Of a stretch of 64,000 bases of DNA, positions 1 through 64,000 are shown one piece after another. Location of the stretch: contig JARUHJ010000001.1 of NCBI GenBank assembly GCA_029667085.1, positions 992,001 through 1,056,000 on the forward strand. Direction: 5' to 3'. The position numbers and the translations under genes were made by a program. The stretch comes from Deltaproteobacteria bacterium IMCC39524. Its GTDB lineage: Bacteria; Desulfobacterota; Desulfuromonadia; Desulfuromonadales; BM103. The first letter of the stretch is position 1. Each line of letters opens with the position of its first letter. The notes under the pieces are model-generated. The model saw nothing but the letters and a program-made list of their open reading frames with translations. It searched no databases and was not told the origin of the DNA.

Positions 1-351
1 GCGGACCTTTTCGACGACTTCAAAGGCATACAGCCCTTCGAGAGCAACATCGACAATGGCGACCTGAGGGCGCATGGCGTCCATGGCGGCAAGAACTTCG
101 ACGCCATTATGCCCAAGTGCAGCCTCATAGCCGGCATCCTCAACGAGACTGCGGATTGTGCCACAAATTTCGCTGTCGCTATGAGCGATCATGACCCTGA
201 CCTGCTTTGCTGCTTTAGATCGTTGAGTGTGGGGCAACTCCACCTTGAAGGGGCTACGACAACGAGCACAACGCATAGTAACCCGCTTTCCGGCCAGTTT
301 TTCACGATCAAGACGGAACCGGGCAGCACATGCTGGGCATTTAACAATCAT
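1..351 (-). CDS. Zinc-ribbon plus receiver-domain response regulator (partial, C-terminus off the left edge)
   Basis: Reading leftward from the ATG at 351, the frame is open for 117 codons to the window edge. Residues 1-38 form an MJ0042-type zinc ribbon with CxxC pairs at 5-8 and 28-31. A receiver-like domain begins near residue 51, with the probable phospho-acceptor D101 in the motif AIVDVAL. The usual acidic pair after the first strand is weakened to SD (about 59-60). The start is supported by GAGG about 7 bases upstream. It is the last visible gene of the chemosensory cluster, so a CheY-like output role is likely, but the target is unknown and the end of the protein is missing. Confidence 0.75.
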   Translation of the reverse strand, partial: MIVKCPACAARFRLDREKLAGKRVTMRCARCRSPFKVELPHTQRSKAAKQVRVMIAHSDSEICGTIRSLVEDAGYEAALGHNGVEVLAAMDAMRPQVAIVDVALEGLYAFEVVEKVR

Positions 352-370
352 CAAAAAACCTCTATAGGGA

Positions 371-414
371 GACAGGGCATCTCAGAATCTGCTCTACCTG
401 AGACGCGCCCTGTC
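371..414 (-). other. Strong intergenic hairpin inside the chemosensory operon
   Basis: GACAGGGC at 371-378 pairs with GCCCTGTC at 407-414, and CTCAG/CTGAG extends the stem inward. It lies between the cheW stop (420) and the next start (351). No T-run follows on the minus strand, so it is more likely an mRNA stability or processing element than a full terminator. Confidence 0.45.
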
Positions 415-419
415 AAATA

Positions 420-932
420 TTAATCGTGAGTCAACTTACGCAGTTCTATTTTTTCTTCCGAGGAAAGGACTTTTTCCAGATCAACCAACATTATCAGGTC
501 ATCATCACGACGTGCGACACCAAGGAAATAGTCAGCCTGCGCTCCTTGGATGAACTGTGGGGAAGGTGCAATTTCTTTACGGGTAAAGCGTTTCACCTCT
601 TTCACTTCATCAACCAGCAACCCGATATTTCTTTTGGAAAGAGAGCAGATGACGATACGATTCTTGCGGGTATCTTCATCGATGGGCTGGTCGAATCGCT
701 TGCGCATATCTGCGACAGGGATCACGGAACCACGCAGATTGATAACTCCTTCGATAAAGGAAGGCGCTTTTGGAACAGGCGTCAACTTCTGCGGCCGGAT
801 GATCTCCTTGATCCTCATGATATCCAGTGCATAGAGTTCGGACCCCACCCTGAAGCAGGCGAGCTGAACCTCTTGAAGCATCTCTTTGCCTTCGTTCTCC
901 GTCAAGGCTTTTTTAGATGTATAGGTAGACAT
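420..932 (-). CDS. cheW: CheW-family coupling protein
   Basis: A single CheW domain of about 170 residues, expected to link receptors to the CheA kinase at the membrane. Family features visible are the N-terminal strand CFRVGSELYALDIMRIKEI, the motif VINLRGSVIPVADMRKRF and the late strand GLLVDEVKEVKRF. I use the ATG at 932, four bases after the stop of the upstream receiver gene, which suggests translational coupling. A TTG at 944 would add four residues and overlap that gene; neither start has a strong ribosome site. It is shorter than the other CheW in this operon, which has a long N-terminal extension. Confidence 0.88.
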   Translation of the reverse strand: MSTYTSKKALTENEGKEMLQEVQLACFRVGSELYALDIMRIKEIIRPQKLTPVPKAPSFIEGVINLRGSVIPVADMRKRFDQPIDEDTRKNRIVICSLSKRNIGLLVDEVKEVKRFTRKEIAPSPQFIQGAQADYFLGVARRDDDLIMLVDLEKVLSSEEKIELRKLTHD

Positions 933-936
933 AATA

Positions 937-1305
937 TCAGGCAATAAATCTCTGGATCGTCTCGATCACCATCGCCGATTTGAAAGGCTTGGTAATATAC
1001 CAGTCAGCACCAACCTGCTCACCACGGGCCATATCCTCACGACTCTTTTTTGCCGTCAGCATAACCACCGGAATGTGCTTGGTTTCATCGTCATTCTTAA
1101 TGCGACGACAAACTTCAAAACCATCAATCTCTGGCAACATGATGTCGAGAAGGATCAAATCAGGTTTGACCTGACCAACGGCGTCCAATGCCGCCTGGCC
1201 ATCTCCCACACCGTGGACCTCATAGCCCTTGGAGGTCAGCAGGATGCTCTCAAGTTTGAGCAAGCTCTCTTCATCCTCAACAATCAGAATTTTTTTCTTT
1301 GTCAC
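937..1305 (-). CDS. Single-domain response regulator (CheY-like)
   Basis: A 122-residue stand-alone receiver. The acidic pocket is E10/D11, the phospho-acceptor is D54 in LLDIMLPEIDG, the switch threonine lies in MLTAKK, and the conserved lysine is in ITKPFK. The start is GTG at 1305 with AAAGGAG upstream. It sits between two cheW genes and is a likely phosphotransfer target of the CheA encoded upstream in the operon. There is no output domain, so it must act by protein contact. Confidence 0.88.
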   Translation of the reverse strand: MTKKKILIVEDEESLLKLESILLTSKGYEVHGVGDGQAALDAVGQVKPDLILLDIMLPEIDGFEVCRRIKNDDETKHIPVVMLTAKKSREDMARGEQVGADWYITKPFKSAMVIETIQRFIA

Positions 1306-1325
1306 AAACAGCTCCTTTCGCCGCG

Positions 1326-2054
1326 TTAAAGAGACGCAACATCGAGTACACTTTCAATATTGAGCAAAATAATCATACGCCCCTGATATCGGCCAAGGCC
1401 GCTCACCATTTCGCGATCGAGGCCGGACAGAACGCCCGGAGGGGGCTCAACCTCGTCATCGATGAGGTTAACCACCTGGTTAATACTGTCGACCAGCAGG
1501 CCCACAGAGACATCCTCATGTTGACAAACCACGATACGCGTTGTTGGCATGAACTCCGAGACGCCAAGACTCAGACGACAAAGCAGGTCAAAAACCGGCA
1601 CAACGACACCACGCAAAGAGATAATTCCGAGGATAAACCCGGGAGACCTTGGAATGTCTGTAAACTCTCTAACTTTGATTATCTCGCTTATTTGCTTGAT
1701 GTCCAGTGCGTATTCTTCATCACCGAGGTTGAAAGCGAGATACTGACGACTGGCTTGCTCTCTGGCATCAGCGGGAGACTCAATAATATCATCAGAAGGC
1801 CCATCTATTGACAGTGCAAACTCTTCAGTCGCAGCGAAGAGCAAGTCCAGGCGGCTCGGCCCGTCAGAAGAGCTATCGGGGGCATCGCCAAACGACAACT
1901 CGGTACCGACAGCGTCGGCAACACCTTCACCAGGATCTGACAGATCAAACGCTTCAGCTTCCGGATGAGCCTCTTCCTGTGGAACAGGATCAGCAACGCG
2001 CTCATCAGCCTTCTTCTGCGCCTTGGCTTTTTTACGAATCTTTGCAATATCCAT
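1326..2054 (-). CDS. CheW-like coupling protein with long acidic N-terminal extension
   Basis: The C-terminal part, from about residue 103, is a CheW domain (QYLAFNLGDEEYALDIKQI, ISLRGVVVPVFDL, VGLLVDSINQVV). The first ~100 residues are low-complexity: a basic start (KIRKKAKAQKK) followed by an acidic, proline- and serine-rich stretch that looks disordered. Typical CheW proteins are about 150-170 residues, so the extension is unusual and may tether the coupler to another partner. It lies 80 bases downstream of the ATPase gene and just upstream of the 937-1305 receiver. Confidence 0.82.
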   Translation of the reverse strand: MDIAKIRKKAKAQKKADERVADPVPQEEAHPEAEAFDLSDPGEGVADAVGTELSFGDAPDSSSDGPSRLDLLFAATEEFALSIDGPSDDIIESPADAREQASRQYLAFNLGDEEYALDIKQISEIIKVREFTDIPRSPGFILGIISLRGVVVPVFDLLCRLSLGVSEFMPTTRIVVCQHEDVSVGLLVDSINQVVNLIDDEVEPPPGVLSGLDREMVSGLGRYQGRMIILLNIESVLDVASL

Positions 2055-2134
2055 AACTTTATCCGCCGCACCTGTTGAGAAAAGTCGGCCATGAGCTCTC
2101 TATTCCCAATAATTAACGTTTCCCGGACTACCCT

Positions 2135-2944
2135 TTATTCCCAGTTGCCAGCGAGCTCCAACATAACCGCGTCGACAACGTTCTGTTCGATGCGCGCTTC
2201 TCCGCGGCCGAAGCATTCAAGCAAAGCCAAAGAAGCCGCGTGATTGATCATGCGCGGAGTTCCCTTTGAATAAGAGTAAACCGCAGCCACAGCTTCCTCG
2301 CTGAAGAGTCCGGGTCGGCCTCCGGCCTTAACCACTCTGAAATCAAGGTATTCAGAGGTCTCGGCCTGACTGAGGGGCGTCAGCTCAAACTGCATACCTA
2401 TTCTCTGTCGCAACGGCTCGTAAGCACGATGCCTGAGGCGCTGTTTCAACTCTGGCTGGCCCATGAGAACGATACTGATCAAGTTACGATCATCAAGCTG
2501 GAAATTGGTCAGCAGCCTGATCTCGTCAAATGTTTCCTTATGCGGAACCAGCTGTGCCTCGTCAATGACCACGACCGGCGTCATGTCATTTTCATAATAC
2601 TCAAAGAGGATCTTGCCGATCTGCTCAAGGAGATCGACCTTAAAACGAGCCGGCTCCGTCACTCCAAGGTGGCGGGCCAGGCTGCTCAGAAACTCGAGAG
2701 GGGTCAGCCTCGGATTGATCAGACAGACCACTTTGAAAGAATCATCAAGAGCATCCATCAAGGCACGTGACAAGGTCGTCTTGCCACAGCCGATTTCACC
2801 GGTCAGCAAGACCAGGTCACGCTCTTCTACCGCATACTGCATGCGGGCCAGAGCTTCGCGGTGGCCCTTACTCAGGAACAGGAAACGCGGATCCGGTGTC
2901 TTGCTGAAGGGCCTCTCCTGCAGGCCGAAATAAGCCTCATACAT
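2135..2944 (-). CDS. ExeA/MshM-like AAA ATPase
   Basis: A 269-residue ATPase that starts with the family hallmark YFGLQERPFSKTPDP. Walker A is GEIGCGKTTLSR, Walker B is VVVIDEAQL, and a sensor region includes LLTNFQLDD and LMGQPEL. This is the AAA domain of ExeA/GspA proteins that help assemble secretion or pilus machinery in the inner membrane, but the C-terminal transmembrane and peptidoglycan-binding parts of full ExeA are absent. Its ATG overlaps the cheA stop by eight bases, so the two are co-translated. An ExeA-like ATPase within a chemosensory operon hints at control of an envelope machine such as type IV pili; that is inference. Confidence 0.85.
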   Translation of the reverse strand: MYEAYFGLQERPFSKTPDPRFLFLSKGHREALARMQYAVEERDLVLLTGEIGCGKTTLSRALMDALDDSFKVVCLINPRLTPLEFLSSLARHLGVTEPARFKVDLLEQIGKILFEYYENDMTPVVVIDEAQLVPHKETFDEIRLLTNFQLDDRNLISIVLMGQPELKQRLRHRAYEPLRQRIGMQFELTPLSQAETSEYLDFRVVKAGGRPGLFSEEAVAAVYSYSKGTPRMINHAASLALLECFGRGEARIEQNVVDAVMLELAGNWE

Positions 2945-5009
2945 TTAAGGAAGACTCACCCCGCAAGGCTTCAGTCATGAGCCCGGCGACATCAAGAACC
3001 AGGATGGTTTTCTGGTTCCCTAGCTCAGCAGCCCCTGCAATACCCTGGACAAAACTCAGCGCTTTACCCAGAGACTTGATGACGACATCCTGTTGCCCCA
3101 GCAGCTCATCAACAACAAAGCCCATGCGCTTTTCTGCAAGGCCGACGACAGCCACAAAAAGCCGCTTTTCGTCTGGCCTCTCCTCTGAACCCAGGTCAAA
3201 CACCTGGTCAAGTCGGAGCAGAGGAACCGTGCTTTTGCGCAACTCGATCACTTCCCGCTTCTCTACCGTCTGGATCACATCGGTGTCAATCATCAGCGTC
3301 TCGAGAACCGAGTTGATCGGAATCGCGTAGGTTTTATCGCCCACCTGAACTATCAGCGCCTTGATGATCGCCAGGGTGATCGGCAAGGTGATAATCATGC
3401 TGCTGCCCTGCCCCCGGGTGCTCTTGACTTCGATCATGCCGGAAAGCGCCGCAATATTGTTCTTGACGACATCCATACCGACGCCACGACCGGAGAGGTC
3501 ACTGACCTCGTCACGGGTTGAGAAACCCGGCATGAAGAGAAGATCGTAAATTTCTTCTTCGTTTAAGTTGTGCCCTTCAGTGATCAAGCCTTTTTCAACG
3601 GCCTTGCGATGAACGCCCTCGGCATCAATGCCGCGGCCGTCATCATGAACCTCGATGACAACATGGTTACCTTTTTGGGAGGCCCAGAGTTGCACCTGAC
3701 CTTTCTCAGGTTTGCCGACCTGACGACGCTCCTCAGGTGTTTCGAGGCCATGGTCAATCGCATTGCGAATGATGTGCATGAGCGGATCAGAGACGTCTTC
3801 AATAATCAGCTTGTCGAGCTCTGTGTCGGCGCCACGAATCTCCAGATCAACTTTCTTGCCCTGCTCGTTAGAAACGCGACGGACAATCCGGGTCATCTTG
3901 TCAAACAACTGTCCAACCGGCACCATGCGAACGTCCATGACACCCTTTTGCAGTTCGTGGAGGCGACGTTCCAGAATGCGTGTCGCTTTGGCAAGCTCCG
4001 TTGCAAGCTCCTTATCTGCCGAAACTTTAATACGATCACCGATATTGGAGATCGAGCTCTTGGAGAGGACCAGTTCACCGACGATATTCATCAGCAGGTC
4101 AAGCTTGTCGATGTCGACCCTGACAGTTCTGCTGATCGAACGCATGGAACTACCGCCATCAGCTTCTTCGACAGCCGCAGGCAAACGTTCCGCAGAAACA
4201 ACGACTGCATCATGAGCAGCATCAGGCTCTTCAAGTACAAAGTTTTCCGATTCCATCGTGACTTCAACCTGGCCGTAGGTGCTTATATCAAGCCCTTCTC
4301 GACTCAACAGAAGTTCGATGTCAGCACGGTTCAGGTCGCTTCCGAAAAGAATCTGGAAGGCGATTTTCTCGCCGATCTCTCCGGCAGAGGGCAAAGTACT
4401 GACGACCTCACCCTGCTGCTTCAGCTGCTCGGTGATTTCGGCCAGCTCCTGATCAAAACTGGACAGATCGAAATCCATGCGCAGAAGATGGACAGCCCGG
4501 CCTTTGCGAATATTTTCAAGCAGACGATGCTCTTCGTATTCGGTCAGGACATTCAGTATGCCCGGGTCGATGTCCAGGCCAGCCAGTGGGTCCTCAGCAG
4601 AGGGCGCCTCACCTTCAGCAGCCTGGTCGATCTGCGCAAGGATCGGCCCCAGATCGAGAGTGAAGTTTTCATCGTTGCTTTTGCCGTCGATCAGTTGGAT
4701 CAGGACATCGAGAGAGCTGAACAGAGTATCAACAAGGCGTTGCGTGAAAGGGACCTTGCCTAGACGCAGTCCATCGAGGAGGTTTTCCATCGCATGAGAC
4801 AACGCCGAAAGGTCATCAAAACCGAACATGCCGGCGAGGCCCTTGATCGAATGAGCTCCGCGAAAGATGCCGTTGAGGACATCAGGGTCACAATCGCCGG
4901 TCTCAACCGCATCAGCCAGCTTAACCAGGTCGAAGTTGAGCGCCCCGATGATTTCCTCAGTTTCGCTGATAAAATCTTTAAGCGCCTGTGAAGAGCTTGT
5001 ATCAGACAA
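2937..5009 (-). CDS. cheA: Chemotaxis-type histidine kinase CheA
   Basis: About 690 residues with the full CheA layout. The Hpt domain has the phospho-histidine in GAHSIKG (about residue 53). A poorly conserved middle region follows, then the dimerisation segment (DKLDLLMNIVGELV), an HATPase domain with N-box HIIRNAIDHGLE and G-box GRGVGMDVV, and a C-terminal CheW-like domain. It phosphorylates the CheY-like proteins of this cluster. I choose the TTG at 5009 because GAGGAG lies six bases upstream and it starts just after the cheY stop. A GTG at 5036 would overlap cheY by 17 bases and lacks such a site. Confidence 0.92.
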   Translation of the reverse strand: MSDTSSSQALKDFISETEEIIGALNFDLVKLADAVETGDCDPDVLNGIFRGAHSIKGLAGMFGFDDLSALSHAMENLLDGLRLGKVPFTQRLVDTLFSSLDVLIQLIDGKSNDENFTLDLGPILAQIDQAAEGEAPSAEDPLAGLDIDPGILNVLTEYEEHRLLENIRKGRAVHLLRMDFDLSSFDQELAEITEQLKQQGEVVSTLPSAGEIGEKIAFQILFGSDLNRADIELLLSREGLDISTYGQVEVTMESENFVLEEPDAAHDAVVVSAERLPAAVEEADGGSSMRSISRTVRVDIDKLDLLMNIVGELVLSKSSISNIGDRIKVSADKELATELAKATRILERRLHELQKGVMDVRMVPVGQLFDKMTRIVRRVSNEQGKKVDLEIRGADTELDKLIIEDVSDPLMHIIRNAIDHGLETPEERRQVGKPEKGQVQLWASQKGNHVVIEVHDDGRGIDAEGVHRKAVEKGLITEGHNLNEEEIYDLLFMPGFSTRDEVSDLSGRGVGMDVVKNNIAALSGMIEVKSTRGQGSSMIITLPITLAIIKALIVQVGDKTYAIPINSVLETLMIDTDVIQTVEKREVIELRKSTVPLLRLDQVFDLGSEERPDEKRLFVAVVGLAEKRMGFVVDELLGQQDVVIKSLGKALSFVQGIAGAAELGNQKTILVLDVAGLMTEALRGESSLNV

Positions 5010-5019
5010 GGCGTTCTCC

Positions 5020-5388
5020 TCAGGCCAGGTATTCACGGATCAGCTGCTGCAACTGATCCGGGGCGAAAGGTTTGACAAGATAAGCATTCGCACCGAGAGC
5101 CATGCCTTTTTCCCGATCACGCTCGCTGCTTTCGGTGCTGATGATAAAGAGAGGGGTTTCCTTGTAATTTTCATTGTTGCGGATGAAACTGACCAGTTCC
5201 AGACCGTTGATATCGGGCATATTGATGTCGGTAATGATCAGGTCGACCTTCTCACGAGGCAGAATCCGCAAGGCTTCAAAGCCGTTTGCAGCCTCCACGG
5301 TGTCGTAGTCGCCCATCGCCGCGATCGTCGAGACAATCAGCGAACGCATGGTCAGCGAGTCTTCAGCTATCAGAATTTTCTTACTCAC
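5020..5388 (-). CDS. cheY: CheY-like response regulator
   Basis: A 122-residue receiver: acidic pair E9/D10, phospho-acceptor D54 in IITDINMPDING, switch Ser/Thr in FIISTESS and lysine in LVKPFAPDQL. The sequence SLTMRSLIVS after the first strand is characteristic of CheY. It starts with GTG behind AAGGAG. As the gene directly upstream of cheA it is the best candidate for the main phosphate acceptor. Confidence 0.92.
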   Translation of the reverse strand: MSKKILIAEDSLTMRSLIVSTIAAMGDYDTVEAANGFEALRILPREKVDLIITDINMPDINGLELVSFIRNNENYKETPLFIISTESSERDREKGMALGANAYLVKPFAPDQLQQLIREYLA

Positions 5389-5410
5389 CGCAAAAACTCC
5401 TTAAATTCAA

Positions 5411-5465
5411 TCCCCAGCTCCCAGCTCTTTGCTTTCAGCCCCCATTCACCAGCCCCCAGCCTCCG
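5411..5465. repeat. CCCAGC-rich intergenic word repeat
   Basis: Short gap carrying the repeated word CCCAGCTCCCAG / CCAGCCCCCAGCC. A reverse-complement relative (GGGGCTGGGGACTGGGG) lies at 29563-29592, so this appears to be a dispersed low-complexity element rather than part of a gene. Confidence 0.5.
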
Positions 5466-5468
5466 CCT

Positions 5469-7148
5469 CTATCCCTTACTCATGCGTCTCTCAAGGAGAG
5501 CCTTCTCCATAGCCAACCCCGCTTGAGAAAGGAAAATCTCCAGGGACTCCGTATCACCGATCGGCTTTTCGTCGGGTAGATTATCACCATACAGCACTGC
5601 GACCACCCGACCTTCGCTGACCAGTGGTCCGACAAACACCTCACCAGGCCACTGCCCGCCGAGTTGTTCGAAGAAATAATTGTTCCACTCTGATTTTTTT
5701 GCTGCAGTCCGATAAGGAGCAAAGGATTGCAACGCATCTTCAAAAATGTGATCTTCCTCCTTGGGAAGCTTGACATTACGGACCCGGACGTCTGCAGAAT
5801 TGCCGTTCAGTTCAATCCCAAACTGACCAAGACCGACAACCTCCTCATCCTTGACCAGCAGAATCACGGCTCGATTCATCAGCTCACTGGCAAAGCGCAA
5901 AATCAGCAGGATAATGCCGCCGCCGAGAGAAGGATTATTCAATTCCTGCAGCATACCACGCAGAAGATGCAGCCCCGGAGACTGTTGAGAGGTCTGTTCA
6001 GGAGCGCCGGTCGCCACCTCACCCATTTCTCTGAGCAGCTCAGCACCAATATTATAAAGACCGTCGGCTTTTTCAGGCTCTTCAGCCGAGGCTTCGCTAA
6101 GAGCAATGATCGCATCAACCAAAGCAATCAAGCCAGCGCGGCCACGCTCAGCCAGTACGTCATCTTTCTTCGGCTTGGGGAAAAGAGTCGGCACGCCAAA
6201 GTTACGTACGCTCTGTTCCGCCTCACGGTTTGGATGGTCTGACATGACCAGCACCTGAAAATCAGGATACTGGGCACGAACCTCTTCGAGCAACTCCAGG
6301 CCACCAAGCACCCCACTGCCGTCTCGACGTGGCATGATCAGATCAATCACCAGGGTTGTCGTTGCGGGATCCGCTTGCGAAACAGCCTCGAGAAAAGAGT
6401 TGTAATTGGTAAAGACGTGAACATGCGACTTACGTTCCTGCAGCAGGCTGGCAATCTTCTCAGCAGTTCCATGATCATCATCGACAACGATGAATTTGCG
6501 CGGTGGTTTAGTTGCTGTGGCCGCGGCGTCAGGGCCCTCAGCAGAGGCCTTAACTGGCACCTCACCCTTGACTTCTGCCAACAGTTGGTCAATATCGATC
6601 AGAGATTCGCCCCGCTCGTCGACATCTTCACCACGATGGCGCTTCTCATCGAGGATTCGGCTACCTTCCATAGCCAGCCATTGCGGGTTGAGCCCGCTGT
6701 CCAGCATGAACTGCAAAGGGTTCAGAGTCGTGGAGGCAAGTTCTCCGGGATCACCGAGTTCAAAAGAAAAAGCCCCTTCATCCCAACTGAAGAAGCTATA
6801 AACAATCTTTTCAACCTGCTCACGAACAACCGTATCAATCGCCTCGCGATCCACACCAAAATCACTGACAAGGATATCGCCGATACGGCGACCATCATCA
6901 CGTTCGTGCTGGATGACCAGTGCCTTCTTGAGGGTCCCGATGTCGACCATGCCGGCACGTATGACCAGGTCTCCAATATTCTCAGGAAAGGTGGATGCAC
7001 TGGCACGTATGACCTGGCCGTCGTGAAAGATAACCCGACCGTCGCGGTCAAGGCTGTTCAACTGCAGCACACCAGACTTACGGCTCAGGCTGACGATCTG
7101 GAGGATTTCCCCCAAGCCAAGATCTTCTAGGTTACCAACAAGACTCAT
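5469..7148 (-). CDS. DUF4388 - receiver - GAF-like signalling protein
   Basis: 559 residues. The N-terminus (GNLEDLGLGEILQIVSLSRK, about 1-190) matches the DUF4388/PATAN-like module common in delta-proteobacterial regulators. A linker leads to a receiver domain (about 215-335) with acidic VVDDDHG and phospho-Asp in LVIDLIMPRRDG. The last ~200 residues look like a GAF-type sensory fold (ILLVKDEEVVGLGQFGIEL, VFVGPLVSEGRVVAVLYGD). It is the first gene of the chemosensory operon. No DNA-binding or enzymatic output domain is seen, so it probably works through protein contacts. DUF4388 function is not established. Confidence 0.82.
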   Translation of the reverse strand: MSLVGNLEDLGLGEILQIVSLSRKSGVLQLNSLDRDGRVIFHDGQVIRASASTFPENIGDLVIRAGMVDIGTLKKALVIQHERDDGRRIGDILVSDFGVDREAIDTVVREQVEKIVYSFFSWDEGAFSFELGDPGELASTTLNPLQFMLDSGLNPQWLAMEGSRILDEKRHRGEDVDERGESLIDIDQLLAEVKGEVPVKASAEGPDAAATATKPPRKFIVVDDDHGTAEKIASLLQERKSHVHVFTNYNSFLEAVSQADPATTTLVIDLIMPRRDGSGVLGGLELLEEVRAQYPDFQVLVMSDHPNREAEQSVRNFGVPTLFPKPKKDDVLAERGRAGLIALVDAIIALSEASAEEPEKADGLYNIGAELLREMGEVATGAPEQTSQQSPGLHLLRGMLQELNNPSLGGGIILLILRFASELMNRAVILLVKDEEVVGLGQFGIELNGNSADVRVRNVKLPKEEDHIFEDALQSFAPYRTAAKKSEWNNYFFEQLGGQWPGEVFVGPLVSEGRVVAVLYGDNLPDEKPIGDTESLEIFLSQAGLAMEKALLERRMSKG

Positions 7149-7555
7149 AAGCTCTTCACATCAAGATGATTCAGACAGATAAGAACCATCCCGAAGTGAA
7201 GCGATAAGGCAACACGGCCACGAGGGAGAGTTCAAGTTTAATCATTCACGTAACAATCGGAAATTAAACAGAAATAAATATACTTCATGAGGGAGGACAA
7301 GTAAAGGAGGTTTTGTGCCTGAGGATAGAGACAAATCAAGTAATTATAGGGACATAATGGTTCCACATTGTGTCCCCGGGATTACGCCCATGTCTTCATG
7401 AAACCTAACACCAAAACCGGCGGTTCATGTACCGCCAGACGACCAATAATAAAAGGGGACACGCAGGGAAAACTATTATGTTCCCTTTCAATGACCACAC
7501 TCCGGGCTCCGGGTTTTAGGTTTTGCGCCACACGCCACGAACCACGCGCCGCAAG
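7149..7555. other. Intergenic region upstream of the chemosensory operon
   Basis: 407 bases without a convincing gene. AT-rich sequence at 7230-7290 could hold the promoter of the operon starting at 7148, but no clear -35/-10 pair stands out. At 7303-7400 a perfect AAAGGAGG precedes a GTG and a 28-codon frame, probably a gene remnant. It runs into REP-like words (GGGACA...GTGTCCCC, 7349-7378) and a GGCGGTTCATGTACCGCC hairpin (7419-7436). The end (7524-7558) is a CACGCCACG-type word repeat abutting der. Confidence 0.5.
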
Positions 7556-8869
7556 CTACCGTTCCCGATCCGTAAACTTCAAGCGAATCGGACAGGCAAC
7601 AAAACCAAACGCCTCGCGGATGCAGTTCATCAGGTAGCGTTCGTAAGAGAAGTGGACGCCTTCAGCCTTGTTAACAAAGACCAGAAAGGTCGGTGGGCGA
7701 ACGGCGGTCTGGGTCATGTAGAAGAATTTCAGGCGCTGGCCGCGATACATAGGCGGCTGGTGGTTATACTCGGCGTCTTTGAGGACTTTATTCAGCGCCG
7801 AGGTGGTCACTTTACGGTTGAACTCGTCATTCACCATCTCAACGTCAGCCATAATCTTGTTGATGCGTTGACCGGTCAAAGCTGAAACGAAGTGAATCGG
7901 GCTGTCCGGCAGGAAACGAAAAGCAGCGCGCACATCCTTAATGTACTCGCTCATGGTTTTGTTGTCTTTTTTCAGCAAATCCCACTTATTGACCACGATG
8001 ATAATGGCCCGACCACGCTCGTGCGCATAGCCGGCAATCGTCAGGTCCTGATCGGTAATACCCTCTTCCGCATCGACAACGATCAGAGCAATGTGGCAGC
8101 GGTCCAAGGCCTTGAGAGCCTGGATCACCGAGTACTTTTCAAGCTTTTGCGAGACTCTACCTTTGCGCCGGATGCCGGCGGTATCGATCAGCACATAGCG
8201 CCGTTCATTGTAGGCAAAAACCGTGTCAACACTATCGCGGGTCGTGCCTGCCGTCGGGTTGGCGACCACGCGTTCATAGCCGAGCAGACGATTAACAAGA
8301 GACGATTTGCCGACATTCGGGCGACCGACGATCGCCATACGGGTTTCAGTCCCTTCATCGTCCTTCTCAGACGGTTCCGGCATCAGGGCAAGAAGCTCCT
8401 GAACCAGGTCATTCGTACCGATGCGATGTTCTGCGGCTATCGGGTGAATCGCATCAACCCCCAGAGCATAGAACTCGCCCAGGTAAGCCTCCTGGGCAGG
8501 ACCATCCATCTTGTTGACGACAAAGAGGACAGGTTTATCCACCTGGCGCAGCATATGCGCGACCTCTTCATCAGCGGGATTCAAACCCTCACGACCATCC
8601 ATGAGAAAGATGATGATATCGGCCTCTTCGATAGCCAACTGAGACTGCTCGCGCATCTGCGCCAGCAGACGCTCGCTGCTGACCGGCTCAAAGCCACCGG
8701 TGTCGATCAAAGTAAAACGTTTCGCAAAGCGATCCACATCCGCATAGTTGCGGTCGCGGGTCACCCCCGGGAAATCCTCGACAATGGCCTGACGCCTGCC
8801 AATAATCCGGTTAAAAAGAGTCGACTTACCCACATTGGGACGTCCGACGATTGCAACAAGGGAACTCAT
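7556..8869 (-). CDS. der: Ribosome assembly GTPase Der (EngA)
   Basis: A tandem GTPase needed for 50S subunit maturation. The first G domain has Walker [19 protein letters not shown] and NKMDG; the second has [22 protein letters not shown] and NKWDLL. A KH-like C-terminal domain ends in [10 protein letters not shown] start at the ATG at 8869 (437 residues, the usual Der length), which follows GGAGATAAAACC. An upstream in-frame ATG at 8989 would add 40 residues resembling no Der and reading into repeat sequence. Confidence 0.96.
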
Positions 8870-8950
8870 GGTTTTATCTCCGCAGACAGGCTGCCGGAAG
8901 AAAGTTAACAGTGATTTGCGATATAAATCTATACAACAAAATAAACAATT

Positions 8951-9047
8951 CAGCCGCAGATAAAATCGGATAACGTCTGATGGTTGCAAACTTCAAACTT
9001 TGTACCTTTGAAGCTATCAGATTCTATCAGATTTTATCTGCGGCCAA
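8951..9047. repeat. Family B inverted repeat (CCGCAGATAAAATC type)
   Basis: Left arm 8951-8983 (CAGCCGCAGATAAAATCGG...GTCTGATGG) and right arm 9014-9047 (TATCAGATTCTATCAG...ATCTGCGGCC) are imperfect inverted repeats around a ~30-base spacer. Each arm repeats a TCTGAT-like word. It lies upstream of der and downstream of the epimerase's end. Confidence 0.75.
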
Positions 9048-9120
9048 CAACCAGCCTTGGACTTTAACCAAATACGCTTCCTTCAGTTAACCCTGACCCT
9101 CCGGGGTAGAAGCTCTTGAT

Positions 9121-10149
9121 TTAAGGATAATATCCTGTATACCACTCGACAAACCTCTCAACCCCCACCTCGATCGGCGTCGCCGGCCGGAAGCCGACAT
9201 CATGACCCAAGGCGTCAACATCGGCCCAGGTTGCAGGCACATCGCCCGGCTGAATCGGCATAAAGTTCTTGATGGCTTCTTTGCCCAAAGCCTTCTCAAG
9301 GGTTTCGATCAGGTGCATCAACTCCACCGGGTTGTTATTGCCGATATTGTACACCCGGTAAGGCGCAGCGCTCGTGCCAGGATCAGGAGTCGCCCCCGAC
9401 CATGCGGCGTTTGCTTGTGCGGGTTGATCTGTAACACGAATCACACCCTCAACGATATCATCAATGTAGGTAAAATCTCGTTTCATGCGACCATGATTAA
9501 AAACATCGATCGGTTCACCGGCAAGGATCGCCTTAGTGAAGAGGAAAAGGGCCATATCCGGTCGACCCCAGGGCCCATATACGGTGAAGAAACGCAAACC
9601 GGTACAGGGCAAACCGTAGAGATGCGCATAGGTATGCGCCATCAACTCGTTGGCCTTCTTGCTCGCCGCATAAAGCGATAGGGGATGATCCACATTATCA
9701 TGCACCGAGAAGGGCATGGTCGTGTTGGCACCGTAAACCGAGGAGGACGAAGCGTAAACCAAGTGCCCGATCTTATGATGACGGCACCCCTCGAGGACAT
9801 TCATGAAACCAACCAGGTTGGCATCGACATAGGCATGCGGATTCGTCAACGAATAACGCACCCCGGCCTGCGCTCCCAGGTTGACCACCGCATCAAACTC
9901 GTACTCAGAAAAAAGCTTTTCCATCGCGGCACGATCAGAGAGATCATACTTAACAAAGGAGAAGTTATCCTGCCCTTCCAGTTGCTTAAGCCGGTTTTCT
10001 TTAAGTAAAACCTCATAATAATCATTGAGGTTGTCCAGGCCGATGACCGTGTCGCCACGCTCCAGCAAACGCTGGCAGAGATGGAAGCCAATAAAGCCAG
10101 CGGCGCCGGTCACGAGAACAGATGAACTTGATTTTGTCTTTTTTGGCAT
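9121..10149 (-). CDS. NAD-dependent nucleotide-sugar epimerase (UDP-glucuronate 4-epimerase-like)
   Basis: 342-residue extended short-chain dehydrogenase. The Rossmann motif GAAGFIG lies near residue 15-21, the catalytic serine region is ASSSSVYG, and the YxxxK pair is in YAASKKANE. The segments [12 protein letters not shown] and [14 protein letters not shown] are typical of the GAE/WbpP-type epimerases that convert UDP-glucuronate to UDP-galacturonate for surface polysaccharide. Substrate cannot be fixed from sequence alone. The start has AAAGGC upstream. The phosphohexomutase gene that follows at higher coordinates fits a sugar-precursor role. Confidence 0.85.
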
Positions 10150-10175
10150 AAGCTTAGCCTTTTAAAAATACCGTT

Positions 10176-10280
10176 TCACCACAGAGAACACAGAGTGCAC
10201 GAAGGAAACCTTAGACTTTAGTTTATTCTCTGTGAACTCTGTGTACTTTAGTGAGCAAAGCGAACGAGTGGTAAACAGCT
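10176..10280. repeat. Family E inverted repeat (CACAGAGAACACAGAG type) with conserved tail
   Basis: Left arm 10176-10203 (CACCACAGAGAACACAGAG) and right arm 10226-10248 (TTCTCTGTGAACTCTGTG) are inverted copies. The right arm is followed by a tail, AGTGAGCAAAGCGAACGAG then TGGTAAACAGCTTTT, that recurs after the other copy at 36121-36156. Confidence 0.78.
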
Positions 10281-10285
10281 TTTGA

Positions 10286-11635
10286 CTATCGCTCTTTAAG
10301 AAAGCTCAGAAGCTCAGCTGTTTTTTCTTCCATCAGAACATAATCCCCACGCGATTCAACATTTAATCTTACCACCGGCTCAGTATTCGACATACGCAGA
10401 TTGAACCGCCACTCGGCGAATTCAACAGAAAGTCCGTCCGTATGATCAATATCAAGAGCACCGGCGGAGTATTTTGCCTCAACAGCCGCAATCGCCGCTG
10501 CGGGGTCTTTCAACGTCCGGTTGATCTCACCGCTGGCAGGGAACTTCTTCATCCGCTCACCCACCAACTCAGAAAGCAGTTTTTTCTGCCGGCACATCAG
10601 CTCGACAACCAGCAACCATGGAATCATACCACTGTCGCAGTAGGCGAAGTCGCGAAAATAGTGATGAGCGCTCATTTCGCCGCCATAAACGGCATCCTCA
10701 GCGCGCATCCGCTCCTTGATGAAGGCGTGGCCAGTCTTGCTCATCACCGCCTCGCCACCGGCCTTCTCAACGATATCAACGGTGTTCCAGGTCAGGCGAG
10801 GATCATGAATAATCTTTGCATTCGGTCGGGTTGACAGAAAAGCTTCAGCGAGTAGACCAACAATGTAATAACCCTCGATAAACTCACCATGCTCGTTAAA
10901 GAGGAAGCAGCGATCAAAGTCACCATCCCAGGCAATACCCAGACCGGCTCCATGTTCGAGCACCGCGTCCCGGGTGATGCCACGATTCTCCGGCAGCAAG
11001 GGGTTCGGAATACCGTTAGGGAAAGACCCGTCCGGCTCATGACAAATCTTGATGATCTCCAGCGGCAGCTGCTTCTCCAGAAGATCGAGAAGAGGCCCGG
11101 CGCAACCATTGCCAGCGTTTACAACAACCTTCAACGGCCGCAAAGCAGAGGCATCGATGTAACTCAGAAGATGACGGATATAAGCAACCCGGTGCTCATA
11201 GGGTGTCACCTGCCCTGTCCGCTCAGGTGTATCAAACTTGCCTGATTCGGCAAGCTGCCGGATCATATCAAGCCCCGTGTCGCCACTGATCGGCCGGCTC
11301 TCTTCACGCACCAGCTTCATACCGTTGTAATCAGCCGGGTTGTGGCTTGCCGTCACCATGATGCCGCCATCGGCCTTGGCGTAAGACGTGGCGAAATAGA
11401 CCTCCTCCGTACCGCACAGGCCAATATCGAGGACATCCGCCCCACCCTCGGTCAAGCCTTTCACCAGGGCCGCCGTCAACGCCGGGCTAGACGGACGCAC
11501 ATCCTGCCCCACCACCACCTGCTTCGGTTTCAGGAACTGCGCAAAAGCACGACCGATGCGATAGGCAACATCTTCGTTGAGTTGGTCGGGTAGACGACCG
11601 CGAATATCGTACGCTTTGAAACAGGAGATTTTCAT
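10286..11635 (-). CDS. Phosphomannomutase/phosphoglucomutase (ManB/AlgC type)
   Basis: 449 residues of the alpha-D-phosphohexomutase family, interconverting hexose 1- and 6-phosphates. The phosphoserine is S97 in [11 protein letters not shown], the metal loop is DGDFDRC, the sugar-specificity loop is GEMSAHH and the phosphate-binding loop is [19 protein letters not shown] is the form usual in phosphomannomutase/phosphoglucomutase enzymes. The N-terminus ([14 protein letters not shown]) is characteristic. A second, different family member lies at 17221-18642. Likely role: precursor supply for surface polysaccharides, with the neighbouring epimerase. Confidence 0.92.
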
Positions 11636-11751
11636 GTGGAAAAAACCCTTCCTCTTTTAAAAGTAAAATCACAAATAAAAAAGTTAATTTACAGGAATGA
11701 AGGAGATAGACCAATCTTTAAATCAATTGACTGCCCCCCTTTGATCACTGC

Positions 11752-12234
11752 TAATAAGACTGTAAGGTCTCAGGATCAGAATTGACTCGTTCTTGCTGAA
11801 GACTTTTCACAGTCTACAGAACCTAGAGTGGCTTGGGTTCTAAATCAACCACTAAAACGTTAGAGAACAGGGATATGCAGGATAATTAGGATAACATCCA
11901 GGACAAATCTCAGGTTCACTTCTTAACGCCCCCAATCCTATCTATCCTGCGCATCCCTGTTAATAAGTCTTTAAGATCTCATGATTAGAGTTGACACGAT
12001 CCTTTGCAGAAGACTTTTCACAGCCTTACTAATCTGGAGAGGCTTGGATCCCAAATCTAAAACTAAGACTTTAGATAACAGGGATATGCAGGATAATTTG
12101 GATAACATCCAGGACAAACCTCAGATTCACTTCTTAACGCCCTCCCCCTATCCTATCCTATCCTATCCTATCCTATCCTATCCTATCCTATCCTATCCTA
12201 TCCTATCTATCCTATCTATCCTGCTTACCCTTAT
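11752..12234. repeat. Tandem ~209-bp duplication carrying two family A inverted repeats
   Basis: Unit 1 begins at 11752 (TAATAAGACTGTAAGGTCTC) and unit 2 at 11961 (TAATAAGTCTTTAAGATCTC); the two align along most of their length with scattered changes. Each holds a family A hairpin: left arm AACAGGGATATGCAGGATAA at 11866 and 12077, right arm ATCCTGC...CCCTGTTA ending at 11963. The right arm of unit 2 is decayed and expanded by a pentanucleotide tract, and it forms the 3' end of the GxxExxY gene. Confidence 0.82.
12147..12206. repeat. (TCCTA)n pentanucleotide microsatellite
   Basis: About 12 head-to-tail copies of TCCTA (11 perfect at 12151-12205) arise inside the right arm of the second family A element, where the word TATCC already occurs. 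The tract ends just beyond the stop codon of the 12212-12613 gene. Length is likely to vary by replication slippage. Confidence 0.92.
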
Positions 12235-12613
12235 AAATGAGCTGATCAGTTTTATTATGGAGTCTTCGATACTCCACTTTCCTGCTGCCAAAATTAACCA
12301 ACAAAGCCGTTTCCAAACCAGTCGCTTTAAGATAATTGATAACCTGTGCTAAATGTTCGGGGACTAAGGCCTTAACGGCTTTCAACTCAACAATAACTTC
12401 ATCTTCAACCAACAAATCAGCAAAAAAGCTGCCGACCTGTTGGCCACGGAAAGTTACGGTGACAGGTGCCTGAGTCACAACACTAATATTTTTCTTACGC
12501 AAGGCAATGAGAAGCGCTTTTTCGTAAACAGATTCAAGAAACCCCGATCCCAGTTCATTGGCCACCTCAAAACATGCACCGAGAACCTCCTCTGTTAACT
12601 TTTCTTGTTTCAT
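12212..12613 (-). CDS. GxxExxY family protein
   Basis: 133 residues with the defining motif GSGFLESVYEKAL (G-x-x-E-x-x-Y) and a PD-(D/E)xK-like core (VEDEVIVELKAVK, then GLETALLVNFG). The fold resembles nucleases but the biological role of this family is not established. The start is strong: AAAGGAGGTTAA just before the ATG. The last seven codons (KGKQDR and stop) are made from a family A repeat arm, so the repeat has supplied the C-terminus. The start region is also part of a tandem duplication (12596-12965). The gene is isolated among repeats. Confidence 0.85.
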   Translation of the reverse strand: MKQEKLTEEVLGACFEVANELGSGFLESVYEKALLIALRKKNISVVTQAPVTVTFRGQQVGSFFADLLVEDEVIVELKAVKALVPEHLAQVINYLKATGLETALLVNFGSRKVEYRRLHNKTDQLIYKGKQDR

Positions 12614-12965
12614 TTAACCTCCTTTAATTCATGTTCAAGCCTTTGTTAACAGGGATAGACAGGATGAATAAGATAGTTTAAGGACAAAGGCAAATCATGG
12701 TTTCGGTTGTTGAATTTATCCTGCCTTATCCTGCATATCCCTGTTAATAAGCTCTTGATCTCTAAATCTCTCTTTTAAACTAACTTTTCTTGTTTCATTT
12801 ACCCCCCTTCAAATCTTTGCTAACAGTGATAAGGTAGGATAACGAAGATAGTTTAAGAACAAAGGTAAATCATGGTTTCGGTTGTTGAACTTATCCTGCC
12901 GTATCCTGCGTATCCCTGTTAATAAGCTCTTGATCTCTAAATTCTACTTTTAAACTTCAGTTAAA
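12596..12965. repeat. Tandem ~185-bp duplication containing the GxxExxY start region and family A repeats
   Basis: Unit 1 (from 12596) and unit 2 (from 12781) both begin TAACTTTTCTTGTTTCATTT, which on the minus strand is the start codon and first codons of the GxxExxY gene. Each then contains a family A inverted repeat (12646-12748 and 12821-12922) with a matching spacer (GGTTTCGGTTGTTGAA). The second copy of the start region is not followed by a gene. The stretch 12614-12965 holds nothing else recognisable. Confidence 0.85.
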
Positions 12966-12992
12966 AAATTGGCCCGCCGTTTCAGGCGGGCC
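12965..12992 (-). terminator. Rho-independent terminator for the secreted hydrolase operon
   Basis: GGCCCGCC at 12971-12978 pairs perfectly with GGCGGGCC at 12985-12992 around a six-base loop. On the minus strand it is followed by AATTTTTT. It is about 265 bases beyond the stop of the hydrolase gene. That trailer (12993-13258) has no gene; it is GC-rich with a small ATCTCAT/ATGAGAT hairpin and could be a long 3' UTR. Confidence 0.82.
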
Positions 12993-13258
12993 ATAACATA
13001 TCTCATAAAAATGAGATCACACAAAATGGGGCAGAAAGATCTCACGTCCCCCCTTCTGACAATTGCATAACATCGCATTCCCCTCCTCGCCACGGGTTCC
13101 CCTCAAACCTGGACGTCGGGTGCCGCAAAGTGGCCATTGCATTGCAAATGTGGAGACCTTTCTTTATCGGTACAGCTGTGTATTACCCTACCTCCCCCTT
13201 CATAGCTGCCATGCATTTCCCTGGCAGCAAATCAAAAAACTTTGATCTTTACAACACG

Positions 13259-14473
13259 CTAGTGCCCGGCTCCTGCAACAGTGAATTCATACCCGTTTTC
13301 AGCATCACCAATAACTTCGATGCTGGCAACAGGTTCGGCGTTGCTATTTCCTGCGGAGCCTTCCGGGGCAAAGAGATTAATTGAGTAGTCTCTGATAATA
13401 TCCCCGGCCTGAACCTGAACATGGGCTGTTTCCGGGCCATTACCAGAATAATAATTAACACCAACACCATATCGTCCTGTTGCCAGGTTTTCACAATCAA
13501 CAATGTAGTAGTGCTCAGGGCCCCAGGAAGTGACATCATCGTAGTCCAGGTAACCGGAGCTGCCCCACATGTTGCCATAATAGACATGGCTGCCATCCGG
13601 CTCATTAACGTGCAGATCCACGTCTCTTTCCGCTCCCCAGGTCAGGGTGACGCTGATGGGGCCGCTACCAATTTGCGGGGTTGGCCAGGAGAGAGAGTTG
13701 GCTTGACTGAGTGCGCTGCTGACGATCATTGGGCCGGTTTGGTTGCCGTTGAGATAAGAGTCGACGAAGCTGTGGTTCGTCCAGTCGTTAAAATTGGGGA
13801 TATTGGCAACGTTTGGATTCAGGGTTCCCGGAAAGACAAGGTCGACCGCGGCAATGACAATATCGTTTATCAAGGTGTAATATGGTCCCCCACCCGCTAC
13901 TCTGCTGGCAGGAGTGGCGACCGAGACGATGCCGAAGGAATTCATCGGAAGCCCCATAGCAGACAAGTTGCTATAGGCCGCATTTGTATAGAGATTGCCT
14001 TGGGAGTGAGCCACAACGAGAACCCTGTTGCCTTCCATCATCAGACTCTGGTAACGCTGGACATGGTCCCTCAGATCGGCATCTATAAGCGACTCGGCAG
14101 CGTCAAAACTTGCGGCCACGGTCTGGACTGAGGATTGAAACCAGTCAGGTGCAATCTCCATGTTGCCGAGCCAACGCCAATAGGATGAGACTTGATCGCC
14201 CATTCTTTGACGAAAGACCTCATAAATTGAACGCGCTCCCTCATTTGTATTTAAGCAATGGCCGAAAACCCATTGTTCATCGATTTGGCCTGAGGCTTTC
14301 ATCTTAACTTCGAGTGCTTTTACACTAGAGATGACATCACCTTTTGAATTAAACATACCATTGGCAAACAGAACTTGAGTTTTTTGTTCACAATAACTTG
14401 CCTCTGAGACATTTGGAGAAAAGCCTCCCACTAAAACACATAAAAGCAACAGAACATGACATAACAATTTCAT
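13259..14473 (-). CDS. Secreted alpha/beta-hydrolase (lipase-like) with C-terminal DUF2135/YfaP-like domain
   Basis: 404 residues. A signal peptide (about 1-26) leads to an alpha/beta-hydrolase-type domain with the nucleophile elbow VVAHSQGNLY (Ser157) and a likely catalytic histidine in NHSFVDSYL (about 234). From about residue 270 a beta-rich domain carries DVDLHVNEPDG, as in YfaP/DUF2135 domains. Substrate is unknown; lipase or esterase activity is inference. I start at the ATG at 14473 behind GGAGGTGAAA, 11 bases after the upstream stop; an ATG at 14485 is possible. It is the second gene of the riboswitch-controlled operon. Confidence 0.8.
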   Translation of the reverse strand: MKLLCHVLLLLCVLVGGFSPNVSEASYCEQKTQVLFANGMFNSKGDVISSVKALEVKMKASGQIDEQWVFGHCLNTNEGARSIYEVFRQRMGDQVSSYWRWLGNMEIAPDWFQSSVQTVAASFDAAESLIDADLRDHVQRYQSLMMEGNRVLVVAHSQGNLYTNAAYSNLSAMGLPMNSFGIVSVATPASRVAGGGPYYTLINDIVIAAVDLVFPGTLNPNVANIPNFNDWTNHSFVDSYLNGNQTGPMIVSSALSQANSLSWPTPQIGSGPISVTLTWGAERDVDLHVNEPDGSHVYYGNMWGSSGYLDYDDVTSWGPEHYYIVDCENLATGRYGVGVNYYSGNGPETAHVQVQAGDIIRDYSINLFAPEGSAGNSNAEPVASIEVIGDAENGYEFTVAGAGH

Positions 14474-14484
14474 TTTCACCTCCA

Positions 14485-15309
14485 TCAGTTTTCAAGAATA
14501 TCAGGATCAAAAGTGCAGCTTTGCTTCCACTCAGAAAATGGTGCAGACATAAAAGTACCACCACCTAAGATACGGCTAGAATCGAGATAGGCGTATACAC
14601 GGTCTGAAGTATTCACGACTACACTTTCAATTTCTTTAATAAGTGTATGAGCATCAGTTGGATGGAGGTAGTAGAGGCACTCTGTCGCTCGATGGAAGGC
14701 GTCCATATCGTTATAAACCGAATCCCGATCACCCTCACGAGCATGGATCATAAAGTTCTGCAATGGATAGTAGTTCTGAATCAGCGCCTGACGGGTTTTC
14801 TCAGAATTCGGGTAGGTCAATGCAATCCAGCGCTCGATGTCATCGCGTATGCCATTATCATTGACATCAACACCTTCAATGGTGGCATCGCCCGCAGGTC
14901 CTGGATCGGGAGGAAGGTTCAGGGTAGGTTCAGCCAATATTTGAACATTCAGGAAACCGCCGGGGTTGCTGCGAAGTGAAACTGAGAGAGTGTTTTCGAG
15001 ATCGTTGGGTGAGATGGCGCGATCAATGGCCTGAACCTTCTGGTTGAAATCTGAAGGACCGAGTATTTTTACGCCGTTGAGACTGATGATAGCACTTGAA
15101 ACCTGGTTCGTGCCGCTCTCATCACCATTTTGAACCTTGAGAATAAAATCTTCGAAGCCTTGTCCGTAGAAACGAAACTCTTCTTTGACAGGTGATCCGG
15201 TCACCGAATCAATGCGTTCTTCTAAAACGATTTGCGCTGCGAGTGCTGCCGTGGCTGTCAGACAGACAGCGACCACCATCAGCACAAGCATCATGCTTGT
15301 TTTCTTCAT
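14485..15309 (-). CDS. Secreted protein of unknown function with an EF-hand-like loop
   Basis: 274 residues, not recognised. The signal peptide is clear: MKKTSMM then a hydrophobic run ending ALAA near residue 25. Residues 26-130 look beta-rich (LEERIDSVTGSPV, ILKVQNGDES). A PPDPGPAG linker is followed by DVNDNGIRDDIE (148-159), which fits a calcium-binding EF-hand-like loop. The C-terminal part is helical. The start at 15309 has AGGAGGAAGCT directly upstream. It is the first gene after a c-di-GMP riboswitch leader and lies 11 bases from the hydrolase gene, so the two products probably act together outside the cytoplasm. Confidence 0.78.
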   Translation of the reverse strand: MKKTSMMLVLMVVAVCLTATAALAAQIVLEERIDSVTGSPVKEEFRFYGQGFEDFILKVQNGDESGTNQVSSAIISLNGVKILGPSDFNQKVQAIDRAISPNDLENTLSVSLRSNPGGFLNVQILAEPTLNLPPDPGPAGDATIEGVDVNDNGIRDDIERWIALTYPNSEKTRQALIQNYYPLQNFMIHAREGDRDSVYNDMDAFHRATECLYYLHPTDAHTLIKEIESVVVNTSDRVYAYLDSSRILGGGTFMSAPFSEWKQSCTFDPDILEN

Positions 15310-15578
15310 AGCTTCCTCCTTTACTGACAACAATTAATAAGTCATTACAATGTGACGCATTCCAGGCTGGCCCTCTCCTTTCTTGCCTGGCGTATATTTA
15401 TGGCGAACCTTGCTGCAAAGTTTTTTCGTCAACGTGTAAACGAAAAGACACTGCAGAGGTAAGCTGTTTTCAGGGAGGGGGATTGTTCGGAAGAAACCCG
15501 AAGACTATTTCTTGATTTTCTGATAGAACAAGTTTGCAGTCCGAAGACCCACCTTCCGTTCTATCTCCCCTCCATTTC

Positions 15579-15632
15579 AAAAAAAAACAGCCGGACTGCG
15601 AAGGTTATAAAATCCTTCAGCAGCCCGGCTGT
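15579..15632 (-). terminator. Riboswitch expression-platform terminator
   Basis: On the minus strand ACAGCCGGGCTGCTGAAGG (15632-15614) pairs with CCTTCGCAGTCCGGCTGT (15604-15587) and nine T follow (15587-15579). The 5' strand of this stem includes the 3' part of the c-di-GMP aptamer, so aptamer folding and termination should compete. A leader of about 270 bases separates it from the 15309 start. Confidence 0.85.
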
Positions 15633-15700
15633 CTTTAAATAGCAGATAAAGACCCGTGGCTTTCCGACCCATCCTCACGAATGGTTTGGCGTTTTTTAAG
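15620..15700 (-). promoter_or_regulatory. c-di-GMP-I (GEMM) riboswitch aptamer
   Basis: Reading the minus strand, the conserved words appear in order: CCAAACC (15690-15684), a stem closed by GTGA (GNRA-type) loop, GGATGGG, then GGAAAGCC, CACGGGTCT, a hairpin, and AGACAGCCGGGCTGC. These match the GEMM-I consensus. CC before AAACC pairs with GG before AAAGCC, a compensatory version of the GC/GC pair in the Vibrio Vc2 RNA. The base aligned with Vc2 G20 is G, which favours c-di-GMP over cGAMP (the latter usually has A). It overlaps a terminator, so ligand binding would block termination if it is an ON switch; the sense is inference. Confidence 0.85.
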
Positions 15701-15732
15701 TGGCCGTTGATTAACAGTTTCAAACGCGAATT

Positions 15733-15761
15733 AAGTTAAATTGCCCCAAGCTTATTGTCAA
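15733..15761 (-). promoter_or_regulatory. Sigma-70-type promoter for the riboswitch operon
   Basis: On the minus strand TTGACA (15761-15756), a 17-base spacer and TAACTT (15738-15733). Transcription would begin near 15726, about 25 bases before the aptamer. Confidence 0.75.
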
Positions 15762-15794
15762 GAAAAAATTTAAATTTGAATAATTTCCGCTCCA

Positions 15795-15898
15795 TTGACT
15801 ACTCCATAAATCAGTCAAACCAAGTTAAACCCAAGATTTTTAATGCTTTATTTTAATTACAACGAATCACTATAAATATCTATATAACAGTGTTATAT
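15795..15898 (+). promoter_or_regulatory. Two palindromic operator-like sites upstream of the LCIB-like gene
   Basis: TTGACT at 15795-15800 and AGTCAA at 15813-15818 form an inverted repeat with a 12-base gap. A perfect 17-base palindrome, ATATAACA-G-TGTTATAT, lies at 15882-15898, about 44 bases before the start at 15942, where a core promoter would be. This suggests a repressor or activator site; the regulator is unknown. Confidence 0.5.
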
Positions 15899-15941
15899 TA
15901 TTAATTCATACAAAGTACAGCAACATACCAGGAGGCAGACC

Positions 15942-17036
15942 ATGCCGATCGCTCCACCGATTGAAACGCTGCTTGATCAACCTCCCATGGAGTTGATGGA
16001 CCTGTTTGGGCGGATGCGATCTCTGACGAGTGAAGCCCGTTTTGAAGGAACTTTGCCGATCGTCTGGCAGTGTTCGGATGAGAGTCAGAGTATCAAGAAG
16101 AGTCTTTTCGGCTACGTGTATGATTGCCCGGCCTTTAACCTGGGACGGGTCGGTGCTCTGATCGACCCGAAGCGACTGATCCCGGCATCACATCACGGTC
16201 GCGACCTGGTTATCCTCGGCGGGAGCCACATCGGTGGCAGTGAAGAGACAGGGATCGGCTATGTAGAGCGCGTGCACGGCAAGGTCGCCCCCTGCTGCGG
16301 CATGCTGAATCGTCTGATGAACCCCTACATGACTCTTTACCAACGCGCATCAACCTTGATCACACTTTTCCGCGGCCCCGGTGGTTTGAAGGTCGAAATC
16401 CCCTACAAATACCTGCTGCGTAAAAGCACCGACACGCATGACCACCCTCACCTGCACCTGAACATCGATCAACTGGTGGATGGTGAACCTTTACGGGATG
16501 CCAGCCAGGGCAAGGTCTATCGCCTCAACAAGGACTTCACGAACCGCTACCAGCACCCGCTAAAAGAGATCGCCAACATACCGGTTCCGATTGGCAAGCT
16601 CCTTGACCCGACCACCTTCTATTTCACCATGAATCTCAACGAGAGACGACACGATCCCGACTCCATGCTGGAGAATTCGGTCTTCGACTTCATGCCCGAC
16701 ATCGTCACCTCGCCCTACCCGCACCGACGCATGGCCGACGTCAACACCTGGCGGCAATTCCACCGCCTGGCCTCGTACGTCACCGATTCCTTTGAGAGCG
16801 GAGACCGCAACATCCTGATCATCGCCGGCCTGACCATCGACCACACGATCAAGCGCAACACGTTTATTCCGCAATTCGGTTTCTGGATGCAGCAGGGCCG
16901 TGCGTTGCAGGCGCGTTATTTTAACGCACTGGAGTTAAATGAGTTACTTGGGGAGCAGAAGGTATTTGCGCCATGTAAGACATTTTTGGAGTATGCGGAG
17001 ATTACTTTGGACAAAAGCACAGGCCTAACAGATTAA
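15942..17036 (+). CDS. LCIB/C-like (beta-type carbonic anhydrase-like) protein, putative
   Basis: 364 residues, soluble, no signal peptide. The block ILGGSHIGGSEETGIGYVER ... GKVAPCCGMLNRLM (91-125) resembles, from memory, the zinc site of limiting-CO2-inducible LCIB/LCIC proteins, in which a PHIAID histidine is followed by a C-A-C-G cysteine. H96 and C118/C119 would be ligands. The other zinc cysteine of that family seems to be replaced (IDPKR region, about 74-78; C62 lies nearby). CO2/bicarbonate activity is therefore uncertain. AGGAGG precedes the ATG. It is divergent from the c-di-GMP operon and stands alone. Otherwise a conserved hypothetical metalloprotein. Confidence 0.6.
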   Translation: MPIAPPIETLLDQPPMELMDLFGRMRSLTSEARFEGTLPIVWQCSDESQSIKKSLFGYVYDCPAFNLGRVGALIDPKRLIPASHHGRDLVILGGSHIGGSEETGIGYVERVHGKVAPCCGMLNRLMNPYMTLYQRASTLITLFRGPGGLKVEIPYKYLLRKSTDTHDHPHLHLNIDQLVDGEPLRDASQGKVYRLNKDFTNRYQHPLKEIANIPVPIGKLLDPTTFYFTMNLNERRHDPDSMLENSVFDFMPDIVTSPYPHRRMADVNTWRQFHRLASYVTDSFESGDRNILIIAGLTIDHTIKRNTFIPQFGFWMQQGRALQARYFNALELNELLGEQKVFAPCKTFLEYAEITLDKSTGLTD

Positions 17037-17202
17037 TTTACAGGGATCTGCAGGATGAACAGGATGGGTCAATCCAATACAAAGTTCTAATAAGCACTAA
17101 GAATGAGTTTGGTTTTAAACAATCCTACATATCCTGCATATCCCTGTTAAAAGTTTTTGTTTCATATTCTACCTTTCAAACTATCCTGCACATCCCTGTT
17201 AA
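17037..17202. repeat. Family A inverted repeat with an extra right arm
   Basis: Left arm from 17037 (ACAGGGATCTGCAGGATGAA), right arm ending at 17150 (ATCCTGCATATCCCTGTTAA), then a second right arm at 17180-17202 (CTATCCTGCACATCCCTGTT). It fills the gap between the convergent 15942 gene and the phosphohexomutase, where a bidirectional terminator might be expected. Confidence 0.8.
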
Positions 17203-17220
17203 ACATAGGTTTTGATAGGT

Positions 17221-18642
17221 TCAGCTTTCCACAAAGCCAACCGCTGCAGCAGTCAGCGCGTCCAACTCTTCCACACTCCCCGCCTCAGTATAAACCCGCA
17301 CAACAGGCTCAGTGCCCGACTTGCGGAAAAGGGCCCAGGAGCCATCTTCGAGGATCATTTTAACACCGTCTGTTGTCACCAACTCCTTAACCGGTTTGCC
17401 CGCCAAAGTGTCTGGCGGTGAAGCGAGCTTATCACCAATCTTTTCTGCGAGCTCCGGGGAGAGGCGCAGGTTCTTACGGGACGTATGGAATTCACCAACG
17501 CGGCTGTAGAGGTCTTGTAACAGTTGGCCAACCGTCTTGCACTCGACAGCCACCATTTCCGCGACCAGTAGGCAGGCGAGTACACCATCTTTATCGGGGA
17601 CGTGACCGCGCAGACTCAAACCGGCACTCTCTTCACCGCCGATGACGATCTCGTTATCACGGATAAATTCACCGATATATTTGAAGCCGACCGGTGTTTC
17701 GCGCACTTTATAACCGTGATGAGCGGCTACGGCATCGATAAAATGAGAGGTGGCAACAGAGCGCGCGGCGTCACCTGACTCCCCTTTGTGGCGGATCAGG
17801 TAGTCATAGAGGAGCGCCAGGATATAGTTAGGTTCGATAAAGGAGCCATCGGCGTCGATAATGCCGTAGCGATCGGCGTCGCCATCGGTCGCCAGGCCCA
17901 ACATGACATGCTTATCGCCTTTGACACGGGTGATGAGATCATTGAGATGAGCCGGTGCAGGATCCGGGGGCATGCCGCCGAAGTAGGGATCTTTGGAGCT
18001 GTTGATCGTCTGCACCAGCAACCCGGCCTCAACCAGAATGCCGTCGACATAGTCACGCCCTGCCCCGTACATCGGGTCAAAGATCACGCTCATACCGGAC
18101 TTGCCGATCGCCTCAATATCTACCTTTGCGCGGATCACATCAAGGTAATCAGGCATGGGGTCGATCTCCTCGACCAAACCGGCACGCACGGCCTTATCGA
18201 GCGGCATATCGCGGTAACAGACTTCGCCGAGCATGGCATTGGCCAGGCGCTCTATTTCTGCGGTGACTTCGGGCAAAGCAGGTCCACCCCAGGCGGTTGA
18301 GAACTTGATGCCGTTGTAATCGTAGGGGTTGTGACTTGCTGTGAAGTTGATGGCGCCAGCAGCACCGCGGCGCATGATTTCGTAGGCGATCACCGGTGTT
18401 GGCGTATCGTTCTTGCAGATAAAAGACGGCACCTTCGAGCCGGCCAGCACGCGTGCCGTCTCCCTGGCGAATTTTTCGCCCATGAACCGGCTGTCATGAC
18501 CGACAACAACACCCTTATCAGCGCTTTTGTCGGCGTGCAGAAAATCTGCGATCGCCTGAGTGACAATACGGACATTTTCGAGGGTAAAATCCTCGGCGAG
18601 AAGGCCACGCCAACCGGATGTTCCGAACTTTATTTGAGTCAT
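17221..18642 (-). CDS. Phosphoglucomutase/phosphomannomutase family protein
   Basis: 473 residues of the alpha-D-phosphohexomutase family. It starts FGTSGWRGLLAEDFTLENV; the phosphoserine motif is TASHNPYDYNG, the metal loop DGDADRYG, the sugar loop GEESAG and the phosphate loop RKSGTEPVVRVY. GEESAG and the FGTSGWRG start are closer to phosphoglucomutases than to the enzyme at 10286, so the two probably divide glucose- and mannose-type work. TCTCCTGGGG-type sequence lies upstream. No operon partner is visible; repeats flank it on both sides. Confidence 0.9.
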   Translation of the reverse strand: MTQIKFGTSGWRGLLAEDFTLENVRIVTQAIADFLHADKSADKGVVVGHDSRFMGEKFARETARVLAGSKVPSFICKNDTPTPVIAYEIMRRGAAGAINFTASHNPYDYNGIKFSTAWGGPALPEVTAEIERLANAMLGEVCYRDMPLDKAVRAGLVEEIDPMPDYLDVIRAKVDIEAIGKSGMSVIFDPMYGAGRDYVDGILVEAGLLVQTINSSKDPYFGGMPPDPAPAHLNDLITRVKGDKHVMLGLATDGDADRYGIIDADGSFIEPNYILALLYDYLIRHKGESGDAARSVATSHFIDAVAAHHGYKVRETPVGFKYIGEFIRDNEIVIGGEESAGLSLRGHVPDKDGVLACLLVAEMVAVECKTVGQLLQDLYSRVGEFHTSRKNLRLSPELAEKIGDKLASPPDTLAGKPVKELVTTDGVKMILEDGSWALFRKSGTEPVVRVYTEAGSVEELDALTAAAVGFVES

Positions 18643-18678
18643 TTTTCTCTCCTGGGGAAAACTAAAAGCGCTATTAAT

Positions 18679-18910
18679 GGCCGCAGATAGAATCTGATAA
18701 AACCGGATAATTCAAAAGCTTTATTCTCAATTTAGCCGCAATGAAAATCTATGAAGGTCTATAATGTTTAAACCTTAAAGACAAGAGCTACAGCTTTTAT
18801 CTTGAATAGATTTTCATAGATTCTGATCGCGGCTAAATAATGACTTAATGTTATCGTTACTAGCTTTTGACCTACCACCTCAGATTTTATGAGATGTTTT
18901 CTGCGGCTAA
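18679..18910. repeat. Nested inverted repeats: family C inside family B
   Basis: Outer family B arms: GGCCGCAGATAGAATCTGAT at 18679 and CAGATTTTATGAGATG... CTGCGGCTAA ending at 18910. Inside, family C arms: TAGCCGCAATGAAAATCTAT at 18733 and AATAGATTTTCATAGATTC ... GCGGCTAAA ending near 18837. The whole gap between the phosphohexomutase and the cysteine-cluster gene is made of these arms. Confidence 0.78.
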
Positions 18911-18929
18911 AAAACACAAATAAAATGTA

Positions 18930-19244
18930 TCAGGTTTCCTCGGGATCTCCATCGTCCAGCAGGGTCGGTGCAGGATAATTTTCAATCTCCGAGACATAAG
19001 GGCAATCCGCCGGCATGATGCCCTTGGAAAGGATTTCATCGGTCAAGCGTACGCAACCGGGACGTTTGACATCGCGCTCGCTATAGACGCGGCAGAGCTT
19101 GGTTTCCGTGTCGAGAAATTCACAGGGCAGTTCGGTGTAATAGATACGACCCTCGAAATCCACTTTTTCGTAGCAGCAGCGTCCGCACCTGCAGCAGATG
19201 GATTCCCATTTTTCTGAATCATTTTGGATGTCTTCACTCATCAT
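18930..19244 (-). CDS. YkgJ-family cysteine cluster protein
   Basis: 104 residues. Cysteines are arranged as CCRCGRCCYEK (about 17-25), then LPCEFLDTETKLC, GCVRL and ADCPYV, the spacing of the YkgJ/UPF0153 zinc or iron-sulfur cluster proteins. Function is not established; metal binding is likely. Two adjacent ATGs (19244 and 19241) follow GAAGGGG. It is divergent from the PxxKW gene, and both are small cysteine-rich proteins. Confidence 0.85.
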   Translation of the reverse strand: MMSEDIQNDSEKWESICCRCGRCCYEKVDFEGRIYYTELPCEFLDTETKLCRVYSERDVKRPGCVRLTDEILSKGIMPADCPYVSEIENYPAPTLLDDGDPEET

Positions 19245-19301
19245 GCAAAACTACCCCTTCGGGAAAATCCAGTCAATGGCAAGAGGTTGTGGCTTTTATG
19301 G

Positions 19302-19330
19302 TTGACACGCATCGGCAAAAGGGGTTAGAA
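19302..19330 (+). promoter_or_regulatory. Sigma-70-type promoter for the PxxKW gene
   Basis: TTGACA (19302-19307), 17-base spacer, TTAGAA (19325-19330), about 47 bases before the start codon at 19377. Confidence 0.65.
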
Positions 19331-19376
19331 ATCCCGTTCGACTACTAGATCAAGCTTTGAATAAAGGAGTACCCCA

Positions 19377-19655
19377 ATGAAGTGTCAAACAGTTCTTCCC
19401 GATACAGAGTGCGTGTTCTGGAGCAAAAAAGGTTGTGTTGCTGAAGGCGGCAGCTGCCAGAACGTTATCGAAATGTGTGAAGGTTGCGATCATATTGTAG
19501 ACGGCTCCATCGGTCCGGTTTGCGTGAAGGCGCCCGCCCCGATCAAAAAATGGTCTGCCGGCCTCTGCAACTTCGCGACACACCGGAAAGTTGAAGTTAA
19601 AATCGAGGAGATCAAGGTTAACCCGATCAAAGCTTCGAAGCGTGCCGGTCGTTAA
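19377..19655 (+). CDS. PxxKW family cysteine-rich protein
   Basis: 92 residues with eight cysteines: MKCQTVLPDTECVFWSKKGC, GSCQ, EMCEGCDH, PVCVK and LCNF. The motif API-KKW (P-x-x-K-W) near residue 57 defines the family, which I know mainly from delta-proteobacterial anaerobes and which has no assigned function; metal binding or a redox role is inference. It has its own promoter, AAAGGAGT ahead of the ATG and a strong terminator, so it is a single-gene unit that may be well expressed. Confidence 0.85.
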   Translation: MKCQTVLPDTECVFWSKKGCVAEGGSCQNVIEMCEGCDHIVDGSIGPVCVKAPAPIKKWSAGLCNFATHRKVEVKIEEIKVNPIKASKRAGR

Positions 19656-19683
19656 AGACTTAAGCACCAGATGTTACATTATT

Positions 19684-19721
19684 CAGGCCGACAACCTTAT
19701 GGTTGCCGGCCTGTTTTTTTT
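19684..19721 (+). terminator. Rho-independent terminator after the PxxKW gene
   Basis: CAGGCCGACAACC (19684-19696) pairs with GGTTGCCGGCCTG (19701-19713) around TTAT, followed by eight T. Confidence 0.92.
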
Positions 19722-19748
19722 GTATTCTCTGAAAATCAAAACAATATT

Positions 19749-20020
19749 TAACAGGGATAGACAGGATGAATAGGATATTTCAACAACAATAACCTTTTAT
19801 TGGCCGCAGATAACATCTGATGAAATCTGATGGGGTAAGTCAAAAACAATAATCTCCGGGTTTTATTTTAAACAATAGCTTTTAATAGCTTTTGATCGCG
19901 GCTAAGAAAAAGGTTCAATGCTTTGGTTCATACCTTCGATTTATCCTGTTTATCCTGCGTATCCCTGTTATCTTTTTAAGCTTTTAACCATCCGATTTCA
20001 TCAGATGTTATCTGCGGCTA
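19749..20020. repeat. Interleaved family A and family B inverted repeats plus a family C half-element
   Basis: Order along the plus strand: A-left 19749-19778 (AACAGGGATAGACAGGATGA), B-left 19802-19834 (GGCCGCAGATAACATCTGAT), a family C right arm 19874-19905, A-right 19941-19970 (TATCCTGCGTATCCCTGTTA), B-right 19990-20020 (CATCAGATGTTATCTGCGG). The pairs cross (A B A' B') rather than nest. They occupy most of the gap between the PxxKW gene and scpB. Confidence 0.8.
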
Positions 20021-20063
20021 AAGAATGCTTAAGCTTTGCTGTTATTCAGTTTAGCAGCATGTG

Positions 20064-20096
20064 ACAGTTCCCTTAACATCGGGGACAGCCCCTGTT
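20064..20096. repeat. GGGGACAG-type paired repeat next to scpB
   Basis: GACAGTTCCCTTAACATCGG followed by GGACAGCCCCT. A near match (GGGACAGCCCCCTTAACACC then GGGGACAGTCCCT) lies at 23020-23055. Both sit within ten bases of the stop codon of a minus-strand gene. It resembles the REP-like GGGGACAGTCCCC words common in related genomes; no associated transposase is seen. Confidence 0.65.
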
Positions 20097-20105
20097 GTCA
20101 ACGAT

Positions 20106-20693
20106 CTATTCGTCACCAACCTCTTCAACCAACAAAGGCATGCTGGTCATAAACTCCCCACTCTCCTCTTCCGGAACCAGGTCGCTGAATTCACGCAAGG
20201 TCGGTAATGACGAAAGATCCGAGAGGCCGAACAGTTCGAGAAACTCCTTGGTCGTGCCGTAGATCATCGGCTTGCCGGGAACATCTTTCTTACCAAGGAT
20301 TCTGATCAAACGTTTCTCGAGCAGGGTTTTCACCACGCTGCCTGAATCAACGCCGCGCAGGTACTCGATCTCCGAGCGGGTGACCGGCTGTCGGTAGGCA
20401 ATAATCGAAAGCGACTCCAAGGCAGGACGGGAGAACTTGAAGGGACGACTCTGGCCGAGCTTGCGTAAGTAATCAGCGTATTCCGGACGAGTCCTGAGCT
20501 GGTAACCACCTGAAACTTCCTGCATGAAAAAACCACGCGGGTGCTCTTCGTAATCAGCCTCCAGGGCTTCGATAGCGGCACAGATTTCCGCCTGCTCCAA
20601 ATCGAGGGCCTCGGCCATGCGCTCAACCTTAAGTGGCCCATCGGCGGCAAAGATCAAGGCTTCTACCAGAGGGGTGAGGTCATGAATATCCAA
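20106..20693 (-). CDS. scpB: Segregation and condensation protein B
   Basis: 195 residues; a winged-helix kleisin-associated subunit that binds ScpA within the SMC condensin complex. Family features are LTPLVEALIFAADGPL at the start and FSRPALESLSIIAYRQPVTR in the middle. The C-terminal tail is acidic. The start overlaps scpA by 14 bases, so they are translated together. Confidence 0.95.
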   Translation of the reverse strand: MDIHDLTPLVEALIFAADGPLKVERMAEALDLEQAEICAAIEALEADYEEHPRGFFMQEVSGGYQLRTRPEYADYLRKLGQSRPFKFSRPALESLSIIAYRQPVTRSEIEYLRGVDSGSVVKTLLEKRLIRILGKKDVPGKPMIYGTTKEFLELFGLSDLSSLPTLREFSDLVPEEESGEFMTSMPLLVEEVGDE

Positions 20694-21462
20694 GGGAATC
20701 TTCTCCTAGGTCCAGCTCTTCGCTTTCTTCAATAGCCACTGCGGGAAAAACCCAGATACTGCCGTAACGAACATTCTGCATAAAACGAACCATACGCAAC
20801 TTAACCAATTCCAGCAGTGCCAGGAAAGTTACGATCACTTCGCTACGCTTAAGGCCGCCAGTGAAAAGATCGGTAAAGGCGATACTCTCCTGCCCTTGAA
20901 GTTGCGAGAGAATGGCGTTGATTCGATCGGTGACAGAGAGATGCTCCATGTCGACCTGGTGAACGAGCGGTTCCGAACTTTCCTTCATGACCTCTTTCAG
21001 CGCTTCCACAAGATCGAAAAGTCCTACCGAAACGAAACCGGCTTCCGCATTTTCAAGAACTTCAGGCTCTGCCGAGACACGGGCAAATAGATCGCGTCCC
21101 AACTGGGGTTTGCTCTCAAGAGTCAGGGACACTTCCTTATATTTCTGGTACTCGAGAAGACGCCGCACAAGCTCCGCTCGCGGGTCATCCTCTTCTTCTT
21201 CCAGTTCATCCTCAACGATCTTGGGCAAGAGCATCTTCGATTTGATATGAAGAAGCGTTGCTGCCATCAGCAGGAACTCTCCGGCCATGTCAAGATTGAG
21301 TGACTTCATGGCATCGAGAATACTCAAATACTGTCTGGTTATTTCCGCCATGGGAATGTCATAGACATCCATCTCATTTTTTTTGATGAGATGAAGCAGC
21401 AGGTCGAGCGGCCCTTCGAAATTTTCCAGCTGAATTGCGTAATTGTCCATAGTGCCGCTCAT
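20680..21462 (-). CDS. scpA: Segregation and condensation protein A (kleisin)
   Basis: 260 residues. The hallmark N-terminus YAIQLENFEGPLDLLLHLIKK is present, followed by MAEITRQYLSILD and AGEFLLMAATLLHIKSKMLLP, an acidic segment (VEDELEEEEDD) and the C-terminal winged-helix VIVTFLALLELVKLR. It bridges the two SMC heads. It overlaps the protease gene upstream by four bases (ATGA), giving an M50-scpA-scpB operon, a common order. Confidence 0.95.
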   Translation of the reverse strand: MSGTMDNYAIQLENFEGPLDLLLHLIKKNEMDVYDIPMAEITRQYLSILDAMKSLNLDMAGEFLLMAATLLHIKSKMLLPKIVEDELEEEEDDPRAELVRRLLEYQKYKEVSLTLESKPQLGRDLFARVSAEPEVLENAEAGFVSVGLFDLVEALKEVMKESSEPLVHQVDMEHLSVTDRINAILSQLQGQESIAFTDLFTGGLKRSEVIVTFLALLELVKLRMVRFMQNVRYGSIWVFPAVAIEESEELDLGEDSLGYS

Positions 21463-22142
21463 TGGTAGAAAAGCAGGCGCATGGTCTGCTCAACCACGTC
21501 CATATGCGCCCCTGCCATCATCGCCACCACGCTATGCACGGCAGGACCAAAGGCCGAACTCCAGATCGACGTGCCGAAGATCAGAAATACAATCAACAGC
21601 ATACCGAAGGGCTCAATGCGACGCAGTAATTGCGACTGGCTCTCGGGAAGAATCCCCATGAGGACGCGGCCCCCATCGAGAGGCGGGATTGGCAGCAGGT
21701 TGAAAAGGCAGAGGATAACATTGATATAGAGACCGAACGCAGCCATCAGACCGACCGGCTCAATCATAGGCAGGAGTTGACTGCCTTCCGGAACAGCGGC
21801 AGCAATATAAACAACGACACGGAGTAAAAGCGCGCAGAAAAGAGCCAGCATCAGGTTCGCACTCGGCCCCGCCAGAGAGACCCAGATCATATCTTTTTGG
21901 GCTCGACGCAGGTTGTTTGCATTAACCGGCACCGGTCGCGCCCAGCCAAAGCCAAAGACCAACAAAGCGATTGTCCCGATCGGGTCGAGGTGCTTGACCG
22001 GGTTCAATGTCAGACGCCCCAACAAACGGGCGGTCGGATCTCCGAGCTTATCAGCAATGAAACCGTGGGCGACCTCGTGCATGGTGACCGCCAACAATGC
22101 CGGCACCAGCATGATCGAAATTTTGAGCAGGATATGTTCCAT
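21459..22142 (-). CDS. Site-2-protease-type (M50) membrane metallopeptidase
   Basis: 227 residues with four or more hydrophobic segments. The zinc motif HEVAH lies near residue 22 (TMHEVAHGFIADKLGD), and the second site motif is NLLPIPPLDGGRVL. This is the short Rip/YwhC-type form without a PDZ domain. It probably cuts substrates within the membrane; the substrate is unknown. It is the first gene of the scp operon. Confidence 0.9.
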   Translation of the reverse strand: MEHILLKISIMLVPALLAVTMHEVAHGFIADKLGDPTARLLGRLTLNPVKHLDPIGTIALLVFGFGWARPVPVNANNLRRAQKDMIWVSLAGPSANLMLALFCALLLRVVVYIAAAVPEGSQLLPMIEPVGLMAAFGLYINVILCLFNLLPIPPLDGGRVLMGILPESQSQLLRRIEPFGMLLIVFLIFGTSIWSSAFGPAVHSVVAMMAGAHMDVVEQTMRLLFYQ

Positions 22143-22318
22143 AAAGAAGGGCTTTACCAGTCAATTAAAAATCAATGTTTACTTCTAGCAGATGCACCTG
22201 TGCAAGTCAACGCTTCAGAGACAAGCGGATATTTGTAAGTTGTTGATTTTAATAGATACGTTAGTACTGGGTGAATATTTTTTTAAAATTCTGTAATGCT
22301 TCGAAATCGGCTGAAAAC

Positions 22319-23000
22319 TTTTAACAGGGATAGACAGGATGGAGAGGATAAGACATAAAGATTTGACTCAAGACATTGAGTCTTTTTATTGGCCGCAGAT
22401 AAGGCCTGATTAGGTCTGATTTTATAAATCTAAACCGATAAATATGCCCTCCGCCAGGAGCAAAGGCGTTTTTGCTTACTTTTGTCGCCGCATGGGCAAA
22501 AGTAAGGCGTCTGGCGGGACGAGACCCGCCGGCTTTGGCTTTCCAGTTAGATGACTATAGAAGTATTACAGAGATAGACAGGATGAAGTGGATAAGACAA
22601 ACGTGTTGAGTCAAAACAATAACCTTTTTTATTGGCCGCAGATAAGGTCTGATAAGGTCTGATTGTAGGAATCTAAACCTATAAATATGTCTACTTATCC
22701 GACTCTCAAGCGACTGACCCACCTAGTTGACGAGGTCCTTGGGAAACTCTACTGCACTGACAGGACGAAGACCGAGCACTCTTACGACAACCCCAGCTTA
22801 AAGCACGACCGTTAGGCCCCCTGAAACGGGCCGGAAGGACAAAGCTTCTGTAAATAGAAAGCACAGAAAACTGGCAAAGGAATATGCCCTCCGCCAGGAG
22901 CCAGTCTTTTTGCTTACTTTTTTGACGTTATAAAAAGTAAGGCGTCTGGCGGGACGCGACCCGCCGGTTCTAGGCTTATTGTTAGATGACTACAGAGGCG
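22319..23000. repeat. Mosaic of two repeat units (families A, B and F)
   Basis: The 916-base gap 22143-23058 holds no convincing gene. Unit 1 (22319-22564) is a family A left arm, a family B left arm (22391-22421), then element F from 22441. Unit 2 (22565-23000) has the same order, with element F from 22881. Element F reads CCCTCCGCCAGGAGC, then a TTACTTTT/AAAAGTAA hairpin, then GGCGTCTGGCGGGAC and GACCCGCCGG. No right arms of A or B follow. Unit 2 carries an extra ~197 bases. 22143-22318 shows nothing recognisable. Confidence 0.78.
22690..22886. mobile_element. Candidate 191-bp insertion flanked by a 6-bp direct repeat
   Basis: Unit 1 reads ATAAATATGCCCTCCGCCAG. In unit 2 the same sequence is split: ATAAATATG (to 22689), 191 extra bases, then AATATGCCCTCCGCCAG (from 22881). 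AATATG on both sides looks like a target-site duplication. The insert has no terminal inverted repeats, contains a GGCCC/GGGCC hairpin (22816-22833) and a 42-codon frame from the ATG at 22687 that I do not recognise. Deletion from unit 1 is the alternative. Confidence 0.45.
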
Positions 23001-23019
23001 GGAGATGACCACTACTTGT

Positions 23020-23055
23020 ATGGGACAGCCCCCTTAACACCGGGGACAGTCCCTA
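23020..23055. repeat. GGGGACAG-type paired repeat next to the nucleotidyltransferase gene
   Basis: GGGACAGCCCCCTTAACACC and GGGGACAGTCCCT, matching 20064-20096 in both words and spacing. It ends three bases before the stop codon of the 23059 gene. Confidence 0.65.
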
Positions 23056-23058
23056 TGG

Positions 23059-25707
23059 TTATCCGGAAGGGTATTTCTTCTGCACAAAAACCCTCTCATC
23101 CTCAACACTCACAACCCGCCCATCCAACCGCGCATAGAGCAAGGCATCAAGGATTTCGCGATACACAGGGCCCGGCTGAAAACCCAGAGCTTCGAGATCA
23201 TGGCCTGTAAGCAGCGGTTGAGCATCACGCAGGTGAGTGATGTATTGAGAGATCCATTGCCGCACCAGATCCTGGGAAGTTCGGGCCATCATGAAGAGCA
23301 GAATCTCTGTCGACAGAGGTTTAAACCACCGGTACAGGCTGCTCGCCTTTGGCGGGCGCATCCCTTCAGGACGGGATTCCAGGCGCTTCAGTATGCCCAG
23401 GGCCGTGCTTCGTTGCTGGTTCAGCATGTCACGATAACGGGGAACCAGCTGCAGGCGTTCCGAAAGGCTGGTGATTTCCTCGCGATCAAGAACAGCGGTA
23501 AACACCAGGAAATAGCAGAACCAACGCTCGCAGGGCTGACCGGTATAGAGCAGGTCGTACCAGTCGGTGGTACGCCTGGCTTCATCGAAAGACTTGGAAT
23601 AATCGATTTTGCTGGTTAACTTGGGGTGAATCTGCCTGAGCACATCCAGTCGAGCCAGTCGTGACACCGCTGGCAGCGGACGCGGCTCATTGAGGATCAG
23701 GAAGAGTTCGCTAAAGAGTCGATGCCCACTGACCTTTTCCATTAAACCAAGTCGCACGGCGCTGTTGAGCAGGTGTTCGGTTTGCTTGCCAATTTTGAAG
23801 CCAAGGCGTTGCTCGAAGCGTACGGCACGAAAAACCCGGGTCGGATCTTCGACAAAGCTTAAGTTATGAAGAACTCGCAGCACCTTGTCATCAATATCGC
23901 GCTGTCCGCCATAATAGTCGAACAATGAGCCGTAGGCGTTCTGGTTCAAACTGATCGCCAGGGTATTGATGGTAAAATCGCGGCGACTGAGATCCATCTT
24001 CACCGAAGCATGTTCAACATCAGGCAAAGCCCCTGGTCGCAGATAATACTCCATCCGTGCCGAGGCAACATCGATCTTGAAATCATCCGGGAAGATCAGA
24101 ACCGCGGTGCCGAACTTGTGATGACAGCGCACCCGGCAATCGTTTTGCCGGGCAAAAGCCTCAGCAAAGCCAACGCCATCACCTTCAACCACAAGATCGA
24201 GATCCAGGTTGGTTTTATTCATCAGGAGGTCGCGAACAAACCCGCCGACAACAAAGACCTTGAGGTCGAGCCCGTCAGCCACCTGGCCGAGCTGGGTCAG
24301 CAAATCCTGAATGCGTTTCGGCAAGCGATTACGGATCAAGCGCTGAATCTGACCGGCCCGGTAACGTCTACCACCGCGATTGACCAGGTTGGTTTCGCCG
24401 GAGCGCGTCGGCGTGCCGACGCTGCTGGCAAGGTGGCGCAAGAGGTCCGTGCGGGTGATCGCCCCCACCAGCCGCCCCCCCTCGACGACAGGTGCGAAGC
24501 GTTGATTACTTTCGACGAAGAGCGTCTTCAAAACGGCAACGGAGGTCTGTGGTGTCACCTGTTGGAAATCGCTGGTCATGATTTCACTGACCGGTTGGTC
24601 CTGCAGGCCGTGATAAACGGCCTTGTCGACAAGTTGCCGTGAGATGATGCCGACGACCTCATCCTTGCTTAAAACCGGAATGGCATTGATGTTATAGCGC
24701 GAAAGAATCTGATGCGCTTCGGCCACCGAGTCTTCGGCAACAACTGATTTAACGGGTGTCGACATCAGGTGACGGGCTTGCCATTGCGGCTTGATGTGCT
24801 GTTGCAAAACCTTCGGCAACTGTTCCAGAATTTGCAGCAAAGTCTGGTCGCGTACTGAGCAGGAGGCCGCCGAAGCATGTCCTCCCCCGCCGAACTCGTG
24901 CAATATATTGCCGACGTGGACGTCTTCCAGACGGGAACGTGCAACGAGGAACACCCGACTCTCCATGCGCACCACCACAAAGAGGACGTCGAGGTTCTCC
25001 ATGTCTTTAAGCTTGTGGGCCAGGGTAGCGATATCACCAACAAAGTAGTCGATCGAAGCGTGGGCAATGGCGACATTAATGCCGTGAATATTGAGGATGC
25101 TTTTACTTGCGAGCAGATCATTGAGCAGGTGGACCTGGTCGGGAGTCATCTCCTGCACGATCAGATCAGCAACCGTATTGAGATTAGCGCCCTGGGTGAG
25201 CAGGTAGGCGGCGGCCTCGTAATCCTTAACGGTTGTCGTGTGAAAGGTCAGGCTGCCGGTGTCCTCGTAGAGGCCGAGCATCATCATGGTCGCTTCGTCG
25301 GAGGTCAGTTCAAGCCCCTGGTTCATGAAGATATGACTGAACACCGTGACCGTGGAGCCAACCGCTTCGACGTGTTCGAGTGAACCCTTCAGGCTGCGGG
25401 CCTTGGCTTCATGATGATCATAAATGTGGATGTCGACCCCGGGGCGTTTAGCGATCGCTCCGAAAGGGCCGATGCGGGACGCCTGACGCACGTCCACCAG
25501 AATCAGGCGGCTGACCTCGTCAAGATCAATGTCACGGGCACGCTTGAAGCCGAAGACATATTGAACACTACTCAGGAAGAACTCACGCAGGCTGCGCTCC
25601 TGGCCACCGGGGAACACCATCACAGCATCGGGATAAAGACGCTTGGCCGCGATCATCGAACCAAGACAATCGAAATCCGCGTTGATGTGGGTGGTGATGA
25701 CTTCCAT
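23059..25707 (-). CDS. DHH - CBS - tRNA nucleotidyltransferase/poly(A) polymerase fusion
   Basis: 882 residues. The N-terminal ~300 form a DHH/DHHA1 phosphoesterase (THINADFDCLGS, YDHHEA, later GGGGHASAASCSV). Two CBS domains follow (MSTPVKSVVAEDSV and MTSDFQQVTPQTSV). The last ~450 are a class II nucleotidyltransferase with FVVGGFVRDLLM, the two aspartates in NLDLDLV, and RRDFTINTLA. Such fusions are usually the A-adding half of a split CCA system or a poly(A) polymerase. The ATG at 25707 follows GGGGGCC; an ATG at 25767 would add 20 residues encoded by a CACGCCACG word repeat, so I reject it. Confidence 0.9.
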   Translation of the reverse strand: MEVITTHINADFDCLGSMIAAKRLYPDAVMVFPGGQERSLREFFLSSVQYVFGFKRARDIDLDEVSRLILVDVRQASRIGPFGAIAKRPGVDIHIYDHHEAKARSLKGSLEHVEAVGSTVTVFSHIFMNQGLELTSDEATMMMLGLYEDTGSLTFHTTTVKDYEAAAYLLTQGANLNTVADLIVQEMTPDQVHLLNDLLASKSILNIHGINVAIAHASIDYFVGDIATLAHKLKDMENLDVLFVVVRMESRVFLVARSRLEDVHVGNILHEFGGGGHASAASCSVRDQTLLQILEQLPKVLQQHIKPQWQARHLMSTPVKSVVAEDSVAEAHQILSRYNINAIPVLSKDEVVGIISRQLVDKAVYHGLQDQPVSEIMTSDFQQVTPQTSVAVLKTLFVESNQRFAPVVEGGRLVGAITRTDLLRHLASSVGTPTRSGETNLVNRGGRRYRAGQIQRLIRNRLPKRIQDLLTQLGQVADGLDLKVFVVGGFVRDLLMNKTNLDLDLVVEGDGVGFAEAFARQNDCRVRCHHKFGTAVLIFPDDFKIDVASARMEYYLRPGALPDVEHASVKMDLSRRDFTINTLAISLNQNAYGSLFDYYGGQRDIDDKVLRVLHNLSFVEDPTRVFRAVRFEQRLGFKIGKQTEHLLNSAVRLGLMEKVSGHRLFSELFLILNEPRPLPAVSRLARLDVLRQIHPKLTSKIDYSKSFDEARRTTDWYDLLYTGQPCERWFCYFLVFTAVLDREEITSLSERLQLVPRYRDMLNQQRSTALGILKRLESRPEGMRPPKASSLYRWFKPLSTEILLFMMARTSQDLVRQWISQYITHLRDAQPLLTGHDLEALGFQPGPVYREILDALLYARLDGRVVSVEDERVFVQKKYPSG

Positions 25708-25710
25708 AGG

Positions 25711-25856
25711 CCCCCGTGGCGCGTGGCTTGTGGCGCGTGGCGTGAAAAGCAACGAGCAACCAACCATATTGAAATTACTTATATTCTACCACTTGAATCT
25801 TCAGCAGTCAGCCAAAGAAAGCCTCTTCGCGCCGCACGCCACACGCCACGCGCTAC
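25711..25856. repeat. CACGCCACG-type word repeats on both sides of a small gap
   Basis: GTGGCGCGTGGCTTGTGGCG at 25718 and, inverted, CGCACGCCACACGCCACGCG at 25832-25851 flank a ~75-base spacer. The same words (CACACGCCACGAACCACGCG) occur at 7530-7549. This is family H, again an inverted pair at gene ends, here between pyrD and the nucleotidyltransferase. Confidence 0.65.
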
Positions 25857-26798
25857 TCAGAATTTAAGGCTTCCTATCAAATCATGAATATCGTCAATAC
25901 CCTCTGCGACCAGGAACTCCTCGATACCTTCGATGATTGAGATCATGGCCGTCGGGTCGACAAAATTGGCAGTACCCACCTGAACCGCCTTGGCACCGAC
26001 GATCAGGAACTCGAGGGCGTCCATGGCCTTGACAATGCCGCCGATGCCGATAACCGGAACCGAGACGGTCTGTACGACCTGGTGAACCATACGCACGGCA
26101 ACGGGTCGGATCGCAGGGCCGGAGAGGCCACCGGTCATATTGGCGATACGGGGTTTGCGAGTATTCACATCCACCGACATGCCGGTGAGCGTGTTGATGC
26201 AGGCGATGGCATCGGCACCGGCCTCTTCAACCGCACGGGCAACCACGGTGATATCGGTCACGTTGGGGGTCAACTTGACGATCAGGGGCTTTTGCAGGTT
26301 CTTTCGGACCAGGGCAACAACCTCGCTGGCCGCCTTCGGATCGGTACCGAAGACAATGCCCCCCTGCTTGACGTTCGGGCAGGAGATATTCAGCTCCCCG
26401 GCTGCAATCTCCGGAATGTCGTTGAGACGCTTGGCGACCTCACCATACTCTTCGAGGGTGTTGCCGAAGAAGTTGGCGATCACCGGGGTGTTGACGGTGC
26501 GCAGGAAAGGCATCTTGTGCTGGATAAAAGCATCGATGCCAACATTCTGCAGGCCGATGGCGTTGAGCATGCCGCTGACGGTTTCTGCAATACGGGGGGT
26601 CGGGTTGCCGGCCTTCGGCTTAAGGGAAAGTCCCTTGGTGACGATGGCGCCGATCTTCTCCATGTCGATAAAGGGTGTATATTCTTCACCGTAGCCAAAG
26701 GTTCCCGATGCGGGCATAACCGGGTTGCGCAGCTTGATGCCGGCAATCTCCACGGACATGTCGGGCCGTCTAACAATATCTTTCTTTAACTCGCTCAT
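25857..26798 (-). CDS. pyrD: Dihydroorotate dehydrogenase, class 1B catalytic subunit
   Basis: 313 residues, FMN-dependent TIM barrel oxidising dihydroorotate to orotate in pyrimidine synthesis. Visible are MPASGTFGYGEEY, the active-site cysteine in NISCPNVKQGG (class 1B type), KLTPNVTD and the FMN loop GIGGIVKAMDALEF. The start at 26798 overlaps the pyrK stop as TGATG, with a G-rich site 8 bases upstream. Partner of the adjacent pyrK, which allows NAD to be the electron acceptor. Confidence 0.95.
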   Translation of the reverse strand: MSELKKDIVRRPDMSVEIAGIKLRNPVMPASGTFGYGEEYTPFIDMEKIGAIVTKGLSLKPKAGNPTPRIAETVSGMLNAIGLQNVGIDAFIQHKMPFLRTVNTPVIANFFGNTLEEYGEVAKRLNDIPEIAAGELNISCPNVKQGGIVFGTDPKAASEVVALVRKNLQKPLIVKLTPNVTDITVVARAVEEAGADAIACINTLTGMSVDVNTRKPRIANMTGGLSGPAIRPVAVRMVHQVVQTVSVPVIGIGGIVKAMDALEFLIVGAKAVQVGTANFVDPTAMISIIEGIEEFLVAEGIDDIHDLIGSLKF

Positions 26799-27655
26799 CA
26801 GGCGCACCCCCCGCAGTCTTTATCAGTTTTGCCAATAGCACTCCAATCCAGGTACTGCGATTTAAAAACCGGCCCGACCTTGCAGGAGCAGAGATAACTC
26901 GGTTTTTCTTCGGTATGCCCTGCCCCTTTTACGACGCAGCCCAAGCAGGCACCGACACCGCAGGCCATGGACTCTTCCAGTGAGACCTGTAAAGGCGTCT
27001 TGTACTTGACACAGATGTCATGAACCGCAGCGAGCATCGGCATAGGGCCGCAAGTAAAGACCTCTGTCTCTGGATACTTCTGCAGCTTGCGCTCCAGAAC
27101 CTGGGTTACCAGCCCTGCCTCACCGAGACTTCCGTCATCCGTTGAGATGTAGGTTTCTACGCCGAGACGTTCGAATTCAGTGACCGCCAGGATGTCATCA
27201 CGGGTCCGGCCGCCCATCAACAGGCGCACCTTGCAGCCATTGTCAACCAGCTCTCCGGCCAGCATGTAAAGCGGGACCAGGCCGATACCGCCGCCCACCA
27301 GGATTTTCTCGCCTTTCCGTGAGGTGCAATCGAACCCATTGCCTAAGGGCCCCAACAGCTCAACCTTGTCGCCTTCGTGAAGCTCGGCCATGATACTGGT
27401 ACCGCTACCGACAACCTTATAAACGATCTCGACGAATTCCTTCGGCGGCAGGCCATCACAATCGGCGGGTAGAAATCCGGTGCGGAAGATGCCGAAAGGT
27501 CGCCTCAACAGGGGCGGCAGAGAGCGCTGCACACGAAACATGATAAATTGCCCGGCGTGAGCATTCTCGCCAAAGCCGGGAGCCAGGATCTTCATCCGGA
27601 AATAACCGGGCGAAATCTCCTGGTTGGAAATAATCTTGGTCCTGTAATTTTTCAT
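26798..27655 (-). CDS. pyrK: Dihydroorotate dehydrogenase electron-transfer subunit
   Basis: 285 residues of the ferredoxin-reductase type. An FAD-binding barrel (PLLRRPFGIF), an NAD-binding part (LVGGGIGLVPLYML, CGPMPMLAAV) and a C-terminal 2Fe-2S cluster with CGVGACLGC plus a later cysteine (LCSCKVGP). It passes electrons from PyrD to NAD. Translationally coupled to pyrD. Confidence 0.94.
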   Translation of the reverse strand: MKNYRTKIISNQEISPGYFRMKILAPGFGENAHAGQFIMFRVQRSLPPLLRRPFGIFRTGFLPADCDGLPPKEFVEIVYKVVGSGTSIMAELHEGDKVELLGPLGNGFDCTSRKGEKILVGGGIGLVPLYMLAGELVDNGCKVRLLMGGRTRDDILAVTEFERLGVETYISTDDGSLGEAGLVTQVLERKLQKYPETEVFTCGPMPMLAAVHDICVKYKTPLQVSLEESMACGVGACLGCVVKGAGHTEEKPSYLCSCKVGPVFKSQYLDWSAIGKTDKDCGGCA

Positions 27656-27703
27656 AAAGGCCTATTCTCCTGAAGTTTCAAAATCAACAACTTAAAAAAT
27701 TAT

Positions 27704-27803
27704 TTAACGCAGAGGCGCAAAGACGCAGAGGAAAACCTCTTAACTTCCTAACAAAGCGCTTCAAACCCATATCTTTACTCTGCTTCTCCGCGCCTTAGCG
27801 TTG
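27704..27803. repeat. Family D inverted repeat (CGCAAAGACGCAGAG type)
   Basis: Left arm TTAACGCAGAGGCGCAAAGA (27704) and right arm CTGCTTCTCCGCGCCTTAGC ending near 27803, with a ~50-base spacer, between rimI and pyrK. Confidence 0.75.
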
Positions 27804-27821
27804 AGAAAAGTAGACAAGGCA

Positions 27822-28289
27822 TCATAGTCGGTAAGTCATAAGCAGTGCATCTTCACCATCGGGGTAATAAGAGGGGCGAGTCCCGTCAATGGTAAAACCG
27901 AAACGCTCGTAAAGCCTTATGGCCGGTTTATTGGTCAGGCGAACCTCAAGGCAGACAGAGGTTAGCCCCTCTTTCTGGCTTCGTTCGATGGCATGAGCTA
28001 GCAGCGCGGCCGCGATCCCCCGTCGACGCATCTGCGGCAAGGTCGCCAGATTCTGGATCTGCAATTCTCCGGCAATCAGCCAACTACACAAAAAACCCGC
28101 CAACTGCTCCCCGTGCCAGTAGAGATCGATGGTTGCAACCCTGGACTCAAGTTCATCGACAAAATGCCGCTCACTCCAGGGATCAGACTGACTGGCACAC
28201 TCGAGCTGATGCACGGCAGCCAGATCCTTAAGCTGCATCGTCACGATTCTGTCGCCGATGGGTAAAGTGGTCATTTGATCGATTTGCAT
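27822..28289 (-). CDS. rimI: Ribosomal-protein-alanine N-acetyltransferase (GNAT)
   Basis: 155 residues with a GNAT fold. The acetyl-CoA loop is QMRRRGIAAALLAHA, followed by SVCLEVRLTNKPAIRLYERFGF, which is the RimI signature. WSERHFVDELES near residue 40 also fits. It acetylates S18 or other N-termini. The start at 28289 is taken for length; an ATG at 28274 lacks a ribosome site. Confidence 0.9.
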   Translation of the reverse strand: MQIDQMTTLPIGDRIVTMQLKDLAAVHQLECASQSDPWSERHFVDELESRVATIDLYWHGEQLAGFLCSWLIAGELQIQNLATLPQMRRRGIAAALLAHAIERSQKEGLTSVCLEVRLTNKPAIRLYERFGFTIDGTRPSYYPDGEDALLMTYRL

Positions 28290-28298
28290 GAAGAACCC

Positions 28299-28376
28299 AA
28301 AAAGGCTTTAAGGTTTTAAGGCTATAATGCTTTAAAGATTTTCAACATTACAGCTCTATAGCCCTACAGCTTACAG
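28299..28376. repeat. Inverted repeat of AAGGCTATAATGCTTTAA type
   Basis: Left arm AGGCTTTAAGGTTTTAAGGC then TATAATGCTTTAAAG; right arm ACAGCTCTATAGCCCTACAG. Imperfectly inverted, same architecture as the other families; the only copy seen in this window. Confidence 0.5.
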
Positions 28377-28445
28377 CGGCCTATGATATGTCACCTCTGT
28401 CGGCCTGTAAAGAGGGAGATTACTGCCGTTTTTCAAGGTTTGCAA

Positions 28446-28474
28446 TTGACAACCTGAGGGCAGTGTTTTATTTA
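28446..28474 (+). promoter_or_regulatory. Sigma-70-type promoter for purM
   Basis: TTGACA (28446-28451), 17-base spacer, TATTTA (28469-28474). Transcription would begin near 28481, leaving a short leader before the start at 28508. Confidence 0.75.
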
Positions 28475-28507
28475 TTGTGGCTACCCTTCAATATGAGGAG
28501 AACAACC

Positions 28508-29557
28508 TTGTCTGATCGTTCCAGTATGACCTATAAAGGCGCCGGCGTAGATATCGAAGCCGGTAATCGTTTTGTCGACATCATCAAGCCCCTGGTCAAG
28601 TCGACCATCCGCCCCGAAGTTCTCACCGACATCGGTGGCTTCGGCGGTCTCTTTGCCTTGAACAAGGACAAATACAAGTCCCCTGTTCTGGTTTCCTCGA
28701 CAGACGGAGTCGGCACCAAGTTGAAGCTGGCGTTCGAACTTGATCGTCACAACACGGTCGGCATTGACCTGGTCGCCATGTGCGTGAACGACATCATCGT
28801 ACAGGGCGCTGAGCCGCTGTTCTTCCTCGACTACCTGGGAACAGGCATGTTGGCTCCGGAAAAAGCGGCCGAGGTCGTTGAAGGCATCGCAGAGGGCTGC
28901 CGGCAGGCCGGTTGTGCCCTGATCGGTGGCGAGACAGCCGAGATGCCCGGTTTCTACAGCGAAGGCGAATACGATCTGGCTGGCTTTACGGTTGGCGTGG
29001 TCGATCGCGACGCAATCATCGACGGTTCGACCATTCAGGATGGTGAAGCGATCATCGGCATTGCCTCAAACGGCTTGCATTCGAACGGCTTCTCACTGGC
29101 CCGGCGAATCGCCACGGAGCGTTTGCAAGGAGGTCTCGAGACCGTCCTGCCCGGGATGGACGAATCCCTCGGTGACGCCATGCTGCGCCCGACCAGAATT
29201 TACGTTAAATCAATCCTCAACCTGCTGCGTGACTTTGAGATCCACGGCATGGCCCACATCACGGGTGGCGGCTTGCTTGAGAATGTGCCTCGCATCCTGC
29301 CTCGCCACTGTAAAGCAGTTATCAAAAAGGACTCCTGGCCCAAGCTGCCCCTTTTCGAGCTGCTGCGTGAAGCCGGCAACATCGAAGAGCAAGAGATGTT
29401 CCGTACCTTCAACTACGGTATCGGCATGGTTCTCGTGGTGCCGAAAGATTCCGCTGACGACATTATCTCCCGTCTGAAAGGTCTCAACGAAGAAGCCTAT
29501 ATCATCGGCGAAATTGACACCTGTAAAGGCGAGTGCAATCAGGTGGATCTGGTTTAG
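28508..29557 (+). CDS. purM: Phosphoribosylformylglycinamidine cyclo-ligase (AIR synthetase)
   Basis: 349 residues; closes the imidazole ring of purines with ATP. Family motifs: YKGAGVDIEAGN, STDGVGTKLKLAF, GGETAEMPGFY, AHITGGGLLENVPR and FNYGIGMVLVV. I choose the TTG at 28508, seven bases after AGGAG; it gives the common N-terminus SDRSSMTYKGAGVDI. An upstream frame to 28388 would run through the promoter and is rejected. First gene of a purM-purN pair. Confidence 0.95.
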   Translation: MSDRSSMTYKGAGVDIEAGNRFVDIIKPLVKSTIRPEVLTDIGGFGGLFALNKDKYKSPVLVSSTDGVGTKLKLAFELDRHNTVGIDLVAMCVNDIIVQGAEPLFFLDYLGTGMLAPEKAAEVVEGIAEGCRQAGCALIGGETAEMPGFYSEGEYDLAGFTVGVVDRDAIIDGSTIQDGEAIIGIASNGLHSNGFSLARRIATERLQGGLETVLPGMDESLGDAMLRPTRIYVKSILNLLRDFEIHGMAHITGGGLLENVPRILPRHCKAVIKKDSWPKLPLFELLREAGNIEEQEMFRTFNYGIGMVLVVPKDSADDIISRLKGLNEEAYIIGEIDTCKGECNQVDLV

Positions 29558-29690
29558 GATCGGGGGCTGGGGACTGGGGATCAGGGGCTGGCCTCTGTAA
29601 ACACATGGAATGCCCAGTGCCCGTAAAAAACAACGAGATCTTTATTTTTCTCAAGTCACTGGTCGCTAGTCACTAGTCACAGTCTTACCC
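29558..29690. repeat. Low-complexity word repeats between purM and purN
   Basis: GGGGGCTGGGGACTGGGG at 29563 (related in inverse to 5411-5465), followed by CACTGGTCGCTAGTCACTAG at 29658. No gene. Confidence 0.5.
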
Positions 29691-29702
29691 TGGAGAAGCT
29701 CC

Positions 29703-30365
29703 ATGTCTAAATTATTGCGTATCGGTGTTCTGGCCTCGGGTGGCGGCACAAACCTGCAAGCGATCATCGATCGTTGCATGGACGGCAGCCTTGCTGCCGA
29801 GATCGCTGTTGTCATCGCTAACAATCCCGGCGCCGGCGCCCTGGAACGTGCAAAAAATGCCGGGGTACCAACTCTCTGCATCAATCATCGAGATTTTTCC
29901 CGACGTGAGGACTTTGACAGTGCCGTCGTCAAGGCACTGCAGGACGCTGGAGTCGAACTTGTTGTTCTGGCAGGCTTTATGCGCATCATCACCCAGACCT
30001 TTATCGATGCCTTCCCGGAGCGTATTATCAACATTCATCCGGCCCTGCTACCGGCTTTTCCGGGCTTACATGTTCAGCAGCAGGCCCTCGATTACGGGGC
30101 ACGCTTTTCCGGCTGCACAGTGCATCTCGTCGATGGCGGCGTTGATACAGGCCCCATCATCATGCAAGCCGTCGTACCGATTCTTGCCGATGATGATGCC
30201 GACACCCTTGCTGCGCGCATTCTTGAACAGGAGCACCGAATTTACCCTCGCGCCATCCAGCTGATCGCCGAAGGTCGTGTCCACATCAATGGCCGGCAGG
30301 TAAAGATCGACCTGGATGGCGTTGTTGAGACAACCGCCCTGGTCAACCCTGCCGTCGCAGACTGA
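29703..30365 (+). CDS. purN: Phosphoribosylglycinamide formyltransferase
   Basis: 220 residues; transfers formyl from 10-formyl-tetrahydrofolate to GAR. Motifs: IGVLASGGGTNLQAIID, AGFMRIITQTF, INIHPALLPAFPGLH (catalytic asparagine and histidine) and GCTVHLVDGGVDTGPI (catalytic aspartate). GGAGAAGCTCC precedes the ATG. Follows purM with a ~145-base gap. Confidence 0.95.
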   Translation: MSKLLRIGVLASGGGTNLQAIIDRCMDGSLAAEIAVVIANNPGAGALERAKNAGVPTLCINHRDFSRREDFDSAVVKALQDAGVELVVLAGFMRIITQTFIDAFPERIINIHPALLPAFPGLHVQQQALDYGARFSGCTVHLVDGGVDTGPIIMQAVVPILADDDADTLAARILEQEHRIYPRAIQLIAEGRVHINGRQVKIDLDGVVETTALVNPAVAD

Positions 30366-30373
30366 TTGTTCCA

Positions 30374-30853
30374 ATGGATAAAAAAGAGAGTCCCAAAACA
30401 AACGGTGAAACTATCCTGGTCAGCGCCTGCCTGCTCGGATTGCCGACCCGCTATGACGGCAAGTCCAAACGTTCTCAGCAGGTTCTCGAGTACCTGCAAG
30501 GTGAAAACTTAACGCCAATTCCGGTCTGCCCGGAGCAACTCGCCGGCATGACAACCCCCAGAGACAAGACATTTTTCCTGTCAGGTGACGGCCGGGCCGT
30601 TCTCGCCGGCAAGGGTGAAGCTGTTTCGGAGAATGGCCTGTCTATGAATGCCGTTTTCTGCCATGGCGCAAAACTGACCCTGGAGATTGCCCGTCTAAGC
30701 AGCTGCCGCAGGGCGCTACTGAAAGAGGGCAGCCCTTCATGTGGTGTACACAGGGTTTACCTGGGAGAAGACAAGGTTGCCGGCGTGGGTGTCACCAGTG
30801 CACTGCTGATAAACTCCGGTTTGGACGTTATCTCGGAAGAAGACCTCAAATAA
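30374..30853 (+). CDS. DUF523 domain protein
   Basis: 159 residues. Starts ILVSACLLGLPTRYDGKSK, contains VCPEQLAGM, RDKTFFLSGDG and LLKEGSPSCGVHRVY, the cysteine-containing signatures of DUF523. Function is not established; the conserved cysteines suggest metal binding. It begins eight bases after purN and lacks its own ribosome site, so it is likely co-translated with purN. Confidence 0.88.
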   Translation: MDKKESPKTNGETILVSACLLGLPTRYDGKSKRSQQVLEYLQGENLTPIPVCPEQLAGMTTPRDKTFFLSGDGRAVLAGKGEAVSENGLSMNAVFCHGAKLTLEIARLSSCRRALLKEGSPSCGVHRVYLGEDKVAGVGVTSALLINSGLDVISEEDLK

Positions 30854-30903
30854 CCGTAGACTGAACATCTATGGGGCCTGCCCCCATCTTAAGCGGTCAT
30901 ACA

Positions 30904-31012
30904 TTAACGCAAAGACGCAAAGTTTAAAGAAAGACGCCAAGAGAACCATAGCTTTTATCACTGGCTTAACCCTTTGCGCCTTTCTTGGTTTTCTTTGCGC
31001 CTTTGCGTTACG
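30904..31012. repeat. Family D inverted repeat (CGCAAAGACGCAAAG)
   Basis: Left arm TTAACGCAAAGACGCAAAG and AAGACGCCAAGAG (30904-30943), right arm CTTTGCGCCTTTCTTGG and TTTGCGCCTTTGCGTTA (30968-31012). One of the best-preserved copies. Confidence 0.82.
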
Positions 31013-31071
31013 CTTTTGAATAAAAAAATTGTCTCCACAATAACAATAACGAATCGAACCTTAACAACATC

Positions 31072-32331
31072 ATGAGCAGCAAACACTACGACATAGTCAT
31101 CATCGGCGGATCCGTTGCCGCCCGTATTGCAGCAGCGCTCCTCGCCAAGCAAGGCAACAGGGTGCTTTTTTTACGCAATCAGGAAGCCAAAGCACCGGCC
31201 TGGTTCCATTCCTCGCTCTTTCTGGAGAAACTGCTCGGAGTGCTGGGTGGACGCGCCTGCTTTGTCGCACAGCAGCCGATTCAGGTCATCTCTGAGAAAG
31301 CCAGAGTCACCTTGAGCAGCGACGTTCAACTCGAGGATGAATTATGCAGAGAGTTCGGCGCTGACGGGAAAGCCGTCAATCAATGGCTTGAAGAGCTCCG
31401 GCTTCAGGGCATTAAGCTGGAGGAGTTTTTCTGGGAGATTGGTGGCTTGCCATGGCCGTCCCTGAAAGCAAAGGGTCGTTTTAAACTCCTCAGCCTGAAA
31501 CGTCGCATTAACTGGCAAGAGTTGGAAGTACCGGTATCTCAAAGCATGGAGAAGTTTAGCGGGGCGGCAAAATGCTTTTTGACCGACCTCCTTCAAGGTC
31601 TCTCCTCCACCAGGATCACGCAGCTTTCTTATTCCAGGGCGGCCATGCTCTGGGCTCAGACATTGCGCCCGGAGAATCTTAAGGAGCCTGATTTCAGCGA
31701 AATGCTGAACAAGCGGTTTGAGCAGTTTCATGGAGCAAAGGGTCAAATCGACGACCTGAAGTCGCTTGATTACAACGGTTCCAAATGGACAGGGGGTGTA
31801 TTCAAGTCGGGCGGGGCCTTTACGGCAGACAACTTCCTGCTTGGCGACAAACGATGGATCGACAAGTTTGCGCCCCTGGAGAGGAGCAGACTTCCCCTGC
31901 CTGAGCCTCCTGCTGTGTACCGTACCAGCAACCTGGCTGGTCAGCTATCACCTCTCCTTGCCAGTCGCGTTATCTGCGGTGGAGAACTACCGATGCGCAT
32001 GGCAATAGAGGAACACGAAGAGGAGTTACGTGGTCTGATTGTTAGTGATGCCAGGTCATCAGAATCCCTGGTTCGTCTTCAGATGGAGACAATTCTGCCT
32101 TTTGCAAAATACCGCCTTTCTGAAGGCTCTCTTCCTCTTGAAGCAGAAATAAACGACAAATCAGATTGTGCCGTAAAACCTTTAGCAAGGCTGCCGATCA
32201 GAATAGACAAGAATCTTTATTGTGCAGATCGTACCGTGCTTCTGCCGGAGATGGGCGCTGCAGGTGCAGCTTTACTGGGCTGGACGCTCGCCAAAAACCT
32301 TGGAGAAAGAAATGACAAGACCAAAGCTTGA
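31072..32331 (+). CDS. FAD/NAD(P)-binding protein of unknown role
   Basis: 419 residues. The N-terminus DIVIIGGSVAARIAAALLAK is a dinucleotide-binding Rossmann motif, and the C-terminus (LYCADRTVLLPEMGAAGAAL) looks like the closing FAD contact of glutathione-reductase/phytoene-desaturase-type flavoproteins. The middle ~300 residues are not recognised and no redox CxxC is seen. Oxidoreductase activity is inference. No clear ribosome site precedes the ATG. It lies after a family D repeat and ~70 bases before rpmB, which has its own promoter. Confidence 0.7.
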   Translation: MSSKHYDIVIIGGSVAARIAAALLAKQGNRVLFLRNQEAKAPAWFHSSLFLEKLLGVLGGRACFVAQQPIQVISEKARVTLSSDVQLEDELCREFGADGKAVNQWLEELRLQGIKLEEFFWEIGGLPWPSLKAKGRFKLLSLKRRINWQELEVPVSQSMEKFSGAAKCFLTDLLQGLSSTRITQLSYSRAAMLWAQTLRPENLKEPDFSEMLNKRFEQFHGAKGQIDDLKSLDYNGSKWTGGVFKSGGAFTADNFLLGDKRWIDKFAPLERSRLPLPEPPAVYRTSNLAGQLSPLLASRVICGGELPMRMAIEEHEEELRGLIVSDARSSESLVRLQMETILPFAKYRLSEGSLPLEAEINDKSDCAVKPLARLPIRIDKNLYCADRTVLLPEMGAAGAALLGWTLAKNLGERNDKTKA

Positions 32332-32340
32332 GAAAACCCC

Positions 32341-32369
32341 TTGCAAAACCCCCTTAACCATGCTAGAAG
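32341..32369 (+). promoter_or_regulatory. Sigma-70-type promoter for rpmB
   Basis: TTGCAA (32341-32346), 17-base spacer, TAGAAG (32364-32369), with AGGAGG before the start at 32402. Confidence 0.55.
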
Positions 32370-32401
32370 ATTCCGTTCAGAACAAATAGGAGGAACAAAC
32401 A

Positions 32402-32593
32402 ATGGCGAACGTATGTGATGTCTGTGGGAAGAAATCGATGACTGGCTGTAATGTCAGCCATGCGCATAATAAAACCAAGAAGGTCTTCAAGCCGAACCTG
32501 CAGAAGGTACGTGCCGTCCAGAATGGTTCCGTGCGCAGCATGAAAGTTTGTACGCGCTGCATTCGATCAGGGGCTATCCAGAAAGCCAGCTGA
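32402..32593 (+). CDS. rpmB: 50S ribosomal protein L28
   Basis: 63 residues. [20 protein letters not shown] and TRCIRSG are typical of L28. Cysteines are arranged CDVC...CTRC, the zinc-binding form. Single-gene unit with its own promoter and terminator. Confidence 0.96.
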
Positions 32594-32613
32594 TCTGATT
32601 ATTGCGAAAAGAC

Positions 32614-32648
32614 AAAGGGGCCTCCTGTTTCAGGGTGCCCCTTTTTTT
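32614..32648 (+). terminator. Rho-independent terminator after rpmB
   Basis: AAAGGGGC (32614-32621) pairs with GCCCCTTT (32637-32644), with an inner CCTG/CAGG, followed by a run of T. Confidence 0.88.
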
Positions 32649-32688
32649 CGTTTTCACCTTATGAAAAGAACAGCAACGCTCATGCCCT

Positions 32689-34152
32689 TTATGGATTGAT
32701 CGGAAGAGTAAAAGTTACTGTCGTCCCCTCACCAAGACAACTTTTGACAACTATTTCACCGCCATGGTCTTCAATAATCTGCTTTACAATGCCCATCCCC
32801 AAACCCAGGCCATGGGTCTTGGCATCATCAGCCTCGCCACGATAGAAACGGTCAAAAACATTATCCACCAGCTCAGGTGACATCCCCTGTCCCTGATCAA
32901 CGATCGCAAAGGAAACGGTTTCCGGAGCTGTCGTGGTCTGAATTTCTATCGCCCCTCCCTGGGGTGAATATTTTATGGCGTTACTCAACAAGTTGTACAA
33001 GACCTGGGTTATGCGACCCGGATCAAACCAGCACCTTTCGGGCAAAGGGTTCGTGTGAACAACAGTGATTCCATGCCGTTCGTTTTTCACCCTTAAAGAA
33101 CCAACAACTTTTTCGATCACCTCATTCAGCTGCGCTTCCTTTAACACGACACCCAATGAACGCCCGATTTGAATACGGCCGACATCGAGCAAATCGTCCA
33201 CCAATCGATTGAGAATCTCCGCGTTGCTTTGAATGATGGAGAGGTACTCTTGCTTCTGCTCTTCCTCTAGAGGGAGCCCGGCCTTGTTTTCTAGTAATTC
33301 AGAGTAACCGACGATGGCAATCAGAGGGGTGCGTAGTTCATGCGCAGCAGTGGAGATAAAAGCGGTCTTGGCCTGGTCAAGCTTGAGCAGCGCAGCTTCG
33401 GCTTTTCTCTGTTCTGTGACATCCTGGACGATACTCAGTATCCTCACCTCACCACCGAAAGCGACGGCCCGACTGGAAACCAGACAGGTCATTGGCCGAC
33501 CGCCCTTACCGTAAAACTGGCTTTCCAGATTATCTATGAAACCAAACGTCTGAATGGCTGAAACCATGCGCTCACGATCCTTGGGTACTTGCCAGAAACC
33601 GAGCTCCTGCGCCGTACGGCCAACAACTTCTTCCATTGTGAAATCTGTATGTTCGGTAAATGCCGGGTTGACCATATGGACAACACCATCCGTTGAGGTG
33701 ATGATCGTTGCAACCGGATTGGTTTGAAAAAAATCACGAAACAGTTTTTCACTTTGCTGAAGGGCCTCTTCCGTCTCTTTACGTTCGGTTATATCCAACC
33801 ATGAGCCGATGACTTCCAGCGGTTGACCTGATGCATCACGAACCAGTCGAAGCTCATCGAGGACCCAGAGGTACTCACCATCGTCTTTGCGCAAACGGTA
33901 CTCATGTTTATGAAAACCGTTCGCAGCAATCCTGGCGTAATCGTCAAAAACACATTCAACATCATCGGGGTGGATCAGGTCTCGCCAGAAGTCTGGATTG
34001 CGCAGGCAAATCTTTGTGTCGAAGCCAAAGTGTGAAGTGAGGTTTTCGCTGATAAAGGTCAGATAGAAGGGTTCACCAACGCGACCGGCATAGATAATCG
34101 CAGGCGAGAGCGAGAGGATATGGCTGATTCTTTGATTCAAAGGATCTTGCAT
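32689..34152 (-). CDS. PAS-domain sensor histidine kinase
   Basis: 487 residues, no membrane segments, so probably cytoplasmic. Two PAS domains (about 10-125 and 135-255; the first with a PAC-like YRLRKDDGEYLWV), then the HisKA dimerisation domain with the phospho-histidine in AAHELRTPLIAIVGYSE, and an HATPase domain with N-box LLSNAIKYSPQG, DQGQGM and HGLGLGMGIV. No response regulator gene is adjacent, so it is an orphan kinase; the signal is unknown. Confidence 0.9.
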   Translation of the reverse strand: MQDPLNQRISHILSLSPAIIYAGRVGEPFYLTFISENLTSHFGFDTKICLRNPDFWRDLIHPDDVECVFDDYARIAANGFHKHEYRLRKDDGEYLWVLDELRLVRDASGQPLEVIGSWLDITERKETEEALQQSEKLFRDFFQTNPVATIITSTDGVVHMVNPAFTEHTDFTMEEVVGRTAQELGFWQVPKDRERMVSAIQTFGFIDNLESQFYGKGGRPMTCLVSSRAVAFGGEVRILSIVQDVTEQRKAEAALLKLDQAKTAFISTAAHELRTPLIAIVGYSELLENKAGLPLEEEQKQEYLSIIQSNAEILNRLVDDLLDVGRIQIGRSLGVVLKEAQLNEVIEKVVGSLRVKNERHGITVVHTNPLPERCWFDPGRITQVLYNLLSNAIKYSPQGGAIEIQTTTAPETVSFAIVDQGQGMSPELVDNVFDRFYRGEADDAKTHGLGLGMGIVKQIIEDHGGEIVVKSCLGEGTTVTFTLPINP

Positions 34153-34279
34153 CTAAGCCCCATTGAAAAATGAGCTAAAGGCTAACCAAAACAAGCAATC
34201 GTTTCTGACAAGTGCTTTTGTGATGGCAACATAATAACAGGACAAAGCCATTGTGCAGAGCAGCAACAAAAGTTCATGA

Positions 34280-35056
34280 CTACTGAGCGACGATAAAACT
34301 GTTCGGATAACCGTTGGCTTCGATCTCAAGAAGCCCCTGGGAAGCCTTGGCCATGGCGTTAAACAGACCAACCCTGACCCGGTAAAACTTCTGCCCGTTC
34401 ACCCACCCAGCGACAACCGAGGAGCTGCCATATTGGCCTTTGAGCTTTGCAGCCAAACGGTCTGCATTCTCCTTCACGGTGAAAGCTCCGACCTGGACCA
34501 TAAACGGCCCGACATCATAGCTGTCCGGTTGCGTGTAGTGAGGCGCGCTCCCGGCGGGGCCTTTGTCCTGGTAGCCAAGGGCCTCAATACGTACATTTGC
34601 CGTTCCCGGCCCCACCACCCCCAACTCGCTAGCGGCAGAATACGAGAGATCAATAATGCGGCTTTTGACAAAAGGTCCACGATCATTGACCCGCACAACC
34701 GTGGAACGACCGTTATCGAGGTTGGTGACTTTCAGGTGCACGTTCATCGGCAAGGTCTTATGAGCGGCCGTCATGGCATACATGTCGTAAGTTTCACCGT
34801 TACTGGTTTTGCGACCATGAAACTTCTTGCCATACCAACTGGCAAGACCCTTCTCAACGAAACCATGCGCAGAAGGGATCGGCTGGTATCTCTGGCCATT
34901 AACCTCGTAAGCTCTTTGCGTTGGCTTAACCTTACCCGTTGGCGAAGGGGTCGATGAGGGCGTGTCCAGAACCCGGACATGATAAGTCGGTTCACCGCAA
35001 GCAGCAAGCATCAGGAGAATTATGAGAAGAGCATATTGATGAATAAATTTAGTCAT
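34280..35056 (-). CDS. rlpA: Septal ring lytic transglycosylase RlpA-like lipoprotein
   Basis: 258 residues. A lipoprotein signal peptide ends in LMLAAC (Cys20). The RlpA double-psi beta-barrel follows (GLASWYGKKFHGRKTSNGE, RVNDRGPFVKSRIIDLS), and a C-terminal SPOR domain (about 180-258, FMVQVGAFTVKENADRLAAK) binds denuded septal glycan. It cuts or organises peptidoglycan in the periplasm. Confidence 0.93.
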   Translation of the reverse strand: MTKFIHQYALLIILLMLAACGEPTYHVRVLDTPSSTPSPTGKVKPTQRAYEVNGQRYQPIPSAHGFVEKGLASWYGKKFHGRKTSNGETYDMYAMTAAHKTLPMNVHLKVTNLDNGRSTVVRVNDRGPFVKSRIIDLSYSAASELGVVGPGTANVRIEALGYQDKGPAGSAPHYTQPDSYDVGPFMVQVGAFTVKENADRLAAKLKGQYGSSSVVAGWVNGQKFYRVRVGLFNAMAKASQGLLEIEANGYPNSFIVAQ

Positions 35057-35088
35057 ATAGACATTGATAAAGGAAGCGGGCCGTCAAG

Positions 35089-36018
35089 TCAACCGATCGC
35101 TTCCGGGGTTGGGCGTTCAGCCTGACACGACAGAAAGCTCTCCACTTCCTGCAAGCTCGGGATGGCCGTTCTTCCGCCTAAAGCGCAAGCTTTCAGAGCC
35201 GCACAAGCCGCAGCAAAACGAACAGTCCTTTCGAGAGTCCAATCTTGCAATAAAGCGTAAATATAGCCACCATGAAAGACGTCACCACAGCCGGTCGTAT
35301 CTATGGTCTTAACAGCAAAGGCCGGTTGATGAATGGGGGGCACGCCTTTGCCCATGCTAAGGCTGCCAGAGTGACCCATGGTAACAGTGACCGCGACCGC
35401 TCCATAGCTAAGCAGACCTCGGATAGCGGCCTCGGGATCGTCCTTACCAATAAACTGGCGGGCAAATTTTTCACTCACGACAAGGTGATCAATAAATGGT
35501 AGAAGGTCCTCGATACCGGGGCGCAGTGTGCCAGCGTCGAGAACTGTCGTAACGACCTGCCGCCGAGCCAGTTTCGCCACAGCAATCGCCGGGTCGAGAT
35601 GCAATCCATCCAGATGCAGGATACGGACAGAATCAGCCAGCAGGCCCGGCAGCCCTTCCGGAATAACGGGGGAAGCCGTTCCGCGATGCCAGAAGATATT
35701 GCGATGACCCTGAGCATCGACAGTCACAAAAGCAACCTGGCTTGAACTTTGTGGTGATTGGAGCAGGTAGGTGCAATCGACGTTTTCCTGAAACAAGCCC
35801 TCGCGAATCTGCCCACCGAAGTCGTCATCACCCACAGCACCTACAATCGCAACCGGCACGCCCAGACGTGACAGCGTTACCAGTGCCGTTGCGACGGGGC
35901 CACCACCTTGAACCAGCAAAGAGTTCAACTCTGCTTTCTCATCAAGCGCTGGATAGTTGTCAACCTGACCGAGTATGTCGAGGGAACATTGTCCCAATCC
36001 GATGACCAATGGCTTCAC
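35089..36018 (-). CDS. PfkB-family carbohydrate kinase
   Basis: 309 residues, ribokinase fold. An N-terminal GLGQCSLDILGQVDNYP, the sugar-binding GGGPVATALVTLSRLG, and the C-terminal signature DTTGCGDVFHGGY with the catalytic aspartate. The substrate is not predictable; ribokinase-, fructokinase- and KDG-kinase-like enzymes share these motifs. Starts with GTG. Stands alone, next to a family E repeat. Confidence 0.85.
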   Translation of the reverse strand: MKPLVIGLGQCSLDILGQVDNYPALDEKAELNSLLVQGGGPVATALVTLSRLGVPVAIVGAVGDDDFGGQIREGLFQENVDCTYLLQSPQSSSQVAFVTVDAQGHRNIFWHRGTASPVIPEGLPGLLADSVRILHLDGLHLDPAIAVAKLARRQVVTTVLDAGTLRPGIEDLLPFIDHLVVSEKFARQFIGKDDPEAAIRGLLSYGAVAVTVTMGHSGSLSMGKGVPPIHQPAFAVKTIDTTGCGDVFHGGYIYALLQDWTLERTVRFAAACAALKACALGGRTAIPSLQEVESFLSCQAERPTPEAIG

Positions 36019-36050
36019 GTTACTGTCCCAGCTTCCAGATAAAAACTTTC

Positions 36051-36156
36051 ACCACAGAGTCACGTGGGCACAGAGAAAATCTAACCTTTTGTGAATCTCT
36101 CTGTGTTCTCTGTGACTCGAGTGAGAGTAACGAACGGGTGGCAAATAGCTTTTTGG
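36051..36156. repeat. Family E inverted repeat with the conserved tail
   Basis: Left arm ACCACAGAGTCACGTGGGCA then CAGAGAAAA (36051-36080), right arm TCTCTGTGTTCTCTGTGAC (36097-36115). The tail GTGAGAGTAACGAACGGGTG then GCAAATAGCTTTTTGG repeats that of 10250-10280. Confidence 0.78.
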
Positions 36157-36195
36157 TTTAAAAGTTTGCCTCTGCATTGAATGTTTTCAGCAAAC

Positions 36196-36224
36196 AAAAA
36201 GGGACAGAAAATCAATTCTGTCCC
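36196..36224 (-). terminator. Rho-independent terminator after accA
   Basis: GGGACAGAA (36201-36209) pairs with TTCTGTCCC (36216-36224); on the minus strand five T follow. Confidence 0.85.
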
Positions 36225-36258
36225 TCTAAATTATTACTCAAGCACCTGATTCAACGAT

Positions 36259-37212
36259 CTATTCTTCGATGACCGACATGGCACGGAATTTCTGATAACG
36301 CTGCTCGACCAATTCCTCCGGAGAAAGCTGCTTAAGTTCTTCCAGGTGTTTTTTCAAGTATTCCTTCACCGTTGCAGCGGCAGCGACATGATCGTTGTGT
36401 GCACCACCAAGAGGTTCGGGTATAACATCATCGATAATCACACCGAGGGAATCAATATCCATGGCCGTCAGCTTAAGCGCTTCAGCCGCCTCTGGGCCAC
36501 GGGCACCGTCGCTCCAGAGTATCGCGGCGCAACCTTCCGGAGATATAACAGCATAAACCGAGTACTGCAACATCTGCACCTTGTTGCCAACAGCAATCGC
36601 CAGAGCTCCACCCGAGCCACCCTCACCGGTCACGGTCACGATCACAGGAACAGTCAGTGCGGCCATCTCGCGCAGGTTTCGGGCAATAGCCTCGGCCTGG
36701 CCACGCTCCTCGGCACCAATGCCTGGGAAAGCCCCCGGGGTGTCGACAAAAGTAAAGATCGGCAGGCCGAACTGCTCTGCCATCTTCATAACGCGCAAGG
36801 CTTTGCGATAACCTTCCGGATTCGGCATGCCGAAATTCCGGTAAACCTTCTCCTTGGTATCGCGACCTTTCTGGTGACCAATGATCGCGCAGGGCTCGCC
36901 ATCAAGACGGGCAAAGCCACAAACCAGCGCCGGATCATCGCGGAAATTGCGATCACCATGAACTTCAAACCAGTCGGTAAAGATGTGTTGGACATAATCA
37001 AGCGTGTAAGGACGGACCTGATGACGGGCCAACTGGGTGCGCTGCCAGCGGGTCAAATTGGAAAAGATTTCATCACGTAACTTCGCGGACTTCTTCTCCA
37101 ACTTCTTGATATCAGAGGAGAAGTCAACGTTATCGGTGGTGTAGTCACGCAGTTCGCGAATTTTCTGATCGAGTGCTACCAGGGGTTTTTCAAAGTCTAA
37201 AAAAAACTGCAT
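36259..37212 (-). CDS. accA: Acetyl-CoA carboxylase carboxyltransferase subunit alpha
   Basis: 317 residues, the usual AccA length; with AccD it moves carboxyl from biotin to acetyl-CoA in fatty acid synthesis. Motifs: [15 protein letters not shown] at the start, [20 protein letters not shown] and [17 protein letters not shown]. The ATG at 37212 has AGGAG eight bases upstream; an in-frame ATG at 37275 would add 21 residues unlike AccA. Downstream of dnaE by 81 bases and closed by a terminator: a dnaE-accA unit. Confidence 0.96.
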
Positions 37213-37293
37213 TAGCAGGCTCCTGTGATTTTCAGAGACCAATTCAAAGGGTCGAACTTCATTGTAACTGTTCAACGGGGTAAATGCTCAAAC

Positions 37294-40200
37294 CTATTCG
37301 AAGGTTACGACATTATAACCGAACAATTTCTCGACGTCATCCATCATTTCATCACTTGGCTGGATACGCAATTCTTCTGGCAATGATATCACTGTTTCGC
37401 TACGATTTGGCACAACCAGATGAATAATCGCATCACACTCTCCACGGTAGCGCGTTACGATCTCTTTCAATGAACGCAACTGACGATCATCCAGACCGGG
37501 GGTCGTCAAACGGAAGTGAACCCGTCGGGTCATTCGAGTCTGAACCTCCTTCAGGGGCACGACTTCGTTCACCAGAAGCTTACAGGCATCTTCTCCGATA
37601 TCCAGAGAGCCCTTGACCAACAGTGCCTCTTCACTGTTAAGAAGCTCCGAGTACTGGGTGTAAGTCTCCGGGAAGACAACTAACTCCACAAAGCCACTCA
37701 GGTCTTCCAGAGTGACGAAAGCCATGCGATCTCCTTTACGGGTGTTCAACAACTTGATCCCGGTTACGATACCGCAAACACTCACTTCTTCCTTGTCGGT
37801 GCGGTCCATCAGGCCGGACGTATCACAAGTGCTGAAACGCTTGATCGCGTCGCTGTGACGCGCCAGCGGGTGACCGGTAATGTAGAAGCCTATCGCTTCC
37901 TTTTCATTACTCAGAAGCACATTCTCCGGCCATTCCTCCAACTCTGGGAGTTTGCCGTAGGCGTGGCCACTCTGGGTAACGATCTGATCTGTGCCAAATA
38001 GCGATTCCTGACCGGACTCTTTTTCGCGCTGCATTTTCTGCCCGGACTCCATGGCTTCCTCGACCGCCGCCATGAATTGAGAGCGGTGTTTCTCTAGCGA
38101 ATCAAAGGCACCGCATTTGACCAGCGCTTCAACAACCCTCTTATTGACCCGACGCAGGTCGACGCGCTCGCAAAAATTATGCAGGGACTCGAAAGGGGGG
38201 CCTTCCTCACGAGCCTCGACGATCGCCTCAACAGCACCGCCACCAACTCCTTTGACTGCGCCCAGGCCGAAACGAATATCTTTATCGTGTACGGTGAAAT
38301 CGCAACACGATGCATTGACATCCGGCGGCAGAATCGCAATCTCCATATTGCGAATCTCGTTGATGTTCTTAATGACTTTCTCGGTATTTTCCATATCCTC
38401 GGTGAGCAGCGCGGCCATGAACTCGACCGGGTAGTGAGCCTTGAGGTACGCGGTCTGGTAGGCAATGTAGGCGTAGGCCGCCGAGTGCGACTTGTTAAAG
38501 CCATATTCGGCGAACTTTTCCATCTGGTCAAAGACTTTTTCGGCCTTCTTGGTGTCCAGTTTGTTCTCTTTGGCGCCATCGAGGAAAAGCTTTTTCTGCT
38601 TGGCCATCTCCTCGGCCTTCTTCTTACCCATAGCTCGCCGCAACAGGTCTGCGCCACCAAGGCTGTAGTTACCAAGGACCTGGGCAATCTGCATGACCTG
38701 TTCCTGGTAGACGATAACCCCGTAGGTGTCCTTAAGGAGCGGCTCAAGCTGAGGGAAATCATAAGTAAAGGTTTCGACCCCATGCTTACGCTTGATGAAC
38801 GAGTCGACCATCCCCGAACCGAGCGGGCCCGGACGGTACAGGGCGACCATTGCGATCAGGTCTTCAAAGCAGGAGGGCTTGAGCTTGATCAGGTACTCTT
38901 TCATACCCGATGACTCAAGCTGAAAAACACCGGTCGTTTCACCGCGACTGAGGAGTTGAAATGAGACCTCGTCATCATTTGGGATCAGGTTGAGATCAAA
39001 GTCCGGGTTCTTGCCTTCCCTGATCAAGCGCACCGCATTATCGATGACGGTGAGTGTTTTCAAACCGAGAAAGTCAAACTTAACCAGGCCGATCTTCTCG
39101 ACAAAGCCCATATCAAACTGGGTGACCTGGCCATGCGACTTGGGATCGACATAGAGGGGCAAATATTCGGTCAATGGCTTGGGCGTAACCACGACACCGG
39201 CAGCGTGAGTGGATGCGTGGCGAGTTAAACCTTCTAGAGAGAGCGCAACCTCAAAGAGTTTTCTAACCCGGCCGTCTTTCTCGATCAGTTCCCGCAAACG
39301 TGGTTCCTGCTTCTGTGCATCCTTGAGCGTGACCTTCTTGCCGGTGGGGTTGGGAATCAACTTGGCAATCGTATCGACCTCACCGTATGGCATCCCCATG
39401 CCACGGCCAACATCGCGAATAACAGCGCGTGCCAGCATTGACCCGAAGGTGATGATCTGGGCAACGTTCTCCCGGCCATATTTATCCCGCACGTAGTTGA
39501 TGACATCCTCGCGTCCGTTGATACAGAAATCGACGTCGATATCGGGCATGGAGATACGTTCAGGGTTCAGAAAACGCTCAAAGAGTAGATGGTACGGGAT
39601 GGGGTCGATATCGGTAATTCTCAGGGCGAAGGCAACCAGACTGCCGGCCGCACTACCTCGGCCCGGACCAACCGGGATGTTATGATCTTTGGCCCAGTTG
39701 ATAAAATCGGCGACAATCAGGAAGTAATCGGGGAAACCCATCTGGTTGATGATTCCCAGCTCTTCCTTGAGACGTTCCTTGTAGGCTTCGACTTCTTCTT
39801 CAGAAAAATCAGGGCGCAGTTTACGAATTTCGACAAACCGCTCTTCGAGACCAGCATACGAATCCTCTTCGAGTGCCAGGCTCGGGGTCTTGTCTGCTCC
39901 AAGCTCCAGCGCCGGGAAATGATAATTCTTGCCGCTTACGTCGAGTTCCAGGTTACAACGCTCGGCAATTTCAACAGTGTTACTGATTGCCTCTGGAACG
40001 TGCTTGAAAAGCTCCGCCATTTCATCGGGAGTCTTAACGTAAAATTCCTCGTTGGCAAAACGCATCCGGTTCGGATCGTCCATCGTCTTGCCGGTCTGGA
40101 TGCAGAGGAGGACTTCGTGGGCAAAAGCATCCTCACGGGTCAGGTAATGGCAGTCATTGGTCGCGACCAGAGGCAAACCGAGATCCTTGCCAAGTTCAAT

Positions 40201-40791
40201 CAGCCCCTTATTGGCGACCTCCTGCTCAGGAAGATAGTTCTCCTGTAATTCAAGATAGAGCCGGTTGTTGTCGAAGATCCTGGACATCTCTTCCGCTCGC
40301 TGACGAGCATGATCCATACGACCACGGGTGATCAGACTGGGAATTTCACCGCCAAGGCAGGCAGTAAGAGCAATCAAACCCTCGTTATTTTCCCTGAGCA
40401 GATTCCAGTCGATACGCGGCTTGTAATAGAAACCATCCTGATAAGCCGTTGAGACCATGTGGCACAGGTTGCGGTAACCTTTACGGTTTTTGCAGAGGAG
40501 AATAAAATGACCGGAAGCGTCACTTGAAGAGGCCGCACCGCTCTTCTCATGGCGCGATCCGGAGGCAACATAAACCTCACAGCCGATAATAGGCTTGACG
40601 CCGGCAGCTCGAGCCTTGGAGTAAAACTCCAGGGCTCCAAACATGTTGCCATGATCGGTAACAGCCATTGCAGGCATGCGATATTCACTGGCCCGGTTCA
40701 CCAGATCGCCAACGCGAATGGCACCGTCGAGCAGGCTGTATTGGGTATGGCAATGCAAGTGGACAAAGTTGGCGTGCTGCATGAGTGGCAT
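37294..40791 (-). CDS. dnaE: DNA polymerase III subunit alpha
   Basis: 1165 residues, the replicative polymerase. PHP domain at the start (VHLHCHTQYSLLDG, VTDHGNMFG), polymerase core with GPGRGSAAGSLVA and the catalytic pair in MPDIDVDF, the tandem helix-hairpin-helix region (about 830-900), and an OB-fold near 1000 (CGIVTGIKLLNTRKGD). PHP metal residues look intact. The ATG at 40791 is used; another ATG at 40782 has no better ribosome site. Confidence 0.97.
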   Translation of the reverse strand: MPLMQHANFVHLHCHTQYSLLDGAIRVGDLVNRASEYRMPAMAVTDHGNMFGALEFYSKARAAGVKPIIGCEVYVASGSRHEKSGAASSSDASGHFILLCKNRKGYRNLCHMVSTAYQDGFYYKPRIDWNLLRENNEGLIALTACLGGEIPSLITRGRMDHARQRAEEMSRIFDNNRLYLELQENYLPEQEVANKGLIELGKDLGLPLVATNDCHYLTREDAFAHEVLLCIQTGKTMDDPNRMRFANEEFYVKTPDEMAELFKHVPEAISNTVEIAERCNLELDVSGKNYHFPALELGADKTPSLALEEDSYAGLEERFVEIRKLRPDFSEEEVEAYKERLKEELGIINQMGFPDYFLIVADFINWAKDHNIPVGPGRGSAAGSLVAFALRITDIDPIPYHLLFERFLNPERISMPDIDVDFCINGREDVINYVRDKYGRENVAQIITFGSMLARAVIRDVGRGMGMPYGEVDTIAKLIPNPTGKKVTLKDAQKQEPRLRELIEKDGRVRKLFEVALSLEGLTRHASTHAAGVVVTPKPLTEYLPLYVDPKSHGQVTQFDMGFVEKIGLVKFDFLGLKTLTVIDNAVRLIREGKNPDFDLNLIPNDDEVSFQLLSRGETTGVFQLESSGMKEYLIKLKPSCFEDLIAMVALYRPGPLGSGMVDSFIKRKHGVETFTYDFPQLEPLLKDTYGVIVYQEQVMQIAQVLGNYSLGGADLLRRAMGKKKAEEMAKQKKLFLDGAKENKLDTKKAEKVFDQMEKFAEYGFNKSHSAAYAYIAYQTAYLKAHYPVEFMAALLTEDMENTEKVIKNINEIRNMEIAILPPDVNASCCDFTVHDKDIRFGLGAVKGVGGGAVEAIVEAREEGPPFESLHNFCERVDLRRVNKRVVEALVKCGAFDSLEKHRSQFMAAVEEAMESGQKMQREKESGQESLFGTDQIVTQSGHAYGKLPELEEWPENVLLSNEKEAIGFYITGHPLARHSDAIKRFSTCDTSGLMDRTDKEEVSVCGIVTGIKLLNTRKGDRMAFVTLEDLSGFVELVVFPETYTQYSELLNSEEALLVKGSLDIGEDACKLLVNEVVPLKEVQTRMTRRVHFRLTTPGLDDRQLRSLKEIVTRYRGECDAIIHLVVPNRSETVISLPEELRIQPSDEMMDDVEKLFGYNVVTFE

Positions 40792-41045
40792 AACCTAGAG
40801 GTCAGGATTTAAAAAAAGAAACTGCGGGCTGACTGATTCAGAATTTAGTGCTAAAGCAGATGCTACAAGAAGATATTAGAATACAGAGTTCTGGTCTTTG
40901 ATGGAATGTTAAAATGTCGATTTTGGTGACCTGGATTCGATTTCCCGCAGGTTAAAATCCGGAGGGTCTCGTCCGACCGGCACGACCTTTTCCGTTCAAT
41001 CACTGATAAACGTGGCGCTTCTGAATTTCTCATAAAATTCTTAGG
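40792..41045. other. Intergenic region between dnaE and maf
   Basis: 254 bases. A segment at 40930-40990 (GGATTCGATTTCCCGCAGG, GGGTCTCGTCCGACCGGC) faintly recalls tRNA T-arm words, but no tRNA fold can be built. I see no gene or clear promoter. Confidence 0.35.
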
Positions 41046-41627
41046 TTAAAGGACCTCTACATCAAACCGACTCAACATATTAACCAGCAAAATCAAAGGC
41101 AAACCAATCAAACTTGTATAGTCATTACCAGCCATCTGATCCATCAGAGCTATCCCCAGCCCTTCTATTTTGAAGGAACCCGCGCAATCAATCGGGTTCT
41201 CCTTGGTCACATAGTGCTTGATCTGTTCTTCAGTCAGCTTCCGCATTGAAACGGTAAATGTGTCGAACTCCATCAAGCTGTCGCCGCTGGCACTGTCATA
41301 GATCGCCAGGCCTGTATAAAACGTATGTTTTCGCCCCTGCATTTCCATCAACTGCTCAATCGCCTTTTCGGCCGTCCCGGGCTTACCAAGGACGCGATGC
41401 CGTGCATCCACAAAGACCTGGTCTGAGCCGATGATCAGGGCATTATCATAATTTGCGGCAATACTCTTCGCCTTCTGCAAGGCCTGATGTTTAACCAGCA
41501 ACTCTGCTGAAACGCTTGCGTCCATCTTTTCCTTGTACAGAGGAGCAGCGACATGAAAGTTGAGTTCCAGTTGACGCATCAACTGCAGGCGATAGGGGCT
41601 GGTTGAAGCAAGGACTAAGGTGCGCAT
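41046..41627 (-). CDS. Maf/YceF-like nucleotide pyrophosphatase
   Basis: 193 residues. N-terminal ASTSPYRLQLMRQL is the form typical of the YceF subgroup (7-methyl-GTP pyrophosphatase); IIGSDQVFV and LGKPGTAEKA, AIYD, and CAGSFKIEGLGI are also Maf signatures. It removes modified nucleotides by hydrolysing them to monophosphate and pyrophosphate. Confidence 0.9.
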   Translation of the reverse strand: MRTLVLASTSPYRLQLMRQLELNFHVAAPLYKEKMDASVSAELLVKHQALQKAKSIAANYDNALIIGSDQVFVDARHRVLGKPGTAEKAIEQLMEMQGRKHTFYTGLAIYDSASGDSLMEFDTFTVSMRKLTEEQIKHYVTKENPIDCAGSFKIEGLGIALMDQMAGNDYTSLIGLPLILLVNMLSRFDVEVL

Positions 41628-41686
41628 GAATACCTTCCGGGAAAAGTGTGTGCCCCTTTTTACCTCAACCGGTCATCGCAATGCAA

Positions 41687-42055
41687 TCATCCGCTGCAGC
41701 TCTTCCATAGAGGTAAAGACTCAGCAACACCGTTACCCAGACAAGGGAAAGAGTGACTATGGGGCTGACTCGGTCGCGATTGAAATAATGGCATCTCACG
41801 AACCGAATCAAGCAGAGCCCTTTCCAGAACCTCAGCACTGCATCGATCCATAAATTCACTGAAGCCAGAGCCGCCAAGCCAGGCATCTGCGAAGGTCACA
41901 CAATCGCTACTGCCGATCTCAACGAGGACTTCACCTTCGTACGAGCCATCTCCGAGTGTGCCACAGAAGCGCATTCCACGGCCTTGTCGTTCTGCTGCGT
42001 GGATATCAAAATAGATGGCGCTGCCGTTGTCTTGTGTCGTACCTATGTAGATCAT
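41687..42055 (-). CDS. Hypothetical protein, possibly frameshifted at the C-terminus
   Basis: 122 residues, not recognised. The start is well supported (GGGAGGATCAT before the ATG) and the first ~90 residues look like a real soluble domain (MIYIGTTQDNGSAIYFDIHA, VEIGSSDCVTFADAW). The last 30 residues (SRPSQPHSHSF) look like non-coding translation, while another minus frame over the same bases (to 41665) encodes a hydrophobic helix, SPIVTLSLVWVTVLLSLYLY. A one-base shift near 41780 would join the two into a tail-anchored protein. Confidence 0.6.
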   Translation of the reverse strand: MIYIGTTQDNGSAIYFDIHAAERQGRGMRFCGTLGDGSYEGEVLVEIGSSDCVTFADAWLGGSGFSEFMDRCSAEVLERALLDSVREMPLFQSRPSQPHSHSFPCLGNGVAESLPLWKSCSG

Positions 42056-42157
42056 ATGATCCTCCCTTTGGGTTTGATTTTATCTTAACAGAGGGAACGA
42101 CAGAATATGTCACAGAGCGTTTGCTGCAGGAATCTGTGGAGTTAATACAAAGAAAGG

Positions 42158-42358
42158 ATTTAACGCATAGACGCAAAGAACGCAGAGAAAAAACTTAAAA
42201 TTAAAAAATCCAATTCTGATATTTAAACTCAGCGTCTACGAGCCTTTGCGTCAGCAAACCGCTTGAGCTTTCCGATTCATTCTTACAAGCTTTCACTTTG
42301 CGTCTTGTCCTGATTCTCTTTGCTCCTTTGCGTTACGTCTTTGCGTTACGCTTTTGCA
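42158..42358. repeat. Family D repeat cluster with two right arms
   Basis: Left arm TTTAACGCATAGACGCAAAG (42159), first right arm CAGCGTCTACGAGCCTTTGC (42229), second CTTTGCTCCTTTGCGTTACG then TCTTTGCGTTACGC (42321-42354). Fills the 312-base gap 42056-42367; nothing else is seen in it. Confidence 0.75.
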
Positions 42359-42367
42359 GCAGTGTCA

Positions 42368-43561
42368 TCACCGAACCACCTGAAAACGCTTGTCCAAAGC
42401 AATAAAAATTCCACCCAGGATGACACAAGCAGCTGCCAGCATTAATGGCAAGGCAAAACCCTGCTGCAGATCTGCCAGGATACCGGCAAGGACAGGGCCA
42501 AGCACCTGGCCAACACCAAAGCTTGCAGTCAGAAACGCGGCAGCGCGGCCCCCTTCCCCCCGCATGCGCTGATTGCCTTCGGCCAGAGTCATTGCGACGA
42601 TCCCCATGAAGGTTCCCCCAAAGGAGATGGCGGCAAACACGACTTCGAAGACAGTGTCGGCATGGATACTGACCAGGATACCGGCAGCCTGGAGAGCGTA
42701 GGCGGACAGCAGAGCACGCTGACTGCCAATATGGCGGGCAAGGTAAGGCCAGAAGAGTGTTGAAGGGACGGCAGCCAGACCAACCGCAACCCAGCTGTAG
42801 GGGGCAAAGCTTTCGAGCCCGGGGGTTACGGTAATAATGGCGACAATAAAGGTGGCCGTGACGATATAGCCAAGACCTTCAAAGAAATAGGCAACAGCGA
42901 GCAGACGCACCACACGCAAACTTCCGGAGCGTTCCGACTTATTGATCGTCAGCGACTGAACAAGGTCGCGTCTTCGACCGAGGAGAATACCGAAAACAGC
43001 CAAGACCGACGCTATCACGCCCATGCCTATCCAGGAGAAACTCCAACCTCCAATCAGATCAAGTTGCGGAACGATCAAGCCGCTGATCGCGATACCAAAA
43101 CCGACACCAGCGTATAATGCGCCGACCCAGTGACCGTAGCCGCGCCGGGTCAAAGCTTCACCAACTTCTGCGGAAATAACGATAAAAAGAATCGCGCTGG
43201 CCCAACCACCGACCAGGCGCATCGTGCCCCACCAGAAAGCGGAGACGGTCAAGCCCATGAAGAGTGTCGTGACAAGACTCAGCAGCAAAGCACTGCCGGT
43301 CACGAATCGAGAGCGCAGGATTTGAGGAGAGATGGAACAAAGAACAGCCCCAGCAAGATAGCCAAGATAATTGAGTCCCGCGAGCCATCCCGCCACGGTG
43401 TTGCTCATGGCAAGGTCACGTTGCATCAGCGGCAGAATCGGAGTAAAGGCAAAACGCCCTATCCCCATGGCGACGACCAGGCCAAGCATTCCCCCGACAA
43501 GGATATAGAGAACGCTTCTTTCATTCTGCCTGGCTTCGTTATTATTGGGCCGGTCTGACAT
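42368..43561 (-). CDS. YbfB/YjiJ-family MFS transporter
   Basis: 397 residues with about 12 hydrophobic helices. The first helix GMLGLVVAMGIGRFAFTPIL (G-x-G-R-F-x-[FY]-T-P-x-L-P) is the family signature. Substrate unknown. Its start overlaps the end of recJ by 20 bases, so it is translated with recJ despite no obvious functional link. Confidence 0.88.
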   Translation of the reverse strand: MSDRPNNNEARQNERSVLYILVGGMLGLVVAMGIGRFAFTPILPLMQRDLAMSNTVAGWLAGLNYLGYLAGAVLCSISPQILRSRFVTGSALLLSLVTTLFMGLTVSAFWWGTMRLVGGWASAILFIVISAEVGEALTRRGYGHWVGALYAGVGFGIAISGLIVPQLDLIGGWSFSWIGMGVIASVLAVFGILLGRRRDLVQSLTINKSERSGSLRVVRLLAVAYFFEGLGYIVTATFIVAIITVTPGLESFAPYSWVAVGLAAVPSTLFWPYLARHIGSQRALLSAYALQAAGILVSIHADTVFEVVFAAISFGGTFMGIVAMTLAEGNQRMRGEGGRAAAFLTASFGVGQVLGPVLAGILADLQQGFALPLMLAAACVILGGIFIALDKRFQVVR

Positions 43562-45263
43562 CCTTGATCCTCAGTTGTACTGATTCACGACCATTATAAC
43601 GATTGATCTGCGGCGAAACCAACAGGTCAACCGCTCCCTGAAATTCTTCACGACGATCGAGCATGCCGAAAGCAATCGCCGGATGGCTGAAGGCTCCCTG
43701 ACATGCAGTGAAACGCAAATGTGTATCCCCCACAGGCTTAACCTGCATGGCATGCACGGACTCTACAACCAGAACAGGTTCAGGGTTGCCCATCCCGAAG
43801 GGAGCCAGTCCTTCCAGTTGTCGCAGAACGTCCAGATCCATCTCCTCGAGCAGGACAACACCATCGTGATAAAGCTTAGGCTGCAAATCATCTTCAGAAA
43901 GAACGGATCGCGCGTGTGCTTCAAATTCGGCCGCGAAAGCCGGCAGCTGATCGGCAACAACACTCAGACCGGCAGCCATTTCGTGACCACCGAAAGCAAG
44001 CAGGTAGTCCGCGCAGCTCTGCAAGCCATGGTAGAGGTTGAACCCACGGATCGAACGACATGAGCCTTTGCCTGTTGCGTCATCCAATGCAATCAGAACC
44101 GTTGGCCGTGAGTAACGATCGACCAGCCGGCTGGCAACGATGCCAATAACCCCGGAATGCCAGCCCTCGCCACCGAGCACGATAGAGTGCGTGTGAGCAG
44201 CGCCAAGTTTTGCAACGGCTCTTTCAGCCTCTTGCAAGGTTTCTTTTTCTATAACCCTGCGTTCTCGATTACATTGATCGAGATACCGCGCGGTATGCAG
44301 GCCACGCACCATATCCTTTTCAAGAAGCAGTTCCACACCTAGCCCGGCGTCTTCCATACGCCCGGCAGCATTCAGGCGGGGTGCCATCTGAAAACCGACC
44401 ACACCGCAGCTAACCTCTTTGACGCCAGCCACCTGTTTGAGAGCCCTGACACCGACGCGTTCACCTTTTTCCAACAAAGCCAAGCCATGCCTGGTTAAAG
44501 TCCGGTTGATCCCCTTAAGCGGAACCAGGTCGGCAATGGTTCCCAGCGCCACCAGGTCGAGGGAATTTCGCAGATCTGGCTCAGAGCGTTGCTTGAACCA
44601 GCCGGAGTCACGTAATTTTTTACGCAGTGCGACGAGAAGGAAAAATGCGACGCCAACCCCGGCTAAATACGGGAAGGGAAAGCTGGAGTCGCTACGTTGA
44701 GGATTAATAACAGAGAAAGCTTCTGGTAGCTCATCGGGAGGCTGGTGGTGATCGGTAATAATCAGATCAATACCGCACTCTTTGGCCAGTGAGGCCTCGG
44801 CATGGGCGGTAACGCCGCAATCAACCGAAACGACGACGGTCACGCCTTCATCCGCTGCTTTCTGCATGGCTTCTGCAGAAAGGCCATAACCATCACGCAG
44901 CCGCAAGGGGATGTGATATTCAACCTGCTCACAACCCATTGAAGCCAGGCCATCCAGCAGTAAAACGGTTCCGGTAATACCATCAACATCGTAATCACCG
45001 TGAATAGCGATTTTCTCACCCTGGGCCAGAGCCAACTGAAGGCGGTCGACCGCAGCAGCCATGTCCGGGAGAAGAAAAGGATCAGGCAAATCAGCGAGAC
45101 GGGTGTTGAGGAAGTCACGAGCAACATTCAGAGAAGGCTCACGACTGGCAAGGATACGGGCAATCAGCTGTGAGAGCTTGAATTCGACTGCAAAATCGTT
45201 GAGCGCATTGAGGTCAGGTTGTTCGTTACGAGGCAGCCAGAGGCGTTCGATTACGGGATCCAT
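43542..45263 (-). CDS. recJ: Single-stranded-DNA-specific exonuclease RecJ
   Basis: 573 residues, DHH family. Motifs: IHGDYDVDGITGT, VVSVDCGVTAH, LIITDHHQPPDELP, and the DHHA1 motif AFGGHEMAAGLSV. It degrades single-stranded DNA 5' to 3' in repair and recombination. The start overlaps the upstream lipoprotein gene by 13 bases. Confidence 0.95.
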   Translation of the reverse strand: MDPVIERLWLPRNEQPDLNALNDFAVEFKLSQLIARILASREPSLNVARDFLNTRLADLPDPFLLPDMAAAVDRLQLALAQGEKIAIHGDYDVDGITGTVLLLDGLASMGCEQVEYHIPLRLRDGYGLSAEAMQKAADEGVTVVVSVDCGVTAHAEASLAKECGIDLIITDHHQPPDELPEAFSVINPQRSDSSFPFPYLAGVGVAFFLLVALRKKLRDSGWFKQRSEPDLRNSLDLVALGTIADLVPLKGINRTLTRHGLALLEKGERVGVRALKQVAGVKEVSCGVVGFQMAPRLNAAGRMEDAGLGVELLLEKDMVRGLHTARYLDQCNRERRVIEKETLQEAERAVAKLGAAHTHSIVLGGEGWHSGVIGIVASRLVDRYSRPTVLIALDDATGKGSCRSIRGFNLYHGLQSCADYLLAFGGHEMAAGLSVVADQLPAFAAEFEAHARSVLSEDDLQPKLYHDGVVLLEEMDLDVLRQLEGLAPFGMGNPEPVLVVESVHAMQVKPVGDTHLRFTACQGAFSHPAIAFGMLDRREEFQGAVDLLVSPQINRYNGRESVQLRIKDVRPAQ

Positions 45264-46132
45264 GACAGACCCGCCTGGCTGGAAGGAGTTGTCCTTTGCG
45301 GCTCAAAGACCACCTTGCCGAGGTAAGGGCTTCGATGACCATCGTAGAAACTATCGACAAGCGTTGAGGGGGTCTCTCTGATCCAGTAGTTACGCAGCAA
45401 GCTCACGTCTTCAGGGACTTCTTCGCCGAACACCACATTGTACTCAAAAGGACTTCCAAAGGTGTTGTTCTCTATATGGTAATCACGGGGATGGGAGGTC
45501 ACAAAAAGGTTGACAGCATTGTCGGCAAATTCGTTCTCACAAATAACCGGCGAGCCAAGATGAAAGCGGACAGCGGTATGATTGTTTCGCAACAGATTGT
45601 GCTCGATCAAAATTTCAGAGGCATTGAAACGAATACCGACCAGGTTGTCTTCAAAAATTGACTGCTCAATATAAACCTGAGAGTCCCAGCTATGCACAGC
45701 GCTATCGGCCTGCCTGAAAACACAGTATTCAAAGATAGCTTCAGGGCTGCCGACCAGATTGATGGCGCCCCAGAAACCTGCGGCCGCGGAAGAATCAACA
45801 GCTTCGAAAAAGATTGGGTTCTCAGCCGTACCCACAGCAAGCACCTGCCCTTTTATGATCAGCTCGTTGCCAGGAAAATGGGGGTGTTCAATCCAGCCGC
45901 CGCCATCGGCTTCAGCAGGCAGGAAACGTACCCGGGTGCCGGGAAGAATTGTCAGCCTAACATCCTCTTCAAGGACCACATCTTCGGCAACATAGACCTC
46001 TCCCTGCCAGACATGCTCACCGTGCAAAACGCCACGAATCGTCTGATCTTTTCCGGACAGACAACCCACCATAAGAAGGCATAGCCCACCAAGCAGAAGA
46101 TAACATTTGAGTGTGAGAAAAGAGCAGGACAT
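45251..46132 (-). CDS. Lipoprotein with a right-handed beta-helix
   Basis: 293 residues. Signal peptide with lipobox LMVGC (about residue 25). The rest consists of repeated short strands with the pattern of parallel beta-helix proteins (IFEYCVFRQADSAVHSWD, VYIEQSIFEDNLVGIRFNA, EILIEHNLLRNNHTAVRFHL). No catalytic residues of known polysaccharide lyases are identifiable. I use the ATG at 46132, eight bases after AAGGA; longer frames read into a repeat. First gene of a beta-helix-recJ-MFS run of overlapping genes. Confidence 0.82.
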   Translation of the reverse strand: MSCSFLTLKCYLLLGGLCLLMVGCLSGKDQTIRGVLHGEHVWQGEVYVAEDVVLEEDVRLTILPGTRVRFLPAEADGGGWIEHPHFPGNELIIKGQVLAVGTAENPIFFEAVDSSAAAGFWGAINLVGSPEAIFEYCVFRQADSAVHSWDSQVYIEQSIFEDNLVGIRFNASEILIEHNLLRNNHTAVRFHLGSPVICENEFADNAVNLFVTSHPRDYHIENNTFGSPFEYNVVFGEEVPEDVSLLRNYWIRETPSTLVDSFYDGHRSPYLGKVVFEPQRTTPSSQAGLSWIP

Positions 46133-46200
46133 GAATGACATCCTTAACAAAAACCACGTAAAACGGATGGATCTTGTTGCCATGGGATCAAAACAAAACT

Positions 46201-46303
46201 TTAACGCAATGACGCCAGGAGAATCCAGACAGGACGCCAAGGAAATTCCAGCAAGAGAATATAGTGTGACCGGAAGTCTCTGCGCCTTTGCGGCTTTGCG
46301 TTA
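46201..46303. repeat. Family D inverted repeat (degenerate copy)
   Basis: Left arm TTAACGCAATGACGCCAGGA ... GGACGCCAAGGAA, right arm CTCTGCGCCTTTGCGGCTTT then GCGTTAA, ending at 46303. Confidence 0.75.
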
Positions 46304-46356
46304 AAAAAGAGCTTAAAGCTTCTTGAAAGCCAAAAAGCAGGCTAACAACAGTATGC

Positions 46357-46392
46357 AAAAAAAATCGGGCCGGTAGCAAGCTCCGGCCCGAT
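46357..46392 (-). terminator. Rho-independent terminator of the sec operon
   Basis: ATCGGGCCGG (46364-46373) pairs with CCGGCCCGAT (46383-46392); on the minus strand a run of eight T follows. Confidence 0.92.
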
Positions 46393-46403
46393 GATCATGT
46401 TTA

Positions 46404-46973
46404 TTACTTCTCAACCTGTGGATGACTTCTCAAAAACTCAAGATCCTGTCGAACCCGATCTGAGCCAGGCCCGGTCGGACTGATTTCAAGGAACTTCGTC
46501 CACGCCTCCTCGGCTTTTGGAAAGTCCTGAAGATCATAGCGATAAACAATGCCAAGGTTATATACGCTCGTAGCGTGAGACGGGTCAACCTGATTGGCTT
46601 TGGTGAAGTTGCCAATAGCCCGATCAAACCAGCCCAAACGCTTGAACATAACACCCTGATCAGTGAGAACATTCGGTGAATCCGGTTTGATGGCAAGAGC
46701 CTTGTCATAGGCCTCAATCGCATCCATAAACTGGTTGCTATCAAAATATTCGTTGCCAAGTGCAACCCAGGCCTGAAAGTTGGTCGGGTCGTTAGCAACA
46801 ATATTTTTCAATTCACCGAGTTTCTGTTGCAGATTAACCGTTGGCATAGGACCGGTCGGAGCCCCCGCAGGAGCCAAAGTCTTTGTCCCGGAATCGTTCT
46901 GCCCAAACATCAAACCGATAATGAAGCCGGCAACCAAGGTGACAACAACAATAAGCAGAGTTTCTTTTTTCAT
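46404..46973 (-). CDS. Membrane-anchored TPR protein linked to SecDF
   Basis: 189 residues. One N-terminal membrane helix (LLIVVVTLVAGFIIGLMFG), then a proline-rich linker and three to four TPR units (NFQAWVALGNEYFDSNQFMD, AIEAYDKALAIKPDSPNV, AIGNFTKANQVDPSHATSV). Probably a periplasmic or cytoplasmic scaffold. The four-base overlap with secF suggests co-translation and a role near the translocon, which is inference. Confidence 0.85.
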   Translation of the reverse strand: MKKETLLIVVVTLVAGFIIGLMFGQNDSGTKTLAPAGAPTGPMPTVNLQQKLGELKNIVANDPTNFQAWVALGNEYFDSNQFMDAIEAYDKALAIKPDSPNVLTDQGVMFKRLGWFDRAIGNFTKANQVDPSHATSVYNLGIVYRYDLQDFPKAEEAWTKFLEISPTGPGSDRVRQDLEFLRSHPQVEK

Positions 46974-47902
46974 CGAGCACCCCCTTCTGCAGCAACCTTC
47001 TTCTGACCACCAGAACGATAATCATCCCAGAAGATCAAAACCGGGCTGGCAACAAAGATCGAGGAGTAAGTACCGACCAGAATACCGATAAGCAGGGCAA
47101 ACGCAAAATTGTGAATAACGCCACCGCCGAACACAAAGAGCGCAAGAACAACCAGCATGGTCGTTCCTGAAGTCAGGATGGTTCTCGACAGGGTCTCATT
47201 AATGGAGCTGTTAACAACCGCAGTGAAACCCTTCTTCTGGTGCTTGCCATAATTTTCCCGAATCCGGTCATAAACAATGATCGTATCGTTCAGGGAATAA
47301 CCGATAATCGCCAGGAATGCTGCAATAATAGGCAGGTCAATTTCCCGACCGCTGAGCGAGAAGGCACCCAGGGTAATCAGTACGTCGTGCAACAGAGCGA
47401 TAATGGCACCGACCGCAAAACGCAGTTCAAAACGCCAGGAGATATAGATCAGAATCCCGATCATCGCATAGAGGATCGACAGCAAACCTTTCTGACGCAA
47501 GTCCTTCCCGACCTGGGGACCAACCATTTCAACCCGGCGGATATCGACTTTCCCGGCACCGTAGCTCGACTCCAGGCTTCCGGAGATCAGCTTGGAGAGT
47601 TCTTTGTTATTGGCGTTCTCCTGGACACGAACCAGGTACTCATTGGCATCATCGCCAAAATGTTGGACGACGACCGAGCCGAGGTCCAGGGTCGACAAGC
47701 TGTCCTTGATCTTGCCCGCATCAGTGTTTTCAGCGAATTTGACCTGAACCAGGGTTCCACCGACAAAATCGATGCCGTAATTCGGGCCACCATTAATGAC
47801 CAGGGATGCCAGTCCGAGCAGGATAACAACGCCAGAGATGATCATGGCCAGTTTCCGCTTACCGACAAAATCGATATTTATATCATGCTTGATAATCTGC
47901 AT
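46970..47902 (-). CDS. secF: Protein translocase subunit SecF
   Basis: 310 residues, six membrane helices. NYGIDFVGGTLVQVKF near the start, DVLITLGAFSL and IGYSLNDTIIVYDRIREN are SecF signatures. It uses the proton gradient to help pull proteins across the inner membrane with SecD. TAGGAGCTCTCA precedes the ATG. Confidence 0.96.
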   Translation of the reverse strand: MQIIKHDINIDFVGKRKLAMIISGVVILLGLASLVINGGPNYGIDFVGGTLVQVKFAENTDAGKIKDSLSTLDLGSVVVQHFGDDANEYLVRVQENANNKELSKLISGSLESSYGAGKVDIRRVEMVGPQVGKDLRQKGLLSILYAMIGILIYISWRFELRFAVGAIIALLHDVLITLGAFSLSGREIDLPIIAAFLAIIGYSLNDTIIVYDRIRENYGKHQKKGFTAVVNSSINETLSRTILTSGTTMLVVLALFVFGGGVIHNFAFALLIGILVGTYSSIFVASPVLIFWDDYRSGGQKKVAAEGGAR

Positions 47903-47911
47903 TGAGAGCTC

Positions 47912-49510
47912 CTAGATACTCAGGCGATCAACTTTACAGCGCGACAGGTAAAGATCGAAAATCAGTCGCGAAACCACAACTGCGGTAAAGAGTGATGAAA
48001 TGATGCCGACCGACAAAGTGACGGCAAAACCTTTAACCGGACCGGTGCCGAACTGGAACAGGACCAGTGCAGCAATCAGGGTTGTTACATTGGCATCGAT
48101 AATCGTCAGCTTCGCTTTTTCGAAACCGGCTTCCAGAGCAGCACGGGGTGTTCTACCCAGACGCAGCTCTTCCCGGATCCGCTCGAAAATAAGGACATTG
48201 GCATCAACCGCCATACCGACGGTCAAAACGATACCGGCGATACCGGGCAGCGTCAGGGTTGCACCAAAGATCGACAACATGGCCATGATGAACACAAGAT
48301 TCAACATCAGGACGGTATTGGCAACGAGACCGGAGAATTTGTAATAAATCAACATGGCGACGACGACCAGCACGAAGCCGATCAGAACCGAGCGCATGCC
48401 CTGATCGATTGAATCCTGACCCAAAGACGGTCCGACGGTGCGGTTTTCAAGGATGTCAACCGGCGCAGGCAAGGAGCCTGCGCGCAGAACGATTGCCAGA
48501 TCCGTGGCTTCCTGCTCGGTGAAGCTGCCGCTGACCTGAGCACTGCCACCGGAAATCCGCTCGCGGATAACTGGCGCGGAATAAACCGTGTCGTCCAGGA
48601 CGATCGCCATTCGTTTGCCGACATTGGCACCGGTAATCTGATCAAAGCGTTTCGCGCCAACCGAGTTAAAGTCGATAGCAACATAAGGATCGTTGAAGCG
48701 GGTGTCGATACGAACCTGGGCATTGGAGAGAAGGTCACCTGTTAGAACCGTTTTGTCCTCGACGACGAGAGGGCTCTCGGAAACCGCTCCAGAGCGGGGA
48801 TCAACCCGACGCTCATAAAGGAGTTGGCCACCGGAAGGCAGGTTCCCTGCAATAGCGTCCTGCGGGTTGGCATCTTCCATAACCATCTTAAATTCAAGAC
48901 GCGCCGTTTTACCGAGCAGATCGATGGCGCGTTGAGGGTCCTTGACGCCAGGCAACTGAATCAGGATGCGATTGCCTTCCTGGCGTTGCAGGGTAGGCTC
49001 ACTCACACCAAACTGGTCAACACGATTGCGTAGCGTTTCAAGGGCCTGGCGAACAGCGTACTCGCGAACCGCCTCGATTTCATTGTCGCTCAAACGATAA
49101 TTCTTCTGGATATAAGCACCTTCGGCCGTCAGCGTCATCGCTTCGAGATTCGGGAAATTTTCGGCCATGATCGTATCGGCCTGCTCTCCAGCTTCTTCAT
49201 CGTAAACGGTGACAATGATGCGCTCTCCGGAAGATCGATCGATCCTCTTGAAGATCACGTCCTTTTCACGCAACAGGTCTTCCGACTGATCGACAATCGT
49301 ATCGAGACGACTTTCAACCGCTTTATCGACATCAACACCGAGAACCAGGTGCATGCCACCTTGCAGGTCAAGACCGAGGTGAATCGGGTCAAAAGTCTTG
49401 CGCCACCAGTCCGGCAAATCACTACCGAAGAGCGTCGGTCCGAGCGAGACAAGGGCCAGGATGAGGCAGCCCAGAACCAGGCCGGTCCGAATCTTGAGGC
49501 TATTGGACAT
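47912..49510 (-). CDS. secD: Protein translocase subunit SecD
   Basis: 532 residues. HLGLDLQGGMHLVLGVDVDK in the N-terminal region, a large periplasmic domain, and the C-terminal helices with AGIVLTVGMAVDANVLIFER (the conserved aspartate for proton flow lies here). Ends ten bases before secF. Confidence 0.96.
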   Translation of the reverse strand: MSNSLKIRTGLVLGCLILALVSLGPTLFGSDLPDWWRKTFDPIHLGLDLQGGMHLVLGVDVDKAVESRLDTIVDQSEDLLREKDVIFKRIDRSSGERIIVTVYDEEAGEQADTIMAENFPNLEAMTLTAEGAYIQKNYRLSDNEIEAVREYAVRQALETLRNRVDQFGVSEPTLQRQEGNRILIQLPGVKDPQRAIDLLGKTARLEFKMVMEDANPQDAIAGNLPSGGQLLYERRVDPRSGAVSESPLVVEDKTVLTGDLLSNAQVRIDTRFNDPYVAIDFNSVGAKRFDQITGANVGKRMAIVLDDTVYSAPVIRERISGGSAQVSGSFTEQEATDLAIVLRAGSLPAPVDILENRTVGPSLGQDSIDQGMRSVLIGFVLVVVAMLIYYKFSGLVANTVLMLNLVFIMAMLSIFGATLTLPGIAGIVLTVGMAVDANVLIFERIREELRLGRTPRAALEAGFEKAKLTIIDANVTTLIAALVLFQFGTGPVKGFAVTLSVGIISSLFTAVVVSRLIFDLYLSRCKVDRLSI

Positions 49511-49641
49511 TCTGTTGCATCTCCTTTCAACCGGTCCGCGAAAAGCAGACCGCCATACGTCTAAATTAGAGTGCCTGGAGAAAGTCTGATCCGAAAATAT
49601 CGGAATTCGATCCTTCAGACAGACGCTTTATGAATTGACAG

Positions 49642-49968
49642 CTATTCTTCCAGGCTATCTGTCTTGGTGCCAACGACAGAGCTGCGGTTGATTTTAATAC
49701 GAACATTGCTGGCAACTTCGAGGGTCACTATATCTTCCTGAACAGCCACAACTTTACCGTGAATACCACCGGCGGAAACAATCTGATCGCCAGCTTTCAA
49801 ACTTTGTACCAGTTCTTTGTGCTGTTTGGCGCGCTTCTGTTGCGGACGGATCAGCAACAAGTAAAAGATTGCAAACATGATGACCAGCATCACAATCCCT
49901 TCCATACCGGACCCTCCAGCTTGTTGTTCAGCGCCACCTGCCATTGCATATGCGTTTGTTGCGAACAT
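49642..49968 (-). CDS. yajC: Preprotein translocase subunit YajC
   Basis: 108 residues. One membrane helix (GIVMLVIMFAIFYLLLIRPQ) and the YajC motif RPQQKRAKQHKELVQSLKAG followed by DQIVSAGGIHG. An AGGAGGAAAAAC ribosome site precedes the ATG. Part of queA-tgt-yajC-secD-secF, a common bacterial order. Confidence 0.95.
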   Translation of the reverse strand: MFATNAYAMAGGAEQQAGGSGMEGIVMLVIMFAIFYLLLIRPQQKRAKQHKELVQSLKAGDQIVSAGGIHGKVVAVQEDIVTLEVASNVRIKINRSSVVGTKTDSLEE

Positions 49969-50032
49969 GTTTTTCCTCCTGATATTAGTTAGTTATATTT
50001 TTTCAAGTAGTCATACTGAACCGGTGCAAGCC

Positions 50033-51190
<1,158 letters not shown>

Positions 51191-51259
51191 CTACTATACG
51201 ATCCATTTTTAAACAGTATTACGCTTTCCCCGTACCCGCACCTCGTCCCACGCTTTAAA

Positions 51260-52291
51260 CTATTCAATCAACATGCAATCGCCATAGCTGAAGAACCGGT
51301 ACTCTTGTTCGACAGCTTCCTGATAAGCCTTGAGAATAAAATCCTTACCGGCAAAAGCAGACACCAGTACGAGCAGCGTCGACTTAGGTAGATGAAAGTT
51401 GGTTATCAGTGCATCGATCAGGCGGAACTGAAAACCTGGTCTGATAAAAAGAGCCGTTTCACCCTGCCCGGCCTGCAATAACCCGTTATCATCGATCGCG
51501 TGCTCCAGTGTTCTCGTCACAGTGGTGCCCAGGGCAATGATCCGTCGCCCGTCTGCGCGCGCCTTGTTTATTTGCTGCGCGGCCTCTTCTGTGACTTCGT
51601 AGGCTTCCGAATGCATGCGATGGTCATCCAGATTCTCTGCGCGAACCGGCAGAAAAGTTCCCGGGCCCACATGAAGCGTGATGCTGCAGACATCTATATT
51701 GCGCTTGGCAAGAGCAGTAAAAGTCTCTTCAGTAAAATGCAACCCTGCCGTCGGCGCGGCAATGGCTCCCGGTTTGTTTGCAAACACGGTCTGATAACGG
51801 TCTTTGTCCTGCTCATGATCCTCGCGGCGGATATAGGGAGGCAACGGCATATGACCGACACGCTCAAGCGTTTCAAAAAAATTGTTGGACGGGGCAAAAC
51901 GTACTAGGCGGTGACCGTCTTCAACAGCTTCAACGACTTCACCGTAGACGCCCACAGAGAAATCAAGCCTGGCGCCAATCCGGACCGGCTTTGAGCTGCG
52001 CGTCATGCAGCGCCAGATGTTCTGCACAGGATCACACTGTTTCACCAGCAAGAGCTCGATCTGCCCTCCACTTTCTTTCTTACCCAGCAATCGCGCCGGT
52101 ATGACCCGGGTTTCATTACGAACCAGGAGATCACCATCGCGTAAGAGTTCGGGAAGCTCGGTGAAACAACGGTGGCCAATTTGCTGAGAGGACCTGTCCA
52201 GGGACAAAAGTCGCGAAGCAGAACGATCGCCAAGAGGGTTTTGAGCTATTAGATGTTGCGGGAGCTCAAAATCGTATTCACTCAGCTGCAT
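51260..52291 (-). CDS. queA: S-adenosylmethionine:tRNA ribosyltransferase-isomerase
   Basis: 343 residues; makes epoxyqueuosine from preQ1-tRNA using the ribosyl part of SAM. Motifs: YDFELPQHLIAQNPL, NETRVIPARLLGKK, AAPTAGLHFTEE and LITNFHLPKSTLLVLVSAF. Adjacent tgt is the previous step. Confidence 0.96.
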   Translation of the reverse strand: MQLSEYDFELPQHLIAQNPLGDRSASRLLSLDRSSQQIGHRCFTELPELLRDGDLLVRNETRVIPARLLGKKESGGQIELLLVKQCDPVQNIWRCMTRSSKPVRIGARLDFSVGVYGEVVEAVEDGHRLVRFAPSNNFFETLERVGHMPLPPYIRREDHEQDKDRYQTVFANKPGAIAAPTAGLHFTEETFTALAKRNIDVCSITLHVGPGTFLPVRAENLDDHRMHSEAYEVTEEAAQQINKARADGRRIIALGTTVTRTLEHAIDDNGLLQAGQGETALFIRPGFQFRLIDALITNFHLPKSTLLVLVSAFAGKDFILKAYQEAVEQEYRFFSYGDCMLIE

Positions 52292-52335
52292 AGAAAATTT
52301 ACGCTTGAACCAATATATTTATTCATATAAATTGA

Positions 52336-52527
52336 TTAGCCTTTAACAAAGTAAACAAGTAACAAACCGGCCAGCATAAAAACCAGGCCGACAACACGCA
52401 GAGCTTTATCGTTCAGCTGTGAGAGTTCACTCAGCATACGCTTGGTTCCCTTTGGCGAGAGAAACCACGGCATACCTTCTACGATCAGAACTACACCGAG
52501 AACAACGATAAGAGCTTCAGGCAACAT
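52336..52527 (-). CDS. DUF2065 family small membrane protein
   Basis: 63 residues, two membrane helices (ALIVVLGVVLIVEGMPWFL and VVGLVFMLAGLLLVYF) joined by a basic loop. GMPWFLSP is the family's recognisable segment. Function unknown. Confidence 0.8.
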   Translation of the reverse strand: MLPEALIVVLGVVLIVEGMPWFLSPKGTKRMLSELSQLNDKALRVVGLVFMLAGLLLVYFVKG

Positions 52528-52740
52528 GAGAGAAAGATAACATCCTTACACAAGAGTTCTGGTCTGCTTATTGCAAAATAAAATTTCGTTATAAGGCTCG
52601 CGAGCCCAGTAACAGAACAGAAATGATGATTTTCAGAAGTGGCAAACCCTGCGATCGTATAGCGATGTGAGAATAGAGTCAAGTCAAGACGTTTTTGACT
52701 GTAATTTTAACAGTTGTCTCGCTCCGTACGGTTGCGTCAA

Positions 52741-52761
52741 ATAACGGCCCATTGGCGTTAT
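52741..52761 (+). promoter_or_regulatory. Operator-like imperfect palindrome upstream of the HD-GYP gene
   Basis: ATAACGGCCCATTGGCGTTA plus T: outer six bases (ATAACG/CGTTAT) pair perfectly, with two inner mismatches. It lies about 55 bases before the start at 52815. The rest of the 287-base gap (52528-52814) shows no gene; TTGACT at 52696 could be part of a promoter. Confidence 0.35.
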
Positions 52762-52814
52762 GACGTATTTTAATTTAGAGGTTAGTACGAAGACAGGCGG
52801 CAAATAATTCATTC

Positions 52815-54854
52815 ATGAACTCTCTTAAGATAAAATTCCTCGGCTTGTGTTGTATCATTCTGATGGTCGCCATTGGTCTGACAACCTGGTACAACCTGAA
52901 AACGCAGAAAGCCATGCTCAGCAAACTGGCGTCAGAACATGGCCGCATGCTGACAGAAACAATCCGCAACAGTATCATTACGGACATGGCCAACGGTAAG
53001 AACGACCAGGTTGGCCACATTCTCGGTAAAATCAACAATGAGCCGGCCATAAATAGCGTACGGATCTTTGATGAATCCGGACGTATCCTGATGGCCGCCC
53101 TGCCGGAAGAGATAGGCGAACTGGTTTCAACCTCGGAACTGATGGCCTACCGAACAGGGAACTTCTCTTACGCAAGCACACTCTCCGGCCAGGACCACTT
53201 CAACTCCTTGGTCCCTATCTATAATGCGCAGGAGTGCTATGGGTGCCACGACGAGAACCTCAAGGTTCTTGGCATCCTCAACCTGCAACTCTCCCTGAAC
53301 ACTTTGGCAAACATGCAGAGCAGTGGACGAAACGCAACCATGGTCGCCTCCGGCGTCATGTTGGTCATACTGGTTCTGACCATTACTGCGTTTCTCCTGA
53401 TCTACGTTGACGCCCCGATTCGCAAGCTGGTCACCGCCATGGACCTTGTTGAGCAGGGCGAATTCGAACAGGCACACACTGTCGTCAGCAGTTCCGACGA
53501 AATGACGCTACTCTCTTCCAAGTTCAACTACATGGTGCAGCGGCTGAGGGAGCTTGTAGAAAAAACAGTGAATAACGAGCGTGAGCTTGCAGTCAACCAA
53601 GAAAAACTGGCTCACAACGAAGAAATCCATGCAATGAACATGACCCTTGAGGATCGCCTCAAGGAGATTGAGTATCTCAACATCAACCTCGAGGAACGTA
53701 TCGAGGAGATCGAGGAAGCCAACTACAAGATTGCCGACCTCGCCAGCGAACTCGAAGAGAAGAACATTGGACTAACCCAGGCGGTGGAACGTTTACAGGC
53801 GCTTTACAAAATGGGCTTGGCCGTTAACGCCACCATGGATCTCGACAAGCTCCTGAACCTTCTCAGCCAGAAGAGCTTGGAGACCATGAAAGCCCAGATC
53901 GGCTACATTCTCATGTTGAACGAGAAGAGTGGCAACCTGGTCGTTGGTGGCGGAGCAGGCCTCAGTGACGAGTTCGATCGTCAACTGGAGGTCCCCCTGA
54001 AACCTGGTGGTGTCTCCTATTGGGTCATGAACAACAATGAGCCCAAGCTAGTAAAAGATGTTGACAAAGCCCGTGAGTTCAGCAAGATGAGCCGGCTCGG
54101 CTTTATCCGAGAGTCCGTTCTTTGCGCGCCATTAAACGATAAAGAGAAAGTCATCGGCACGATCACCATCGCCAACCCGGTTGATGGCACAGAATTCAAC
54201 AACTCTGACCTCGAACTTCTCTCGACCATTGCAGCCCAGGCCAGTATCGCCATCCGTAACGCCCGACTCTATGAAGAGCAGGAGACCACGTACCTCAATA
54301 CAGTTCAGGCGCTCGTCTCGGCCATCGAGGCGAGTGACGCTTACACTCGTGGCCATTCCGAGCGCGTCACACGCTTCAGTGTCTCTCTGGCGAAGAAGAT
54401 GGGGATGGAAGGCGACGCCCTCAAGCAACTCGAGCAAGCTGCGATCCTGCACGATATTGGCAAAATAGGCATCGATGTCAACCTCCTCCACAAGAAGGAG
54501 AAGTTGACCCCTGCGGACATCGACGTTCTCAAGTTGCACCCCTCCATCGGCGTGCGCATACTTGAGCCGATCAGCTTCCTTGGTACAGTTCGCGAGATTA
54601 TTGAGCAGCACCACGAACGCTATGATGGTAACGGTTACCCGAATGGCCTGACTGGTGAGAACTGGCGCCTGGAAGGAAAGATCCTGGCTGTCTGTGACAC
54701 CTATGACGCCATGACCTCTGACAGACCCTACCGTAAAGCTCTCTCTCACGAGATTGCCATACAGGAGATACGCGACCATTCCGGCACCCAATTTGACCCT
54801 GAAGTCGCTACATCCTTTGTTGAGCTATTCAACGACGGGCAACTTCCTCATTAA
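52815..54854 (+). CDS. Membrane c-di-GMP phosphodiesterase: haem-binding sensor - HAMP - GAF - HD-GYP
   Basis: 679 residues. Membrane helix at about 8-26, periplasmic sensor (30-170), second helix (about 172-197), HAMP, a coiled coil (about 250-330), GAF (335-480) and HD-GYP (495-670). The sensor holds CYGCH at 141-145, a c-type haem attachment motif, so it may sense redox state or a gas. The HD-GYP motifs are intact: GHSERV, HDIGKIGI, HHERYDGNGYP. It should hydrolyse c-di-GMP. Followed 12 bases later by a GGDEF-like gene. Confidence 0.9.
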   Translation: MNSLKIKFLGLCCIILMVAIGLTTWYNLKTQKAMLSKLASEHGRMLTETIRNSIITDMANGKNDQVGHILGKINNEPAINSVRIFDESGRILMAALPEEIGELVSTSELMAYRTGNFSYASTLSGQDHFNSLVPIYNAQECYGCHDENLKVLGILNLQLSLNTLANMQSSGRNATMVASGVMLVILVLTITAFLLIYVDAPIRKLVTAMDLVEQGEFEQAHTVVSSSDEMTLLSSKFNYMVQRLRELVEKTVNNERELAVNQEKLAHNEEIHAMNMTLEDRLKEIEYLNINLEERIEEIEEANYKIADLASELEEKNIGLTQAVERLQALYKMGLAVNATMDLDKLLNLLSQKSLETMKAQIGYILMLNEKSGNLVVGGGAGLSDEFDRQLEVPLKPGGVSYWVMNNNEPKLVKDVDKAREFSKMSRLGFIRESVLCAPLNDKEKVIGTITIANPVDGTEFNNSDLELLSTIAAQASIAIRNARLYEEQETTYLNTVQALVSAIEASDAYTRGHSERVTRFSVSLAKKMGMEGDALKQLEQAAILHDIGKIGIDVNLLHKKEKLTPADIDVLKLHPSIGVRILEPISFLGTVREIIEQHHERYDGNGYPNGLTGENWRLEGKILAVCDTYDAMTSDRPYRKALSHEIAIQEIRDHSGTQFDPEVATSFVELFNDGQLPH

Positions 54855-54866
54855 TCAAAGAGTCCT

Positions 54867-57068
54867 ATGAAAGCAGCCTCTCCTTCCACAGCTTCAGAGC
54901 AGTCAAGGCGCTTTCGTTCCCTGCGCAGAAAAGTCTTTTTACCGTTCCTGTTCCTTATTGTGGCCTTAACTGCTGCGGCAATCTATGGGTCCATTCATCT
55001 GGCAGAGCATTCATTTCAAAATAGCGCCGACGAACGTCTGGCGGCCACCAAGGAAGTGCTGTATCGGGAGTTCAAGAAGCATGAGAGCATCCTGCAGACC
55101 TATGCTGTTATCATGCAGCAGTTCCAGTCTCTTTCCGAAAGATTTCACAATGAAGCCGAATTTGGCATCTTGCAGGACCGCCTTTTCAACACACTTGAAA
55201 AATCCAACATCGTAACCACCTTTTACCCAGCCGACATCCGGGGGCTCATTCAACAAGAAAGCCTTGTCGCACTCTTCGACCAGGTCCGCCGTAGCGGACA
55301 GCCTCGCTTTCGCTACAGCAATGAATTCGGTACAGTCCCTGTTCTCATGGTTGCGGCACCCATCTACACGGGTAACGATCTGAGCAGGATTCTCCTGCTG
55401 CAGACGTCCATGGGTGAAACTTTCTTGAGGAGTGTAACGTCTGCTCTAAACGTCACTGCAGCGCTGATGACACCTGAGGGCAAAACCATTGTTAAAAGTA
55501 ACCCTGCGTTTACCGACGTCGCCCTGAGCCCGGCCCAGATCAACCTGATTGGTAGCGGTCAACCACTTTTCCTCAATCACGACATTGGCACGGAGCCGGA
55601 GCGACATCTCTTCGCCATGATCCCTCTGGGCAGAAGTGACAGGATCATTCTTTCCCTCGAAGCCTCCCTGAAATCAACAACCGAGAGGCAGTCAGAAACC
55701 ATCTTGCGTATGATCCTGGTCATGAGTGCTGTCATCATCCTCGGCACTATTTTTTACTTTAGAAGAATCAGCCAGGTCACAAAGCCGGCAATAGAGTTAC
55801 TCAACGCGACCGAGGCAATTAGTTGCGGTAATCTGTCCTACCGGATTATGGATGTCGGTGATGATGAGTTAGGGCAGATCGCGACGTCCTTTAATAAGAT
55901 GGCAGAAGACCTTGAAAGCTCCTACCAGGAACGCGCCAGCCAGGATATTGCCGCCGCCATTGCTCAGGAAGAACAGAAGATGCAGCTGGTTTTGGAAAAG
56001 AAACAACGTGAGCGCGACAAAATCAACGATGAGTTAAACATTCTGCAACGCGAAACGAACGCCCTCTACCAGCTGAACCAGGCGATGACAGCATCAATTG
56101 AACTGAGCGTTATGTTCGATCGCATTCTACAGGTTCTCAATGAAAAGCTCTCTTGTGACCATATCGTACTGCTGAACCACAACCCCGGTGAAAGTGTCCT
56201 TGAAGTTGTACGCACGTCAGGTCTTGAGACGGGCGTTCTAAGTAAGGTGCAGTTCACGTTTAGCCAAGGAATAACTGGAGAAGCAGCTCAAAGTCAACGG
56301 ATGATTTATGTCAAGGACATCGATGAGGATGACCGGAACCTCAGTTACCATGGGCTGATTGCCACCCGTGGTTCGATGATTTCCGTGCCTCTGGTGATCA
56401 AGGGTCGGCTTGTTGGAGTCATCAACCTGCATAAAAAACTGAAGGATGGCTTCTCAGCATCAGAGCAAAGACTGGTACAGGCGATAGCCAACCAGACAGC
56501 GATGGCCGTTGACAATGCCCAACTCCAGGAGAAAAGCCGGGATCTGAGCAATACAGACGAGCTGACCGGTCTCTCCAATCGCAGGCATTTCCAGGAGATC
56601 CTCAAACGTGAAGTTGCCCAGGCGCGTCGCTTCAGCTCGAACTTCTCTGTCATCATGTGTGACATTGACGAATTCAAACAACATAAATCAACGCTCGGCA
56701 ACATTCAGTCCGACGCCCTGCTCAGGCAGGTCGGCCAGGCGCTTTTGAAAAGCACCCGCAGTATTGACCTGGTCAGTCGTTTTGGTACCGACCAGTTCAT
56801 TATCATGTTACCCAAGACCTCCAAGAAAGGCGCCTTTTGTGCAGCGGAAAAACTGCGCAAACACATCCTCGGAGAGGATTTCTCTGCCCACCTCCACTCA
56901 GATCTGGACTTCAAGGTGACGGTCTCTTTCGGTGTCACAGAATTTCCCGGTGACAGCAAAAACATATACGAGCTTCTGAATCTTGCAGATCGAGCGCTTT
57001 ACGCCGCAAAGAAAGACGGCAGCAACTGTACGGTCGTCTGGGAGGGCACTGCTCCCGGACCTGAATAA
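54867..57068 (+). CDS. Membrane protein with HAMP - GAF - degenerate GGDEF domains
   Basis: 733 residues. Two membrane helices (about 27-46 and 285-305) bracket a ~240-residue periplasmic domain; then HAMP, a coiled coil (about 360-400), GAF (405-560) and a GGDEF-like domain (570-725). The signature motif is GTDQF (640-644) instead of GG(D/E)EF, with glutamine at the catalytic glutamate. The upstream substrate region is also altered (DIDEFKQHKSTLGN lacks the usual N-D and G-H). It is probably inactive as a cyclase and may sense GTP or partner the HD-GYP protein; this is inference. Confidence 0.85.
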   Translation: MKAASPSTASEQSRRFRSLRRKVFLPFLFLIVALTAAAIYGSIHLAEHSFQNSADERLAATKEVLYREFKKHESILQTYAVIMQQFQSLSERFHNEAEFGILQDRLFNTLEKSNIVTTFYPADIRGLIQQESLVALFDQVRRSGQPRFRYSNEFGTVPVLMVAAPIYTGNDLSRILLLQTSMGETFLRSVTSALNVTAALMTPEGKTIVKSNPAFTDVALSPAQINLIGSGQPLFLNHDIGTEPERHLFAMIPLGRSDRIILSLEASLKSTTERQSETILRMILVMSAVIILGTIFYFRRISQVTKPAIELLNATEAISCGNLSYRIMDVGDDELGQIATSFNKMAEDLESSYQERASQDIAAAIAQEEQKMQLVLEKKQRERDKINDELNILQRETNALYQLNQAMTASIELSVMFDRILQVLNEKLSCDHIVLLNHNPGESVLEVVRTSGLETGVLSKVQFTFSQGITGEAAQSQRMIYVKDIDEDDRNLSYHGLIATRGSMISVPLVIKGRLVGVINLHKKLKDGFSASEQRLVQAIANQTAMAVDNAQLQEKSRDLSNTDELTGLSNRRHFQEILKREVAQARRFSSNFSVIMCDIDEFKQHKSTLGNIQSDALLRQVGQALLKSTRSIDLVSRFGTDQFIIMLPKTSKKGAFCAAEKLRKHILGEDFSAHLHSDLDFKVTVSFGVTEFPGDSKNIYELLNLADRALYAAKKDGSNCTVVWEGTAPGPE

Positions 57069-57081
57069 CAATTGACGCAGG

Positions 57082-57127
57082 ACAAACTAAAGGCCACCTC
57101 ATTGTAGTGAGGTGGCCTTTAGTTTGT
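57082..57127. terminator. Bidirectional terminator with a 20-bp perfect stem
   Basis: ACAAACTAAAGGCCACCTCA (57082-57101) pairs with TGAGGTGGCCTTTAGTTTGT (57108-57127) around a six-base loop. It lies between convergent genes (54867 on plus, argC on minus). The A/T-rich ends provide weak T-runs both ways. Confidence 0.85.
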
Positions 57128-57201
57128 TGTGAGCATTCAGTTCTCAGGCAGAGCAAAGACTTGCAAAAGACCTGTCACGATAAGTTCAATTCCGACACTC
57201 C

Positions 57202-58239
57202 TTACGGAAAGACGGGGGGAAGCAACAAGCCCCGCTCCTCAGGCAAAGAAAGCATAAGGTTCATATTTTGAATAGCCTGTCCTGCCGCACCTTTGACCAG
57301 GTTATCAATAGCGGCAAGAGCAATCACCCGCCCGGTCCGTTCATCGACAGACAAACCTATATCACAGTAGTTACTGCCACGTACCTGGGCAATATTGGGA
57401 AATTTTCCTTTTGGCAGCACCCTGACAAAACTCTCGGCAGCGTATTTTTCAAGATACACTTCATGTAATTCATCGAGCGACATCATGTCAGTCAAACTCG
57501 CGTAGCAGGTGCTCAGGATACCTCGATTCACAGGCAAGAGATGCGGGGTAAAACTGATCTTGACGCTCTCCCCTGCCAGCCGTGTCAGCGACTGTTCAAT
57601 CTCGGGCGTATGGCGATGCCTTGGCAGGCTATAGGCTTTAAATCCCTCATTGACCTCACAGTAGAGAGTATCGACCTTGGCAGCACGACCGGCACCACTC
57701 GTACCGGATTTGCTATCCACGATAAGGGTTTTATGATCAATCAAACCCTTTTCGAGTAAAGGTGCCAATGCCAGAGCAACACTGGTCGGGTAACATCCAG
57801 GATTGGCAATCAGACGAGCCTCGGAAATCTTCGCACGAAACAGCTCAGGCAATCCATAAACTGCTTCATCAAGCAGTTCTCTGGCAGTATGCTCCTGGTA
57901 CCATTCTTCGTAAACTTCGACATCAGCGATACGGAAGTCGGCCGAGAGATCAACAACCCTGCAACCGGCAGCCAACAATGCCGGGATCATCCCCATAGCT
58001 GTTTGGTGAGGGACCGCGGTAAAAACCAGAGCAGCACGGCCAGCAAGAGCAACCGGATCTACATCTTCGAAACACAGGTCAACAATCCCTTGTAAAGAAG
58101 GGAACACATCGCTGACCAACTGTCCGGCGTATTGTCTCGAGGTTACGCACACCAGTTCTGTATCGGGATGCAGAGAAAGCAACCTGAGCAGCTCGACGCC
58201 GGTGTAACCACTCGCACCAATAACAGCAACCCGATGCAT
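57202..58239 (-). CDS. argC: N-acetyl-gamma-glutamyl-phosphate reductase
   Basis: 345 residues; NADPH-dependent step of arginine synthesis. [14 protein letters not shown] at the start, the catalytic cysteine in [17 protein letters not shown], and HRHTPEIEQ with the active-site histidine. No other arg gene is nearby. Confidence 0.96.
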
Positions 58240-58289
58240 ATCAACTCCTTAAATTATTATCCACTCGCTGAATTATATATCACTCGAAA

Positions 58290-58321
58290 CGGAAAAAGGG
58301 AAACCCGCAGGGTTTCCCTTT
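58290..58321 (-). terminator. Terminator after rpsI
   Basis: AAAGGGAAACCC (58295-58306) pairs with GGGTTTCCCTTT (58310-58321), with a T-run on the minus strand. It closes the rplM-rpsI operon. Confidence 0.85.
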
Positions 58322-58359
58322 CAACCAAATACCCTATAGACCCTGAGGGCCGTAAAGCA

Positions 58360-58752
58360 TTAACGCTTGGAGAACTGGAAGCTACGGCGTGCACCGCGTC
58401 GACCGTACTTCTTACGTTCCTTGATACGACTGTCGCGGGTAATGAAACCAGCCTTTTTCAGCGAATCACGCAGCTGCGGATCGATCTCGAGCAGAGCCTT
58501 GGTGATGCCATGTTTGATAGCTCCAGCCTGACCGGAAGGACCACCACCACAAACGTTAACGGAAATATCAAACTTACCGGTATTCTCGGTCAGTTCGAGA
58601 GGCTGACGCACAACCATTTTAGAGGTCGGGCGGCCGAAGTACTCGTCGATAGTCCGCTTGTTAATGATGATCTCACCTGTACCCGGCGTCATCCTGACAC
58701 GGGCAATAGATGTTTTCCTTTTACCGGTGGCGTAAAATTTCTGTTCGGCCAT
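58360..58752 (-). CDS. rpsI: 30S ribosomal protein S9
   Basis: 130 residues; [18 protein letters not shown] at the start, [20 protein letters not shown] in the middle and the basic tail ending FQFSKR that contacts P-site tRNA. Encoded 22 bases after rplM. Confidence 0.97.
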
Positions 58753-58774
58753 CGTCTATTTCTCCTGAATTCCC

Positions 58775-59203
58775 TTAAACCTGAAGTTCTTTGGGTTGCT
58801 GTGCCTGATGCGGATGATCGGCACCGCAGTAGACTTTAAGTTTTTTAAACATCTGACGTCCGAGCTTGTTCTTTGGCAACATCCCTTTGACCGCTTTGCG
58901 GATCAGCTCTTCGGGTGTCTTCTCGAGCATTTTACCTGCAGAGATCGAAGTCAGGCCACCGGTGTAACCACTGTGGCGATGATACATCTTCTGGCTGAGT
59001 TTGTTACCGGTCAAACGCACCTTTTCTGCATTGAGAACAATGACAAAGTCACCTGTATCAACGCTCGGCGTATAAATGGCCTTGTGCTTGCCGCGCAGGA
59101 CCTTGGCAATTTCTGTCGCCATACGGCCCAGAACTTTATCTTCCAGATCAACAACGTACCAGTCTTTCTGGAGATCTTCATTTTTTGCAACTGGAGTACT
59201 CAT
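58775..59203 (-). CDS. rplM: 50S ribosomal protein L13
   Basis: 142 residues; [34 protein letters not shown] and [20 protein letters not shown] are L13 hallmarks. The leader contains CTGTGAG/CTTACAG complementary words that could be an autoregulatory hairpin, as is known for L13 leaders elsewhere. Confidence 0.97.
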
Positions 59204-59256
59204 TACTATCCTCTCTAGATCAGTTCTGTAAGTTAACGGGGCTCACAGAAACTCGA

Positions 59257-59285
59257 AATTTAGTCAAAAGGCCTGATGATGTCAA
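59257..59285 (-). promoter_or_regulatory. Sigma-70-type promoter for rplM-rpsI
   Basis: On the minus strand TTGACA (59285-59280), 17-base spacer, TAAATT (59262-59257), about 45 bases of leader before the ATG at 59203. Confidence 0.78.
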
Positions 59286-59344
59286 GCTTTTTCTCCATTT
59301 AGATAACACTTAATTCAGGCCTGGCCACAGAGACCATCAATCGA

Positions 59345-60412
59345 TTAATTCGGCACGAATGAATGGTCTTTGTTAATCCTGCTGCAAAGCGCTGACAACA
59401 GCTTGACTGCGCCCTCCAGGTCGACCCAATCAAGAACCTCGACCGGAGTGTGCATATAGCGCAGCGGGATGCTGATCAACGCCGTCGCGACACCACCATG
59501 CACCAACTGCATGACATTTGCGTCCGTTCCCGTAGCACGAGGGATGCCCATGATCTGGCAGGGGATATTTTCTTCCTCTGCCGTTTTTATGAGGAGATCG
59601 AAAAGCACCGGGTTGATATTAGGTCCACGCGCAATCACGGGGCCCTTACCGAGGCTCACCTCACCGAGGTCCTTATGGTCTGCACCGGGGTAATCGCTGG
59701 CAAAGCCGACTTCGACGGCAATACCAATATCAGGCTGTACGCCGTAAGCACTGGTTGCGCCGCCGCGCAAGCCAACCTCTTCCTGAACGGTTGAAACACC
59801 GTGCAGATCAACCGTCATACGATTCTGACGACGGACCTCCCTGAGCACCTGGGCAACAATGAAAGCGCCCATTTTGTCATCGAAGGCGCGTGATGTCAGT
59901 CGCGTGCCCTGCAAGCGCTCGACGCCGACACGAAAAGTGACTGGATCACCGATCGACACCAGCTTGACAGCCTCGTCTTTGCTGCTACAGCCGATATCGA
60001 TAAACTGACTTTTAAAGGGGACGACCGTTTCCCGATCTTTGACCTCGATCTGGTGAATCGGTCTTTTACCAACAACACCGGCAATCGGACCGCCAGAGGT
60101 ATGGACCGTAACCCGCTGTCCCGGAACCAGGTGCGCATCAACACCGCCGATCGGAGCAAAAAAAAGATAACCCTGTTCATCGACATATTTGACCATGAAG
60201 CCTATTTCATCACAGTGTCCCGCAAGCATCAAACGCGGGGCGCCTTGCGGGCCCTTAACATGCGCTACCACGTTACCCATCACATCGGTACGGACATCAT
60301 CGGCAACATCAGCAAGAGCCTCACGAATGACCCGTTGAGCTGGTTGCTCAAAACCGGAAGGGCTCGGCGCTTCAATCAGCTCCTTGAAAAACTTAAAATC
60401 ATTCTCATTCAT
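59345..60412 (-). CDS. M42-family metallopeptidase (glutamyl/cellulase-type aminopeptidase)
   Basis: 355 residues. Metal-site motifs: AGHCDEIGFMV, RAFDDKMGAF, TVQEEVGLRG and EVGFASDYPG, with a late histidine in RYMHTPVE. This family forms large tetrahedral aminopeptidases that degrade short peptides in the cytoplasm. Ends near rplM; upstream gene is miaB 18 bases away. Confidence 0.92.
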   Translation of the reverse strand: MNENDFKFFKELIEAPSPSGFEQPAQRVIREALADVADDVRTDVMGNVVAHVKGPQGAPRLMLAGHCDEIGFMVKYVDEQGYLFFAPIGGVDAHLVPGQRVTVHTSGGPIAGVVGKRPIHQIEVKDRETVVPFKSQFIDIGCSSKDEAVKLVSIGDPVTFRVGVERLQGTRLTSRAFDDKMGAFIVAQVLREVRRQNRMTVDLHGVSTVQEEVGLRGGATSAYGVQPDIGIAVEVGFASDYPGADHKDLGEVSLGKGPVIARGPNINPVLFDLLIKTAEEENIPCQIMGIPRATGTDANVMQLVHGGVATALISIPLRYMHTPVEVLDWVDLEGAVKLLSALCSRINKDHSFVPN

Positions 60413-60430
60413 TCCATGGCTCCTCTTCTC

Positions 60431-61756
60431 TTATTCGACCAGCTCCCCCAGCAGGGAGTTGCGAAATGCTTTCGTAATTTTCACCGAAACCAGCTTACCG
60501 GCAAGCTCAGCAGGCCCGGCAAAATTAACGATACGATTCCAGGTAGATCGGCCGAACATCTGTCCTGCCCCGACCTTGCTCTCACCCTCAACAAGGACTT
60601 CCTGAATTGTGCCAACATCAGCCTCCCAGGTCTGTCGACTGATTTCCTGCTGCAGTTCAAGCATGCGGTTGAACTGATCTTGTTTAACCTCTGCCGGCGT
60701 GTCATCTGCCATATCCGCGGCACTCGTGCCACGTCGCGGAGAATAAATAAAGGAATAAATCTCCGTGTAACGGACCTTTTCAAGCAAAGACATCGTCTCG
60801 GCGAAATCCGCCTCGGTTTCTCCGGGAAAGCCGACGATAATGTCAGAGGAGAGACGGATTTCCGGACAAACCTGCCGGAGACGCTCGACGACCCCCAGGT
60901 ATCTCTCCCTGGTATAGCCACGGTTCATCGCTTTGAGGATGTTGTTGGAACCACATTGCACCGGCAAATGCAAATGTTTGCAGAGCTTGTCGAGGCGACC
61001 GAAGCACTCGATCAGGTCGTCGGAGAGATCTTTCGGATGCGATGTGGTAAAGCGAATACGGTCAATACCATCGACGGCATTGACCTGCTCAAGAAGTCCG
61101 GCAAAACTGAGCTCGCCATCGTCCTTAAGACCATAGGAATTAACATTCTGGCCGATCAAAGTGATCTCGCGAACGCCCTGAGCCGCCAACTCACGGATTT
61201 CTTCAAGGATCTCGGTGCTGGGGCGACTGATCTCTCGACCCCGAACATAAGGAACAACACAATAACTGCAGAAATTATCGCAGCCCTGCATGACCGTCAC
61301 AAAGCGGGTGTAAGCTTCCTGGCCGGTTCGTGAGGGAAAAAGCTGCAACCGGGTTTCACGATCGAGGAACTCGGTCTCTTCGCAACGCACATGTTTCTCG
61401 GCAACCTGCTGCACCATCTCAGGGAGACGATGGACGTTATGGGTTCCGAAAACCAGGTCCAGGTAAGAGAACTCTTCCAGCAACTGCTTGCCCTCCTGCT
61501 GGGCGATGCAGCCGCCCATACCGAGGATCAGGTCAGGTTTGCGTTCCTTCATCGGTTTGAAACGACCCAGATGACCATAAGCTTTACGCACAGCTTTATC
61601 GCGTACAGCACAGGTGTTGAGCAGAATCAGGTCAGCCTGCTCCGGTTCTTCGACTTGGTAATAACCGATTTCATCGAGCAGGCCGACAATCCGCTCCGAG
61701 TCGACCACGTTCATCTGGCAACCAAAAGTTTCCAGGTAAAAAGCTTTATCGTTCAT
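60431..61756 (-). CDS. miaB: tRNA-2-methylthio-N6-dimethylallyladenosine synthase
   Basis: 441 residues. N-terminal UPF0004 domain with cysteines in FGCQMNVVDSE, NTCAVRDKA and GGCIAQ; radical-SAM cluster CDNFCSYC; C-terminal TRAM domain. It adds the methylthio group to A37 of tRNA. Probably co-transcribed with the M42 peptidase gene downstream. Confidence 0.95.
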   Translation of the reverse strand: MNDKAFYLETFGCQMNVVDSERIVGLLDEIGYYQVEEPEQADLILLNTCAVRDKAVRKAYGHLGRFKPMKERKPDLILGMGGCIAQQEGKQLLEEFSYLDLVFGTHNVHRLPEMVQQVAEKHVRCEETEFLDRETRLQLFPSRTGQEAYTRFVTVMQGCDNFCSYCVVPYVRGREISRPSTEILEEIRELAAQGVREITLIGQNVNSYGLKDDGELSFAGLLEQVNAVDGIDRIRFTTSHPKDLSDDLIECFGRLDKLCKHLHLPVQCGSNNILKAMNRGYTRERYLGVVERLRQVCPEIRLSSDIIVGFPGETEADFAETMSLLEKVRYTEIYSFIYSPRRGTSAADMADDTPAEVKQDQFNRMLELQQEISRQTWEADVGTIQEVLVEGESKVGAGQMFGRSTWNRIVNFAGPAELAGKLVSVKITKAFRNSLLGELVE

Positions 61757-61863
61757 AGAAGGACATCCATAAGTTTTTTTGTTCTGACAAACTATTAAAC
61801 GGCCAGAGGCTAACTAAAAACTTAACAAAAGCAAAATGTTAAGGAATCTTTCGGTTAACTCAG

Positions 61864-62424
61864 CTATGAGTTAATCCCTTCAGCCTCATTCTTTGTATCT
61901 GCTTCTGGAGAAGTTCCAACCGGAGTCATTACAGGCTTAATCACTTTCTCCAGGAGGTCCGTCGCTTTGCGAGGATGTTCCAGACAGTGAAGAACCAACC
62001 GTTTTTCCTTGCCCTGGTGAACACGCAAGGTGCCTAGCTCTGCGCCCTGCTGATGCAGGCTGAAATAGGTAACCTCCTCAAGCTTCATTTCTTCAGTATG
62101 CAGCCGCCATAGCCCACGCTGTAACAGCAAACGTCGATCTGTGATCGCATAATAGACTTGATTCCACTCCAGGCGAGCCTGAAGAAGGTGACCGACACTG
62201 AAGTAGACACCCAGGAGAACAAACGGCAGTGGCAGCCAGACCAACCAGGGGAGTGCATATTCATCAGCAAGGGCCAAGCCGAGGACCTGCCAATAGGAGC
62301 AAATCGCCAGAAAAACCAACCCGAAGATCGAGTGTTTCCAGTGCCTGAAGGTGTAACAACGCGGCGCAGGACGCCCCTCCCAACAGACCTCTTCTCCAAC
62401 ATCCAGAACCAGACCCCGTTTCAT
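61864..62424 (-). CDS. PH-domain membrane protein
   Basis: 186 residues. Two membrane helices (about 32-50 and 60-80) followed by a bacterial PH (bPH2-like) domain: YYAITDRRLLLQRGLWRLHT and VTYFSLHQQGAELGTLRVHQ. Function unknown. It overlaps the next gene upstream by four bases (ATGA), so the pair is co-translated. Confidence 0.78.
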   Translation of the reverse strand: MKRGLVLDVGEEVCWEGRPAPRCYTFRHWKHSIFGLVFLAICSYWQVLGLALADEYALPWLVWLPLPFVLLGVYFSVGHLLQARLEWNQVYYAITDRRLLLQRGLWRLHTEEMKLEEVTYFSLHQQGAELGTLRVHQGKEKRLVLHCLEHPRKATDLLEKVIKPVMTPVGTSPEADTKNEAEGINS

Positions 62425-63515
62425 TGTCCACCTGTCGCTTGCGCCAGACGTCTGGCGGAAGAACGCCCGATTTTACTGTCTGGGTCAGCCTTAACGATCA
62501 TCGTGTAAAGTGCCAGGGCCTCCTTGAGGTCACCACTCTTTTCCTTGACTTCGGCCAGCAGGAAGAGATTCTCGGTGACCGGCAGCTGCGCAACACTCTC
62601 CGCGAGTTCCTGACTGGCTTGGCGTAGATGCCCTTTTCCCAGGTAAAGGTAACCCAACCCCATCCGGCTACGGTAATAGTCCGGTTGCAACTTAACGGCC
62701 TTTTGCAAAGGCAGACGAGCCGACTGGAGTTGCCCGGCGCGGAGATATGCCATCCCCAGCGCTCTTAATATACGAGGCTCATCAGGGGTCGCTGTCGCCG
62801 ATTGCAGATAAGTCGCGATCGACTGCGCTTCATTACCCTGTTTCTCAAAATCCCGCGCCTTGCGAAGAAGTTCGTAACCTGGCCGCAAGGTTGCCAGTCG
62901 CTTGACCGAATCAGGCAAACTTGTGTCCCCTGACTTGCCTATACTGGCAGCGCGGTTTAATGCCAGACAGTCTGCCTCGCAGGCAGCCTCCTTGAAAAGA
63001 CGGGCCAGGCGAATATCTGCAGCATCAGGATCGTACTTGGAGTCTTGGACTGTAAGCTGTGCGGTCACCGCTTCATTCATCTCCCGCGTTGCGTGATCTT
63101 CATAGACATTCGCGGCAAGCGCTACACCCTTTTCGAGCAGAGAGGTCAGTTCGTCGCCGCTGGTGATCTCAGCCAGAAGACCTCGTGTTAGGACAAGGTA
63201 TCCGCCAGGCAAGGGATAAAGAGCCGGAGAGCTCAGGTCTGCGACCGTGAGTTTGCAATGACCTTTTCCCTGGGAGTGTTCAAGGCAGGCACGCTTTAAA
63301 TCTGTTATCAGGGAGAGATCGTAATAAGGGCCGCCAAGCATCTGCAGTAGTCTCGCTTCTATCGCCTCACCCAAGCGATCCTTCTCGGCAGAGGTCAAGG
63401 GCAAGGGTTCGACAGGGACTTGTGGGATGAAACCAGCGCAGCCAGCAATCAAGAGCAAGGAAGCGCCCAGACCAACAAGGCACAAAATATTTTTAAAACC
63501 AACGATCGTCATCAC
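62421..63515 (-). CDS. Lipoprotein with M48-like domain lacking the zinc motif, plus TPRs
   Basis: 364 residues. Lipobox LIAGC (Cys26). Residues ~45-185 follow the M48 metalloprotease pattern (LPGGYLVLTRGLLAEITSGD, ELTSLLEKGVALA), but the HExxH position reads KGVAL (129-133). The third ligand region EADCLAL (180-186) is kept. TPR-like repeats follow (about 215-355: RILRALGMAYLRAGQLQSA, YYRSRMGLGYLYLGKG), as in BepA/YfgC. It is probably an inactive scaffold or chaperone of the outer membrane. The membrane PH protein is its operon partner. Confidence 0.78.
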   Translation of the reverse strand: MMTIVGFKNILCLVGLGASLLLIAGCAGFIPQVPVEPLPLTSAEKDRLGEAIEARLLQMLGGPYYDLSLITDLKRACLEHSQGKGHCKLTVADLSSPALYPLPGGYLVLTRGLLAEITSGDELTSLLEKGVALAANVYEDHATREMNEAVTAQLTVQDSKYDPDAADIRLARLFKEAACEADCLALNRAASIGKSGDTSLPDSVKRLATLRPGYELLRKARDFEKQGNEAQSIATYLQSATATPDEPRILRALGMAYLRAGQLQSARLPLQKAVKLQPDYYRSRMGLGYLYLGKGHLRQASQELAESVAQLPVTENLFLLAEVKEKSGDLKEALALYTMIVKADPDSKIGRSSARRLAQATGGQ

Positions 63516-63654
63516 TTCAATCCAGCAGCGTTATTTAGGAAGTGCATCTTAGGCCATGCTCGCAAATCAGACAAGTCCAAGTCAAACGTCTCGCCACTTT
63601 CCGAGCAAAGTGTTTGATTTTCAAGGGCCTTTTGTCCGGTGCAAAAAAAGCTGC

Positions 63655-63682
63655 TTGCATTTCCCCGCCAAGAGACTATGAT
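63655..63682 (+). promoter_or_regulatory. Sigma-70-type promoter for typA
   Basis: TTGCAT (63655-63660), 16-base spacer, TATGAT (63677-63682), about 50 bases ahead of the start at 63737. Confidence 0.6.
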
Positions 63683-63736
63683 GTTCGGCTTCCCAATCAA
63701 CTCCAGACGAATATGTATGTATAAAAGGTATCGATC

Positions 63737-64000
63737 ATGACACGTCACTTACGCAACATCGCAATTATCGCTCACGTCGACCACGGTAAAACCACCCTGG
63801 TTGATGCGATGCTTAAACAATCGGGGGTTTTCCGCGAGAACCAGGTCATCACTGAACGGGTGATGGACAGCAATGACCTGGAAAAAGAACGCGGCATCAC
63901 GATCCTCTCCAAAAACTTGTCAATTCATCATAACGGCATCAAAATCAACATCGTCGACACACCCGGCCACGCCGACTTCGGCGGTGAGGTCGAGCGTGTT
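63737..64000 (+). CDS. typA: Translational GTPase TypA/BipA (partial, cut by the right edge)
   Basis: 88 codons visible. G1 is [12 protein letters not shown], the effector region [14 protein letters not shown] is the TypA form, and G3 is [16 protein letters not shown] ribosome-associated GTPase used in stress and cold growth. AAAAGG lies upstream of the ATG at 63737. Confidence 0.95.

Follow-up and report, generated by a model that had tools for sequence, protein, structure and literature searches.

A GEMM-I riboswitch, probably a c-di-GMP ON-switch, upstream of a two-gene operon for predicted exported proteins in Deltaproteobacteria bacterium IMCC39524

The minus strand of the genome of Deltaproteobacteria bacterium IMCC39524 encodes, ahead of two genes for putative exported proteins, an RNA of the GEMM-I class that probably switches transcription on in response to c-di-GMP. 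The switch is a further member of a well-known riboswitch class, to which it is predicted to add, taken singly, a clean c-di-GMP-type ON-switch with an exported operon. The greater value lies in the set to which it belongs: the genome contains 38-39 natural aptamers, among which both orientations of pair 21-46 and both selectivity bases occur, and the lineage seems capable of producing c-di-GMP as well as cGAMP. Such a set is a natural test of which bases set the ligand and which the regulatory logic in GEMM-I RNAs.

Organisation of the switch

Within the window, i.e. the whole 64-kb stretch of DNA that was analysed, the switch is placed between a rightward gene (15942-17036) and the leftward operon, and reading along the minus strand gives the order -35 element, aptamer, terminator hairpin, U-run, leader and two genes. 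Indeed, this strand contains (i) a putative promoter (15733-15761) composed of a -35 hexamer TTGACA (15761-15756), a 17-nt spacing and a weak -10 hexamer TAACTT (15738-15733), (ii) a GEMM-I (c-di-GMP class I) aptamer (15615-15699), identified with Rfam covariance models, an alignment and a pair test, (iii) an intrinsic terminator hairpin (15587-15632), which takes its 5' arm from the aptamer's 3' strand and is supported by folding energy and by pairing in orthologues, (iv) the U-run of the terminator (15579-15586), (v) a leader between terminator and gene (15310-15578), with the ribosome-binding site AAAGGAGGAAGCT directly before the ATG, (vi) the first of the presumably regulated genes (14485-15309; ATG at 15309), encoding a 274-aa protein, and (vii) the second (13259-14473; ATG at 14473), encoding a 404-aa protein.

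The initial annotation had placed promoter, aptamer, overlapping terminator and exported genes in this order, which is correct in outline, with a weak -10. Its claim that the switch has a promoter of its own stands for the -35 hexamer, which is conserved and a perfect match to the consensus; in the promoter, TTTCTTGACA is identical in all four aligned leaders. The claim is weaker for the -10 hexamer, where 3 of 6 consensus positions are matched; a simple promoter scan did not list the switch promoter. We infer from the sequence that this promoter serves the switch, and the -35/-10 spacing would place the transcription start about 25-30 nt upstream of the aptamer.

The leader of about 270 nt (mean column identity of 74% over four sequences) is well conserved in two relatives (G005 and G007), shows lower conservation in a third (G012), and gave no above-cut-off match in the Rfam search of the 64-kb window. 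The divergent gene (15942-17036), which encodes a 364-aa protein, was matched neither in Pfam at 0.001 nor in NCBIfam at 1.

Identity of the aptamer

The segment 15699-15615 of the minus strand was confirmed to be a class I cyclic-dinucleotide (GEMM-I) aptamer. The initial annotation had proposed a covariance search with the Rfam GEMM-I model, and this model (RF01051) matched at 66.3 bits, far over its gathering cut-off of 35. The related model RF03167 (c-di-GMP-I-GGC) matched at 68.3 bits (gathering score 59; E 4.9e-14). The aptamer is the sole listed match above gathering score in the window, the search tool having dropped from its list one match that overlaps it, scores lower and belongs to the same clan.

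The pocket bases, numbered as in Vc2, are G20 (15690), the pairs C21-G46 (15689/15664) and C22-G45 (15688/15665), A47 (15663) and C92 (15620). Helices P2 and P3 were found, and the loop on P2 is of the GNRA type (GUGA). The aptamer was aligned in a set of 38, comprising 36 of the 39 matches in its own genome and two orthologues from relatives; L025, a near-copy of L018, was left out, as were the weak or degenerate L038 and L039. All 38 RNAs have A47 and C92. Across the 18 consensus pairs, 96.6% of pairs are standard and 15 pairs are changed on both sides; none of 500 shuffles was as good on any of five measures, and shifting the pairing partners lowers pairing to 31-44%, in a test that favours the structure to a degree, because this alignment was also its source. 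The replacement of a GC/GC pair by CC/GG had been read earlier as a sign of real base pairing, and the alignment bears this out: pair 21-46 is CG in 19 aptamers, GC in 18 and GU in one, so that C21-G46 is, on the aligned sequences, a real compensatory swap. The same C21-G46 pair is also the arrangement of the cGAMP riboswitch.

The Rfam label 'c-di-GMP-I-GGC' was rejected as a literal description, given that A47 (15663) stands where the RF03167 consensus has G; the 'GGC' of the name presumably refers to the base at this position, and the label is not to be read as a ligand class. That the RNA is a GGC variant with another specificity, binding neither c-di-GMP nor cGAMP, is accordingly very improbable: RF03167 outscores the next Rfam family by 2 bits, but its G at position 47 is not shared, A47 and C92 do not vary in the aligned set and the RF01051 score is also far above cut-off.

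Overlapping terminator, conservation and direction of control

The overlapping terminator of the initial annotation was recovered with its 5' arm inside the aptamer (15632-15587; -31.9 kcal/mol). Aptamer and terminator have 18 nt in common (15632-15615) and are therefore mutually exclusive. Indeed, the 137-nt transcript folds into the terminator at -50.7 kcal/mol (as good in 0 of 200 shuffles). Without the 3' arm of the terminator it folds at -30.3 kcal/mol (as good in 6 of 200 shuffles), and the P2 and P3 hairpins form, with the junction paired in a non-native manner in the minimum-energy fold. The hairpin was missed by a simple terminator scan, its 9-nt loop being longer than the scan allows.

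Among 58 genomes searched, the first gene has close orthologues in five relatives (G001, G002, G005, G007 and G012) and distant matches in five more; the second has orthologues in the same five and in G026, and weak matches in two more. The switch precedes the orthologous operon in G005 and in G012, the latter belonging to another genus. The pairing of the terminator is kept at both of these loci (L182 and L183) through changes on both strands, GAAGG/CCUUC being replaced by AAAGG/CCUUU in G012 and G-U/C-G by G-C/U-G in G005. Of the three remaining relatives in which the first gene has a close orthologue, two show no switch in the flank examined and G007 has the operon without an aptamer: the aptamer body is missing there (L181:1170-1225), whereas the -35, TTTCTTGACA and a terminator hairpin of reduced length are retained. 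No Rfam match at E 0.1 or better was obtained in the operon flanks examined for G007, G001 and G002. The absence in G007 may be a true loss or an assembly fault, the latter being conceivable because the assembly consists of about 630 pieces and has 8% contamination.

The direction of control is most likely ON, by analogy with pilM of Geobacter metallireducens, in which the aptamer and the terminator cannot form together and the ligand turns transcription on (PMC9262584); the terminator overlap and the layout are the same here. In both RNAs the 3' strand of a GEMM-I aptamer is used in the terminator and the folds are exclusive, the ON behaviour being known for pilM and predicted for the present RNA. 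The pilM switch differs in binding cGAMP, whereas the present RNA has G at the selectivity position. In brief, a second messenger bound to the nascent aptamer would keep the 3' strand AGCCGGGCUGCUGAAGG in the aptamer, and the polymerase would continue into the two genes, which are presumably cotranscribed. With the ligand unbound, AGCCGGGCUGCUGAAGG would pair with the sequence just downstream into a very strong terminator, and transcription would stop.

A terminator of -31.9 kcal/mol could also be too strong for any ligand to matter in the cell, the element then being a constitutive attenuator or a decayed switch. The operon of G007 may indeed do without the aptamer, which is missing there with the -35 and a shortened hairpin kept. 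Such an explanation is nonetheless hardly to be expected of an RNA whose pocket bases and helices are intact and whose terminator pairing is kept in a relative of another genus, and a ligand-dependent ON-switch is the preferred reading.

Ligand

The ligand is likely c-di-GMP, to judge from G20, A47 and C92. The aptamer was compared with the canonical c-di-GMP-I aptamer Vc2 and with the crystallised cGAMP riboswitch, presumably GSU1761. It shares with Vc2 the bases G20, A47 and C92 and a GNRA loop on P2, and differs in pair 21-46, which is G-C in Vc2 and C-G here, and in its overlapping terminator of the pilM kind.

G20, C21-G46, A47 and C92 are all present in the RNA itself and in both orthologues (L182 and L183). 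The crystal structure of the cGAMP riboswitch has a pair C15-G40 and the bases A14, A41 and C75 (PMC6274999), which were equated by our own number matching with pair 21-46 and positions 20, 47 and 92, respectively. On this matching the present RNA shares C21-G46, A47 and C92 with that riboswitch and differs at position 20, which is A there and G here. Of the two sequence marks of the cGAMP-selective GEMM-Ib group, the C21-G46 pair is found and A at position 20 is replaced by G.

The earlier suggestion that G at position 20 points to c-di-GMP is supported, since natural aptamers with this base favour c-di-GMP. Indeed, those of Desulfobacca acetoxidans with G there showed a strong preference for c-di-GMP by in-line probing, and an aptamer with A there gains c-AMP-GMP binding (PMC9481103). 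The D. acetoxidans aptamers resemble the present one in being predicted ON-switches and in the association of c-di-GMP with G at the selectivity position, and differ in being clustered with cobalamin riboswitches (PMC9481103), whereas the present aptamer is single. In the study of pilM, selectivity is reported to change with lower P2, and position 20 is described as contributing to selectivity without being a hard filter (PMC9262584), so G20 alone is no proof of c-di-GMP. Scaffold and base 20 point opposite ways, C21-G46 being cGAMP-riboswitch-like and G20 c-di-GMP-like, and the ligand is for this reason likely rather than settled.

It is unlikely that the switch senses 3',3'-cGAMP, or both dinucleotides with G20 merely shifting the preference. 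Geobacter cGAMP riboswitches have this C21-G46 scaffold, matched by C15-G40 in the cGAMP aptamer (PMC6274999), together with an overlapping ON platform; A20, C21 and U22 with G45 and G46 occur in 24 of 44 distinct pattern-derived aptamers among the matches listed, 23 of the 24 having an overlapping terminator by script; and in G. sulfurreducens the omcST switch reportedly responds to both dinucleotides (PMC6456294). Against this stand G20 in the RNA and in both orthologues, a C22-G45 pair where those 24 aptamers have U22-G45, and the strong preference of G-bearing aptamers for c-di-GMP in the case tested (PMC9481103). The cGAMP signal itself may be available. Indeed, among 13 GGDEF matches in the genome, the ordinary aspartate is found in nine and the serine signature of Hypr cGAMP synthases (PMC6456294) in two (L047 and L048; GHxxGS), the remaining two being without the motif by the expression used. 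Both signals are possible in the cell because the GGDEF set holds both types, and the genome likely makes cGAMP alongside c-di-GMP. The preferred ligand is still c-di-GMP, in line with the nine matches that have the ordinary aspartate.

A GGDEF domain is also encoded within the window (56550-57026; G000:C1:1048550-1049026); its signature motif was not found by the expression used.

Regulated genes

The initial annotation had described a secreted-hydrolase operon. This is plausible for the second protein only, which has an alpha/beta-hydrolase motif and matches known folds weakly. The first protein (274 aa), putatively exported, carries an export signal at its start, judged by eye, and no Pfam family reaches the cut-off. 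Its model (mean pLDDT 72.5) predicts a beta-sandwich and a helical part, and Foldseek returned seven matches below 0.001, mostly carbohydrate-binding beta-sandwiches and all with a query TM-score of at most 0.25, in a search where the absence of other families proves nothing.

The second protein (404 aa) also has an export signal by eye, and HSQGN, a candidate nucleophile elbow, is present in seven of seven sequences (its own and those of six relatives). Pfam Abhydrolase_6 was matched at E 0.016, below the cut-off, and no Pfam family was found at the cut-off. The model is of low confidence (pLDDT 55) and predicts a C-terminal beta-sandwich; Foldseek with this model gave no match at or below 0.001. 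For the N-terminal part, the best VIA-align matches were a cutinase (rmsd 4.1 over 144 aligned residues) and a carboxylesterase (4.8 over 155), each with Z 8.0, a value of about 8.0 being common without relationship according to the tool's own warning. A PDB sequence search with the profile of the protein gave two chance-level matches only. Taken together, the protein has a probable alpha/beta-hydrolase domain and is likely a secreted esterase or lipase, as predicted from these features.

Beyond the operon, two copies, by eye, of a stretch containing ATTTAGAGATCAAGAGCTTATTAACAGGGATA are located at 12680-12960, beside a PDDEXK_3 family gene (12212-12613).

The GEMM-I set of the genome

The genome (G000, 3.78 Mb) contains 38-39 GEMM-I aptamers (L001-L039), with 38 matches to RF01051 (36 over cut-off) and 39 to RF03167 (20 over cut-off). 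In a search of 57 genomes, i.e. this one and others of its genus, family and order, some of them incomplete, at least one match was found in 53; this genome had the most (38), followed by G005 (36) and by G003 and G032 (27 each). First genes behind the other switches, taken by script as the nearest downstream open reading frame, include those for a nuclease, a DsrE-like protein, NHL propellers, histidine kinases, a PilZ response regulator, a MopE-type repeat protein, a c7-type cytochrome (just under cut-off) and a sugar transferase; of 20 proteins submitted to the family scan, 13 matched a family at E 0.001 or better and seven matched none.

As a tentative and rather doubtful proposal, two second messengers may be read by a two-by-two set of GEMM-I RNAs in which the orientation of pair 21-46 goes with the expression platform and base 20 sets the ligand. 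RNAs with C21-G46 would then use an overlapping ON terminator and those with G21-C46 mostly a separate downstream terminator, some of them OFF-like, so that c-di-GMP-ON, cGAMP-ON, c-di-GMP-OFF and cGAMP-OFF genes would exist in one cell. The present RNA would be a hybrid, with a cGAMP-riboswitch scaffold carrying a c-di-GMP base.

The link between pair and platform was seen in the 38 aligned RNAs (Fisher p 1.3e-5): by script, the terminators of C21-G46 RNAs are overlapping in 16, separate in one and without call in two, those of G21-C46 RNAs are overlapping in three, separate in 14 and without call in one, and that of the single G-U RNA is overlapping. In the best-scoring rows from relatives (duplicates removed), the corresponding counts are 12, 0 and 4 for C21-G46 and 25, 82 and 16 for G21-C46 (p 2e-7, with three rows of neither pair type left out of the 2x2 table). 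Among the matches listed, pattern-derived C21-G46 records gave 32 overlapping, one separate and eight without call (100 of 118 listed loci searched); this set is unable to test the link because the pattern fixes G46. An overlapping terminator is thus near-universal for C21-G46 where it can be called. The script is imperfect: L001 is called separate, although inspection by eye places the start of its hairpin within the aptamer; L002, L024, L031 and L037 are overlapping in the second version on long, possibly false hairpins; L032 switches class between versions; and L016, L034 and L011 have no call. Furthermore, the link might reflect no more than a common ancestry of the C21-G46 RNAs, with no causal tie, and overlapping terminators are also found with G21-C46.

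Base 20 is G or A in both scaffolds and is not wholly independent of them. In the 38 RNAs, G20 and A20 occur in 14 and five of those with C21-G46 and in seven and 11 of those with G21-C46, the single G21-U46 RNA having G20. A20 is therefore commoner with G21-C46 in this set (11/18 against 5/19, p 0.049); the best-scoring rows from relatives gave 30/121 against 1/16 (p 0.12).

For separate terminators, complementarity between the 3' strand of the aptamer and the 5' arm of the terminator was compared with mononucleotide-shuffled sequences. Antiterminator pairing at z below -2 was found in four of 15 rows from this genome (median -0.4) and in 28 of 86 among the listed rows from relatives and pattern-derived records (median -1.3). 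OFF logic is thus supported for part of the separate-terminator set only, such values being found in a minority of rows.

Two local groupings were also observed. Four aptamers (L015, L017, L039 and L030) are located within 3 kb (G000:C1:20950-23926), two of them near-identical and in tandem before an OmpA-family gene, one degenerate (26.9 bits) and one more. Finally, L018 and L025 are near-identical in aptamer and leader and lie on two contigs, which suggests a recent duplication or a repeat.
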